Of a stretch of DNA of 56,849 nt, positions 1-56,849 are shown piece after piece (positions within the stretch are counted from its first letter, which is position 1; each line of letters begins with the position of its first letter). The DNA comes from Sphaerobacter sp. (GTDB lineage Bacteria > Chloroflexota > Chloroflexia > Thermomicrobiales > Thermomicrobiaceae), in contig NZ_JADGHZ010000003.1 in the NCBI RefSeq assembly GCF_019683595.1, forward strand, positions 1 to 56,849, read 5' to 3'. Made by a program: the position numbers and the translations under genes. The notes beneath the pieces were generated by a model. It saw only the letters and a list, made by a program, of their open reading frames with translations, was not told where the DNA came from and made no database searches.

Positions 1-3000
1 GAGCACCCCAGGCTGTTGCCGCAGTTGAGGCACTTGTAGCAGGCGCCGTTGCGGACGGTGATGTGGCCGCAGATGTCGCAGAAGGGTGCGTCGCCCATCA
101 TCTGCGACAGGTGCTCGGACAGCCCGCCGTCGGCTAGCGGCGCCTGGGCTACGGCGACGAGCGACTCCAGCGCGTGGGCCTCGGCACCGTGCCCGTTGAT
201 GCCGTTGGGCGTGGGCTTGACCGCAGCCGCGGCAGCCGCGACCGCAGCCGGCTGCGAGGCAGGGGTTGCCTCGGTGGCAGCCGCCCCCGATGTGCTGTCC
301 TCCGCATCGTCGTCGGTCATCTCGTCACCGACGTCCCCGTGGATCGGCGGCTGCACCTGGACGAAGTCGGTGCGGCCCAGGTACTCGTAGCCGAGCACGC
401 GGAAGACGTAGTCGATGATCGAGGTCGCCATCTTGATGTACGGGTGCCCCTCCACCATGCCCTGCGGCTCAAACCGCTGGAAGGTGAAGGTGTCGACGAA
501 CTCCTCCAGGGGCACGCCGTACTGGAGGCCCTTGGAGATGGCGATGGCGAAGCAGTTCATCAGGCTGCGGAAGGCCGCGCCCTCCTTGTGCATGTCGATG
601 AAGATCTCGCCGAGCGTGCCGTCCTCGTACTCGCCGGTGCGCAGGTAGATCTTGTGCCCGGCGACGCGCCCCTCCTGGGTGAAACCGCGGCGCTTGGCCG
701 GCAGCGGGCGGCGCTTGGGCCGCTCGACGTAGACGATCTGCGGCTCGGCCGCCGGGGCTTCGGCCGCCGCCTTGTCCTTCTCCTTCTCCTCCTGGTCCTG
801 CTTGCTGGCGGAGGAGAGGGGCTGGGACAGCTTGGAGCCGTCGCGGTAGAGGGCCATGGCCTTGAGCCCGAGCCGCCAGGAGGCCATGTACGCCTCCTCG
901 ATGTCCTCCACCGTCACCTCGTTCGGCATGTTGATCGTCTTGGAGATCGCGCCGGAGAGGAACGGCTGGACGGCGGCCATCATGCGGATGTGCCCCATGT
1001 GGTGGATGAAGCGCCGGCCGTGCTTGCCGCACTTGTTGGCGCAGTCGAACACCGGCAGGTGCTCGTCCTTCAGGTGCGGCGCGCCCTCGACCGTCTGCAT
1101 GCCGCAGATGACGTCGTTGGCCTCGGCGATCTGCTGCGGGGTGAAGCCCAGCTCACGCAGCAGGTTGAAGCCGGGCCGCTGCCACTGCTCCGGCGTGAAG
1201 CCGAGGCGGCGCAGCGCCTCCTCGCCCAGCGTCCAGGGGGTGAAGGCGTAGCTCAACTCGAAGACGCTCGGCAGCGCCTGCTCCAGCCGGTCCACCTCCT
1301 CGCTGGTCAGCCCCTTTTCCATGAGCGAGGCGCGGTTGATGTGCGGCGCGTTGTCCAGCGAGAGGGTGCCGAGCACGTAGCGCAGGATGTCTTCGATCTG
1401 CTCCTCGGTGTAGCCCAGGGTGCGCAGCGCCGGAGCGATCGACTGGTTGGCGATCTTGAAGTAGCCGCCGCCGGCCAGCTTCTTGAACTTCACCAGGGCG
1501 AAGTCCGGCTCGACCCCGGTAGTGTCGCAGTCCATCAGGAGCCCGATGGTGCCCGTGGGCGCGAGCAGGGTCGTCTGGGCGTTGCGATAGCCGTACTGCT
1601 CGCCCATCGCCAGCGCCCGGTCCCACGCCTCGCGTGCGGCCTGGACCAGATCCTCCGGGCAGGTGGCGGGGTCGAGCCCGACCGGGACGACCGACAGCCC
1701 CTCGTACTCGCCCGGGTGGGCGTTGTAGGCCGCGCGCCGGTGGTTGCGGATCACCCGCAGCATGTGCTCCCGGTTCTCGGCGTAGGCGGGGAAGGGGCCG
1801 AGCACGCTGGCCAGCTCCGCCGAGGCGGCGTAGGCCTCGCCCGTCATGATCGCCGTGACCGCCGCCGCGATGCCGCGGGCGCGATCGGAGTCGTAGGGCA
1901 GGCCCATGGTCATCAGCATCGAGCCGAGGTTGGCGTAGCCGAGCCCCAGCGTGCGGAACTCGTAGCTCTTCCGGGCGATGGCCTCGCTCGGGAACTGCGC
2001 CATCAGCACGCTGATCTCGAGCACGATGGTCCAGAGGCGAACGGCGTGCCGGAAGCGCTCGATGTCGAAGGTGCGCCGCTCGGCGTCGTAGAACTTCATC
2101 AGGTTCAACGACGCCAGGTTGCACGCCGTGTCGTCGAGGAACATGTACTCGGAGCACGGGTTCGAGGCGTTGATGCGGCCCGACGCGGGGCAGGTGTGCC
2201 AGGCGTTGATGGTGGTGTCGAACTGCACGCCCGGGTCGGCGCACTGCCAGGCGGCCTGGGCGATCTGGTGCCACAAGTCACGCGCCCGCACGGTCTTGGC
2301 GATGCGGCCGTCGGTGCGCCAGCGCAGGTGCCACTCGCCGTCGGTCAGCACGGCACGGATGAACTCGTCGGTGACGCGCACCGAGTTGTTCGAGTTCTGG
2401 CCGGACACGGTCGCATACGCTTCGCCGTTGAAGTCGGCGGAGTAGCCGGCCGCGATGAGCGCGGCGACCTTCTTCTCTTCCTCGGCCTTCCAGTTGATGA
2501 ACGCCTCGATGTCGGGATGGTCGACGTCGACCACGACCATCTTGGCGGCGCGGCGGGTGGTGCCGCCGCTCTTGATCGCCCCGGCGGCGCGGTCGAAGAT
2601 CTTGAGGAAGCTCATCAGACCCGACGACGTGCCGCCGCCGGAGAGGGGCTCACCCTCGGCCCGGATCTTCGAGAAGTTCGTGCCGGAGCCGGAGCCATAC
2701 TTGAAGACGCGCGCCTCGCGGGTGACCAGGTCGAAGATGCCGCCTGGGTTGACCAGGTCGTCCTCGACCGACTGGATGAAGCAGGCGTGCGGCGTGGGAC
2801 GGCTGTAGGCGTCCTGCGAGTACTTCAACTCGCCGGTGTCCGGGTCGATGTAGGAGTGCCCCTGCGCCGGCCCGGTGATGCCGTAGGCGTAGTACAGGCC
2901 GGTGTTGAACCACTGCGGCGAGTTGGGCGCGGCCATCTGATGGACGAGCATGTACTTGAGCTCGTCCTCGAAGGCCTGCGCGTCTTCCTCGCTGGCGAAG

Positions 3001-3392
3001 TAGCCGTAGCGCTCGCCCCAGTCCCGCCAACAGCCGGTCAGGCGGGAGATCACCTGACGGGCGCTGCGCTCGGGGCCGAGCACCGGGTTGCCTTCCGCAT
3101 CCAACAGCGGGTTGCCGTTCTCATCGACCTGCGGCACGCCCGCCTTGCGGAAGTACTTGGACACCATGATGTCGGTAGCCACCTGCGACCAGGAGGCCGG
3201 GATCTCGGCGTCCTGCATCTCGAAGACGACCGAGCCGTCCGGGTTGGTAATCCGCGAGGTGCGCCGCGCCCAGGCAATGGTATCGAAGGGGTCCTGCCCC
3301 GCCTGGGTGAAGACGCGCGTGATCCGCAGCCCCTTCGGCTGCCCGCCCTTGGTTCGCGCCTGACCGCGTCTGCGCTTCTCGCGATCCTCCAT
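1..3392 (-). CDS. nrdJ: Adenosylcobalamin-dependent ribonucleoside-diphosphate reductase (class II), C-terminus close to or beyond window start
   Basis: Reverse-strand reading frame [48 protein letters not shown]...[67 protein letters not shown]...[21 protein letters not shown]...; C-terminal CxxC zinc-type tail [21 protein letters not shown]. It runs off the window start, so it is absent from the ORF track. Confidence 0.95.
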
Positions 3393-3610
3393 GGGTCCCC
3401 CTCGATTCCGTCAGCCTGCAAACGACCGTCACGCCTTCGATGCCGGGGTTACCGTGAATGCCCCCACCTTCGTCCGTTTTCGCAGAGCAATATCACCCCT
3501 TACCGATCGGCCAAACGCTGATATCAGATGATATGCCCGATGGATGTTCGCCGATTGGTTAGCGAATCCTGCGATTTGTGCGGGACATCTGCCCACTCCG
3601 GGGGGCGGAG

Positions 3611-3657
3611 TGACAATATGTAGTGTACCCCAGCCCTCTAGATACTAGATCTAGTGT
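3611..3657. promoter_or_regulatory. Tandem NrdR-box-like sites upstream of nrdJ
   Basis: TGACAATATGTAGTGT (3611-3626) and ATACTAGATCTAGTGT (3642-3657), each about 13/16 to the NrdR consensus acaCwAtATaTwgtgt, separated by 15 bp (31 bp end-to-end). Confidence 0.7.
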
Positions 3658-3897
3658 ACCAGCCCCTTAGTTCGCTGTCTAGTGTTGCCTCGAGGTCACA
3701 AGTTGTCAGAACATTTGAACTGTACGTACATCACGAATCCTAGTCTAGCGGCTGCGCTGGGGATGCGCAAGCCCCTTCACCGCGCGAGTTCGGTTGTGCA
3801 CCGCTGGCACGAAACACGAGGTTGAGGAGCCTGCTCACGTGATCTTGTCTGCCTCCGAAAGTCGGCAACAGTGCCTTCACCACTGTTGCACGTGAAT

Positions 3898-3975
3898 GGT
3901 CATCCTGGGCGGAGCGAAGGATCGCTGTTGAGGTGGCTACTCTAACGAGAGATCCTTCGCTGCGCTCAGGATGAC
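3898..3975. repeat. Dispersed inverted repeat of the GTCATCCTGAGCGNAGCGAAGGATC family (copy 1)
   Basis: gtcatcctgggcggagcgaaggatc ... gatccttcgctgcgctcaggatgac arms; gives the spurious peptide CHPERSEGS...ILRSAQDD in the ORF track. Confidence 0.8.
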
Positions 3976-4146
3976 ATGGCGGCTCAGGATGGCATGGTCT
4001 TGACATGGAGATGCCAGAAACGGAGCCAATGAGGGGAGTGGCGAGCCGCTCGCTGGCTTGCCCAGCGCGCTCGCGCCGCCAAGTCGCCCGAAGTGACAAG
4101 CCAGAGCCCCTCGGTACCGGGCGACCCGGCGTCGAGGGGCAACCGC

Positions 4147-5810
<1,664 letters not shown>

Positions 5811-5824
5811 CCTGACTCCGCGCC

Positions 5825-6661
5825 CTACCCGTCCTGCCGGACGCGCTCGGCTTCGAGCTGCTGGATGCGCCGCGCGGCGCGCTGGTTGATCTGGCGGAAG
5901 ATCCAGGGGGGCTGGCGGGTTGCGGCCTCGGCAGCCAGGGTGGCCGGGTCGACGTAGCCCGGACGGCGGTGCTCGGGGATCTCCGGCAGGAAGGGGAGCC
6001 AGTCGCGCACCGCACCCCAGCCGTTCAGCAGCCACTGCTCGCCGATGCTGAAGAGCGCCGACACGGCCCAGTAGAGGACCGGCCCGGCCGGCGCATGCCA
6101 ACCGATCGCGACGACGAGCGCGGGGGAGAGGAGCGTTATCCCTGCCAGCACCTGTCCCTGCCCGCGCGCAGCCCCGCGCTGTCCGGCTGGACGTGCCATC
6201 ATACCGGTGAGGAGTTGGAACAAGCCGGCGGCGATCGGCAGGATATGCAGCGGATCCGCCGTCGCCAGGTCGGGCAGCCAGAGGAACGACGTTGTCCAGG
6301 CGCCGTCGCCCGCGCGCGACAGTTCGCGAATGGCGGCGAGCAGGCCGATGAAGAAGGGGATCCCGATGACGGTGGGCAGGCAGCCAGCGGCCGGGTTGAT
6401 CCCGTGCTGCTGGTAGAGCTTGAGCGTCTCGGCCGAGCGGCGCTGGCGGTCGTCGGGGTACTTCTCCTGCAGTTCCCGCAGCGCGGGCTGGATGGCACGC
6501 AGCGCGGCGGTGCTGCGCCGCGTCCGCACGGTGATCGGCAGGAGCGCGATCTTGAGCAGCAGGGTAAAGAGGATGACCGCAAGCCCGGCGCTGCCCGTAA
6601 CCGCCGCGAGGCCCCGCAGGCCCCCAGCGATCAGATCGACGAACTGCTCCCAGCCTGGCAC
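5825..6661 (-). CDS. yidC: YidC/Oxa1-family membrane protein insertase
   Basis: WEQFVDLIAGGLRGLAAVTGSAGLAVILFTLLLKIALLPITVRTRRSTAALRAIQPALRELQEKYPDDRQR...GINPAAGCLPTVIGIPFFIGLL; GTG start inferred. Confidence 0.88.
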   Translation of the reverse strand: MPGWEQFVDLIAGGLRGLAAVTGSAGLAVILFTLLLKIALLPITVRTRRSTAALRAIQPALRELQEKYPDDRQRRSAETLKLYQQHGINPAAGCLPTVIGIPFFIGLLAAIRELSRAGDGAWTTSFLWLPDLATADPLHILPIAAGLFQLLTGMMARPAGQRGAARGQGQVLAGITLLSPALVVAIGWHAPAGPVLYWAVSALFSIGEQWLLNGWGAVRDWLPFLPEIPEHRRPGYVDPATLAAEAATRQPPWIFRQINQRAARRIQQLEAERVRQDG

Positions 6662-6939
6662 CCGCTGTCCCTCTTCCGACCTGGACCCATCGTCAAACGC
6701 ACCACAAACGCACGACGCCGGACCCCCGGCACTTGCCAGCCTAACAGCCGCCCGTCGCGTCTCCAACGGCCAATTGGTCCCGAGTGTGGTGCATAACCGG
6801 AGAAGGACCTCGACGGGTCGGTCGAACCTGCGCGGTCAGTGGGTGACCAGCGCCAGCCCAAATAGGAGTGCGGCGGCCAGAGCGGTCGCTCTGGTATGTC
6901 GCGAGGCCGGATTCCCAGCGCGGCCCATAGGTGCCGAGG

Positions 6940-7080
6940 ATGGGAGGTATAAGGATCCGCGCATCGTGGCGCGTGCCCGGGGCTCAAGCCGCCGGGCACC
7001 CACCACGGCGCGGGGATCCTCACGCCACCCATCCGCGGTTCGCACCATCCGTCCCCGGGCACGCGCCACGCACGCATCCC
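6940..7080. repeat. Copy of GCCCGGGGC(T)CAAGCCGCCGGGC / GGATCCTCACxCCACCC dispersed repeat
   Basis: gcgtgcccggggctcaagccgccgggcacccaccacggcgcggggatcctcacgccaccc...ccccgggcacgcgcc. Confidence 0.75.
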
Positions 7081-7227
7081 CAGATCACGCAGTCAGCACC
7101 GGGAGGAAATGGGGACCTCGACGCGGACGGAGCCTCGTTGGCCCGCGCCATGGCCGGGGGAGGGACGGCGCCGGGAGATCCGCCCGCGGCTGCTGCCGTG
7201 CCCGACTCCGACAACGCAAACGCAAGC

Positions 7228-7252
7228 GGCCCGGCGATACGCTCGCCGGGCC
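7228..7252 (-). terminator. Hairpin downstream of manganese catalase
   Basis: GGCCCGGCGA-tacgc-TCGCCGGGCC perfect 10-bp stem. Confidence 0.65.
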
Positions 7253-7286
7253 GGTGCTTGGGCGTCGGATGTGGATCGAGAGGCGC

Positions 7287-8177
7287 CTAGGCGTTCGCCA
7301 TGAGGCGCTTGGCGATCTCGGCCAGTTCCTCCGGGCCGATACCGGGTGCGAACTCCTCCGGCACTTCCGGCAGGTCCGGCATCGCGCCGCCCTGCGGCGC
7401 GCCGTCGACCACCTCGAGGGCGCCGCCATCATCCGGGTGGGTCCCGCTCCAGATCTTGGCGACTTCCTTGTAGTCGTCGAGGCTGAAGCGGTACAGCTTG
7501 CGGTGCGCGCCCTGCTCCTCGAAGGCACGCGCCTCCGGGAAGTCGGAGTTCTTGATATTCGGGATCGGCAGCATCTTGGAGACATCCACGCCGGTGATGC
7601 TCTCGAGGGCCTTGGCGTAGGCCAGGGCGTGGACGCCGCCGCGCACCAGCAGGTAGCCGAGCATCTGCCGGGCCACCGGGTGGTCGGTCATTTCATAGAC
7701 GCGGATCTTCTGGGTGCGGGCGCCGTTCTCCAGGAAGAAGTTGTGCAGCAGGTCGAGGACGAGGTTCCCGCTGGAGAAGACGTAGTCGCCGGTCCAGTGC
7801 CCGCCCATCGAGTTGCCGACGAGCGCGGTCTGGCCGGTGGCGATGGCGTGGTGGGTGTTGCGCCAGTTCTTTGCGGCCGCCAGCGGCGCGGTCTCCGGAG
7901 CGCCGTCCTTGGTCGCGCCGGTCATCAGCAGGTTGATCGTGTGGGCCACCAACTCGATGTGGCCGATCTCCTCCGTCGCGATGTTCGCGATCAGGTGATA
8001 GTAGGGCTTGAGCTTTTCGCGACCCCGGAAGTTGAACGACTGGTACATGTAGTTCATCAGGGTCGACATCTCGCCGAAGCGGCCGCCGAGCAACTCCTGC
8101 ACCGCGGCAGCGGCGTTGGGGTCCGGCTCCTTCGGCTGAGGCAGCTCCACCTGAAGGCGATCGATACGAAGGAACAT
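7287..8177 (-). CDS. Manganese catalase family protein
   Basis: MFLRIDRLQVELPQPKEPDPNAAAAVQELLGGRFGEMSTLMNYMYQSFNFRGREKLKPYYHLIANIATEEIGHIELVAHTINLL; RBS AGGAGGAAGCGTGATG. Confidence 0.95.
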   Translation of the reverse strand: MFLRIDRLQVELPQPKEPDPNAAAAVQELLGGRFGEMSTLMNYMYQSFNFRGREKLKPYYHLIANIATEEIGHIELVAHTINLLMTGATKDGAPETAPLAAAKNWRNTHHAIATGQTALVGNSMGGHWTGDYVFSSGNLVLDLLHNFFLENGARTQKIRVYEMTDHPVARQMLGYLLVRGGVHALAYAKALESITGVDVSKMLPIPNIKNSDFPEARAFEEQGAHRKLYRFSLDDYKEVAKIWSGTHPDDGGALEVVDGAPQGGAMPDLPEVPEEFAPGIGPEELAEIAKRLMANA

Positions 8178-8510
8178 CACGCTTCCTCCTCGACGCCGCG
8201 CACGTGGCCCGGCGTCGCACGGGCGGCGGAGGTGGGGCTGGGCGGATCCACCTCCCGCCGGAGACACCATGAGGCCCCGCATCCACCACCTTTATCGTCG
8301 CCCAGCCCAAAGCCAGGGTGGATGGAGGAAGTCGGCGCGGGGCCTCTGCCCGCAGCACGCTCTGTGCTAAAAATAACCCTACCACGATATGCGCACGTGG
8401 TCCAATCGGGTCTTTTCATAATCTCTCGCGGTGGTGGGATGGCACCGTTCCGCTCCGGTCAGATCGTGTACGGATCGCGGGCGGAGAGGCGGGGTGGGGT
8501 GTGTGACGCC

Positions 8511-9515
8511 CTACAGTTCCTCGAGGCTGTCTCGGATGACGTCGAAGTATTCCAGGGCGAGGCCGGTGCCGATGGCGACGCAACTGAGCGGGTCGTCGGC
8601 CACGTAGCAGGGGACGCCGGTGACCTCGGTCAGCAGGTCGCTCAGGTGACGCAGGAGCGCACCGCCGCCGGTCAGGATCATCCCCTTGTCGATGATGTCG
8701 GACGATAGCTCCGGCGGGGTCTCCTCCAGCACCGCCCGCACGGCGCCGATGACTGCCTCCAGCGGCTCGGTGATCGCCTCGACGATCTCGTTGGCGTGGA
8801 TCTGGATCGTCCGCGGCAGCCCGGCGACTTCGTCACGCCCGCGCACCTCCATGAAGAGGTCTTCGTCCACCGGCATGGCCGAGCCGATGGCGATCTTGAC
8901 CTCCTCGGCGGTGCGCTCGCCGATGCGCAGGTTGTACTTCCGCTTGATGTAGTTGGCGATGGCTTCGTCGAACTTGTTGCCGCCGACGCGGATCGAGCGG
9001 GCAACGACGATGCCGTTGAGGGAGATGACGGCGACCTCGGTGGTGCCGCCGCCGATGTCGATGACCATGTTCCCGCTCGGGTCCGCCACCGGCACCTTGG
9101 CGCCGATCGCCGCCGCCAGCGGCTCGCTGATCAGGTAGGCCCGGCGCGCGCCGGCGTTCAATGCGGCGTCGCGCACCGCGCGCCGCTCTACGCCGGTGAC
9201 TCCGGCCGGCACGCAGATCATCACCTCCGGCCGGACGAGCGAGAAGCGTCCCACCGCCTTGTTGATGAAGTAGCGCAGCATCTCCTGGGTGACGACGTAG
9301 TCGGCGATCACGCCGTCGCGCATCGGGCGCACGACCTCGATCGTTTCCCGCGGCTCACGCCCGAGCATGTTACGCGCCTCGATGCCGACGGCTTTGACCT
9401 TGCCGTCTTTTGCGGAGATGGCAACCACCGACGGCTCATTGATGACGATGCCGCGGCCACGAACAAAGACGAGCACGTTTGCAGTGCCCAGGTCGATTCC
9501 GAGTTGCTTTGCCAA
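8511..9515 (-). CDS. mreB: Rod shape-determining protein MreB/Mbl family
   Basis: [55 protein letters not shown]...[19 protein letters not shown]...[14 protein letters not shown] start inferred (ORF extends to 9554). Confidence 0.93.
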
Positions 9516-9873
9516 GGGCTCTCGCTCCGTCGCCACCGAACGGGCACATACCAAACGGTGTCCGGGTCGCCCTGACCAGACACCGCCGCCCGGGATTGTA
9601 TCACGGCCGCCCGACTGAGGGCCGACACGGCCGGCGCGAGCCCGTTCCCACGATGCGCGGGAGCCAGGCGGTCACCGCCCCGCGCTCCGCAGCCAGCGCC
9701 TGCCGCCGAGGCGACGAGGATCTGACCAGGCCAGCCACCTACACCACGAAGCCGGGAGGTGCGTACGGCCGGGTATAAGATAGCCAGGGCCGAGGCGCTG
9801 CGGTCGTGGCCGCGCTGGCCCGGCTCGCCGTCCTCGATGCCACCGCGTTCGCCGCGAGAGGATCGTCGAGAGC

Positions 9874-10542
9874 ATGTTGGTCGTCGTGCTCGAACTGTTC
9901 GGCACCTTTGTCTTCGCGCTCAGCGGCGCGATGGTGGGTGTTCAGAAGCGGCTCGACCTGTTCGGCGTGCTCGTGCTCTCCTTCGCGGTGGGCGTTGCGG
10001 GTGGGATGACCCGCGATGTGCTGCTCGGGGCGGTGCCGCCGGTCGCGATCAGCGACTGGCGCTACATCGTCGTCGCGCTCGGAGCGGGGCTCCTGACGTT
10101 CCATTGGTGGCCGGTCATCGACCGGCTGCGCGGCACGGTGCTGATCTTCGATGGTGCCGGGCTGGCGCTCTTCGCGGTCTCCGGCGCGCAGAAGGCGCTC
10201 GACGCCGGCATCAACCCGGTCGCCGCGGTGCTGCTCGGTGTGCTGACGGGTGTCGGCGGGGGCATGCTGCGTGACGTGCTGGTGTCGGAGATCCCCACCG
10301 TCCTGCGCTCCGAACTCTACGCCGTCGCCGCGCTGGCGGGCGCGACCGTGGTCGTCATCGGCGACCGGCTGCCGGTTCCCGCATCCGTGGCGATGATCGC
10401 GGGCGCGCTTCTCTGCTTTGGTCTCCGCGTGGTGGCGATCCGCCGCGGGTGGCAGTTGCCGACGCCTCGGCCGTCGGACCAGTCGCGCCGGGATGAGATC
10501 TCGCCGGTCGAGACGACGGAGGAGCGCGCACCGAGGCGGTAG
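9874..10542 (+). CDS. Trimeric intracellular cation channel (TRIC)/UPF0126 family membrane protein
   Basis: Two GGMTRDVLLG / GGMLRDVL repeats within a seven-TM-like protein typical of YadS/UPF0126. Confidence 0.88.
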   Translation: MLVVVLELFGTFVFALSGAMVGVQKRLDLFGVLVLSFAVGVAGGMTRDVLLGAVPPVAISDWRYIVVALGAGLLTFHWWPVIDRLRGTVLIFDGAGLALFAVSGAQKALDAGINPVAAVLLGVLTGVGGGMLRDVLVSEIPTVLRSELYAVAALAGATVVVIGDRLPVPASVAMIAGALLCFGLRVVAIRRGWQLPTPRPSDQSRRDEISPVETTEERAPRR

Positions 10543-10565
10543 GCGACGGTGCGTACGGCGCCTGC

Positions 10566-11417
10566 CTAGGGCGTGTCCGGCTCCACGCCCTTGGCCTGGA
10601 GCTTCGCGATGTCCGCCTCCGTCTCGGCGAGTTGGCGGCGGATGATCGGCAGGCGGTCGCGGTAGCGCGCCATGTCCTGTCGCTGGTCGTCCCGCTCGGC
10701 TCGCAGTCGCTCCAGCCCGGCGTGCACCTCCTGGCGCCGGCGCTCCAGTTCGACGCAGGCGGGACAGCGCCCCTTGGGGTCTTGCCAGCCGCCGCAGGCC
10801 GGGCACGGGCGGGTGAGATCCGCCAGGGTGTAGGCCGGCAGCGGGTTCCCGGCGTCGGCCCGCTCCAGCGCCTCCTCCGCGACGATCGAGAAGCCCTGGC
10901 GCAGGTGCGTCACCAGTGCGTCACGCTCCTCCGCCGGCAAGTCGCTCGGCACCAGGGACTCGACATCGCCCGACGCGCGCGTGAGCTGCGGCAGCGCCAC
11001 CTGGTGGCCGCGCTCGGCCCAGTCGACCTCCTCCTGGTAGTGCAGGGTGGCATCCCCGGCTCGGAGCGTCACCGCCGCCGGCCCGGCCGTGCGAACCTCG
11101 ACCACCTCGATCGGCGTGGCGGGCAACTGGCGCCGGGGCACATCCCGCGGCGTGGGCCGCAGCGCCGCCAGGTCCTGCTCGGCCTGGGCGATGGCGGCGT
11201 CGAGCTGCGCGATCCGCTCCGTCCAGGGGTTCTCCGGCTGGAAGGCAAGCTCGGCCCGCGCCAGGTCGTACTCGAGGTTGCTCTTGCGTTGCAGCAGGCG
11301 CCGCAGGCTGCGGCGTTCCGCGTCCCGGATGTACGGCTGTCCCGGCTCCGCGGACGGCGTGCCGTTCCGCTCCGCGGCCGGGGGCTCCTCGCGTCGTTGG
11401 AATGGCCACCAGGACAT
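10566..11417 (-). CDS. Hypothetical protein, coiled coil with CxxC...CxxC zinc ribbon-like motif
   Basis: MSWWPFQRREEPPAAERNG...CPACGGWQDPKGRCPACVELERRRQEVHAGLERLRAERDDQRQDMARYRDRLPIIRRQLAETEADIAKL. Confidence 0.6.
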   Translation of the reverse strand: MSWWPFQRREEPPAAERNGTPSAEPGQPYIRDAERRSLRRLLQRKSNLEYDLARAELAFQPENPWTERIAQLDAAIAQAEQDLAALRPTPRDVPRRQLPATPIEVVEVRTAGPAAVTLRAGDATLHYQEEVDWAERGHQVALPQLTRASGDVESLVPSDLPAEERDALVTHLRQGFSIVAEEALERADAGNPLPAYTLADLTRPCPACGGWQDPKGRCPACVELERRRQEVHAGLERLRAERDDQRQDMARYRDRLPIIRRQLAETEADIAKLQAKGVEPDTP

Positions 11418-11461
11418 CGGCTCGGCCCTCCATTCTCTCAGGACGTAGATCGCGGCGCCCG

Positions 11462-12457
11462 CTACTGTGGGCGTGGGGCGGGGATCTCCCACCGGTCGAC
11501 CACATCGAGTGCGCGCCCCAGCGCCTCGGCGATCTCCGGCGGCGGCGGGATCCCCTCGATCACGCCGAGCGGCTGCTGGTGCGACGCCCCGCTACCGTCG
11601 AGCGCCTGCAACCCGCCGTGCAGCTCGACCCGCCGCCAGCCATCGGTCACGGCATAGGCACCGACCACCCGGCCGTAGCCCCCGCTGACCCAGCGGAGAT
11701 TGACGCCGACGGCGTCGCCTTGGGCATCCGCCACCACCCGCAGCGGGTGCCGCCAGGTGGCGGCCACCTGCTCCCCTGCGGCAAGCAAGTCGCTGGCCGC
11801 CTCGGTGCGCGTCACCCGCCGGACTGCGTGGGGGCTGACCCCGGTGCGCTCGGCGTAGAGCCGCCGGACCCGGTCGCTGCGCCAGGCAACGACGGCCACC
11901 GCCAGCAGGCCCACGTGGATCGCGCCCGTGACCCCGCTCAGGACCGGCGTGTCCCGCGTGTAGATCTGCGACCAGTCACCGACGAGCCCACCGGCGAAGT
12001 CGAGGACGGGGTAGAAGACGAGCGAATTCACCAGGTCGATTGCGCCGAACATGAACAGCAGGTAGTTCACCGGCGGGGACAGCGGGCGCAGCACCACAAA
12101 CGCAATTGCCGCGACCCCCATCACCACACTCACCAGGTTCCCCGAGAGCGCGATCCAGAAGACGTCGGCCGGGGTGTAGAACCCCTGATGCTCGACATAA
12201 CCGAAGAAAAAGTAGTAACCGAAGCCCAGGATCTCGCCGCCGAACGCGCGGACGGCGACGGCGTGGCCGATCTCGTGGAGCAGAACGCTGATCGGCAGGA
12301 GGAGGAAGAAGGCGGCCTCGGCGAGGTGCTGGCGGTCGGCGCGGGTGAAGGTGGCGTCGAACAGGGTCGCGCGCTGGCGCACGGTCGTCACGAGCGTGCG
12401 GATCGAGATCAGCACCATGAAAAGGCTGAGGATGGCGAAGAGGTCGAGCGTCGGCAC
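11462..12457 (-). CDS. Membrane-embedded HExxH (M50-like) metalloprotease/hypothetical membrane protein
   Basis: GTG start VPTLDLFAILSLFMVLISIRTL...; FFLLLPISVLLHEIGHAVAVRAFGGEILGFGYYFFFG; multiple TM segments. Confidence 0.65.
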   Translation of the reverse strand: MPTLDLFAILSLFMVLISIRTLVTTVRQRATLFDATFTRADRQHLAEAAFFLLLPISVLLHEIGHAVAVRAFGGEILGFGYYFFFGYVEHQGFYTPADVFWIALSGNLVSVVMGVAAIAFVVLRPLSPPVNYLLFMFGAIDLVNSLVFYPVLDFAGGLVGDWSQIYTRDTPVLSGVTGAIHVGLLAVAVVAWRSDRVRRLYAERTGVSPHAVRRVTRTEAASDLLAAGEQVAATWRHPLRVVADAQGDAVGVNLRWVSGGYGRVVGAYAVTDGWRRVELHGGLQALDGSGASHQQPLGVIEGIPPPPEIAEALGRALDVVDRWEIPAPRPQ

Positions 12458-12547
12458 GGGGAGACTCCCTGGCCTTTCCGTCCCGGCAATTGTAGCATCG
12501 GGGTGCACGGTCCGGCGGAGCGGCGCGAAGGGGGACGCGAGCGGACC

Positions 12548-13471
12548 ATGGGCGGCTTCCCGGTGGAGTACGTGGACACGATCGTCTACAGCGACAACCT
12601 GGCGGTGCTGCGCACGCTGCCGGATGGGTGTGTGCCGCTGATCTACATCGACCCGCCCTTCAACACGGGGAAGACTCGGTCGCTCACGCGCCTGCGCACC
12701 ACGCGGGACCCCGAAGGCGACCGCGTCGGCTTCCAGGGGCAGACGTACCGCACGCTGCGCCTCGGCACCACGCGCTTCGTCGACGTCTTCGACGACTACC
12801 TGGCCTTCCTTGAGCCCCGATTGGTGGAGGCGCGGCGCGTGCTGGCGCCCAATGGCACCCTCTACGTCCACCTCGACCCCCGCGAGGTCCACTATGTGAA
12901 GGTCCTGCTCGACGGCATCTTCGGCCGGGAGTGCTTCCTCAATGAAATCATCTGGGCCTACGACTTCGGCGGGCGCTCGACCCGCCGCTGGCCGGCCAAG
13001 CACGACAACATCCTGGTCTACGTCGCCTCTCCGCGCGACTACGTGTTCAACGTCGACGCGATCGACCGCATCCCCTACCTGGCGCCGGGGCTCGTCGGGC
13101 CGGAGAAGGCGGCCCGCGGCAAGTTGCCGACCGACACCTGGTGGGCGACGATCGTGCCGACCAAAGGGCGCGAGCGCACCGGCTACCCGACGCAGAAGCC
13201 GCTGACGATCCTGCGCCGGATCATTGCCGCCTCCTCCAATCCGGGCGATCTGGTGCTCGACTTCTTCGCCGGCAGCGGCACGACCGGCGTGGCGGCGCGG
13301 GAACTCGGCCGCCGGTTCCTGCTGGTGGACAACAACCCGGAGGCGCTCCAGGTCATGGCGCGGCGCTTCGCCGAGGAGGAGGGCGTGCGCTTCGTCGGGT
13401 TCGACCCGGTCGCGGGGGTGCCCACGACCCCGAGCGACCCGACAGTCGCGGACGAAGCCGCTGGAGAGTAG
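12548..13471 (+). CDS. Site-specific DNA-methyltransferase (N4/N6-amino type, DPPF motif before FAGSGTTG)
   Basis: MGGFPVEYVDTIVYSDNLAVLRTLPDGCVPLIYIDPPFNTGK...YPTQKPLTILRRIIAASSNPGDLVLDFFAGSGTTGVAARELGRRFLLVDNNPEA. Confidence 0.9.
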   Translation: MGGFPVEYVDTIVYSDNLAVLRTLPDGCVPLIYIDPPFNTGKTRSLTRLRTTRDPEGDRVGFQGQTYRTLRLGTTRFVDVFDDYLAFLEPRLVEARRVLAPNGTLYVHLDPREVHYVKVLLDGIFGRECFLNEIIWAYDFGGRSTRRWPAKHDNILVYVASPRDYVFNVDAIDRIPYLAPGLVGPEKAARGKLPTDTWWATIVPTKGRERTGYPTQKPLTILRRIIAASSNPGDLVLDFFAGSGTTGVAARELGRRFLLVDNNPEALQVMARRFAEEEGVRFVGFDPVAGVPTTPSDPTVADEAAGE

Positions 13472-13518
13472 GCCGACCGCGCGGCGTGCCCGGCGCGGTG
13501 GCGTTAGGAGGTGGATTC

Positions 13519-14340
13519 ATGGACCTTGTCGTCTTCCCGGGGGCCAACGGGCCGATGCGGGTGTTCGACCTCGAGCAGCCGCGCACCGCTGACATGCCGG
13601 TTTTACCCTCGCATCGCCCGGGCTACTCCTACTTCCTCTACCGGCGCCATGAGGACACCTACGCTCCGGAGGCCGGCCCGCGCAGCAGCGCCTCGGGCGT
13701 GATCGTGTGCATGGAGCACAGTGGGACGCACATCGACGCGATCTGTCACCAGGCGGAAAACCTGATGCTCGCCGGAGGGATCCCGGCGCGGGAGGTCCAG
13801 AACGCGAACGGCTTCTCCCAGTTGGGGATCGAGGAAGTGCCGCCCATCATCGGCCGCGGGGTCTTGCTTGACGTGCCGCGCGCGCTCGGCCTGGAGGAGC
13901 TGGAGCCGGGCTACGCCATCACCGTCGCCGATCTGGAGCGCTGCTGCACGACCCAGGGGGTCGAGATCCGCGCTGGAGACATCGTGCTGGTGCGGACCGG
14001 CAACGCGCGCTACTGGGGCGACCCGGAGCGCTACCTGGCGGGACCGGGCGTCGCCGGGAAGGGCTCGGCCTGGTTGGCGGAGCGCGGGGTACGTGCCGTC
14101 GGGGCGGACAACATGGCGTGGGACGTGATCGGCCTGGTGGACCCTGAGTACGGCTGCGCGCTGCCGGGGCACCTCCTCCTGCTGGTGCGCCATCGGATCC
14201 ACATCATCGAGAACCTGCAACTTGAGGCCCTGGCTGCCGCGGGCCACTACGAGTTCGGCTTCGTCTGCACCCCGCTCAAGTTCGTCGGCGCCACCGGCTC
14301 CCCCGTCAGCCCCGTAGCGCTGGTGCCGCTGGAGGGGTGA
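13519..14340 (+). CDS. Cyclase family protein (kynurenine formamidase-like fold)
   Basis: MDLVVFPGANGPMRVFDLEQPRTADMPVLPSHRPGYSYFLYRRH...EHSGTHIDAICHQAENL; RBS taggaggtggattc ATG. Confidence 0.85.
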   Translation: MDLVVFPGANGPMRVFDLEQPRTADMPVLPSHRPGYSYFLYRRHEDTYAPEAGPRSSASGVIVCMEHSGTHIDAICHQAENLMLAGGIPAREVQNANGFSQLGIEEVPPIIGRGVLLDVPRALGLEELEPGYAITVADLERCCTTQGVEIRAGDIVLVRTGNARYWGDPERYLAGPGVAGKGSAWLAERGVRAVGADNMAWDVIGLVDPEYGCALPGHLLLLVRHRIHIIENLQLEALAAAGHYEFGFVCTPLKFVGATGSPVSPVALVPLEG

Positions 14341-14361
14341 GATCGAGCGCGGCGCCGACAA

Positions 14362-14388
14362 GAGGACGGGTCTACGCTGCCCGTCCTC
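14362..14388 (+). terminator. Hairpin after cyclase gene
   Basis: GAGGACGGG-tctacgctg-CCCGTCCTC. Confidence 0.6.
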
Positions 14389-14424
14389 GGGCTGGGTGGT
14401 ATGACGATGTCAAGCCGGTGGCAT

Positions 14425-14793
14425 GTGCCCGGGGGTGAACCCCCGGGCTAACAACGAAAGCCGGCTGAAGCCGGCTGGGACGCTGCCGAGCCCACACCGT
14501 GGCGATAGGGTGCTCGGATTCCGGCCCGTGCCCGGGGCTCAAGCCGCCGGGCTGACAAGACGAAGCCCACTGAAGGGGCTGGGGACGCCGCTCCTGGCGG
14601 GCTGCCGGAGCGGATACGCCTGTGCGTGGTCATCGTAGCCCCTTCAGTGGGCTTACCAACATATCAGCCCGGCGGCTTTAGCCCCGGGCACGTACCGGCC
14701 GGCGGGACACAACGTCGGGATGTGAACCCTGTCTCACCCCAGCCGGCTTCAGCCGGCTTTCCTTGTCAGCCCGGCGGCTTGAGCCCCGGGCAC
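14425..14793. repeat. Composite nested inverted repeat built from four ~57-bp units
   Basis: Units A 14425-14479, B 14528-14585, inverted B' 14635-14691 and A' 14738-14793; each contains GTGCCCGGGG...CCGGGC TNACAA ... AGCC(GGC/CAC)TGAAG. Confidence 0.85.
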
Positions 14794-14894
14794 GCGCCGA
14801 CCGTGTAGACCCATTTAGTTCGTCAAACTCCATCACCCCTGGGCACGCGTCACGGCTCGGGATCCTCACACCACCCAGCCTGGACCTATGCCCC

Positions 14895-16175
14895 CTACGC
14901 CACCCAGAACCAGGTGCTGAACTGGATCAGCAGGGCGGCGAATTGGATGACCGAGAGCGCGAGCACGGCGCCGTAGAGGACGCGGTTGCGCAGCAGGAGC
15001 GCCAGCGCGATGAAGAAGGGGAAGAGCACGATCACGAAGCGCGGGATCGACATCAGCGGGTGGACTTCGGAAGGGCTCAGCATCGGCAGCACGAAGGCGA
15101 TCGCGGCGTACAGGCTGTAGGCCGGGCGGAGCTTGAGCAGCATGTACACACACAGGGGCAGGAAGAGCAGGGTGATGAATACGTCGTACGCCTGGCTCTC
15201 CGCGAACCGCCAGCGGACAAAGGATGACGTCAGTGTCTGCCAAGAGGGGTGGGCGTTGATCTGGCTGAGCCAGGAGAGGTCGAGCTTGTCGAAGGCCGTG
15301 CGCATCGTCTCCCAGGGCATGGCCTGATAGCGTGCCCACTCCGACTGCGCATGGATCGTTACCAGCGGGTCACCCCAGACCCGGTTCAGGTGCCAGAGGA
15401 ACACCAACGGCGCCGCACCGATGAGTGCCAGTTGTGCTCCGATCGGCCACCAGCGGCGCGGGTCCCAGCCGTGCTGCTTGACCAGCAGGAGAAGCAGCGG
15501 CACCAGCAGGAGCACCCCGGTGTTGCGCGTCACCGCGGCCAGTGCCCCAAGGAGTGCCGCCCGGCCCCAGCGCTCGGTGCGCCCGCAGTAGATCGCACTG
15601 GCGGTAAGCAGGAGGAAGAGCGACTCGGTGTAGACCGCCGAGAAGTAGAAGGCCGTGGGGAAGAGGGCCAGCAGCCAGATCGCGCGCCCCGCAACGCGGT
15701 CGCCGTAGTCGATCCGGATCAGCCGGTAGAGCACGATCAGCGCGGCGACGAAGGCGACGTTGGAAATGATCAGCCCGACGACGGGCGCGGTCCAGCCGGT
15801 AAGCACATAGCCCCAGCGGAGCAGGAGCGGATAGAGCGGCCAGAAGGCAGTGGTCGCAGGGTGGACGCCGTAGCCGCGCTCAGCGATGAGGGTGTACCAG
15901 AAGCCGTCCCAATTGCGCAGTGGCTCGAGGAACGTGTGCGCCAGGCCGGTCATCGGCTGGAGGTAGTAGCCGACCGCGGGGACGGGTGACAGCGCGTCCG
16001 CCCAGGTTGAGGCAATCCCCACGAAGGTGAGGACGAGGGCGAGATGCACCACCGAGGCTGCCAGAGGAACCCGCAGGTCGCTCTCACGCAGTATCGCCCA
16101 TCCGCGTCGCCGGGCACCCGTCGCGGTTCGTGACCGCCGTGCCGTCTGCGCCTGCCGGGGGTGGGTCAGCGTCAT
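14895..16175 (-). CDS. Mannosyltransferase / PIG-V-like multi-TM glycosyltransferase
   Basis: RNWDGFWYTLIAERGYGVHPATTAFWPLYPLLLRW...ALFPTAFYFSAVYTESLFLLLTASAIYCGR; multi-TM. Confidence 0.8.
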   Translation of the reverse strand: MTLTHPRQAQTARRSRTATGARRRGWAILRESDLRVPLAASVVHLALVLTFVGIASTWADALSPVPAVGYYLQPMTGLAHTFLEPLRNWDGFWYTLIAERGYGVHPATTAFWPLYPLLLRWGYVLTGWTAPVVGLIISNVAFVAALIVLYRLIRIDYGDRVAGRAIWLLALFPTAFYFSAVYTESLFLLLTASAIYCGRTERWGRAALLGALAAVTRNTGVLLLVPLLLLLVKQHGWDPRRWWPIGAQLALIGAAPLVFLWHLNRVWGDPLVTIHAQSEWARYQAMPWETMRTAFDKLDLSWLSQINAHPSWQTLTSSFVRWRFAESQAYDVFITLLFLPLCVYMLLKLRPAYSLYAAIAFVLPMLSPSEVHPLMSIPRFVIVLFPFFIALALLLRNRVLYGAVLALSVIQFAALLIQFSTWFWVA

Positions 16176-16462
16176 CAGTGGTGTACTCCTCCTCGCTGCG
16201 TCCTCTGCACCGATGCGGCGCGACCGCGCTGAGGCTGCCGCGCCGCCGACAAGGATACGCAAGGACGCTTGTCGAGCCACTGCAAGGGGCATGCCCTCCG
16301 CGTCACCCGCCTCCGCTCGATGCGGGGTGTATAATCCAGAGGAAGGTTGCCGGTCGTTTGCTTCGCCGGCTCGGCCGGCGGCCATCCTGACTGCCGCGCG
16401 ACGCGGCCGTGTCGTCGCGTGGCCTCGTGTGCAGTTCTGCATGCAAGAGAGCGATAGGTGCC

Positions 16463-16711
16463 ATGGTCCGAGCACGGGAGAAGCGTCCCGCCTCGGAGCC
16501 GGTGCCGGTTACGGAGGACGTCTGCGAACTCCACTTCGGCTGCTCGATGCTCCGCCGCACGCGCCTGGTGCTCAAGGGCCGCTCCCGGCCGATGATGCGC
16601 TGCTCGCTCGGCTACGCGGTGCGGACCGAAGAGGATAAGCGCCGGTGTTTGGCTGTCGAAGGACCCAGCGAGTGCTGGCGCCTGACGGCGTCCAAGCGCC
16701 CGGCAGTCTGA
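16463..16711 (+). CDS. Small cysteine-containing protein of unknown function
   Basis: MVRAREKRPASEPVPVTEDVCELHFGCSMLRRTRLVLKGRSRPMMRCSLGYAVRTEEDKRRCLAVEGPSECWRLTASKRPAV; upstream TATAAT at about 16331; followed by a terminator. Confidence 0.55.
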   Translation: MVRAREKRPASEPVPVTEDVCELHFGCSMLRRTRLVLKGRSRPMMRCSLGYAVRTEEDKRRCLAVEGPSECWRLTASKRPAV

Positions 16712-16782
16712 TCGCCGGGCAACGGTGCACCAGAGCTGCTGGACCGTAACCGTGCGTCGACACCGCGCGGGAGAGAAACGTA

Positions 16783-16804
16783 CAGGCGGGCCACGGCCCG
16801 CCTG
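16783..16804. terminator. Bidirectional terminator hairpin
   Basis: aaacgtaCAGGCGGGCCaCGGCCCGCCTGttt between convergent genes. Confidence 0.75.
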
Positions 16805-16810
16805 TTTCGC

Positions 16811-17902
16811 TTATCCGGCGACTTCCCCGCCGACCACGACGGGCAACCCGAGAAACTCACCGTAGCGCTCGGCCGGCGCGCCGTCCCAGGCTTCAACCTC
16901 ATCTCTGGGCACGAAGGGGTTGAACGTCATCTCGACCGCGGTCTTCTTCACCTGTCGCCGCCAGGTGCCGACGACCTGCCCATCGGCGACGACGATCGGC
17001 AGGAACATCCCGTTCTGGCCGGGGGTAACTCCATCGACGTGCTCCTCCGCCAGCACGGCGCTGCGGTCCTTGTAGCCGAGCAGGTACTCGTCGAAGCCCG
17101 GGAGGAGGACGATGCCGGCCGGTTCATCCGCCACCTCGCGCGGGGTGTCGGCCGCCATCCAGTAGGTCGTGCCGTCCACCTCGATCGACGTCAGATCTCC
17201 CTGCACCGCTGCCAGCCCTTGCCGCGCGTCGGCGACGGTGAGGCCGGTCCACCAGGCGAAGTCGTAGACGGTCGCCGGCCCGTGGCTGGTGAAGTAGCGC
17301 CTGGCGAGGGTGGCCAGTGCCTCCTCGCGGGAGAGTTCTCGCGAGTACGGCACCCACTCGTCCAGTAGCACGAACGTCTGCGTCCGGCCGTCCAACGGCC
17401 CCGGGCAGAGCACGCCGGTATGCGCCAGGTACCAGAGGATATGGTAGCCGCGCTGCCCTTCCGTCCGGATCCCGGCGTCCTCCAGCACCTGGAGCATTGC
17501 CGCGCGCGAGAGGCGCCGCCCGCCCGCAAGCGCGGCGCGGAATTCATCCTCTGCGCGCTCCAGCGTCTTGTCGTCCAACTCGAGTTGCGCCAGCCGCCCG
17601 CGGTGTCGCGCGATCGCCCGCGACGCCGTCAGCATGAGCATCCAGCGCGCGTCCTCCGCCGGCACGAAGTGGAGCGTGCCGCGCATGGGCCAGGTGCGGA
17701 CGATTCGCCCTTCTTCCAGAGCCCGCTCGACATCGGCCAGCGTCGCCCCCTGTGTGCGCACGCCGATCGCCCAGAGCGCCTGCTGGTAGTCCTGTGCCTG
17801 CATCGCGCCGAGCCAGCGCACCACCTCGGCGGGGTCGGCGAATGCCGGTCCCGTGATGCGCTGAGTGTAGAGCCGGAGCCGGGCCAGAGTGGGGCTGGTC
17901 AT
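16811..17902 (-). CDS. Winged-helix DNA-binding domain protein, AlkZ/YcaQ-like family
   Basis: MTSPTLARLRLYTQRITGPAFADPAEVVRWLGAMQAQDYQQALWAIGVRTQG...RTWPMRGTLHFVPAEDARWML; QAQ motif. Confidence 0.85.
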   Translation of the reverse strand: MTSPTLARLRLYTQRITGPAFADPAEVVRWLGAMQAQDYQQALWAIGVRTQGATLADVERALEEGRIVRTWPMRGTLHFVPAEDARWMLMLTASRAIARHRGRLAQLELDDKTLERAEDEFRAALAGGRRLSRAAMLQVLEDAGIRTEGQRGYHILWYLAHTGVLCPGPLDGRTQTFVLLDEWVPYSRELSREEALATLARRYFTSHGPATVYDFAWWTGLTVADARQGLAAVQGDLTSIEVDGTTYWMAADTPREVADEPAGIVLLPGFDEYLLGYKDRSAVLAEEHVDGVTPGQNGMFLPIVVADGQVVGTWRRQVKKTAVEMTFNPFVPRDEVEAWDGAPAERYGEFLGLPVVVGGEVAG

Positions 17903-18001
17903 GGTGCGCTCCTTGCCTGCACGCGAGTCGATTCGCCTGGGTGTCGTCGTGGATGCGGAGATAGAGGTGGGCCCGCAGCAGGCCCGGAGCCCGGCGCCGC
18001 G

Positions 18002-18748
18002 CTACGCGGCGCCGGTGACCTCAGCGGGGAAGTTGGCGTTGGTGTAGACCGCCTGCACGTCGTCCAGGTCCTCAAGCGCCTCGAGGAGCTTCAGCGTCGC
18101 CTGCGCCTGGGAGCCCTCGACGTCGACCGACGCCTGCGGCACACGCTGAATCTCAGCCGCCTGGATGGTCAACCCGGCTTCCTTCAGCCGCTCGGTCACA
18201 TCCCCGAGTTCCGACGGGTCGGTGGTGATGATGATCTCACCGTTCTCCGTCTCGACGTCGGTAGCCCCGGCGTCGATCGCCAGCAGCGCGACCTCGTCCG
18301 GGTCGACCCCCTCTGCCGAGATCACGATCTGCCCCACCGTCTCGAACTGCCAGGCGACACAGCCGGTCTCGCCGAGCGTCCCGTTGTGGCGGGAGAACGC
18401 GTGCCGTACCTCCGACGCGGTGCGGTTGCGGTTGTCGGTCAGCGCCACGGCCAGCACGGCGACCCCGCCGGGGCCATACCCCTCATAGATGACCGTCTCG
18501 TAGTTCTCCGCGTCGGCGCCGGCCCCGCTCGCCTTGGCGATGGCGCGCTCGATCGTGTCGTTGGGCATCCCCTCGCGCTTCGCACGCTCCAGCGCCATCC
18601 GCAGGCGGAGGTTGGCCTCCGGATTCGGCCCCCCCTCACGCACCGCGACGTGGATCTCACGCGAGATCTTGCTGAAGATCGCACCCTTCTTGAAGTCGGC
18701 CGCCGCCTTTTGTCGCTTGATCTGTGCCCACTTTGAGTGGCCTGCCAT
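18002..18748 (-). CDS. yebC: YebC/PmpR family protein
   Basis: MAGHSKWAQIKRQKAAADFKKGAIFSKISREIHVAVREGGPNPEANLRLRMALERAKREGMPNDTIERAI. Confidence 0.97.
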   Translation of the reverse strand: MAGHSKWAQIKRQKAAADFKKGAIFSKISREIHVAVREGGPNPEANLRLRMALERAKREGMPNDTIERAIAKASGAGADAENYETVIYEGYGPGGVAVLAVALTDNRNRTASEVRHAFSRHNGTLGETGCVAWQFETVGQIVISAEGVDPDEVALLAIDAGATDVETENGEIIITTDPSELGDVTERLKEAGLTIQAAEIQRVPQASVDVEGSQAQATLKLLEALEDLDDVQAVYTNANFPAEVTGAA

Positions 18749-18963
18749 GAATCACACTCCTCACGCCGGTCATGCATGGAAGACACGTGGAAACGTCCCG
18801 GCCCGCGGCGCAGCGATGGCCAGTCACCGAGATCCTATAGCGCATGAGCGTGAGAAGATCTCAACTCGCACGCCGAGCCCGGACAGCGTTAAATTGTGGC
18901 ACACCACGCCCACCCCTGCCAAGGAAGGCCGGAGCACGGCGCGCCGGCAGGCCGTTCGCACCC

Positions 18964-20541
18964 CTACGACGCCCCGCGCGGGCGGGCGATCTCGACGCGG
19001 ACGGGGCGGCCGCGGAGTTGGGTGCGGCCGAGCGCCTGGATGACGCGGTCGACGACCGATTCCGGAACGTCCACGAAGGTGTAGCGGTCCAGGATCTCGA
19101 TCTGGCCGATGCTCTTGCCGGGGATACGTGCCTCGTTGGCGATCGCCCCGACGACGTCCATCGGCCGGATGCCGTCCTGCCGGCCGAGGTTGAGGAAGAG
19201 CCGTGCCATGCCCGCCTCGGTCGAGCCCCCGCCGGTGGTGATCTCCTCTTGCTCGGCCACGCCCCGGTCGCGCATCAGCATCCGGATCGCCGCCGCGGCG
19301 ATCTCCGAGGGGTCGTAGTACGCGGCGAGCTCGTCGACGACCATCATGGCGGCCTCGAGGTCGTTGGCCTCGATGACCTCCGCCAGCGACTCACCCAGCA
19401 GCTCACGCTGGCGGGCGGCGACCTCCTCCGGTGTCGGCACGCCGCGGCGCGTCATCCGCACGCCGGTCGCCCGCTCGATCTCCCGCAGCAGCCGTCGCTC
19501 GCGCGGGGTGACCAGGGTAATCGCCGCCCCGGCGCGGCCGGCCCGGCCGGTCCGCCCGATACGGTGGACGTAGCTCTCCGGGTCGCCGGGGATGTCGTAG
19601 TTGATGACGTGGGTGATGCCCTCAACGTCGAGCCCGCGGGCGGCCACGTCGGTGGCGATCAGCAGTTCCGCCTGGCCGGAGCGGAAGCGGGCCATCACGC
19701 GGTCTCGCTGGACCTGCGACAGGTCGCCGTGGAGCGCCTCGGCGGCGTAGCCGAGCGACTGGAGTTGCTGCGTGAGTTCGTCCACCCCGCGCTTGGTGCG
19801 GCAGAAGATGATGGCCGAGGGCGGCGTCTCCATGTCGAGGATCCGGGTGAGGGCCTCGACCTTCGCCCGCTGCACGACCTCGACGTAGCTCTGCTCGATC
19901 TGGGGAACGGTGACGCGCTCCGGCTCGACGGCGACCCGTGCCGGGTCGCGCAGGTAGCGCCGCGCCAGCGCCGCGACCCGATCCGGGATGGTGGCGGAGA
20001 AGAGCGCCGTCTGCCGCTCGGCCGGGACATGGTCGAGGATCCACTCGACATCCTCGATGAAGCCCATGTCGAGCATCTCGTCGGCCTCGTCGATGACGAC
20101 GGTTGAGACGTTGCTGAGATCCAGCGTCTCGCGACGGATGTGGTCCATCACCCGCCCTGGCGTGCCGACGACCACCTCCACCGGGTGGCGCAGGGCGCGG
20201 AGCTGGCGCTCGATCGGCTGGCCGCCGTAGACGGCGAGAACGCGCGTATCGCGCACGCGGCCGAGCTGGTGGAAGGTCTGAGCCACCTGGACCGCCAGCT
20301 CCCGGGTCGGCGCGAGGACCAGCGCCTGCGGGTGGCGCCCATTGGGCCGGAGCCGCTCGATAATCGGCAGGGCGAAGGCGGCCGTCTTGCCGGTGCCGGT
20401 CTGCGCCTGCGCGATCAGATCGCGGCCGGACAGGAGCAGCGGGATCGCCTCTCGCTGAATCGGGGTCGGTTCCTCGAACCCCACCGCGTCAATTGCCTGT
20501 AGGACCGGCTCACTGAGGCCGAGGTCCGCGAATCCCTCCAT
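18964..20541 (-). CDS. DEAD/DEAH-box ATP-dependent RNA helicase (DeaD/CshA-like)
   Basis: QTGTGKTAAFALPI, PTRELA, TPGRVMDHI, DEADEMLDMG, SAT, ATDVAARGLDVEGITHVINYD, HRIGRTGRAGR; C-terminal RNA-binding domain. Confidence 0.96.
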   Translation of the reverse strand: MEGFADLGLSEPVLQAIDAVGFEEPTPIQREAIPLLLSGRDLIAQAQTGTGKTAAFALPIIERLRPNGRHPQALVLAPTRELAVQVAQTFHQLGRVRDTRVLAVYGGQPIERQLRALRHPVEVVVGTPGRVMDHIRRETLDLSNVSTVVIDEADEMLDMGFIEDVEWILDHVPAERQTALFSATIPDRVAALARRYLRDPARVAVEPERVTVPQIEQSYVEVVQRAKVEALTRILDMETPPSAIIFCRTKRGVDELTQQLQSLGYAAEALHGDLSQVQRDRVMARFRSGQAELLIATDVAARGLDVEGITHVINYDIPGDPESYVHRIGRTGRAGRAGAAITLVTPRERRLLREIERATGVRMTRRGVPTPEEVAARQRELLGESLAEVIEANDLEAAMMVVDELAAYYDPSEIAAAAIRMLMRDRGVAEQEEITTGGGSTEAGMARLFLNLGRQDGIRPMDVVGAIANEARIPGKSIGQIEILDRYTFVDVPESVVDRVIQALGRTQLRGRPVRVEIARPRGAS

Positions 20542-20684
20542 CGCTCCGGTTCCCTCCCGGTCTGATCCGGCCGCCACCCGGCTGCCGACCAGCCACGAAC
20601 TGTATCACCTAGCAGCACGCGCCGCCCGACACCTCAACACGCAACCGGCGTACCGGGGCAGGTATACTCGTTCCCTCGACTGTC

Positions 20685-20702
20685 TATAATGAATCCATTA
20701 TA
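20685..20702 (+). promoter_or_regulatory. Palindromic operator overlapping -10 of toxin-antitoxin module
   Basis: TATAATG-AATC-CATTATA immediately upstream of the ATG at 20711; TATAAT is a consensus -10. Confidence 0.65.
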
Positions 20703-20710
20703 CTGCGCGT

Positions 20711-21070
20711 ATGCGCTGGGAGGTCGAGTACACCGACGAGTTCGAAGCTTGGTGGCAGACCCTGAGCGATGACGAGCAGGACGCGATCGTTGCTGCAGTC
20801 GAGGTGCTCGAGGAGCGGGGGCCAGGTCTAGGGCGACCACTCGTCGATTCGATCCGGACATCGCGCCACCCAAACATGAAAGAGCTGCGGCCCCCGGCGG
20901 GGAACATCCGCGTGCTATTCGCCTTCGATCCGCGGCGGGTCGCCATCCTCCTGATCGGCGGCGATACGACCAATCAGTGGCAGGACTGGTATGAGCGGAT
21001 GGTTCCTATTGCCGATCAGCTCTACGATGACCATCTGGAGACTCTCCGGAAAGAGGGGATACTGCCATGA
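20711..21070 (+). CDS. RelE/HigB-like (Gp49) toxin
   Basis: MRWEVEYTDEFEAWWQTLSDDEQDAIVAAVEVLEERGPGLGRPLVDSIRTSRHPNMKELRPPAGNIRVLFAFDPRRVAILLIGGDTTNQWQDWYERMVPIADQLYDDHL. Confidence 0.92.
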   Translation: MRWEVEYTDEFEAWWQTLSDDEQDAIVAAVEVLEERGPGLGRPLVDSIRTSRHPNMKELRPPAGNIRVLFAFDPRRVAILLIGGDTTNQWQDWYERMVPIADQLYDDHLETLRKEGILP

Positions 21071-21474
21071 CGAAGTCATTCAAGCACCTGCGCGCGCCCA
21101 TCGATGCTGATCCAGCGCGCCGGGCCCGTGTGGAGCCGTACAAGCGAGCGATCAGTGACGCGCTGGACCTCGCCGCCGTCCGAGGATTACGACGGGTGAC
21201 CCAGCAGGAGGTCGCCCGTGCGCTCGATGTATCGCAGGCTAACATCTCGCGCATCGAACATCAGGATGATCTCTACGTCTCGACACTGAAGAGCTACGTC
21301 GAGGCGCTCGGGGGCCGCCTGGAAATCAACGCCGTTTTCCCGGATCAGACCGTGCCGCTGCTCCCTGCCGAGCAAGGGTACGCCAGCGTTTCCTCCCGCG
21401 GGCGCCATGGCGTCCGCGTTCGCCGCGCTCCCGTAGCTTCCCGTGCGGCGCGCGGCGCAGCCTCCCGTCCTTGA
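21067..21474 (+). CDS. XRE-family antitoxin with unusual basic C-terminal tail
   Basis: Overlaps the toxin stop by 4 bp; VTQQEVARALDVSQANISRIEHQDDLYVSTLKSYVEALGGRLEINAVF. Confidence 0.9.
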   Translation: MTKSFKHLRAPIDADPARRARVEPYKRAISDALDLAAVRGLRRVTQQEVARALDVSQANISRIEHQDDLYVSTLKSYVEALGGRLEINAVFPDQTVPLLPAEQGYASVSSRGRHGVRVRRAPVASRAARGAASRP

Positions 21475-21560
21475 CCGGCCGGGCAGGCGGCACGAGAATG
21501 GGGATACCGGGCTGCGTGCTCGCAGCGATCCGTTTCCCCTGAGTGATCGGAGGGCCGCCG

Positions 21561-23534
21561 ATGGCCGGCGATCTCCACCTCGACCCCGCGGCGCACGAGG
21601 ACGCCATCGTCTGGCAGCCATCTCCCAACGACCTGGCGCGTAGCCGGCTGCTGCGCTTCATCCGTGAGCACGGGCTGCCCGATTACGAAGCGCTGCTGGC
21701 ACGGGCTGTGGAGGACCCCGCCTGGTACTGGGATGCCGTGGTCCGGCACCTCGAGCTGGAGTGGTACACGCCCTACGATCAGGTGCTCGACCTGAGTCGC
21801 GGGCTTCCCTGGCCGCGCTGGTTCGTCAACGGCCGGTACAACTACGTGCATGACGCGGTCGACAAGCGTGCGACCGGACCGGATCGCGACCGCATCGCCG
21901 TCGTCTGGGAGGGGGACGGCGGGGCGGTCCGGCGTCTCACCTTCGGCGAGCTGGCGACCGAGACGAACCGGCTGGCGCACGCCCTGCGCGCGCTGGGCAT
22001 CGGCAAGGGGGACCGGGTCGGGATCTTCCTGCCGATGGTCCCGGAGACGGCGATCGCTACGCTGGCCTGCAGCAAGATCGGCGCGATCTTCATCCCCATC
22101 TTCTCCGGCTACGGGGCCGAGGCGGCCGCGACGCGCCTGACCGACTGCGACGCCCGCCTGCTCATCACCGCCGACGGGTTCTACCGCCGGGGGAACGTCG
22201 TGCCGATGAAGGCCACGGCCGACGCCGCGGCCGACCAGTCCCCGACCGTGGAGCGCCTGCTGGTCTACCGCCATGTCGGGGCGGACGTCCCCTGGAACTC
22301 GGGGCGCGATATCTGGTGGCATGAGGCGGTCGCGGGCCAGCCGGACCACTACGACACCGAGCGGACCGCCGGCGACGACCCGTACATGATCATCTACACC
22401 TCGGGCACGACCGGCCGGCCCAAGGGCGCGGTCCACACCCACGCCGGGTTCCCGATCAAGGCGGCGCACGACCTCGCCTTCTGCTTCGATCTCCAGGCCG
22501 ACGACACGCTCTTCTGGATCACCGACCTCGGCTGGATGATGGGGCCGTGGGCCATCGAGGGGTCGCTGATGCTGGGCGCCACGCTCCTCCTCTACGAGGG
22601 CACGCCCGACTACCCCGAGCCGGACCGCCTGTGGCAGGTGGTCGAGCGGCACGGCGCGACCGTGCTCGGCGTCTCGCCGACCGCGGTGCGGGCGCTGATG
22701 AGCCGGGGCGACGAGTGGGCCACGCGGCACCCGATGCCGACGCTCCGCGCCTTCGGCTCCACCGGAGAGCCATGGAACCCTGGCCCCTGGCGCTGGCTGT
22801 TCACCGTGCCGGGGCAGAGCCGCCGGCCGATCCTGAACTACTCGGGCGGAACCGAGATCTCCGGCGGCATCGTCGGCTGCGTGACGATCAAGCCGCAGAA
22901 GCCGTGTGCCTTCACCGGGCCGGTCCCGGGCATGGCCGCCGACGTGGTTGACGCCGAAGGGCGGCCGGTGCGCGGGGAGGTGGGGGAACTGGTCATCCGC
23001 GGGCCGTGGGTCGGCATGACCAACGGCTTCTGGCGCGACCCGGACCGCTACCTCGCGACCTACTGGTCGCGCTGGCCCGATGTCTGGGTCCACGGCGACT
23101 GGGCCGAGGTGGACGCCGACGGCTTCTGGTACATCCTCGGCCGCTCCGACGACACGATCAAGGTGGCGGGCAAGCGGGTCGGACCGGCGGAAGTCGAGTC
23201 GGCTGCCGTGGCGCACCCGGCGGTACAGGAAGCGGCCGCCATCGGCGTGCCCGACCCGGTCAAGGGCGAGGCGGTCGTCATCTTCGCCATCCTCCGTCCC
23301 GGCTACACTCCGGGGGATGACCTGCGAGAGGAGATCCGCGACGTGGTGACCCAGCGCCTGGGCCGCCCGTTGCGCCCGGCCGATGTCCGCTTCGTCAGCG
23401 ACCTGCCGCGCACGCGCAACGCCAAGATCATGCGCCGCGTGATCCGCGCCAAGTACACCGGCCAGGAGAACCTGGGCGACCTCTCGGCGCTGGAGAACCC
23501 GGCCGCGGTCGAGGAGATCGGCCGGGCGGGGTGA
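21561..23534 (+). CDS. AMP-dependent acyl/acetyl-CoA synthetase
   Basis: YTSGTTGRPKGAVHTH, GWMMGPW, GDWAEVDADGFWYILGRSDDTIKVAGKRVGPAEVES, TRNAKIMRRVIR. Confidence 0.93.
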   Translation: MAGDLHLDPAAHEDAIVWQPSPNDLARSRLLRFIREHGLPDYEALLARAVEDPAWYWDAVVRHLELEWYTPYDQVLDLSRGLPWPRWFVNGRYNYVHDAVDKRATGPDRDRIAVVWEGDGGAVRRLTFGELATETNRLAHALRALGIGKGDRVGIFLPMVPETAIATLACSKIGAIFIPIFSGYGAEAAATRLTDCDARLLITADGFYRRGNVVPMKATADAAADQSPTVERLLVYRHVGADVPWNSGRDIWWHEAVAGQPDHYDTERTAGDDPYMIIYTSGTTGRPKGAVHTHAGFPIKAAHDLAFCFDLQADDTLFWITDLGWMMGPWAIEGSLMLGATLLLYEGTPDYPEPDRLWQVVERHGATVLGVSPTAVRALMSRGDEWATRHPMPTLRAFGSTGEPWNPGPWRWLFTVPGQSRRPILNYSGGTEISGGIVGCVTIKPQKPCAFTGPVPGMAADVVDAEGRPVRGEVGELVIRGPWVGMTNGFWRDPDRYLATYWSRWPDVWVHGDWAEVDADGFWYILGRSDDTIKVAGKRVGPAEVESAAVAHPAVQEAAAIGVPDPVKGEAVVIFAILRPGYTPGDDLREEIRDVVTQRLGRPLRPADVRFVSDLPRTRNAKIMRRVIRAKYTGQENLGDLSALENPAAVEEIGRAG

Positions 23535-23543
23535 GGAGTAGAG

Positions 23544-23678
23544 CGTCACGCGTCATGCGTCATACGTCATACGTCATCCGTGTTCCGTATTACGTGTTGC
23601 GTACTGCGTAATGCGTGTCTCCCCTCTCCCAAGGTTGGGAGAGGGGCCGGGGGTGAGGGGGACGCATGACGCATGACG
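23544..23678. repeat. Heptad-phased CGT/ACG array, copy 2, with CCCCTCTCCCAA-GG-TTGGGAGAGGGG palindrome core
   Basis: CGT at 23544, 51, 58, 65, 72, 79, 86, 93, 23600, 607, 614; palindrome 23621-23646; ACG at 23662, 69, 76. Confidence 0.9.
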
Positions 23679-23698
23679 AATCCATCCCGAGGAGCGCC

Positions 23699-24208
23699 AT
23701 GACCGCTCACGAGCCGACGTTCTCGCGGAAGCCACCGACCGGCGTCCTCCGCTTCTTCCTGAAGCTGCTGCCACGGCTGTACCGTGGGCCGCTGGCAGAG
23801 TTGTTCCGCTGGCGCTGCGTGATGCTCCTGACCACGACCGGCCGCAAGAGCGGGCTGCCCCGCACCGGCGGCGTGAGCTTCATGCCACTCGGCGACCGCT
23901 ACGTCATCTTCTCCGGCTGGGGTGTCCGCTCAAACTGGTATCAGAACCTGCGCGCCAACCCGGAGGTCATCATCCAGGTGGGACGCCGGCGGATGCGGGC
24001 CACCGCGCGGTTGGTCGAGGATCCTGAGCGACGCCGGGATCTCATGCTGATGATGCAGCAGCGCTCCGCCCACTGCGGACCTCCCCGCTTCATGCGCCCG
24101 CTCCTGCGGCTCACCCGCACCTTCGACTACGATGCCGAGATCCGCATGGCCGTCGAGCAGGCCGGTAACCTCCCGGTCATCGAGTTATTCCCCCACGGCG
24201 AGGTGTGA
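23699..24208 (+). CDS. Nitroreductase/deazaflavin (F420)-dependent DDN-like protein
   Basis: LTTTGRKSGLPRTGGVSFMPLGDRYVIFSGWGVRSNWYQNLRANPEVIIQVG; RBS gaggagcgccATG. Confidence 0.82.
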   Translation: MTAHEPTFSRKPPTGVLRFFLKLLPRLYRGPLAELFRWRCVMLLTTTGRKSGLPRTGGVSFMPLGDRYVIFSGWGVRSNWYQNLRANPEVIIQVGRRRMRATARLVEDPERRRDLMLMMQQRSAHCGPPRFMRPLLRLTRTFDYDAEIRMAVEQAGNLPVIELFPHGEV

Positions 24209-24319
24209 CGCCGGGCTATTCGGACGAGAAGCCGTTTATGGCCGCCGGATGGGCGATGACCATGCCCGCCTCCCGCGGACATCCACTGATGCCAACATCG
24301 GGCAGCCACTTGCGTCGAT

Positions 24320-24431
24320 GTCATCCCGAGCGGAGCCGGCCGGCGCGGGAGCGCCGGCCAGCGGAAGCGAAGGATCTCCTCGCGTGGTGGCAGTCGCAGC
24401 GCGAGATCCTTCGCTTCGCTCAGGATGACAG
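24320..24431. repeat. GTCATCC..GGATC dispersed inverted repeat (copy 2) with an extra GC hairpin in its left arm
   Basis: gtcatcccgagcggagc[cggccggcgcgggagcgccggcc]agcggaagcgaaggatct...agatccttcgcttcgctcaggatgac. Confidence 0.8.
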
Positions 24432-24487
24432 GTCATGAGAAACCGGGATTACCCGCATTCGGTATGACGGTTCGTCCCCACCTCCGG

Positions 24488-26881
<2,394 letters not shown>

Positions 26882-27048
26882 CGTTCCTCCAATCAGCAGG
26901 CGGAGCCTGTGATGGCTCCGCCGTCGTTGGCTGGCTCGATCCGAGCCAGTATACCGATTTGGGCTTGGATACTTTCCCGGCGGCGCCGCGGGCGTCGCAT
27001 CCCCTGGGGCGATCCCGTCCGGGGTCGGAGGGTCGGTACGGTCAGCCC

Positions 27049-27513
27049 TCAGCTCACCGCCTTCTTCACGAGCTCGCGGATCCGCTCCTCGGCGGCGGGG
27101 GTCAACTCCTTCAGGGCGTAGGCGGTCGGCCACATGGTGCCGTCGTCGAGGTTGGCCGAGTCGTTGAAGCCGAGGGTGGCGTACCGCGTCTTGAACTTGC
27201 CCGCGCTCTGGAAGAAGCAGACGACGCTGCCGTTCTTGGCGTATGCCGGCATCCCGTACCAGGTTCGTGGCGTGAGCTCCGGCGCGCTCTCCTTGATGAT
27301 GGCGTGGATCCGCTCGGCCATGGAGCGATCCGGTTCGTCCATCTCGGCGATCTTCTCGAGCACGTCGCGCTCCCCGTCCGCCTTGCTGGCGCGCCTGCTG
27401 CGGCGTTGCTCCTTGGCGCGCTCCCGCATGGCGGCGCGTTCCTCCTCGGTGAACGTCTGAGCCTCCGCGTCGGTCGCGGCGGTGTTCTCGGCGTTCGTCC
27501 GTGAGTCGGCCAT
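27049..27513 (-). CDS. DUF1801-like (YdhG-type) protein
   Basis: [59 protein letters not shown]. Confidence 0.8.
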
Positions 27514-27594
27514 TGCAGGGCTCCTCTCTGCTGTCGCGAATCGGCTCGATACGTCCAGGTGATGGCGGTGGCCGCCGTGCCGGATACCGCGCGG

Positions 27595-28017
27595 CTACGC
27601 CTCGGCCACGATGCTCTGCAACTGATCCAGCATCATCTGCCAGCTATACCGCGCGCCACCGATCTCCTGCTTGGCTTCGGGTCGGAAGCCGCTCTGCTCC
27701 AGACGCAGCCGGGTGACGCCGCCCTCATCCTCCGTCAGCGTCCAGGAGACCACCGTCGAGTGCGGGACGCTGCCGACCCCCTCGGTCGACCAGGTATAGG
27801 CGAGCCGTCGCGGCGGATCCACCTCAATCACTTCGCAGTCGACGACGCCGTCCCAGCCGGGCGCGTCGCGGAACTGAAAGCGGTGCCCGACGACCGGCTG
27901 AAAGTCGTTGGTCTTGAAGAGCATCCACTTGGAGAGGGTCTCGGGATCGGTCAGCGCGTTCCAGACCCGCTCGATGGGTCTCTTCAGTTCGGTCTCCAGG
28001 ACGACGGTCTCACTCAT
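27595..28017 (-). CDS. SRPBCC/AHSA1-domain protein
   Basis: MSETVVLETELKRPIERVWNALTDPETLSKWMLFKTNDFQPVVGHRFQFRDAPGWDGVVDCEVIEVDPPRRLAYTW. Confidence 0.9.
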   Translation of the reverse strand: MSETVVLETELKRPIERVWNALTDPETLSKWMLFKTNDFQPVVGHRFQFRDAPGWDGVVDCEVIEVDPPRRLAYTWSTEGVGSVPHSTVVSWTLTEDEGGVTRLRLEQSGFRPEAKQEIGGARYSWQMMLDQLQSIVAEA

Positions 28018-28325
28018 TCGTTGTTCTCCTCCACGAGTTCCTTCAGGCGGTCGAGCCGCTGCGTCCAGAACTGCTCGTAGAACGAAAGCCACTCCTGAAT
28101 CTCACGAAGCGGAGCGGCGTTCAGGCGGTAGCGCGTCTCCCTTCCAACCTTACGGTCGATCACGAGCCCCGCTTCCTTGAGAATGGCCAGGTGCTTGGCG
28201 ACGGCCGTGCGGCCCATCGGGAACTGGGCCGCGATCTCATGGAGGGGTAACTCATCGACCTCGGCCAGCATGCGGAGCATCCGGCGGCGAGTCGGATCGG
28301 CCACCGCACGGTAGACATCTCGCAT
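28014..28325 (-). CDS. ArsR-family winged-helix transcriptional regulator
   Basis: MRDVYRAVADPTRRRMLRMLAEVDELPLHEIAAQFPMGRTAVAKHLAILKEAGLVIDRKVGRETRYRLN; overlaps the SRPBCC gene. Confidence 0.93.
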   Translation of the reverse strand: MRDVYRAVADPTRRRMLRMLAEVDELPLHEIAAQFPMGRTAVAKHLAILKEAGLVIDRKVGRETRYRLNAAPLREIQEWLSFYEQFWTQRLDRLKELVEENNE

Positions 28326-28385
28326 GGGGCCAACGTCCTCCTTGTTCTGGCGCACATCCGACGCCATTGCCCAGCCCCCAAATAT

Positions 28386-28431
28386 GACACCATTTGGTGG
28401 CCAATCACAGGATACGACACCAAATGGTGTC
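28386..28431 (-). promoter_or_regulatory. Tandem ArsR-type operator sites
   Basis: GACACCATTTGGTGGC (28386-28401) and GACACCAAATGGTGTC (28416-28431), 30 bp apart, upstream of the ArsR start. Confidence 0.75.
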
Positions 28432-28536
28432 ATGTCAAGCCCCAGTTCCCCGGCACGAGGGGATGGCGGCAAGCGGCTCAGGGCCTGCGCGTCGTCGGCG
28501 CGCCGCAGCGGCCCCCTTCCGTGGCAATCCCTGCCG

Positions 28537-29037
28537 CTACCCGAGGGGTGACGTGTCCGGTTTGGGTCTTCCGATTAGATGGCGCGGTGTGTCGAGCGGC
28601 TGCTGAAGCGCGGTGCGCACGCAGGGAGGGTAGAGGCGGACCTGATCGAGGTCGCCCAGAGGGAACCAGCGGAACTCGAGAACGTCGTTGCCCTCCTGCC
28701 CGGCGTGAACGGCCTCAGTATCGAGCAGGCGGCAACCGTCGGGGAGGTCGACGGCGAAGTAGAGCCCAATCTGATGGTGGGGCCGGTCGTTCATGGTGAA
28801 GAAGTCTTCGACGACCCAGAGGAGCCGACCGACCGTGACCTCGACGGCCAACTCCTCGCGCATCTCCCGGGTGAGGGCGTCGACTGCGGTCTCCAGGATC
28901 TCGCAGCGCCCGCCCGGCAGCGACCAGAAGTCGTCGCCCACCGCGCGATGCAGCAGGACCCGGCCGTCGTGCAGGCACACGCCGCCGACCCGATAGAGGA
29001 AGTGTGCCGGCCCGATATCGACGCTGATCATGCTCAC
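28537..29037 (-). CDS. NUDIX hydrolase
   Basis: FWSLPGGRCEILETAVDALTREMREELAVEVTVGRLLWVVEDFF (Nudix box). Confidence 0.9.
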   Translation of the reverse strand: MSMISVDIGPAHFLYRVGGVCLHDGRVLLHRAVGDDFWSLPGGRCEILETAVDALTREMREELAVEVTVGRLLWVVEDFFTMNDRPHHQIGLYFAVDLPDGCRLLDTEAVHAGQEGNDVLEFRWFPLGDLDQVRLYPPCVRTALQQPLDTPRHLIGRPKPDTSPLG

Positions 29038-29089
29038 GGTTCAGCGCTCCTCGATCGCTCCCCAGCCTTGTCCCCACCTGCCGGGTGGG

Positions 29090-29368
29090 TCATTCCTGGG
29101 CGCGCTCGATCGCGGCGCGGAGGTCGGTGAGGACACGCTGCTGGGTGTTGAGCACGTGCCCGACCATCTCGCGCAGGTGCTGGTTCATGTCGGCGGTGAG
29201 GTCGACGATCTCCGCGGCCAGCCGCAGCAGATCTTCCGGCTGGTCGGCCGGCGCAGCGGCGATCTGCTCCAGCAGCGCGGCCGTGCGCTCCTCGTACTGG
29301 GTCACCTTCACCCCGAAGACCCGGAGCATCTTGCGCGTCGGGTCGCGCGGCTGGCGCTCTTCCTGCAT
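29090..29368 (-). CDS. Small hypothetical helical protein
   Basis: MQEERQPRDPTRKMLRVFGVKVTQYEERTAALLEQIAAAPADQPEDLLRLAAEIVDLTADMNQHLREMVGHVLNTQQRVLTDLRAAIERAQE. Confidence 0.55.
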   Translation of the reverse strand: MQEERQPRDPTRKMLRVFGVKVTQYEERTAALLEQIAAAPADQPEDLLRLAAEIVDLTADMNQHLREMVGHVLNTQQRVLTDLRAAIERAQE

Positions 29369-29514
29369 CGTGCACTCCCTTCCGTCGCGACGTCGCCCGC
29401 TCGGGCAGAGAAACCCATTCCCCATTGTAGGCTGAACGAATGGACCCGTGCTCATGCCGGCCTCCCGCACCTGACGCCCGTCGGCAGGCGCGAGGCATGG
29501 GTGTGGCCCGGCCG

Positions 29515-30159
29515 CTACCGGCGATAGGCGATGACCAGGCCGTCGTGGATCGGGATGAGGGTGGTGATCCATCGGGGGTCGGTCGTCAGCCGCCGGGTGG
29601 CCTCCCGCACCCCCTCCGTAGCCGGGGATCGGTCGGCGTCGTCGAAGATCCGCCCGCCCCAGAGCATGTTGTCGATGATCAGCACTCCGCCGGGACGGAG
29701 CTTCTCCTCGATGACGTCGAGCGAGGCGGGGTAGCCCTCCTTGTTGATGTCGTTGAAGATCAGGTCGAACGGTCCCTCGGTCTCCCGCAGCGTCTGCACC
29801 GCCTCGCCGACCCGGTAGCGCACGATATCGCCGTAGCCGAGGCGCTCCAGATGTCCACGCGCGCGCTGGGACAGCTCCTCATCCCAGACGACGTGGTAGA
29901 CCTCGCCACCGCCGTTCTCCTGCACAGCGCGCGCGAACCAGGCGGTGGAGTAGCCGTAGCCCGATCCCAGCTCGAAGACCCGCCGCGCCCCGGCGATCCG
30001 CGCGATCTGGTAGCAGAGGTAGCCCGCCGGAGCGCCGACGATCGGGAACCGGTGCTCCGCCGCGTACGCCTCCATCGCCTGCATCTCCGGCGGGCGCTCC
30101 GGCACCAGCTTTTCGATATACGCCCTCAGCCGTACGCCCTCATCCATCCCGCTCATCAC
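29515..30159 (-). CDS. Class I SAM-dependent O-methyltransferase
   Basis: VFELGSGYGYSTAWFARAV, FDLIFNDINKEGYPASLDVIEEKLRPGGVLIIDNMLWGGRI. Confidence 0.9.
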   Translation of the reverse strand: MMSGMDEGVRLRAYIEKLVPERPPEMQAMEAYAAEHRFPIVGAPAGYLCYQIARIAGARRVFELGSGYGYSTAWFARAVQENGGGEVYHVVWDEELSQRARGHLERLGYGDIVRYRVGEAVQTLRETEGPFDLIFNDINKEGYPASLDVIEEKLRPGGVLIIDNMLWGGRIFDDADRSPATEGVREATRRLTTDPRWITTLIPIHDGLVIAYRR

Positions 30160-30422
30160 GCCCTCCTAACCGGCTGGCTGCTCCAACGGCGTAGCGCCGA
30201 TTCTACGCGATTGGGAGTGGGGGCGCGGCTTTGCGCGAATCCTGTCACACATCCCGGAGGGCCATGCGATTATCACGCTGCTCGCAGACCGCGACGATCG
30301 CGTGGTAGCAACCACGAAGATCCGGCATCGTGGTTGGTGCCTGGGGATTTATCCCCGGGCACATGCCACGGCGTAGGAACATTCGCGCAACCGCCGTAGA
30401 TCCGATGGATCCGCCAGACTCC

Positions 30423-31406
30423 CTACGACGATCGCCCTTCCCCACCCCGCCCCTCATAGAACGCCACCACGTTGCGGGCGGTGGTGAGGACGCGTTGACG
30501 GAGGGCTGGGGGGGCGAGGACCTCGACGGTGTCGCCGAAACCGAGCACGTAGCCGAGGGCGACTTCCTCCACATCGGCGACCAGGTGCACGGTCGACCAG
30601 CCGTCGGCGCCGGGCGGGTCGATCCGCTCGGCGCGCACGTAGCCCGCGCTGGCGCCGAGCCGGTGCAGCGCTTCGGGCGCGGCTCGGAGTGTGAACGGGT
30701 AGCGGGGCAGCTCGCGGACGAAGCGGGCGGTGGACTCGGTCCAGTAGGCGGCGAGGTCGAAGCCTTCGGGGCGTTCGCACGGCTCCTCCGTCACCTCGAC
30801 GTCCTGCACGCGGGCGACGCGGTAGGTGCGGGGATGCCCTTCGACGGCGGCGACCAGGTACCAGAGGCTCCCCTTGGCGACGAGGCCGAGCGGGTCGACC
30901 ACGCGCTCGACCGTCGTGCCGTCGCTCCGCCGGTAGACGATGCACGCCCGGCGATCGCGCCAGACGGCGTCCTGGAGGGCGGGCAGGCAGGGCGCGGGAT
31001 CCTCACCCTGCCGCCAGCCGGAGGTATCGACCAGTAGCCGCTGGCGCGCTCTCTCCGCCTCGCGTCGCCGCATGGTGGGTAGCGCTGCCAGCAGTTTCAG
31101 CAGCGCCCCCTCGGCAGCCTCTCGGTAGCCAAGATCGGCCAGCGGGCGGGCGGGTTTGGTGAGGAAGAGGGCCTCGATCTCCAACCCGGTGAGGCCCGAG
31201 AGGTCGGTGCGGTAGTCGTCGGGCAGCACCCAGCCGCCCCGCGCGCCGCGCTCGGCGTAGACCGGCACCCCGGCCATGCTGAGTGCCTCCATGTCCCGCT
31301 GGATTGTGCGGGGCGAGACCTCCAGGCGCTCTGCTAGCTCGCGCGCGGTCATGCGCCGGTGGACTTGGAGCAGCAGCAAGATCGAGAGCAGCCGGTCCGC
31401 GCGCAT
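30423..31406 (-). CDS. YafY-type HTH/WYL-domain transcriptional regulator
   Basis: MRADRLLSILLLLQVHRRMTARELAERLEVSPRTIQRDMEALSMAGVPVYAERGARGGW...PLGLVAKGSLWYLVAAVEGHPRTYRVARV. Confidence 0.93.
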   Translation of the reverse strand: MRADRLLSILLLLQVHRRMTARELAERLEVSPRTIQRDMEALSMAGVPVYAERGARGGWVLPDDYRTDLSGLTGLEIEALFLTKPARPLADLGYREAAEGALLKLLAALPTMRRREAERARQRLLVDTSGWRQGEDPAPCLPALQDAVWRDRRACIVYRRSDGTTVERVVDPLGLVAKGSLWYLVAAVEGHPRTYRVARVQDVEVTEEPCERPEGFDLAAYWTESTARFVRELPRYPFTLRAAPEALHRLGASAGYVRAERIDPPGADGWSTVHLVADVEEVALGYVLGFGDTVEVLAPPALRQRVLTTARNVVAFYEGRGGEGRSS

Positions 31407-31552
31407 TGGCCCTCCTCGCTCACGAAATCCGCTCGCCCGTCATCGAGCATCGTAGCGGGAAATATGACAGCAGGTGTCCAATATCGTGCCCTATGCTGGG
31501 TGTCGTCTGCAAGCCGGACCCATGCCGGGTCGAGTGACCGGGAGGATGGCGC

Positions 31553-32068
31553 ATGAGCGAGCGGGTACCCAGCGCACGGCAGGATGAGCCGCGGGCCAGC
31601 CGGCCATGGATGAAAGGGTACGGCGTCCCGGCCGAGGCGGAGGGGATGCTCGACTGGACGTTCGCCGTGGAGCGGCTGGAGCGGGCCCGCAACTACTGGG
31701 TCACCACGGCCGCGCCGACGGGGCAGCCGCACGCGGTACCGGTCTGGGGTGCCTGGGTGGACGGCGCGGTCTACTTCTCCACGGCGCCGACGACGCGCAC
31801 GGCGCGCAACCTGGCGACGAACCCGGCCGTCGCGGTGCACCTGGAGAGTGGCGACGAGGTGGTCGCGCTGGAGGGTGAAGCCCGGCCGGTGACGGCGATG
31901 GACGAAGCGACTTTCACCCGACTGGGCGACGCCCTCCGCGCGAAGTACGGCGAGGAGCCGCTCGACAGCCCCGAGGGGTTCTACGTCATGCGCCCGCGCG
32001 TCGCCTACGGCTGGACCCTCGCCGCGTTCCCCAACAGCGTCACCCGCTGGCAGTTCAACGGGGCGTAG
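31553..32068 (+). CDS. Pyridoxamine 5'-phosphate oxidase family protein
   Basis: ARNYWVTTAAPTGQPHAVPVWGAWVDGAVYFSTAPTTRTARNLATNPAVAVHLESGDEVVALEGEA. Confidence 0.85.
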   Translation: MSERVPSARQDEPRASRPWMKGYGVPAEAEGMLDWTFAVERLERARNYWVTTAAPTGQPHAVPVWGAWVDGAVYFSTAPTTRTARNLATNPAVAVHLESGDEVVALEGEARPVTAMDEATFTRLGDALRAKYGEEPLDSPEGFYVMRPRVAYGWTLAAFPNSVTRWQFNGA

Positions 32069-32086
32069 GCTGACGCGCTGGGGAGT

Positions 32087-32127
32087 GGCCCTCACCCCCG
32101 ACCCCTCTCCCAACGTTGGGAGAGGGG
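32087..32127. repeat. CCCCTCTCCCAACGTTGGGAGAGGGG palindromic repeat
   Basis: ggccctcacccccgacCCCCTCTCCCAACGTTGGGAGAGGGG-type unit downstream of 31553-32068. Confidence 0.8.
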
Positions 32128-32189
32128 AGCTACTTGCGCGAGTCGGGTGATGCGCCGACCGGTGCCCGCCTCTCTGGGCAACCGGAACG

Positions 32190-33371
32190 CTACCCCGCCC
32201 TCGCGGGCTCGGGGAGGAAGCGGGCGGCGACTTCGTTGGCGAGGAGGAGGCCGCGGCGGGTGAGTCGGACGTGCTCGCCGTCCCAGTGCAGGAGGCTGGC
32301 AGCGGCCAGGTCGGAGAGCTGCCGGCCGTAGACCTCCTCCAGCTCCCGGCCGTGGCGGGCGGCGAAGGCGGTGGCGGAGACGCCCTCCTCGGGCAGCCGC
32401 AGGCCGAGCATCATCGTCTCGGCCATGGCGGTCGTCTCGTCCAGCTCCTCGCGCTCCTCGATGGGCAACCGGCCGTCGCGCACGGCGGCGATGTAGTGGG
32501 CCGGCAGGCGGATGTTACTGGAGCGGACGTTGTCGAGGTGGGCGTGCGCCCCGGCGCCGAGGCCGAGGTAATGCCCGTTGCGCCAGTAGAGCAGGTTGTG
32601 CCGTGAGCGGTGCTCCGGGGTGCGCGCCCAGTTGGAGATCTCGTAGTGGTACCAGCCGGCCGCGGCGAGCCGGTCGAGCGCGCGCTCGTACATGTCGGCG
32701 GTCGCGTCCTCGTCGGGCACGGTCAGGATGCCGCGCTGGACGGCCCGCTCGTAGGGCGTGCCCGGCTCGATGATCAGCGAGTAGAGCGACAGGTGGTCCG
32801 GCTGCCAGCGGAGGATACTGTCCAGGTCGTCCTCCCATTCGGCCATCGTCTGGCCGGGCCAGCCGAAGATGAAGTCGACACTGAAGTTGTCCACCCCGGC
32901 CGCTCGGGCCGCGGCCAGCGCCCGCTCCGGCACGTCGGGCTTGTGGGCGCGGCCGAGCACCTTCAGCCCCCGTGCCTGCTGGGTCTGCACCCCGAGGCTG
33001 ATCCGGTTCACCCCCGCCTGGAGGAACCCGTCGAGCGTCGCGGCGTCGATCGTCTCCGGGTTGGCCTCGAGCGACACCTCGGCGTCGTCGGGCAGGGGGA
33101 AGCGCTCCCGTACCGCGTCGATCAGCCGCGCGATGAGCTCCGGCGGGAGGAGCGACGGCGTGCCGCCGCCGAAGAAGATCGACTGCGCCGGGCGGGGGCC
33201 GATCGCCGCCAGGGTCAGGTCCATCTCCCCGATCAGCGCCTCCACGTATTCCGGGATCAGGTGCTCCTGCCGCGCGTAGGTGTTGAAGTCGCAGTAGGGG
33301 CAGATGCGAGTGCAGAAGGGGATGTGGATGTAGACCCCGAGCGGGGCGTCGGCCGGGAGCGGCGCGGTCAC
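32190..33371 (-). CDS. hemW: Radical SAM HemW-type (oxygen-independent coproporphyrinogen oxidase-like) protein
   Basis: LGVYIHIPFCTRICPYCDFNTYARQEHLIPEYVEALIGEMDL..., FFGGGTPSLL; CxxxCxxC. GTG start inferred; ORF extends to 33524. Confidence 0.92.
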   Translation of the reverse strand: MTAPLPADAPLGVYIHIPFCTRICPYCDFNTYARQEHLIPEYVEALIGEMDLTLAAIGPRPAQSIFFGGGTPSLLPPELIARLIDAVRERFPLPDDAEVSLEANPETIDAATLDGFLQAGVNRISLGVQTQQARGLKVLGRAHKPDVPERALAAARAAGVDNFSVDFIFGWPGQTMAEWEDDLDSILRWQPDHLSLYSLIIEPGTPYERAVQRGILTVPDEDATADMYERALDRLAAAGWYHYEISNWARTPEHRSRHNLLYWRNGHYLGLGAGAHAHLDNVRSSNIRLPAHYIAAVRDGRLPIEEREELDETTAMAETMMLGLRLPEEGVSATAFAARHGRELEEVYGRQLSDLAAASLLHWDGEHVRLTRRGLLLANEVAARFLPEPARAG

Positions 33372-33539
33372 GGCAGCGATGCTCTCCTTCGTCGGGCCTC
33401 GGGCCTTGGGCCGACTCGCTCTGACGTGCCGGCGCTGGAGCCCTATCCTATCAAGTATACTCGCCGCTTGGCGCCGTGCCCCGATAGCCCACTTCCCAGA
33501 TGACCAGCCCAGCGCATCGGACACGACCGCGCATCGGGC

Positions 33540-33566
33540 TTGACAGGGATTTCAGTCTGATATAAT
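33540..33566 (+). promoter_or_regulatory. Sigma-A-like promoter for the ABC/M19 operon
   Basis: TTGACA (33540-33545) - 15 bp - TATAAT (33561-33566), about 200 bp upstream of the first permease. Confidence 0.55.
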
Positions 33567-33763
33567 CTGCATTCAGTATTTTCACCATCACGGCGGGAAG
33601 CCGTCGTCGGCGTGTCACGGCAGCCCCAGGCACCGGCCCGTGTGGTGCAGTGCAGGCGCCAAACTGCTGTGGTTGTCGCTCCCTTCACCGCCGCCACCAC
33701 CGCCGACGCCAGCGTGACCAGTGCGCCGCCGGCATTTGAGCGGCAAATGAGGGGAGTAGGCGT

Positions 33764-34681
33764 GTGCTGGCATATGCCATCCGCCGCATCTTGATCGCGA
33801 TTCCCACCCTGATCGGGATTACCCTGATTACCTTCCTGCTCGTCCGGGTCACGGGAGACCCCGCGCGCTTCGTGCTGGGGGACACCGCACCGCCGAGCGC
33901 GATCGAGGCGTTCCGCGCCGAGCACGGGCTAGACAAGCCGCTCCCCGTCCAGTTCGTGAACTACTTGGCCGGAGTTGCGCGCGGCGACCTCGGCACCTCA
34001 CTGCGTTACCAACAGCCAGTCCTCACCCTCTTTGCAGAGCGCCTGCCGGCCACCATCCAACTCGGGCTGTCGGCCTACATCCTCGCGCTTCTCGTCGGCG
34101 TCAGCGTTGGGGTCTACTCAGCGCTGCGCGCTGGATCCCCGCTCGACAAGGTGATCCGGGTCTCGGTGCTGTTTGGGCAAGCCGTGCCCGGCTTTTATCT
34201 CGGCTTGGTCTTGATCATCGTGGTGGCCGTAGGGCTCGGCTGGTTGCCCACTGGTGGGCGCGGTGGGCTATCTCATCTCGTTCTTCCCACCATCACACTG
34301 GCCTCCTACCTCGTGGCCTTCTCCGTCCGATTCACGCGCTCGGTGATGTTAGACGTGCTCCACCACGACTACATCCGCACCGCGCGGGCGAAGGGGGTCG
34401 CCGAGGGGGCCGTTATCCGCCGGCACGCACTGCGCAACGCACTGATCCCACTGGTGACCGTCCTGGCCCTGCAGTCGAGTGTGGTCTTCTCGGGCGCCGT
34501 GGTTACTGAGACGGTTTTCTCCTGGCCCGGAATTGGGCGCTTCGCCTTGCAGGCTATCTCCACGCGCGACTTTCCGGTCATCCAGGGGACCGTGTTGATC
34601 CTCACCGCCTTTGTCGTCCTCGTGAATCTGATCGTTGATCTCGCCTACGCGTACCTGGATCCGCGGATTCGGTACTCGTAG
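33764..34681 (+). CDS. ABC transporter permease (dipeptide/oligopeptide DppB type)
   Basis: MLAYAIRRILIAIPTLIGITLITFLLVRVTGDPARFVLGD...RTARAKGVAEGAVIRRHALRNALIPLVTVLALQ. Confidence 0.95.
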   Translation: MLAYAIRRILIAIPTLIGITLITFLLVRVTGDPARFVLGDTAPPSAIEAFRAEHGLDKPLPVQFVNYLAGVARGDLGTSLRYQQPVLTLFAERLPATIQLGLSAYILALLVGVSVGVYSALRAGSPLDKVIRVSVLFGQAVPGFYLGLVLIIVVAVGLGWLPTGGRGGLSHLVLPTITLASYLVAFSVRFTRSVMLDVLHHDYIRTARAKGVAEGAVIRRHALRNALIPLVTVLALQSSVVFSGAVVTETVFSWPGIGRFALQAISTRDFPVIQGTVLILTAFVVLVNLIVDLAYAYLDPRIRYS

Positions 34682-34701
34682 CCGGTAGGGGAAGAGGGAC
34701 G

Positions 34702-35604
34702 ATGTCCGCTCTCTCGGAGTCGTTGCGTGCCGGGCGGGAGCCGGCGGTGCAGAGTGTCTGGGCTCGCCGATTCGGCGTGTTCTGGCGGAGTTGGGAGACC
34801 CGAATCAGTACCCTCTTGCTGCTGGTCATGATCGGGGTCGCCCTTGTGCCCACCAGTGTCTGGCCTGACACCGCGTTCGACAGCAATCTGACCCTGCGCC
34901 ACCGCGAGCCGGGGCTACTGATGGGCACGACCGACTACTTGTTCGGCGCCGACGCGCTCGGGCGGGATGTCTTCTTCCGCATCCTCATGGGGACGAAGTT
35001 GACGCTCCTGATTGCTGGGCTAGCAACTCTGTTCGCCACGATCATCGGCAGTGCAGCCGGACTCTGCGCGGCCTACTTCCGGGGCTGGGTCGATATGGTC
35101 GTCTCTCGGCTCGTCGACATCATGCTTGCCTTCCCGATCCTGCTCCTGGTGCTGGCGCTCGTGGCTGCCCTGGGACAGAGCGTCAGCAGCGTGATCATCG
35201 TATTGGCGCTGTCGGGGTGGGCCGGCTACGCCCGTGTCATCCGCAGTGCCACGTTGAGCCTGGTTGAGCGAGAGTTCGTCGAGGCGGCGCGCTGCACTGG
35301 CGCACGCTCCGGCCACATCCTGCTGCGCCACCTGCTGCCCAACGTGGCCTCGCCGATCCTGGTGCTCTCTACGCTTAACCTCGCCTCGTTCATCCTCACC
35401 GAGTCGTCGGTCAGCTTCCTCGGGCTGGGCCCGCAGCCACCCGCCGTGACCTGGGGCGCGTTGATCGGGGACGGCCGCAACTACATGTACGACGCCTGGT
35501 GGGCCACGCTCTTCCCCGGCCTCGCCATCATCCTGACCGTACTGGCCTTCAACCTGGTCGGCGATGCGATGCGAGACGCATTCGATCCCCACACCCGCCA
35601 GTGA
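34702..35604 (+). CDS. ABC transporter permease (DppC type)
   Basis: TDYLFGADALGRDVFFRILMGTKLTLLIAGLATL...REFVEAARCTGARSGHILLRHLLPNVASPILV. Confidence 0.95.
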   Translation: MSALSESLRAGREPAVQSVWARRFGVFWRSWETRISTLLLLVMIGVALVPTSVWPDTAFDSNLTLRHREPGLLMGTTDYLFGADALGRDVFFRILMGTKLTLLIAGLATLFATIIGSAAGLCAAYFRGWVDMVVSRLVDIMLAFPILLLVLALVAALGQSVSSVIIVLALSGWAGYARVIRSATLSLVEREFVEAARCTGARSGHILLRHLLPNVASPILVLSTLNLASFILTESSVSFLGLGPQPPAVTWGALIGDGRNYMYDAWWATLFPGLAIILTVLAFNLVGDAMRDAFDPHTRQ

Positions 35605-35753
35605 GGTAGGCACGACCAAGCATCGCGGCGGCATGCCGGAGGTCATGTGAAGGAGGTCGAACGGGCGGCGCATCGTTGTTGACGGAGAGTTTCGCGGACA
35701 GTGCGTGACGCTGGCCAACTGCCCGGCACGGGCGCTTGGAGAAAGAGGAGACG

Positions 35754-37451
35754 ATGGGACAACACTGGAAGTGGCTACTCACAGGGATGTCGCGTCGCCG
35801 GTTCGTCGGCGGCGCATTGGCGGCGACGCTGCTGGCTGCCTGCGGCGGCGGCGAGAGCACGCCGACCGCGACCGGTGAGGGATCAGGCGGATCAGGCGGG
35901 GAGACTGCCCCCACGGCCACCGCTGCCGCTCCGACGGTGCCGGCGAACATCGACACCAGTGGGTCAACGAACGGCGGGCTCGTGCCGCCCAAGGCGCCTG
36001 AGTCGAACTTGCAGAGCACGAAGCAGCTCACCGTCGGGATGAGCCTTGACCCAACGACCCTGAATCCGGTCCTGACGACTACGGCCGCCTACCAGAGCAT
36101 CTATGCGCAGATCCTTGAGCAATTGGTGATCTTCGGCCCCGACGGGGGATCAGTGAGCCCGTGGCTGGCCGAGTCGTTCGAGTGGGTCGACGACACCACG
36201 CTCGAACTGAGACTGCGTCAGGGCATCAGCTTCACCAACGGCGAGCCGTTCGACGCCGAATCGGTCAAGTTCTCGATCGATGCTTTCGCTGCAGCCAAGG
36301 CGTACGCGTTCATGATCCCGCCGGACGTATACAAGGAGACCGAGGTCGTCGACGAGTACACTGCCCGCGTTCACTTGAATCGGCCTTACGCCCCGTTCAT
36401 CGGCTTCCTCGCGCGCGGGGGCGCGGCGTTGCCGCCGAAGTATTACGCCGAGGTCGGCGAGGACGCCTTTGGCCAGCAGCCGATCGGCACCGGCCCCTTC
36501 GTCCTGGCCGAATGGGTGAAGGACGATCACATCACGCTCAAGCGCAACGACGACTACTGGAACGGGCCGCATCCGGTGGCGACGGTCACCTACCGGGTCA
36601 TTCCGGAAGACACGGCCCGGCTGGCCGCCCTGGAGACCGGGGAAATCGACCTCGCCATGCTCCTGCCGGTTTCCGCGCTGAACCGCCTCAACGCGAGCGA
36701 TACGGTCGACGCGGTCACCCACCCGGGCCTGCGCAAGTTCGCGCTGCACTTCGATACCAAGACCGGGCCGGAGGCGCTCAAGGACAAGCGGGTCCGGATC
36801 GCGCTCAACCTGGCGGTCGACAAGCAGGCCATCGTAGACGGCATCTTCCAGGGCGCGGCCGACCCGATGGAGGGCCAATGGGAGGCGCGGCAGGAGTTCG
36901 GCTTCAACCCGAACATCTCGATGTTCCCCTACGATGTCGAGCAGGCCAAGGCGCTGCTGGCCGAAGCCGGCTATGCCGACGGCTTCGACCTGCAGGTGAC
37001 CTACACGGTCGGCCGCTATCCCCAGGACAAGGAGCTGGGCGAGATCGTCTGCGACTACATCAAGCAGGTCGGGGTGAACGTAATCCAGCGACCGCTGGAG
37101 TATGGCACTTTCACGTCCTTGCGTCAGGAGGGCACGCTCGGCTCGCACCAGTGGGGTCTCCTGCTCCCTCCGGAGCCCTATTTCAACTACGGCAACTTCG
37201 TGCAAGGCTCGGCCTATGAGACGCACGACCTGGGCGATGAGTACAGCCGGCTGGTCGACGAGGCGTCCCGTCGGACGGACCTCGATGAGCAGCTCGCGCT
37301 GTACCACCAGGCCGCGCAGATCATGCACGACGACCCGCCGATGCTCTTCCTGGTTATCCCGCAGGATATTTACGGCGTCAGCAAGCGAGTCAGGGGGTTC
37401 CAGCCGCGGACGGACCAGGTGCTCTGGCTCTTCACCGTCGATGTCGACTAG
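35754..37451 (+). CDS. ABC transporter substrate-binding protein, family 5, Tat-like lipoprotein
   Basis: MGQHWKWLLTGMSRRRFVGGALAATLLAACGGGES (RR motif plus lipobox); LTVGMSLDPTTLNPVLTTTAAYQSIYAQILEQL; GTGPFVLAEWVKDDHITLKRNDDYWNG. Confidence 0.95.
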   Translation: MGQHWKWLLTGMSRRRFVGGALAATLLAACGGGESTPTATGEGSGGSGGETAPTATAAAPTVPANIDTSGSTNGGLVPPKAPESNLQSTKQLTVGMSLDPTTLNPVLTTTAAYQSIYAQILEQLVIFGPDGGSVSPWLAESFEWVDDTTLELRLRQGISFTNGEPFDAESVKFSIDAFAAAKAYAFMIPPDVYKETEVVDEYTARVHLNRPYAPFIGFLARGGAALPPKYYAEVGEDAFGQQPIGTGPFVLAEWVKDDHITLKRNDDYWNGPHPVATVTYRVIPEDTARLAALETGEIDLAMLLPVSALNRLNASDTVDAVTHPGLRKFALHFDTKTGPEALKDKRVRIALNLAVDKQAIVDGIFQGAADPMEGQWEARQEFGFNPNISMFPYDVEQAKALLAEAGYADGFDLQVTYTVGRYPQDKELGEIVCDYIKQVGVNVIQRPLEYGTFTSLRQEGTLGSHQWGLLLPPEPYFNYGNFVQGSAYETHDLGDEYSRLVDEASRRTDLDEQLALYHQAAQIMHDDPPMLFLVIPQDIYGVSKRVRGFQPRTDQVLWLFTVDVD

Positions 37452-37531
37452 TCGTCGGTGAGTCGTTCCCGTACGAGTCCGGCAGCGAGGTGCTGCCGGA
37501 CGCACGGTGGTCACGAAGGGATGAACCCCGC

Positions 37532-38542
37532 ATGAGTACGATCTCCGAGGAGGCAAGGGCGCTCCATGCGGACGCCATCGTCATCGACGGCTGCTCCTTC
37601 TTCAGCCAGGGGTGGCACGAGCGGCTGGCGATCGCCGGGGTCACCGCGCTGCAGATGACGGTGCCCTGGCCGGGAGATGACTTCCGGCGAGCCGTCCGCC
37701 GGTACCAACACTACTATCGCCTCGTCAACGAGGATGCCCGGCTCGGCTTGGTGACCAGTACCGAGGACATCCGGCAGTTCAAACGCGAGGGCCGTGTCGG
37801 CTTTATCCTCGGTTCCCAAGACGCCGATATTCTGGAAACGGATCCCGGGCTGGTGGAGGTCTACCACCGGCTCGGTGTCCGGGTGATTCAGATCTCGTAC
37901 AACGAGCGGAACCTCCTGGCGGACGGCTGCTTGGAGCCGACCAACGCCGGCCTGTCGCGCTTCGGCAAGGCGGTCATCCGCGAGATGAACCGCGTCGGCA
38001 TCCAGGTCGACCTCTCTCATGTCGGTGAGCGTAGCAGCTTGGAGGCGATGGACATCTCCACCAAGCCGTGCATCTTCTCCCACTCCAACCCGAAGGCGCG
38101 CGCCGATAATCCGCGCAATATCACCGATGAACAGATCCGCCGCTGCGCCGAGACCGGAGGGGTCATTGGCCTCTCTCCCTGGCCGCCGATCTGCTGGACC
38201 GGGGGACCAAACCCGCCGTCCCTTGACGACCTGATCGGCCACATCGAGTACGTGGTCGATCTGGTCGGGATCGACCACGTCGCCATTGGCACTGACTCCG
38301 AGGCGACACCCGGCGCCTACCCCAAGGAGCTGCGCACGAGCCTGGGAGCCACGTATGGCCCAGTCACAGGCCGTTTCCAGGAAACGCACCCTGGCGTGCG
38401 GCACACGGCCGGCTTCGAATCCATGGAGGGGTTCCCCAACCTGACCGCGGCGCTGCTGGAACGTGGCTGGCGCCCAGAGGATGTGCGCAAACTGCTGGGA
38501 GAGAACCTGCTTCGGGTCTACCGTGAGTCGTGGGGAGCGTAA
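37532..38542 (+). CDS. Peptidase M19-family-like protein, paralog 1 (canonical HxD absent)
   Basis: LHADAIVIDGCSFFSQGW..., VGFILGSQDAD, LADGCLEPTNAGLSRFG, VDLSHVGERSSLEA, FSHSNPKARADNPRNITDEQI, VGIDHVAIGTD. Confidence 0.92.
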   Translation: MSTISEEARALHADAIVIDGCSFFSQGWHERLAIAGVTALQMTVPWPGDDFRRAVRRYQHYYRLVNEDARLGLVTSTEDIRQFKREGRVGFILGSQDADILETDPGLVEVYHRLGVRVIQISYNERNLLADGCLEPTNAGLSRFGKAVIREMNRVGIQVDLSHVGERSSLEAMDISTKPCIFSHSNPKARADNPRNITDEQIRRCAETGGVIGLSPWPPICWTGGPNPPSLDDLIGHIEYVVDLVGIDHVAIGTDSEATPGAYPKELRTSLGATYGPVTGRFQETHPGVRHTAGFESMEGFPNLTAALLERGWRPEDVRKLLGENLLRVYRESWGA

Positions 38543-38546
38543 TGTC

Positions 38547-39587
38547 ATGAACAAGACGGAGACACTGAGTCCGGAGCAGGCGGCCCGCCTCCACAAAGAC
38601 GCGATCGTCATCGATGGTCTGAGCTTCTACTACGACGGCCCGACGCCGCGCCTGAACCCCGAGCTGATCACCGCTACCAACGTGACCGTGGCCGAGACCT
38701 ACAACGACTTTGGTGCGGCGGTGGAGGAGATCCTGACGGTGCGGGCGGCCCTGGCTCGAGATCCAGGTGCTCGCCTGGTCGAGCGCGCGGCCGACATCGA
38801 GCAGGCCAAGCAGGACGGTGTGGTTGGCATCATCTTTGGCCTGCAAGCCAGCTTGCCAATCGGCACCGACCTGTCCCGGATCGGCAAGCTGTACGACCTG
38901 GGGGTTCGGATCATTCAGCTCACCTACAACGATCGCACCTGGACCGGGGACGGCTGCCTGGAGCCGGTCGACGGTGGCCTCAGCCGTTTTGGGCGTGAGT
39001 TCATTGAAGAGCTGGCCCGCGTCGGCGTCGCACTCGACCTCAGCCATGTCGGACGACGTACGAGTCTGGAGGCGATCGCGGCATCTCCGAAGCCGCCGAT
39101 GTTTAGCCACGCCAACCCGGCCGCGTTAACCGACAACCCGCGTAACCTCACTGACGAGCAGATCAAAGCCATCGGGGAGCGCGGCGGCCTGATTGGCTGC
39201 TGCACCTGGGCCCCGCTGTGCTATAAGAACCGGGCTGGGGTTCAGCCGACCGTCGATGACTTCCTCGACCACGTCGACTATGTCGTCGACCTGATCGGCA
39301 TCGACCACGTCGGCATCGCGACCGACTCTGCGTGCACCGCCAACACCGCTTGGGTGGCACAACACAGCCTCGAGTTCAACACTGCCTTCCCGGAGATTGC
39401 CTCGGGTTACTACGCGCACTTCAGTGATCGGACGGGGATCACCCAGCCAGTCGGGGTCGAGGGCGGTATTGCCGACCTTTCGCCGATCACGCAAGGGCTG
39501 GCCCGGCGGGGCTACCGTGAGGAGGATATCCGCAAGGTGATCGGGGGGAACTTCCTTCGCCACCTGCGTGAGGTCTGGGGCAGCTAA
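38547..39587 (+). CDS. Peptidase M19-family-like protein, paralog 2 (canonical HxD absent)
   Basis: LHKDAIVIDGLSFYYDGP..., VGIIFGLQASL, TGDGCLEPVDGGLSRFG, LDLSHVGRRTSLEA, FSHANPAALTDNPRNLTDEQI, IGIDHVGIATD. Confidence 0.92.
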   Translation: MNKTETLSPEQAARLHKDAIVIDGLSFYYDGPTPRLNPELITATNVTVAETYNDFGAAVEEILTVRAALARDPGARLVERAADIEQAKQDGVVGIIFGLQASLPIGTDLSRIGKLYDLGVRIIQLTYNDRTWTGDGCLEPVDGGLSRFGREFIEELARVGVALDLSHVGRRTSLEAIAASPKPPMFSHANPAALTDNPRNLTDEQIKAIGERGGLIGCCTWAPLCYKNRAGVQPTVDDFLDHVDYVVDLIGIDHVGIATDSACTANTAWVAQHSLEFNTAFPEIASGYYAHFSDRTGITQPVGVEGGIADLSPITQGLARRGYREEDIRKVIGGNFLRHLREVWGS

Positions 39588-39609
39588 GCGGGATCGGAAG
39601 GAGCAAGCC

Positions 39610-40650
39610 GTGACGACGACCGACAATAAGGGATTCCATCCCACGATCGACGAGGATCTGCCCTACATCTTCATCGACTCCTGTATGCAGGCCTGGCCGG
39701 ACGCCGACTACGCCAACGCCCACCGGCATGGTGTGACCGCCTACGCGGTGACCGCCTGGGATCCGCATGCGACGGTCGAGCAGGCGCTCGAAGGCGCCAT
39801 GTTCTGGCACCTCATCGCTCGCAAGTACCCCAACACGCTGGTGGTCGAGCGGGTGGATGACATCCGGCGAGCCAAGCGTGAGGGCAAGGCCGCCTTCATC
39901 ATGGCAGCCCAGGGGGGCGACTTCATCGAGAACAAGCTGCACCGCATCGAGGCGTTCTACCGCCTCGGCCTGCGGATGCTGATTCCGGCCTATAACCGCA
40001 CGAACGCCATCTGCGACGGCTGCCTCGACCGGACCGACAGCGGCCTCACCCGCTTCGGTCAACTGGTCGTCGATGAGTGCAACCGGGTGGGCGTGCTGCT
40101 CGACTGCTCACACATCGGGCGCCGAGCCAGTCTCGAGATTATCGACCGGAGCAGCCAGCCAGTCGTCTTCAGTCACTCCAACGTCAAGGCGATTGTGGAC
40201 AACCCACGCAACATCGACGACGAGCAGATCAAGTCCTGCGCGGCGAAGGGCGGCGTGATCGGCGTCGCCCCCTGGGGCCCACTGGTGCTCAAGGAGGGTA
40301 GCACCACGTGGCCAACGGTTGACGACCTCGTTGAGCACATCGAGTACATCGTGCAGTTGACCGGCTCGATCGACCATGTCGGCATCGGCACCGACATGAG
40401 CCTCGGCACCTACCCCTATCACGAGCATGACCCGTGGGGCGAGCCGGACTACCCGAACTACACTGCCCGCTACGACGAGCACATCACGTCTGACGTTCGC
40501 TCGCGGCTGCGTGGGATCGACGGGTTCAGCACCTACCCTGAAGTCCGCACCCTTATCGACCGCCTACTCGCGCGGGGTTACAGCGATGCCGACATCCGCA
40601 AGCTCCTCGGTGAGAACTACCTGCGCGTCTTCGAGCAGGTTTGGCGGTAG
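39610..40650 (+). CDS. Peptidase M19-family-like protein, paralog 3 (canonical HxD absent)
   Basis: LPYIFIDSCMQAWPDAD..., AAFIMAAQGGD, ICDGCLDRTDSGLTRFG, LDCSHIGRRASLEI, FSHSNVKAIVDNPRNIDDEQI, SIDHVGIGTD. GTG start inferred. Confidence 0.9.
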   Translation: MTTTDNKGFHPTIDEDLPYIFIDSCMQAWPDADYANAHRHGVTAYAVTAWDPHATVEQALEGAMFWHLIARKYPNTLVVERVDDIRRAKREGKAAFIMAAQGGDFIENKLHRIEAFYRLGLRMLIPAYNRTNAICDGCLDRTDSGLTRFGQLVVDECNRVGVLLDCSHIGRRASLEIIDRSSQPVVFSHSNVKAIVDNPRNIDDEQIKSCAAKGGVIGVAPWGPLVLKEGSTTWPTVDDLVEHIEYIVQLTGSIDHVGIGTDMSLGTYPYHEHDPWGEPDYPNYTARYDEHITSDVRSRLRGIDGFSTYPEVRTLIDRLLARGYSDADIRKLLGENYLRVFEQVWR

Positions 40651-40673
40651 TCAGTCCTACGCAACCCCCTACA

Positions 40674-40698
40674 GAGCGGACCCAACTTGGGTCCGCTC
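40674..40698 (+). terminator. Hairpin after the third M19 paralog
   Basis: GAGCGGACCCAA-c-TTGGGTCCGCTC 12-bp perfect stem. Confidence 0.7.
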
Positions 40699-40877
40699 CG
40701 CGTCCTGCTGAGGAATGCGCAGCGACGGATCAGCAGGTGTGCAACCACAGCCGAACTGCGGTAAGCTCTCGCGCAGGGAGAGCAGGTCGACGAACAGTGC
40801 CCCTATACCCGGTGTGCGCCTGGGATCCTTGGGTGCATCGCCGAGTACAAGTGTCCACCTAGTCAGGATGACGTCTC

Positions 40878-41471
40878 ATGCCGAAACGCAGTGAGCCGGA
40901 CGGCCCGGCGCCGCTCCGGATCGGTACGACCTTGAAAGCGCTGCGGGCCGCGCGCGGGTATACCTTGCAGCAGGTTGCCGCGGGTACGGGCCTCTCAGTC
41001 TCCTTTCTCAGCCTCCTCGAAAATGACAAGTCGGATGTCTCGCTGGCACGGCTCCAACGGATCGCCCACTTCTACGGCATTAGTGTCAGCGACATCATCG
41101 GGAACGAGCGCCGGGAGGTCCGCCGCGTCGTACGACTGGCGGAGGCGCCGCAACTCTTCAGCCCGAACGAGGGGGTCGTGGTCCGGGGGCTCGTTGTGGA
41201 CCCGGAGCGGGGTATAGATCCCTGGTACAGCACGATGGAACCCGGCGCCGGCTATCGTGAGCCTGTCGTCCACGCCGGGGAGGAGTTCCGGCACGTCCTC
41301 GAGGGCCACATCCGCGTCTGGCTGGGTGATGAGGTCTATGACCTCTACCCGGGGGATACGATCTACCACCCCAGCGATATCCCTCACGTCTACGCGAACG
41401 TCGGCACGACTCGATCCGTCGTGATCGGGTGTTCCACACGGATTCCCATGAGCCAGCGAATACGACGATAG
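40878..41471 (+). CDS. XRE-family HTH regulator with C-terminal cupin domain
   Basis: GTTLKALRAARGYTLQQVAAGTGLSVSFLSLLENDKSDVSLARLQRIAHFYGISVSDII...VHAGEEFRHVLEGHIRVWLGDEVYDLYPGDTIYHPSDIPHVYANVG. Confidence 0.95.
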   Translation: MPKRSEPDGPAPLRIGTTLKALRAARGYTLQQVAAGTGLSVSFLSLLENDKSDVSLARLQRIAHFYGISVSDIIGNERREVRRVVRLAEAPQLFSPNEGVVVRGLVVDPERGIDPWYSTMEPGAGYREPVVHAGEEFRHVLEGHIRVWLGDEVYDLYPGDTIYHPSDIPHVYANVGTTRSVVIGCSTRIPMSQRIRR

Positions 41472-41525
41472 CAGGACGAACTGGCCGGCCTCCGCCCCCG
41501 TACGGTTCGTCCTGCCCGGCCCCGA

Positions 41526-42227
41526 CTACTCCAGATCGACCGACAGGAAAGCCTCGGCGAGCGCCAGGCCGGCGGGGCGGCCGGCGTCTTCGGCCCACTG
41601 GCGTACCCGAGTGTGGAGGCCGCCGGGGAACGCGGATGCCTGGCTGGCGTGCTGTTCCAGGGCCGCGATCTTCCGGTCGAAGACCGGGGCGATATCGACG
41701 AAGGTGTCGGGCTGGTCGCTGCCGAAGAGGAGCGCGCGCCCGACGACGTGCGGCGCCAGTCCCGCCGCGACCTGCTCCGGGAAGAAGGTCGCCAGCCGGC
41801 AGGCGGGGAAGGCGGCGGCGAGCGTGGCCGCGCCGACGGCGCGGTGGTCCGGGTGCTGGCGGTAGCGGCGCGTCAGTGGGTCGTGGGTCACGATCAGATC
41901 TGGGCGGAAGCGCCGGATCTCGGCGGTTAGCCGGGCGCGGAGCTCCAGGGTGTCGAACACCTCGCCGTCGGTCAGGCGCAGGAAGGTGACGTCGATCACC
42001 CCGAGCGCGCGGGCGGCCGCTTCCTGCTCGGCCTCGCGCATGCGGCTGAAGGCCACCGGGTCGAGGCTGGGGTCGGGCATGCCCTTGTCGCCGGAGGTGA
42101 CGACGACGTAAGCGACGGTTGCGCCCGCCGCGGTCCAGCGCGCGACCGTCCCGCCGCAGAAGAAGTCAGGGTCGTCCGGGTGCGCCCCGACGATCAAGAC
42201 CCGGGTGGCGTCAGGCAGATCGGCCAT
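41526..42227 (-). CDS. PIG-L family deacetylase
   Basis: MADLPDATRVLIVGAHPDDPDFFCGGTVARWTAAGATVAYVVVTSGDKG...RPDLIVTHDPLTRRYRQHPDHRAVG. Confidence 0.94.
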   Translation of the reverse strand: MADLPDATRVLIVGAHPDDPDFFCGGTVARWTAAGATVAYVVVTSGDKGMPDPSLDPVAFSRMREAEQEAAARALGVIDVTFLRLTDGEVFDTLELRARLTAEIRRFRPDLIVTHDPLTRRYRQHPDHRAVGAATLAAAFPACRLATFFPEQVAAGLAPHVVGRALLFGSDQPDTFVDIAPVFDRKIAALEQHASQASAFPGGLHTRVRQWAEDAGRPAGLALAEAFLSVDLE

Positions 42228-42474
42228 TCGTCTCCCCCTCCCACTCTTGCTTCGTGGCATCCCGGTTCTCACTGTACTGCGGCCCGATATCGCGGACCAG
42301 GGGGAGCACAGAAGCGACGACGTCCTTGCCGGTCCCCTGTGCTCCCGTCGTGCAGGGACGACAGGGGCCGGAAAATTGCCGACCCTTCTCCCCGATGTCT
42401 ATGGTCTGATCACGGCTGCGCGGCGGCGTACATTCTGCGACAATACGCCGCCGGGTCGAGGAGAGGAAACTGGC

Positions 42475-44049
42475 ATGGGGGCACGACCAGGCGCAGCAGT
42501 GGTCACAACCGAGCCGGTGGACACGGGCCGGCGGGTGCTGCTGGGCGCGAACGCGATCCTGGCCCTGCTGGCCGCGGTGAAGCTGGCCGCACACCTGGCG
42601 GTCGCGGGGAACTACGGCTACTTCCGGGACGAGCTCTACTACATCGCTGCAGGGCGGCATCTTGCCTTCGGGTACGTCGAGTTCCCGCCGCTCATCGCTC
42701 TGGTCGCGGCGCTGGTCCGGGGCACGGTGGGTGACTCGCTGGTGGCGCTCCATGTCGTGCCGGCGCTGGCCGGGACCGCGCTGGTGGTGGTGACCGGGCT
42801 GATCGCGCGGGAGCTGGGTGGCGGGCGCTTCGCGCAGGGATTGGCAGCGCTGGGCACGCTGGTCGCCACGGTCATACTGGCCATGGGCTCGCTCTTCTCG
42901 ATGGACCCGTTCGATCAGCTCTGGTGGGGGCTGGCGGCCTACGTCCTGGTGCGGTTGATCAAGGAAGAGCGGCCGCGACTATGGCTCCTGCTCGGATTGG
43001 TGGCCGGCATCGGGTTGGCGACCAAGATCACCATCGCCGCCTTCGGCTTCGCGCTCGTGGTTGGGCTGCTGCTCACGCCTGCCCGCCGCTTCCTCTTTAC
43101 GCGCTGGCTCTGGCTGGGCGGGCTGGTGGCACTCGCCTTCGTGCTTCCCTACATCATCTGGAACGCGGCCAACGGCTGGCCGACGATCGAGTTCTGGGGC
43201 AACTACGGCGGCAAGCTGACCGAGAGCTCGCCGGTCGGTTTCCTGCTGGAGCAGATCCTCACGATGAATCCCATGACGCTGCCGCTGTGGCTTGCCGGGC
43301 TCGCCTTTTTCCTGCGCGCTGCGCAGGGCCGTCCCTACCGCGCGCTCGGGCTGGCCTTCCTCATTCTCCTCGTACTGTTTGCCCTCACCGGCGCCAAGTC
43401 GTACTTCCTGGCACCGGCCTACCCGATGCTCTTCGCCGGGGGCGCGGTGGCGATCGAGCGGGCAACGCGGCGCGGGGCCATGCGCAGCATCCGCGTCGCC
43501 TACCCGGCCCTGCTGTTCCTCAGCGGGGTGCTGACGGCTCCCGTTGCCCTGCCGATCCTCGCGCCGGATACCTGGGTCCGCTACTACGGCTTCGTGACCG
43601 GGGCGACAGCGCAGGAGCAGGTGCATGAGGGCGGGGCATTGCCCCAGTGGCTCGGTGACCGGTTCGGCTGGGAGGCGATGGTGGAGACGGTCGCGGGCGT
43701 CTACCAGGGGCTGCCGGCCGAGGAGCGCGCCCGTGCCTGCATCTTTACCGCGAACTACGGCGAGGCCGGGGCCATTGACTTCTTCGGCCCGGCGCACGGG
43801 CTGCCGCGCGCGATCAGCGGGCACAATAGCTACTACCTGTGGGGGCCGGGCGACTGCACGGGCGAGGTCGTCATCTCGGTCGGCTACACGCCCGCGGATC
43901 TGGATGCGCTCTTCGACGACGTGACCCAGGCTGCGACGGTGACCTGCGAGGACTGCATGCCGGAGGAGGCCAACGTGCCAATCCTGGTCGCCCGTGGGCT
44001 GCGTGGGTCGATGGCCGAGATCTGGCCGCAGGCGAAGCACTTCAACTGA
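42475..44049 (+). CDS. Glycosyltransferase family 39-like membrane protein
   Basis: GNYGYFRDELYYIAAGRHLAFGYVEFPPLIALVAALVRGTVGDS...; multiple TM segments. Confidence 0.85.
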   Translation: MGARPGAAVVTTEPVDTGRRVLLGANAILALLAAVKLAAHLAVAGNYGYFRDELYYIAAGRHLAFGYVEFPPLIALVAALVRGTVGDSLVALHVVPALAGTALVVVTGLIARELGGGRFAQGLAALGTLVATVILAMGSLFSMDPFDQLWWGLAAYVLVRLIKEERPRLWLLLGLVAGIGLATKITIAAFGFALVVGLLLTPARRFLFTRWLWLGGLVALAFVLPYIIWNAANGWPTIEFWGNYGGKLTESSPVGFLLEQILTMNPMTLPLWLAGLAFFLRAAQGRPYRALGLAFLILLVLFALTGAKSYFLAPAYPMLFAGGAVAIERATRRGAMRSIRVAYPALLFLSGVLTAPVALPILAPDTWVRYYGFVTGATAQEQVHEGGALPQWLGDRFGWEAMVETVAGVYQGLPAEERARACIFTANYGEAGAIDFFGPAHGLPRAISGHNSYYLWGPGDCTGEVVISVGYTPADLDALFDDVTQAATVTCEDCMPEEANVPILVARGLRGSMAEIWPQAKHFN

Positions 44050-44101
44050 GCGGCGCCCCATCCTGCCCTCCCACGGGCGCACCACGCGGTGGAGGCATGT
44101 C

Positions 44102-44605
44102 ATGCCATCCGGGCTCGTCCGCACCAAGCCGCGCGGCCTCGTGAAGCGCCTGTTGCGCTTTCCCGTCGTGCTGTACGAGCGTGACCTCGGCTGGCTCCTG
44201 GGCCACCGCTTTCTGCTGCTGACCCATCACGGGCGGACGAGCGGGCGAACGTACCGGACGGTGCTGGAAGTCCTCCAGTTCGACCCGGCGACGCGGGAGA
44301 GCATCGTCGTCTCGGCCTGGGGGCGGCGTGCCGACTGGTTCCGCAACGTGCAGGCCGGGGGCGCGGTGGAGGTGCGGACCGGGCGGCTCCGCTACGTGCC
44401 GGCCCACCGGGTGCTGTCTCGCGAGGAGGCGGAGGCGTTCTTCGCTCGCTGGGAAAAGGAGCACCCGCTGGAGGCACGCATTCTCCCCTATTTGCTCGGC
44501 CTGGACACACGCGGCCCAGCCGCGCGGCAGCAGGCCCTCGACACCGTCCCCTTCGTCGCCTTCCGCCCGCGGGACGCCGGGGAGGATGACCGATCGGACG
44601 GCTGA
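44102..44605 (+). CDS. Nitroreductase/F420-dependent DDN-like protein
   Basis: LLLTHHGRTSGRTYRTVLEVLQFDPATRESIVVSAWGRRADWFRNVQAGGAVEVRTGRLRY. Confidence 0.82.
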   Translation: MPSGLVRTKPRGLVKRLLRFPVVLYERDLGWLLGHRFLLLTHHGRTSGRTYRTVLEVLQFDPATRESIVVSAWGRRADWFRNVQAGGAVEVRTGRLRYVPAHRVLSREEAEAFFARWEKEHPLEARILPYLLGLDTRGPAARQQALDTVPFVAFRPRDAGEDDRSDG

Positions 44606-44621
44606 GGACGGACCTCCCGGG

Positions 44622-45281
44622 CTACCACTGTTCCAACACGGCCGGGTCGAACTCCTCCAGCGAGGGGAGGGTGAGGTCGGCCCGGCGCAGCACGTCCGGG
44701 TCGGGCGGGTAACCCCGGTTCGGGACGGCGATGACACGCAGGCCCGCGGCGAGCGCCGCGGCGATCCCGGCGGTCGAATCCTCGAAGGCCACCGCCTGCT
44801 CGGGCGCGACGCCCAGGCGCTCGCAGGCGAGGAGGTAGACGTCGGGCGCGGGCTTCCCGTGCGCGACTTCATCCGACGAAGTGACCGACTGGAAGCACTC
44901 GGCCACGCCCATTTCCGCCAGGACGAAGCGGATGAGCACGGGCGGCGACGAGGAGGCGACCGCCAGCGGGTAGCGGTCGGCCAGGGCTCGCACTGCCGGG
45001 ACCGCACCGGGCAGCAGCGGCAGACGATCGTGGTAGAGCTCCTGCATCCGGGCGATGACCGCGGCCGCGATCTCCTCCTCGGTGAGCGGGATGTCGAACG
45101 CCTCGCGGATGTAGCGCGACCACTGGCGGGTATTGGCGCCCATCACCGCCTGCTGGGCGTCTTCGCCCCATGTTCCGCCATAGCGGGCGACGAACTCCCG
45201 GCGGGCCTGCTCCCAGTACTCCTCAGACTCGATGAGCAGCCCATCGAGGTCGAACACTATGCCTTTGACACCCTCGGTCAC
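44622..45281 (-). CDS. HAD-superfamily (subfamily IA) hydrolase
   Basis: VFDLDGLLIESEEYWEQARREFVARYG...SSSPPVLIRFVLAEMGV...GKPAPDVYLLACERLGVAPEQAVAFEDSTAGIAAALAAGL. Confidence 0.93.
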   Translation of the reverse strand: MTEGVKGIVFDLDGLLIESEEYWEQARREFVARYGGTWGEDAQQAVMGANTRQWSRYIREAFDIPLTEEEIAAAVIARMQELYHDRLPLLPGAVPAVRALADRYPLAVASSSPPVLIRFVLAEMGVAECFQSVTSSDEVAHGKPAPDVYLLACERLGVAPEQAVAFEDSTAGIAAALAAGLRVIAVPNRGYPPDPDVLRRADLTLPSLEEFDPAVLEQW

Positions 45282-45470
45282 GGCTCGCTCCCGTCCATGT
45301 GCCTCCCACGTCGACGCACGGCTGCCCGGCCCGCCGCGCACATCCCGCGCCGCGAGCGGAGCAATGATTTACATAGGTATCGTGTATGCGGGAACCCCTG
45401 TGGCAGTACAACCGGGCACCTTCGCCCGTCCCCGCGGGAGTGGCCCTCACCCCCGCCCCCTCTTCCAACA

Positions 45471-45731
45471 TGGAGTTTGACGAATGACCGTGATATACCG
45501 GAGCCGACCCCGTTGCCCGTTCGCTGTCATCCTTCGCTCCGCCGGCCGGTGCGCCTGCGCCGGGCGGCGTCGCCGTCCGAGCCGAAGGATCTCGCGTCGG
45601 CTCAGTCACGCACCGGAGCGATCCTGCGCTGCGCCGGGGCCGGCTGGCCGCCGTCCCTGGCGCAGCGCAGGATGACACGCGGGGAGTCGCGAGCGGCTGG
45701 CGGGTTTACTGAGTTAGTTCGTCAAACCCCA
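45471..45731. mobile_element. MITE-like non-autonomous insertion, ~261 bp, splitting a palindromic repeat
   Basis: Inverted ends TGGAGTTTGACGAA (45471-45484) / TTCGTCAAACCCCA (45718-45731); flanked by cccctcttccaac... and ...acgttgggagagggg, the two halves of a repeat intact at 32102-32127. Confidence 0.65.
45527..45680. repeat. GTCATCC..GGATC dispersed repeat (copy 3) nested in the MITE-like element
   Basis: ctgtcatccttcgctccgcc...gccgaaggatctcgcgtcggctcag...gcgatcctgcgctgcgcc...ggcgcagcgcaggatgacac. Confidence 0.7.
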
Positions 45732-45897
45732 CGTTGGGAGAGGGGAGCCAGGCCAGGGGCAAGGCGGAGCTGTGTCCGGCATCGGCGCTCCTCGTGTGTC
45801 GCTCCGATGCGTCATGCTCGCCCGAGGACCGTAGCCCCTTCCCCCGCTGCGCTATGATGGGGGTAGGCTCGTCGGTGGAGCGGGAAGGACGGCTGGG

Positions 45898-46851
45898 ATG
45901 CGGATCGTCTCACTCTTGCCAAGCACCACGGAGATCTGCTTCGCGCTCGGCCTGGGCGACCAGCTCGTCGCCGTCACCCACGAGTGCGACTACCCCCCGG
46001 CGGCACAGAAGCGGCCGCGGATCACCCGCAATGTTCTGCCGTCCGACGTCGACGACGGGGCCGAGATCGACCGGCTGATTCGTGAGCGGGTGCTGCAAGG
46101 GGAGTCGATCTACGAGCTGGACGTGGAGCTGCTGGAGCGGCTGGCTCCGGACCTGATCCTGACCCAGGCGCTCTGCGCTGTCTGTGCCGTCTCCTACGAG
46201 GACGTGCAGGCCATCGCTCAGCGGCTACCCAACCCGCCCCGCGTCGTCTCGGTCGAGCCGCGCACGGTCGAGGAGGTGCTGGAGTCGATCCTCACCGTCG
46301 GCAGCCTCACGGAGCGCACGGTGACGGCCAAAGCGGTCGTCGCGGCGTTGCGGAGCCGAATCGCGTACATCGGAGGACGGGTTGATCCGGGCCAGGCGCC
46401 GCGCCGGGTCGTGTGCCTGGAGTGGCTCGATCCGCCGATGGTCGGCGGCCACTGGGTGCCGGAGATGGTGGCGCTGGCCGGCGGGCAGGACGTGCTCGGT
46501 CGGGCCGGGCAACCGTCGTTCGCGGTGACCTGGGAGCAGATCCGCGACGCCGGGCCGGAGGTGCTGGTGCTGATGCCCTGCGGCTACGACCTGAAGGGGA
46601 CGATCGCCGAGGCGGAGCGCGCGGCGCGCACGGCCGGCGTGCTACCGCCCTTCCTCGACGACATCCCGGCCGTGCGCGACGGGCAGGTCTACGCGGTGGA
46701 CGGCTCCGGCTACTTTAACCGGCCGGGCCCGCGGATCGTCGGCGGGATTGAGATCCTGACGGGCATCCTCCACCCGGAGCGGTTCGCTCGGGGTGGGCCG
46801 CCGGGCACCGTGCAGCAGATCCGGCTCGGGGTTGCGGAGCCGGTCCGGTGA
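45898..46851 (+). CDS. BtuF-like cobalamin-binding/periplasmic-binding-fold protein without a signal peptide
   Basis: MRIVSLLPSTTEICFALGLGDQLVAVTHECDYPPAAQKRPRITRNVLPSDVDD...LNRPGPRIVGGIEILTGILHPE-type class III SBP; begins directly at the fold. Confidence 0.85.
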   Translation: MRIVSLLPSTTEICFALGLGDQLVAVTHECDYPPAAQKRPRITRNVLPSDVDDGAEIDRLIRERVLQGESIYELDVELLERLAPDLILTQALCAVCAVSYEDVQAIAQRLPNPPRVVSVEPRTVEEVLESILTVGSLTERTVTAKAVVAALRSRIAYIGGRVDPGQAPRRVVCLEWLDPPMVGGHWVPEMVALAGGQDVLGRAGQPSFAVTWEQIRDAGPEVLVLMPCGYDLKGTIAEAERAARTAGVLPPFLDDIPAVRDGQVYAVDGSGYFNRPGPRIVGGIEILTGILHPERFARGGPPGTVQQIRLGVAEPVR

Positions 46852-47693
46852 CCGAGCAGGTCGACCTGACGCCCGCGGCAGTGGTTCGACGGCGTGGCTC
46901 ACCCGTCATCTGGGCGGCTAGCCTGGTGGGCCTCCTCACCTTCACCTATCCCTTCTTCCTTCCGGCGTTGGGTCGCCCGGAGCGCCTGACCGGGCGTGGC
47001 ACCGAGGTGGCGCTCCTCTTCGCCATGCTGTCCGTCGTCTGCCTGGGAACCATCCTGCTGGAGGTCCAGGCGGGTGCCACCGCGCGCGGCGCAGCGACGT
47101 CGAAGATGGTGGCCTTCCTCGGCGTCCTGGTGGCCGTAAACGCCGCCCTGCGCCTGATTCCGAGCCTGCTCGGCGCCTCGCCGATCTTCCTGCTCATCAT
47201 CCTGGTGGGGTTTGCCTACGGCGCCGACTTCGGCTTCCTGATGGGCGCACTCACCCTGCTCGTCTCGGCCTTCATCACCGGCGGGCTGGGCCCGTGGCTC
47301 CCCTTCCAGATGCTGGCTGCGGGCTGGGTCGGGATGAGCGCCGGTTGGTTGCCACGCCGAGGGGGACGGCGCGATGTGGTGGTGCTGGCCGTGTTTGGCG
47401 CCGTCTGGGGGTTCCTCTTCGGTGCGGTGATGAACCTCTACTTCTGGCCCTTTGCCGCGCCCGGGCTGGAGCAGCCGGCCGGGTTGTACTGGGTGCCGGG
47501 GATGAGCGCTGCCGAAACGCTGCGGACCTACGCTCGCTTCTACCTCGTGACCTCGCTCGTCCACGACCTCTTCCGCGCCGCGGCGAACGTGGTGCTGGTG
47601 CTGCTGCTGGCCCGTCCGGTCCTGGCACTGCTCGACCGCTTCCACGAGCGCTTCACCTGGCAGCCGTGGGAGGAGCTGCCGGTGGAGGGGTGA
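46848..47693 (+). CDS. ECF-type transporter S component-like membrane protein
   Basis: GTG start overlaps the upstream stop by 4 nt; multi-TM, SKMVAFLGVLVAVNAALRLIPSLLGASPIFLLIILVGFAYGADFGFLMGALTLLVSAFITGGLGPWLPFQMLAAGWVGM. Confidence 0.75.
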   Translation: MTEQVDLTPAAVVRRRGSPVIWAASLVGLLTFTYPFFLPALGRPERLTGRGTEVALLFAMLSVVCLGTILLEVQAGATARGAATSKMVAFLGVLVAVNAALRLIPSLLGASPIFLLIILVGFAYGADFGFLMGALTLLVSAFITGGLGPWLPFQMLAAGWVGMSAGWLPRRGGRRDVVVLAVFGAVWGFLFGAVMNLYFWPFAAPGLEQPAGLYWVPGMSAAETLRTYARFYLVTSLVHDLFRAAANVVLVLLLARPVLALLDRFHERFTWQPWEELPVEG

Positions 47694-47698
47694 GAGGG

Positions 47699-47822
47699 CG
47701 TGATACGTCATACGTCATGCGTCCCCCTCACCCCCGGCCCCTCTCGAACGGAGCCCACCAGGGGAGAGGGGAGACACACGTAACACGGAACACGAGTGAC
47801 GCATTACGCATCACATATGACG
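47699..47822. repeat. Heptad-phased CGT/ACG array, copy 3, with CCCTCACCCCCGGCCCCTCTC...GGGGAGAGGGG core
   Basis: CGT at 47699, 706, 713, 720; ACG at 47778, 785, 792, 799, 806, 820 (813 is ACA). Confidence 0.88.
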
Positions 47823-47945
47823 TATCGCGCACTTGTGCTGGCATAGAATGTGCGGTAATCGCGCGGGCGCAAACGAGCTCAGGGGGGAGTCTGTCCGGCT
47901 TTTGGCCGGACTACGGATGCGCCCGTTCACCGAGGGGAGAGGATC

Positions 47946-50900
47946 GTGCTGGAGCGTCCGGTGGCGGGAAACGAGCAGCCGGCTCCTGACGTGCGTGACG
48001 AGCCACTACGTTTCCTCGCCGAGGCCGGAATCGCCCTGGCGCGGACGCTCGATTACCGGGAAACCCTCGCCGCTGTGGCCCGGCTCGCCGTCCCAGCCCT
48101 CGGTGACTGCTGCTCCGTCTACCTGCTCGACGACGATGGCTTTCTGCAACGCGTCGCCATCGCGCACGCCGATCCGGAGAAGCAGGCGCTCGCCGTCCGC
48201 ATGAGGGAGCGCTTTGCCAGCCGCCCGGATGCCCCCCACGGCCCGGCGTACGTCCTCCGCACCCTGCGCACCGCCTTCTACCCCACGATCACGGAAGCGA
48301 TGCACCGTGCCGTCATCCGGGACCCCGAGCACCTGGACATCGTCCTCAAGTTGGGGATCCGCTCCAGCATCGTTGTCCCGCTCATCGCCCGCGACCGGAC
48401 ACTCGGGGTGATCTCCTTTATTCTGACCGAGCCGGGCCGTGAGTACGGCCCGTCGGACATCGCACTGGCGGAGGAACTCGCCCAGCGCGTCGCCATTGCC
48501 GTCGACAACGCCCTGCTTCACCGGGCACTGGCTGTTGCGGTCGAACAGCAGGCCGCATCTCTCGCCCTGTTCGACACCCTCTTTTCCAGCGCGCCGGTGG
48601 GCCTGGCGCTTCTCGACCGCGACCTCCGCTACGTTCGGGTGAACGACGCCATCGCCGCCATGAACGGTCTCCCTCCGGAGGCGCACCTGGGCAAGACCGT
48701 CCGCGACCTCTTCCCGCATCTGGCGCCCGAGATCGAGCCCCACGTGCGGCGGGTGCTGGAGACGGGGGAGCTGCTGGCCAACACGGAGCTCACGGGCGCG
48801 CTGCCCGCCGGGGCGGAGGCTCCCCGTACCTGGCTCATCAGCTACTTTCCCGTCCCCGGCGCGGACGGCCAGGTGAGCGGCGTGGGCATCGCCGCCGCCG
48901 AGATCACCGAAACCAAGCGCGCCGAGCAGGAGCGGGAGCGGCTGCTGGCCCAGTTGGAGGCCGAGCGGGCGCACCTGGAGACGGTGCTGCAGCAGATGCC
49001 GGCCGGCGTCATCATCGCCGAAGTCCCCTCCGGCCGGCTCATCCTTGCCAATGCGGAGGCGGAGCGCATCTGGCGCCTGCCGTTCCGGCCCGCCGGCAGC
49101 GTGCAGGAGTGGGAAACCATCGGCTACCGGGCGCTCTATCCGGACGGTACCCGCTATCGGCCGGAGGAGTGGCCGCTCGCACGCGCCATCACCGACGGAA
49201 CGACCGTCTCTGGAGAGGAACTCGACATCATTCGCGGCGACGGATCGCGAGGCAGCATCCGCGTCGACGCGGCGCCCATCCGGGACCGGGATGGGCGGAT
49301 CGTGGCCGGCGTCGTCTCGTTCATCGATATTACTGAGCGGCGCCTCGCCGAAGAGCGCGAGCGGTATCTCGCCGACGTTCGGGATGTCCTCACATCCTCG
49401 CTCGATGTCGACACGACACTGCAGCGCATTGCCGAGCTTACCGTGCCGAAGCTGGCCGACTGGTGCGCCATCCTCCTCGTCGATGACGATTGTCGCGTCG
49501 AGCGGCAGGTGATCGCCCACCAGGATCCGGAAAAGGTTCGTTGGGCACTGGAGATCGAGCGGCGCCACCCGTTTGATCCCGATGCCCCGCACGGGATAGC
49601 CCGCGTGATCCAGACCGGCCAGCCGGAGTTCTACCCGGAGATCACGGATACGCTGCTGGAAGCGGTTAGCCGGAACCCGGAGCACCTCCGTGCTCTGCAG
49701 GAGGCGGGTTTCTGCTCGATGATCGTGGCGCCGCTCCTGGCGCGTGGGCGCAGCATTGGCGCTCTCACCCTGGCCATGGCCGAGTCGGGCCGGCGCTACA
49801 CGGCCGACGACGTGTCCTTGGCTCGGGAGGTCGCTCGCCGCATCGGCCTCGCCGTCGATCATGTCCGGCTCTACGCCGCCGAGCAACAGGCACGGCGGGC
49901 GGCGGAGCAGACGGCCACGCGCATCTCCCAGCTCCAGACGCTAACCGCGGCGCTCGGCGCCGCGCTGACACCGCGCGAGATCGCCGCGGTCACTATCAGC
50001 CAGGAGTTCGCCACCCTCGGTATCCGCCGCGGGATCATCGTCCAGGTGACCGACGATGACGACGTGCTGGAGGTTCTGGCTGCGGTCGGCTGCCCCGAGG
50101 AGTGGGGCGAGTACGGGCGCCGCTTCCCGCGTGAGGTTCTGGCCCCCCTGGCCGACGTCACCCGAACGGGCACGCCGATCTTCCTCGAATCGCGCGAGGC
50201 GATCGCGGAGCGCTACCCGGCGTGCAGCACCGATCCGCACTGCTCCGATGACGCGGCCCTCGCCGTGATGCCGCTCACCGTCGACGGCCGCGTCATCGGG
50301 GCAATGGGGCTCGCCTTTAGCACACCGCAGGACTTCGATGAGGAAGATCGTGCGTTCCTGCTGGCGCTGGCTCGCCAGAGCGCCCACGCGCTCGACCGCG
50401 CCCGCCTCTACCAGGCCGAGCAGGACGCACGAGCGGCTGAGGAGGCCGCCCGCCGACGCCAGACCTTCCTGGCGCAGGCCAGTTCGGTCCTCAACTCGTC
50501 ACTCGACTACCAGCAGACCATGCGCACGATCGCCGAGATGGCCGTACCCGACTTTGCGGACTGGTGCATCGTCCGCATCTTGGATGACCGAGCCAGTCTC
50601 CGGCACGTGGCGATCGCGCATACCGATCCCGAGCGCCGGGATCGCCTCCACGAGGCCTACACGCGTCGCCCGCCACACCACGTCCATCCCCATCCGATCG
50701 CGGAGGCGCTGGGACGCGAAAAGGCCGTGCTGCGCCCCACGGTCGATGAGACGGACTGGATGACGATGGCCAGCGACGAGGAGCACCTGGAGGTGATCCG
50801 GCTCGTCGCGCCGCGCTCGATCATCGTCGCGCCGCTGATCGCACGCGGGCACCGCATCGGGTTGATCTCCTTTATCTGCTCGGACTCCCGGCGCCACTAT

Positions 50901-52292
50901 GGTCCGGACGACCTCGCCCTGGCGGAAGACCTGGCTCAGCGCGCGGCCATCGCCGTCGACAACGCACTCCTCTTCCGCGCCACCCAGGCAGCGGAGGAGA
51001 AGAGCCGCCGGCAGGCCGCCCGCATGACCGCGCTGGCCGCGGCTTCCCGCGCCTTCGCTGAGGCGAGCCTCGACCTGCACGCCGTCCTGGAGACCGCGGC
51101 CGAGCGGGTCGCCGAACTCGTGAGCGACGGCTGCCTAATCCGGCTCATTCCGGGGAACGACGAGTCGGAGCCAAGCCTGCGGCCGGGGGCGATCTACCAC
51201 CCGGACCCCGAGGCGCGGGCGCTGGCGCGCGCCCTGTTCACCTCCAGCGACCGCTCGGCGCTGGAAGACCTGCACTGGGAGGCACTCCAGCGCGGGCAGC
51301 CCGTCGTCCTCGAAGTGACGGACCGGGCGTCGCTCCGCCGCACGATCCGACCGGAATATCTCCCCTACGTCGATCGCTTCCCGCTCCGCCGGTTGCTGGC
51401 AGTGCCCCTCTCCGTGCGCGGCAACACCATCGGATCGCTGGCCGTGTGGCGCGACCTGACGGATCAGCCGTTCACCTCGGACGACTCGACCCTCATCCAG
51501 GATCTGGCCGACCGGGCTGCGCTGGCCATCGAGAACGCGCAACTCTACCGGGAGGCCCAGAGCGCGGTGCGCGTGCGCGAGGCATTCCTGTCCACCGCCT
51601 CGCACGAGCTGAAGACGCCGCTGACCACGGTGAAGGGCTACGGCCAACTGCTCCTCCGCTTCCTCAAGCAGCCCACGCTGGACCGGGAGCACCTCATCAA
51701 ACTGGCGACTCACCTGCGTGACCAGACCGACCGCTTCGAAATGCTCGTCAACGACCTGCTCGATGTCTCCCGCATCCAGCAGGGCCGGCTGGCGCTGCGC
51801 CCGCAGTCCACCGAACTGACGGAGCTGGCCCGATCGGTGCTGGCTCGCTTCGAGCAGTCGCCCGATCGGACGCCTGCCCACCGCCTGGTCTTCGACGCTC
51901 CGGAGCCGATCCACGGTGTCTGGGACCCGGTGCGGCTCGATCAGGTGTTGACCAACCTCATCTCGAACGCGCTCAAGTACTCACCGGATGGCGGCGAGGT
52001 GCGGCTCAGCGTGCGCCGGCGCGGTGACGAGGTGGAACTGGCTGTGAGCGACGAGGGGATCGGCATTCCCGCCGGTGAACAGGCGCAACTGTTCCAGCCC
52101 TTCAGCCGCACGATGCGGGCGCGGCTCGAAATGGGCGGGACCGGCCTCGGCCTCTTCATCTCCCGGCAGATCGTGGAGCAGCACGGCGGCACCATCACGC
52201 TGGAGAGCACCGAGGGCGTCGGATCGACCTTTACCGTTCGGCTCCCCTTGACCCCGCCGGATATCCAGCCTCGCCGCGAGCGCGACGCCTAG
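47946..52292 (+). CDS. Multi-GAF/PAS soluble sensor histidine kinase
   Basis: 1448 aa; repeated GAF blocks (VPALGDCCSVYLLDDD / VPKLADWCAILLVDDD / VPDFADWCIVRILDD), PAS segments, HisKA STASHELKTPLTTVKGYGQLLLRFLK, HATPase VLTNLISNALKYSPDGG...GTGLGLFISRQIVEQHGG. Confidence 0.95.
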   Translation: MLERPVAGNEQPAPDVRDEPLRFLAEAGIALARTLDYRETLAAVARLAVPALGDCCSVYLLDDDGFLQRVAIAHADPEKQALAVRMRERFASRPDAPHGPAYVLRTLRTAFYPTITEAMHRAVIRDPEHLDIVLKLGIRSSIVVPLIARDRTLGVISFILTEPGREYGPSDIALAEELAQRVAIAVDNALLHRALAVAVEQQAASLALFDTLFSSAPVGLALLDRDLRYVRVNDAIAAMNGLPPEAHLGKTVRDLFPHLAPEIEPHVRRVLETGELLANTELTGALPAGAEAPRTWLISYFPVPGADGQVSGVGIAAAEITETKRAEQERERLLAQLEAERAHLETVLQQMPAGVIIAEVPSGRLILANAEAERIWRLPFRPAGSVQEWETIGYRALYPDGTRYRPEEWPLARAITDGTTVSGEELDIIRGDGSRGSIRVDAAPIRDRDGRIVAGVVSFIDITERRLAEERERYLADVRDVLTSSLDVDTTLQRIAELTVPKLADWCAILLVDDDCRVERQVIAHQDPEKVRWALEIERRHPFDPDAPHGIARVIQTGQPEFYPEITDTLLEAVSRNPEHLRALQEAGFCSMIVAPLLARGRSIGALTLAMAESGRRYTADDVSLAREVARRIGLAVDHVRLYAAEQQARRAAEQTATRISQLQTLTAALGAALTPREIAAVTISQEFATLGIRRGIIVQVTDDDDVLEVLAAVGCPEEWGEYGRRFPREVLAPLADVTRTGTPIFLESREAIAERYPACSTDPHCSDDAALAVMPLTVDGRVIGAMGLAFSTPQDFDEEDRAFLLALARQSAHALDRARLYQAEQDARAAEEAARRRQTFLAQASSVLNSSLDYQQTMRTIAEMAVPDFADWCIVRILDDRASLRHVAIAHTDPERRDRLHEAYTRRPPHHVHPHPIAEALGREKAVLRPTVDETDWMTMASDEEHLEVIRLVAPRSIIVAPLIARGHRIGLISFICSDSRRHYGPDDLALAEDLAQRAAIAVDNALLFRATQAAEEKSRRQAARMTALAAASRAFAEASLDLHAVLETAAERVAELVSDGCLIRLIPGNDESEPSLRPGAIYHPDPEARALARALFTSSDRSALEDLHWEALQRGQPVVLEVTDRASLRRTIRPEYLPYVDRFPLRRLLAVPLSVRGNTIGSLAVWRDLTDQPFTSDDSTLIQDLADRAALAIENAQLYREAQSAVRVREAFLSTASHELKTPLTTVKGYGQLLLRFLKQPTLDREHLIKLATHLRDQTDRFEMLVNDLLDVSRIQQGRLALRPQSTELTELARSVLARFEQSPDRTPAHRLVFDAPEPIHGVWDPVRLDQVLTNLISNALKYSPDGGEVRLSVRRRGDEVELAVSDEGIGIPAGEQAQLFQPFSRTMRARLEMGGTGLGLFISRQIVEQHGGTITLESTEGVGSTFTVRLPLTPPDIQPRRERDA

Positions 52293-52355
52293 CTTCACCT
52301 GGCCCGGCGCGCGCTCGCTCGATGACCCGCGCAGGGGCTGCCGTCCGTGACGATA

Positions 52356-52380
52356 CAGCGCGCCGATCGTCGGCGCGCTG
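52356..52380. terminator. Hairpin between convergent kinase and lipoprotein genes
   Basis: CAGCGCGCCGA-tcg-TCGGCGCGCTG. Confidence 0.7.
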
Positions 52381-52515
52381 CTGTTCGAGTTCCCGGTGGG
52401 AGTCAACGTGATGTGTGACCCACCGTGCGCCAGCGCGGTCAGCGGCCTTGCCGGGGACGGCGAGTACACCGTCGCCGGCGGGTGGCTCGACCGCCAGTGC
52501 ACGGCGGACCCGTCC

Positions 52516-53304
52516 CTAGATCGGCGGCTCGATGGTGATGTCTTCGTTGTAGCCGGAGTATTCCACCGTCATCGGCCCGTCCGGCGTCTCAAAGACCAAC
52601 CGCCGCGGCAGGTTGTCGTCTGCGCCGACCCACATGCGCCCGGTAATTGTTCCTGCCTCCTCGTCCGGAATGGTCACATCCCAGACGGTACAGGCGACGC
52701 CGTCGATCGTCTCGGTGCCGCTCTGGACCACGGTGACATCCGGTGCACTGACTTCGTCGACCGGATCGTCCGGCGACAGCGCCCCGTAGGTGCTGAGATC
52801 CTGCGGCCCAGGGAGCTGCATCCAGGTGCCGCCCAGGTTCATGTAGGACACATCCCCGATGATGATCATCTCGAACGTGCCCTCGGCCGTCTCCATGGTC
52901 ACGCGCATCCGATCGGGGCGGACCATCTCCAATATCATCTGGTGCGTCTCCCCGGGGGCAGCGGCGCTTGGCATGGTCATCTTCATCCGCAGCGTCTTAA
53001 CCTGCTCCCAGGCCGCGAAGGTCGGCGCGAGCACGTCGGTGGCCGCCGTCCCGGCCGACGGCGCCTCGGTCGGGCTCTCCGTTGCCTCTGCCTCGGGGGT
53101 GCTTTCCGGCGTCGGCGTCTCGGCGGCGGTCGTGGGCGCCGCGGTCGGGCTCGACGCGGTCACGGTCGCCGGCGCGTCGGACGCCGTCGGTGCAGGGGTT
53201 TCCGAATCAGCGGCCGATCCGCCGCAGGCCCCAAGCACGAGACTCCAGGCGAGAAGCCCGACGCTGAGCGCGCGCAGGGGTCTATGTCGTCCGGAACGCA
53301 GCAT
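52516..53304 (-). CDS. LppX/LolA-like secreted lipoprotein with T/A/P-rich linker
   Basis: MLRSGRHRPLRALSVGLLAWSLVLGACGGSAAD (lipobox LGAC); MKMTMPSAAAPGETHQMILEMVRPDRMRVTMETAEGTFEMIIIGDVSYMNLGGTWMQLP. Confidence 0.75.
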   Translation of the reverse strand: MLRSGRHRPLRALSVGLLAWSLVLGACGGSAADSETPAPTASDAPATVTASSPTAAPTTAAETPTPESTPEAEATESPTEAPSAGTAATDVLAPTFAAWEQVKTLRMKMTMPSAAAPGETHQMILEMVRPDRMRVTMETAEGTFEMIIIGDVSYMNLGGTWMQLPGPQDLSTYGALSPDDPVDEVSAPDVTVVQSGTETIDGVACTVWDVTIPDEEAGTITGRMWVGADDNLPRRLVFETPDGPMTVEYSGYNEDITIEPPI

Positions 53305-53526
53305 ACGTCAATCCCTCTCTCCAACACGAATCCCCACTCAACACACCCGATCCGTACGGGCTCGAACAAAGACTATGTTCACGGAAAGTACAAGACGGTG
53401 GCCAATGCTGTCAAACCGTTTTGCCCTATCACTCCAGTCGTACGATGGGTGCCACCCCGGCGCTGGCACGTCGCTCGCGACGAATGCCGGGGGCGAACGC
53501 ACCGTGCAGGACGGGAGAGCAGGACC

Positions 53527-53853
53527 ATGGCAGCGATCGACCTGGCACGGGAGTACATCTCGTGCGTGAACGGGCGGGACGGCAGCGGGGCCGCGGCGCT
53601 CTTCGCCCAGGACGGCGAAATCATCCTCCCGGCCGGGCGCGTCTATCGCGGCTGGGATGCCATCGCCGCCCTCATCGAGTCCGCGCCACCGGCCACAACC
53701 GCCCAGATCGCCGAGCGCACGATGGGAACCCACCGGGTGGTCCTGCATGGTGTCGTGCAAACACCCCGGTTCGCCCCCGCGCAGATCGAGTGGATCTTCG
53801 ATGTGGATGGCGACCGTATCCGCCGCCTGACGATCAACCACCTGCGTGCCTGA
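53527..53853 (+). CDS. SnoaL/NTF2-like protein
   Basis: MAAIDLAREYISCVNGRDGSGAAALFAQDGEIILPAGRVYRGWDAIAALIES. Confidence 0.8.
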   Translation: MAAIDLAREYISCVNGRDGSGAAALFAQDGEIILPAGRVYRGWDAIAALIESAPPATTAQIAERTMGTHRVVLHGVVQTPRFAPAQIEWIFDVDGDRIRRLTINHLRA

Positions 53854-53983
53854 AGGCTCGCAGGCGTGCACCTCGCGTTTCTCCGCTTGACATGAGCGCC
53901 ATGCTGACGGTCCTCGCGCTGTGGTGCGTACCCGGGGCGGGTGGTGTGAGGATCCCAACGCCGTGGTGTGGGCCTGGGAGTTA

Positions 53984-54234
53984 TGGAATTTGACGGCTAG
54001 TATGGGTGTCCGCCGGTCAGCGCGTGCCCGGGGAGGGTGGTACGAGGATCTCGCACCGCGACGTGTGCCCGAGGCGAAAGCCGCCGGGCTCACAACCAAA
54101 GCCGGCTAAAGCCGGCTGGGACGGGGTATGGCTCACGGCTCGGTGAGACGGTGTTCGCCGCTCGGCATGTGCCCGGCGGCTTTCGCCCCGGGCACGCGCC
54201 GAGCGCGTACATCCATGTAATTTGTCAAATGCCA
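53984..54234. mobile_element. Second MITE-like element (~251 bp) carrying GCCCGGGGC-family repeats
   Basis: Ends TGGAATTTGAC (53984-53994) / GTCAAATGCCA (54224-54234), 10/11 inverted match; flanks gtggtgtgggcctggg / cccgggcacgcaccacac look like halves of another repeat. Confidence 0.5.
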
Positions 54235-54314
54235 TTGGCCCGGGCACGCACCACACAGTGAACCAAGGGGGCTGCCGGCGCGTCTCGGATGAGGCGCAAT
54301 ATTCCCGGTTCGGC

Positions 54315-54803
54315 TCAGCACTCACAGGCGACGAACTCGAGCCAGCCGGGCACCTCTTCGGGGGCCATCATCTGGTGCGTTGCGTCGGCGACTGAGGCGT
54401 CGTAGATCGTGCCGTATCGGTCGGTGACGAAGATCGCGGCGAGCGGGGCGCCATCCTCTACCAGGCCGAAACGCGCATGCACCGTCAGGTCGGCGTCGGC
54501 CACGACCGGGAAGGGGAGGTCCAGATCGTGACGCAGCGCCTCTGCCGCGGCTGGTTCGGCGGCTACGACCGCGATCACCTGACCGTCCTCCGCCCGCGCG
54601 GCGGCGTATTGCTGGGCCAGCCCGCGCAGTAGCTCGCGGCACGCGGCGCAGTCCGCCTCGTGGGTGAAGACCAAGGCAAGGTTACGCCGCATGAAGTAGT
54701 CGCGTGTCCGGATCGTCTCGCCGTCCGATCCGGTTGCGGTGAAGTAGTCGATCTGGTCCCCGCGACTGGGGATCGCGCGCCGCTTGGTGTCGCTGATCGT
54801 CAT
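54315..54803 (-). CDS. Peroxiredoxin/redoxin-domain protein
   Basis: RNLALVFTHEADCAACRELLRGLAQQYAAARAEDGQVIAVVAAEPAAAEALRHDLDLPFPVVADADLTVHARFGL. Confidence 0.8.
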   Translation of the reverse strand: MTISDTKRRAIPSRGDQIDYFTATGSDGETIRTRDYFMRRNLALVFTHEADCAACRELLRGLAQQYAAARAEDGQVIAVVAAEPAAAEALRHDLDLPFPVVADADLTVHARFGLVEDGAPLAAIFVTDRYGTIYDASVADATHQMMAPEEVPGWLEFVACEC

Positions 54804-54821
54804 GGGGGCTCCTTCCTATTG

Positions 54822-54944
54822 CGTACTGCGTAGTGCGTAGTAGGTCGTGCGTATGGCGTCGCACATGTCCCGCCGAGCGCCAGCCGTGTCCTGTCCATCG
54901 CCCACTACGGAACACGGAACACGCAATACGCATCACGTCTCACG
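54822..54944. repeat. Heptad-phased CGT/ACG array, copy 4
   Basis: CGT at 54822, 829, 836, (843 GGT), 850, 857; ACG at 54907, 914, 921, 928, 935, 942. Confidence 0.88.
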
Positions 54945-56060
54945 CCCCAGGGTCAGCACCCGGAAGCGGCCCATCCCGCCCGGGTCGATCAGGTGCATGA
55001 CGGCGGCCCGGGCGGCGAGGTACTCCTCAGCCGTGATCCCCGGTCGTCGCTGCATGGCGACCAGGATCTCGCCGATGCCGGCGTTGGCCAGGAAGTCGGC
55101 CTGGGTGGTCAGGTCGAGCACGGTCAACCCGTGGTCCCGCGCCGCGTCCATGAGGGCCGTGAAATCCACGTGCGCGGTGAGATCCTGCTCCCCGACGGCG
55201 CGGTACGGGTCGTCATGGACGGTGTGCCGCGTGTAAGCCTTGAGCGTGCCGTCGCGTCGCTCCGGCCCGTACAACTCGGCGGCCGGGTAGCCATAGTCGA
55301 TGACCAGCGCGTAGCCGCGTTCCAACGCGGCGGCCACCTCGGCGATCCAGCCAGCCGGGCCGAGCGCGACCTCCGCGCGCTGTCCCTCAGCCAGCGTTAC
55401 GCCCTCGCGCTCGAGCCGCTCTGCTATCTCGGGCGTTGAAAGCGGCCCTGGCTCGTCGGCGAACCAGCCGTCGCGCCAGACGACGTAGATCTCTCGCAGC
55501 TCTCCGTCGCGCATCTCCACCCGGTGCACCGGGAAGGCGTCGACGAACTCGTTCGCCAGCACGCAGCCCGTGATCCGCCCGCCCGGCTCCGGCTGGCACA
55601 GGTGGTCGGCGAATCCGGCCTCGCCGAGGCGCTCGGCCAGCTCCGCCTCCCGCGCCGGGTTGATCTCGACCGGCTCGTAGCGGAGGGCGGCGAGGAGGTC
55701 GTCGCCGTCGGTGCGGAGACCGTCGAGGATCGCGAGCGCGAGCGTCCCCGCGCCGGCGCCGTACTCCCGCAGCGTGAACGGCTCGGGGCGATCGAGCTGG
55801 CGCCACATCGCGGCGAGGCGGCGGGCGATGGTGTGGCCGAAGATCGCGTGCGCCTCAGGCGCGGTGATGAAGTCGCCCGCCCTCCCGGCTCGCACCGCGT
55901 CGGTCCGGTAGTAGCCGTACTCGGGATGGTACAGGGCGAGCTCCATGAACGCGGCGAAGGTGATACGCCCCGCGTCGGCGATCCGGTCGCGGATGATCGC
56001 GACCAGCGCCTCGTTGCTCTCGTCCCAGTACCCGCGCCCGCCTGCGCCCTGCTCGCTCAT
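54933..56060 (-). CDS. MidA/NDUFAF7-like SAM-dependent methyltransferase
   Basis: ITFAAFMELALYHPEYGYYR...DFITAPEAHAIFGHTIARRLAAMW...LREYGAGAGTLALAIL...VLANEFVDAFPVHRVEM. Confidence 0.92.
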   Translation of the reverse strand: MSEQGAGGRGYWDESNEALVAIIRDRIADAGRITFAAFMELALYHPEYGYYRTDAVRAGRAGDFITAPEAHAIFGHTIARRLAAMWRQLDRPEPFTLREYGAGAGTLALAILDGLRTDGDDLLAALRYEPVEINPAREAELAERLGEAGFADHLCQPEPGGRITGCVLANEFVDAFPVHRVEMRDGELREIYVVWRDGWFADEPGPLSTPEIAERLEREGVTLAEGQRAEVALGPAGWIAEVAAALERGYALVIDYGYPAAELYGPERRDGTLKAYTRHTVHDDPYRAVGEQDLTAHVDFTALMDAARDHGLTVLDLTTQADFLANAGIGEILVAMQRRPGITAEEYLAARAAVMHLIDPGGMGRFRVLTLGRET

Positions 56061-56139
56061 GCTGAGATTCTACTCTGCAACCCGGGTGCCGCCCGCCTCA
56101 GGTTGTCGCGGCCGGCGGGCGGCCCGTAGAATCGGGGAC

Positions 56140-56760
56140 ATGGAGACGCAGGATGCCCGCCCGATCACCGAGCGGCGCCGTCGCCGCATGGTCGACGTCC
56201 TGGCGCGCCGCCAGCCGGATCTGACGGTCGTCATCGAGAACGTCCACGATCCCCACAACATCAGCGCCGTCCTCCGCTCCTGCGACGCCGTGGGGCTGCT
56301 GACGGTGCATCTCGTGTACACCATCGAGGAGTGGCCGGAGCTGAGCCGCGTGTCGTCGGCGAGCGCGGTGAAGTGGCTCGACATCGTGCGGCACGAGAGC
56401 ATCGAGGCATGCTACCAGGCGCTGCGCGCCCAGGGGTTCACCATCTACGCCACGCACCTGTCGGCCGCCAGCCGTGATCTCTACGACCTGGACCTCACGG
56501 GGCCGGTCGCACTGGTGTTCGGCAACGAGCACCGGGGCGTGTCGGACGAGGCCGTCGCAAACGCCGACGGCTCGGTCGTCATCCCGATGATGGGCATGGT
56601 CCAGAGCCTGAACATCTCCGTTGCCTGCGCAGTGTCGCTCTACGAGGCACTGCGCCAGCGGCGCGCGGTCGGCGCCTACGACCGGCCGAAGCTCTCTGCC
56701 GAGGAGCGTCAGGAGCGGCTCGTGCGCTGGCTCCAGCGCGAGCGCCGGATGCTGGAGTAA
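56140..56760 (+). CDS. TrmH-like RNA 2'-O-ribose methyltransferase (SPOUT)
   Basis: LTVVIENVHDPHNISAVLRSCDAVGLLTVHLVY...GPVALVFGNEHRGVSDEAV...VVIPMMGMVQSLNISVACAVSLYEALRQR. Confidence 0.93.
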   Translation: METQDARPITERRRRRMVDVLARRQPDLTVVIENVHDPHNISAVLRSCDAVGLLTVHLVYTIEEWPELSRVSSASAVKWLDIVRHESIEACYQALRAQGFTIYATHLSAASRDLYDLDLTGPVALVFGNEHRGVSDEAVANADGSVVIPMMGMVQSLNISVACAVSLYEALRQRRAVGAYDRPKLSAEERQERLVRWLQRERRMLE

Positions 56761-56804
56761 CTGGCCGCGGGGTCCATCATGCCGAGGCGCCAGCCCTGCG
56801 TCGC

Positions 56805-56849
56805 CATAGCCGGCTTGAGCCGGCTTTCGTTGTCAGCCCGGCGGCTTTA
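56805..56849 (-). repeat. Truncated (window end) unit of the AGCCGGCTT..AGCCGGCTTTCGTTGTCAGCCCGGCGGCTTTA repeat
   Basis: catagccggcttgagccggctttcgttgtcagcccggcggcttta matches the inverted units at 14738-14793 and 54061-54121. Confidence 0.8.

Follow-up and report, generated by a model that had tools for sequence, protein, structure and literature searches.

Are three proteins that carry the name dipeptidase really dipeptidases if half of the metal site of their family is missing? This question is raised by three consecutive genes in a contig of Sphaerobacter sp. that we analyzed as one stretch of 56,849 nucleotides (hereafter, the window), part of a 3.89-Mb draft genome. Human DPEP1 and the classical dipeptidases of peptidase family M19 hold two metals, and the roles of their residues are established: in DPEP1 numbering, His20, Asp22, and the bridging Glu125 form the alpha-metal half of the site, His198 and His219 belong to the second half, Arg230 lies on the substrate side, and Asp288 is catalytic. 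This numbering was carried over by aligning to the two classical M19 proteins that this genome encodes. We refer to M19 proteins with Gln in place of Glu125 as Q-type and to those with Glu as E-type. A preliminary description of the locus had proposed three tandem M19 paralogs, and three full-length open reading frames are indeed found there:

37532-38542, + strand: A, Q-type M19 protein of 336 aa, start codon ATG at 37532 (Pfam; AlphaFold2 model)
38547-39587, + strand: B, Q-type M19 protein of 346 aa, start codon ATG at 38547 (Pfam)
39610-40650, + strand: C, Q-type M19 protein of 346 aa, start codon GTG at 39610 (Pfam)

The genes are separated by only 4 bp (A-B) and 22 bp (B-C), and thus they likely form a single transcription unit; an AAGGAG-like site precedes the GTG start codon of C. 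As read from the sequence, none of the products has a signal-like N-terminus. By profile score and length, all three belong to M19 as a homology family: they score 246 to 268 bits against the Pfam model PF01244 (Peptidase_M19), whose cut-off is 26 bits. However, the match starts only at profile position 38-42 (and runs to about 319), so the strand that should carry the HxD motif is not recognized by the profile. A search of NCBIfam assigned no family to A, B, or C. The segments that correspond to the metal site, located by motif search and alignment, are the following:

37583-37603, + strand: IDGCSFF in A, replacing xDGHxD
37811-37828, + strand: GSQDAD in A, with Gln96 at the place of the bridging Glu125
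37922-37939, + strand: DGCLEP in A, with the clade-typical Cys133
38009-38092, + strand: DLSH (His163, equivalent to His198) to FSHSNP (His184, equivalent to His219), kept in A
38108-38125, + strand: NPRNIT in A, with Arg195 (equivalent to Arg230) kept
38285-38302, + strand: IGTDSE in A, with Asp255 (equivalent to Asp288) kept
38610-38630, + strand: IDGLSFY in B, replacing xDGHxD
38838-38855, + strand: GLQASL in B, with Gln at the place of the bridging Glu
39673-39693, + strand: IDSCMQA in C, replacing xDGHxD
39904-39921, + strand: AAQGGD in C, with Gln at the place of the bridging Glu

The place of His20-x-Asp22 reads C-x-F in A, L-x-F in B, and C-x-Q in C, and the bridging Glu125 is Gln in all three proteins. 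His198 and His219, as well as Arg230 and Asp288, are present in each of them, and the motifs D(L/C)SH, FSH(S/A)N, NPRN, and I(G/A)TD occur once per protein. The preliminary description had claimed both the loss (HxD gone, Glu changed to Gln, with its quoted motifs each found once) and the survival of the second-half residues, and both claims hold. It had also pointed to the replacement of the His of the LTHNC motif by Tyr. The Tyr is there, at the place of DPEP1 His152 (SYNERN in A, TYNDRT in B, AYNRTN in C), but it is less telling than it seemed, because the 25 E-type proteins in our data set have Trp (17), His (6), or Tyr (2) at this position. With one half of the zinc site gone and the other kept, the label "dipeptidase" on A, B, and C, and on the branch to which they belong, is probably wrong.

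To place these substitutions in the family, M19 proteins were collected from a GTDB species-genome scan, from 41 relatives, and from 399 genomes belonging to the phylum; the matches listed include 134 Q-type proteins (among them the protein of crystal structure 2I5G) and 25 E-type proteins. In 42 Q-type representatives, less than 70% identical to each other, Gln125 is present without exception, as is Glu125 in all 25 E-type proteins, and His198, His219, Arg230, and Asp288 are each found in 42 of 42. Position 152 is Tyr in 40 representatives and Phe in two, and Gly at position 323 of A is universal in the Q-type set (42/42 versus 7/25 in the E-type). In a later alignment, the place of His20 across the Q-type was Leu, Cys, Val, Gln, Thr, Ser, or Ala, and that of Asp22 was variable. 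Residues invariant in 51 diverse Q-type members (A numbering) are Gln96, Asp160, His163, His184, Arg195, Asp199, and Asp255, together with Gly, Pro, and Asn residues; the acidic and His residues among them are the ones also kept in the classical set. Even when the columns of His20, Asp22, Glu125, and His152 were left out of the IQ-TREE trees, the Q-type proteins, including three nested E-type rows, fell on one side of a branch with support 100/99. A, B, and C lie inside this clade and share its whole combination: no HxD, Gln125, Tyr/Phe152, and the four kept residues. Thus, the missing HxD and the Glu-to-Gln exchange do define a clade, as the preliminary description had suggested checking, and the recurrence of the same combination in all 42 representatives shows that the substitutions in A, B, and C are not due to chance. 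We regard it as established that there is a widespread M19 branch from which the alpha-metal half was removed and in which the other half was fixed, and that A, B, and C belong to it.

On the one hand, three gene copies with catalytic residues missing might be taken for decaying duplicates. On the other hand, the reading frames are full-length, all clade-invariant residues are present in each of A, B, and C, and the proteins fall into separate lineages of deep origin whose relatives extend to other phyla, which makes decay scarcely credible. The earlier view that the substitutions mark a distinct, maintained site is borne out by the clade, by its conservation, and by the trees. The three nested exceptions (L157:5842-6843, L162:8402-9421, and L246:5935-6930) combine HxG or HxC with Glu and Tyr; this group could be a step on the way to the loss of the metal site or could have regained part of it. 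Since His and Glu come and go together in these proteins, the pattern fits both residues serving one metal.

The fold is that of M19. An AlphaFold2 model of A, built from 51 clade members, has a mean pLDDT of 94.2 and shows the M19 TIM barrel. Its top Foldseek match is 2i5g (TM 0.88, 36% identity in the structural alignment), followed by classical M19 dipeptidases at TM 0.77-0.83. 2I5G is also the nearest solved structure by sequence (E values of 1.5e-57 for A, 1.5e-56 for B, and 7.7e-45 for C), and it bears the Q-type substitutions: HxD is missing, Gln replaces Glu, and the place of His152 holds Tyr. It is an "amidohydrolase" from Pseudomonas aeruginosa, which we take to be PA5396; a literature search on PA5396 or 2I5G returned nothing. 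DPEP1 and bacterial and fungal M19 dipeptidases (1ITQ, 3ID7, and GliJ, 5LWZ) share with A the fold (TM about 0.83) and His198, His219, Arg230, and Asp288, but they have His20, Asp22, and Glu125 and are only 23-25% identical to it. The M19 relative human DPEP3 (6VGO), which is reported to lack dipeptidase activity, matches the model only distantly. A, B, and C are therefore M19 proteins by fold and descent that lack two defining features of the binuclear dipeptidases. Could other residues have taken over the roles of HxD and Glu, so that these are ordinary binuclear enzymes after all? The proteins do have the M19 fold and half of the M19 metal site, and the transporter context described below resembles that of classical members; however, the clade has no conserved replacement His, Asp, or Glu, and the places of His20 and Asp22 vary freely. 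The family alignment contains no equivalent of HxD elsewhere, and the model of A superposes over its full length on M19 structures. We consider this explanation very improbable.

What, then, might these proteins do? In the explanation that we put forward, to which we give an even chance, A, B, and C would be cytosolic enzymes without a binuclear center, and their substrates would be imported compounds of a peptide-like or N-substituted amino-acid type. The Q-type branch would have dismantled the alpha-metal half (no His20, no Asp22, Glu125 exchanged for Gln) and retained His198 and His219 of the second half, along with Arg230 on the substrate side and Asp288, the catalytic residue. As for the chemistry, Asp288 could serve as the general base, assisted by His198 and His219, with Arg230 holding a carboxylate, in a site that would be either metal-free or occupied by one metal bound to both histidines. 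The amidohydrolase superfamily has precedents with one metal or none, namely LigI, NagA, and D-aminoacylase, although these lie outside family M19; 4i6k, a possible LigI relative, is a weak fold match to the model of A (TM 0.43).

The single-metal form of this explanation amounts to an alternative of its own, a mononuclear beta-site metallohydrolase in which His198 and His219 bind the metal and Gln125 or Cys133 (A numbering) is the third ligand; NagA and D-aminoacylase are models for such a mode of working. Both beta-site histidines are invariant, and Cys133 is found in 36 of 42 Q-type representatives versus 2 of 25 E-type proteins. Yet it is missing from the remaining 6 representatives, Gln is an unusual metal ligand, and the complete exchange of Glu for Gln suggests that a charge is unwanted there. 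We hold the mononuclear form to be possible but not favored. The literature searched contained no measurement of activity, substrate, or metal for a Q-type protein.

Part of the clade sits in operons for N-methyl-amine demethylation (dgcAB, soxBDAG, solA). The sub-branch into which 2I5G falls (support 100/99) has in Beta- and Gammaproteobacteria the order M19 gene, DUF5943, DgcA (NADH:flavin oxidoreductase type), DgcB (Fe-S), and ETF genes. This agrees with the order pepD-hp-dgcAB-fixAB given for P. aeruginosa and Vibrio natriegens in one report (PMC12093977), where "PepD" has the same position and family as the Q-type protein of dgc operons; its genomic partners differ from those of the window trio. 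The M19 gene is induced by root exudates along with dgcAB (PMC8079746), and the RoxR regulon lists the "dipeptidase" PP_0308 with dgcAB (PMC10963909). In Azospirillum (L237:5375-6981), the operon for a tetrameric sarcosine oxidase (soxBDAG) has its soxG gene overlapping a Q-type gene by 4 bp, and in Methylobacterium a Q-type gene occurs with DUF5943 and solA. Other members of the 2I5G sub-branch come after an FAD oxidoreductase gene, lie between aldehyde dehydrogenase and BCCT carrier genes, or, in Chloroflexota, adjoin N-methyltryptophan-oxidase-like genes. At plasmid loci, flavin-oxidase neighbors were found for 7 of 11 Q-type versus 0 of 7 classical genes (Fisher p 0.013), but these loci were hand-picked and are phylogenetically related, so the linkage is suggestive only. 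The preliminary description had mentioned a link to dimethylglycine/betaine genes in pseudomonads and rhizobia. For pseudomonads it is correct, and it extends to other Beta- and Gammaproteobacteria and, with other demethylases, to plasmids of Azospirillum and Methylobacterium; the branch with this betaine context is not the one that contains the window proteins.

Two further kinds of neighbor were seen. At L140:8159-13627, a Q-type gene is followed by glutamine amidotransferase, GXGXG, glutamate-synthase-like, and type III glutamine synthetase genes, a row that resembles N-methylglutamate synthesis; we dropped such neighbors as a Q-type-specific feature because a classical M19 gene (in L258) has them too. 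A protein of about 560-585 aa with no Pfam match recurs beside Q-type genes of marine Gamma- and Alphaproteobacteria (L064:5594-7351, L231, L233, L234), at some loci with BCCT and aldehyde dehydrogenase genes.

The operon contexts raise the alternative that Q-type proteins are non-catalytic, metal-free binding or regulatory subunits, acting either as small-molecule sensors or alongside flavin demethylases or the transporter as their partners. Three metal ligands are lost, many members adjoin flavin amine oxidase genes, one of them overlapping (soxBDAG-M19; also M19-DUF5943-dgcAB), and co-induction with such genes has been reported (PMC8079746). Still, conservation of His198, His219, Arg230, and Asp288 in every member of so varied a clade is not what one would expect of a protein that only binds, and there is no oxidase partner within the window; we therefore think this role unlikely. 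A bolder version of the enzymatic explanation, in which the Q-type would be a metal-independent class on the M19 fold that catalyzes an undescribed reaction in the catabolism of N-methyl-amines or N-substituted amino acids and the trio would provide three specificities for one importer, is a doubtful though slightly better prospect. Many Q-type proteins, also those encoded in operons for the oxidation of dimethylglycine and sarcosine, are called dipeptidases in public records. Should the binuclear center truly be absent, a conserved part of an important osmolyte pathway would bear a wrong name and lack an assigned role, and the fold would be a natural case of a metalloenzyme giving up one metal and keeping the rest of its site. 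The branch is large, old, and little studied, with a crystal structure for one member (2I5G).

In the window itself, the dgc-type arrangement is absent: there are no DUF5943, dgcA, dgcB, or ETF genes (no DUF5943 match was found in the host genome, but control genomes gave none either). Where 2I5G belongs to a dimethylglycine demethylase sub-branch, A/B and C belong to other sub-branches and have an ABC importer instead:

33764-34681, + strand: ABC transporter permease, DppB/NikB type (Pfam BPD_transp_1; NCBIfam matches all below cut-off)
34702-35604, + strand: ABC transporter permease, DppC/NikC type (Pfam BPD_transp_1)
35736-37451, + strand: lipoprotein-like solute-binding protein, family 5 (Pfam SBP_bac_5)
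40675-40697, no strand: perfect 23-bp inverted repeat AGCGGACCCAA-C-TTGGGTCCGCT, after C (sequence)
40878-41471, + strand: XRE helix-turn-helix and cupin regulator (Pfam; PuuR-like, below the cut-off of the PuuR model)

In the proposed explanation, this peptide-type importer (33764-37451) would take up small compounds, either peptide-like or of the N-substituted amino-acid type. Their processing would fall to A, B, and C, which would be expressed together, perhaps under control of the XRE-cupin regulator, and would differ from each other in specificity. No ATPase genes lie near the importer, and the oligo_HPY (oligopeptide-type) ATPases of the genome are found only on two other contigs (C52 and C190); the importer would probably borrow ATPases encoded elsewhere in the genome. 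The inverted repeat, which has no T run and lies between C and the regulator gene, is possibly the end of the M19 transcript.

Family-5 binding proteins are abundant (44 in the host genome and 34 in that of one relative, G034), and classical dipeptidases likewise adjoin them; thus, linkage to a transporter cannot by itself separate Q-type from classical function, and we dropped it as sole functional evidence. The lineage of the importer is more informative. At E<=1e-100, the window binding protein had only two matches among 61 relative genomes (at most 22 candidates scored in each), both in G034 (58% and 42% identity) and both adjoining Q-type M19 genes; the chance of drawing both Q-type-linked binding proteins among the 34 is about 0.002. 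One of these gene rows contains an M28 peptidase and the other has an S9 peptidase beside it. These gene rows connect the importer lineage with Q-type proteins and suggest a peptide-like cargo. A Rhizobium plasmid has a similar layout with an FAD oxidoreductase and an XRE-type regulator, the latter aligning along its entire length with the XRE-cupin protein of the window at 27% identity.

How did the trio arise? The proteins are only 43, 41, and 38% identical in pairs. Among the matches listed, A and B cluster with two distant proteins, L006 and L226 (support 99/93), whereas C clusters with orthologs from relatives and a Rhodospirillales protein (support 100/100). The orthologs in relatives are the nearest to C, at about 70% identity, and many relatives have the lineage of C alone. 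Recent local triplication is ruled out by the 38-43% identity within the trio and these closer orthologs of C. The gene row thus unites old lineages, and the suggestion that a triplicated operon implies hetero-oligomers or a sequential pathway finds no support, A and B being one lineage and C another. The unit at 33764-41471 (permeases, binding protein, three M19 genes, and XRE-cupin gene) has a G+C content of 64-66%, lower than that of the window (68%) and of two neighboring genes (68-71%), and no Q-type genes were seen in the two congeners; this hints that the unit may have been acquired as one block. Tandem M19 genes also occur at L166 (G394:C16), where the match is open only through a TAG codon.
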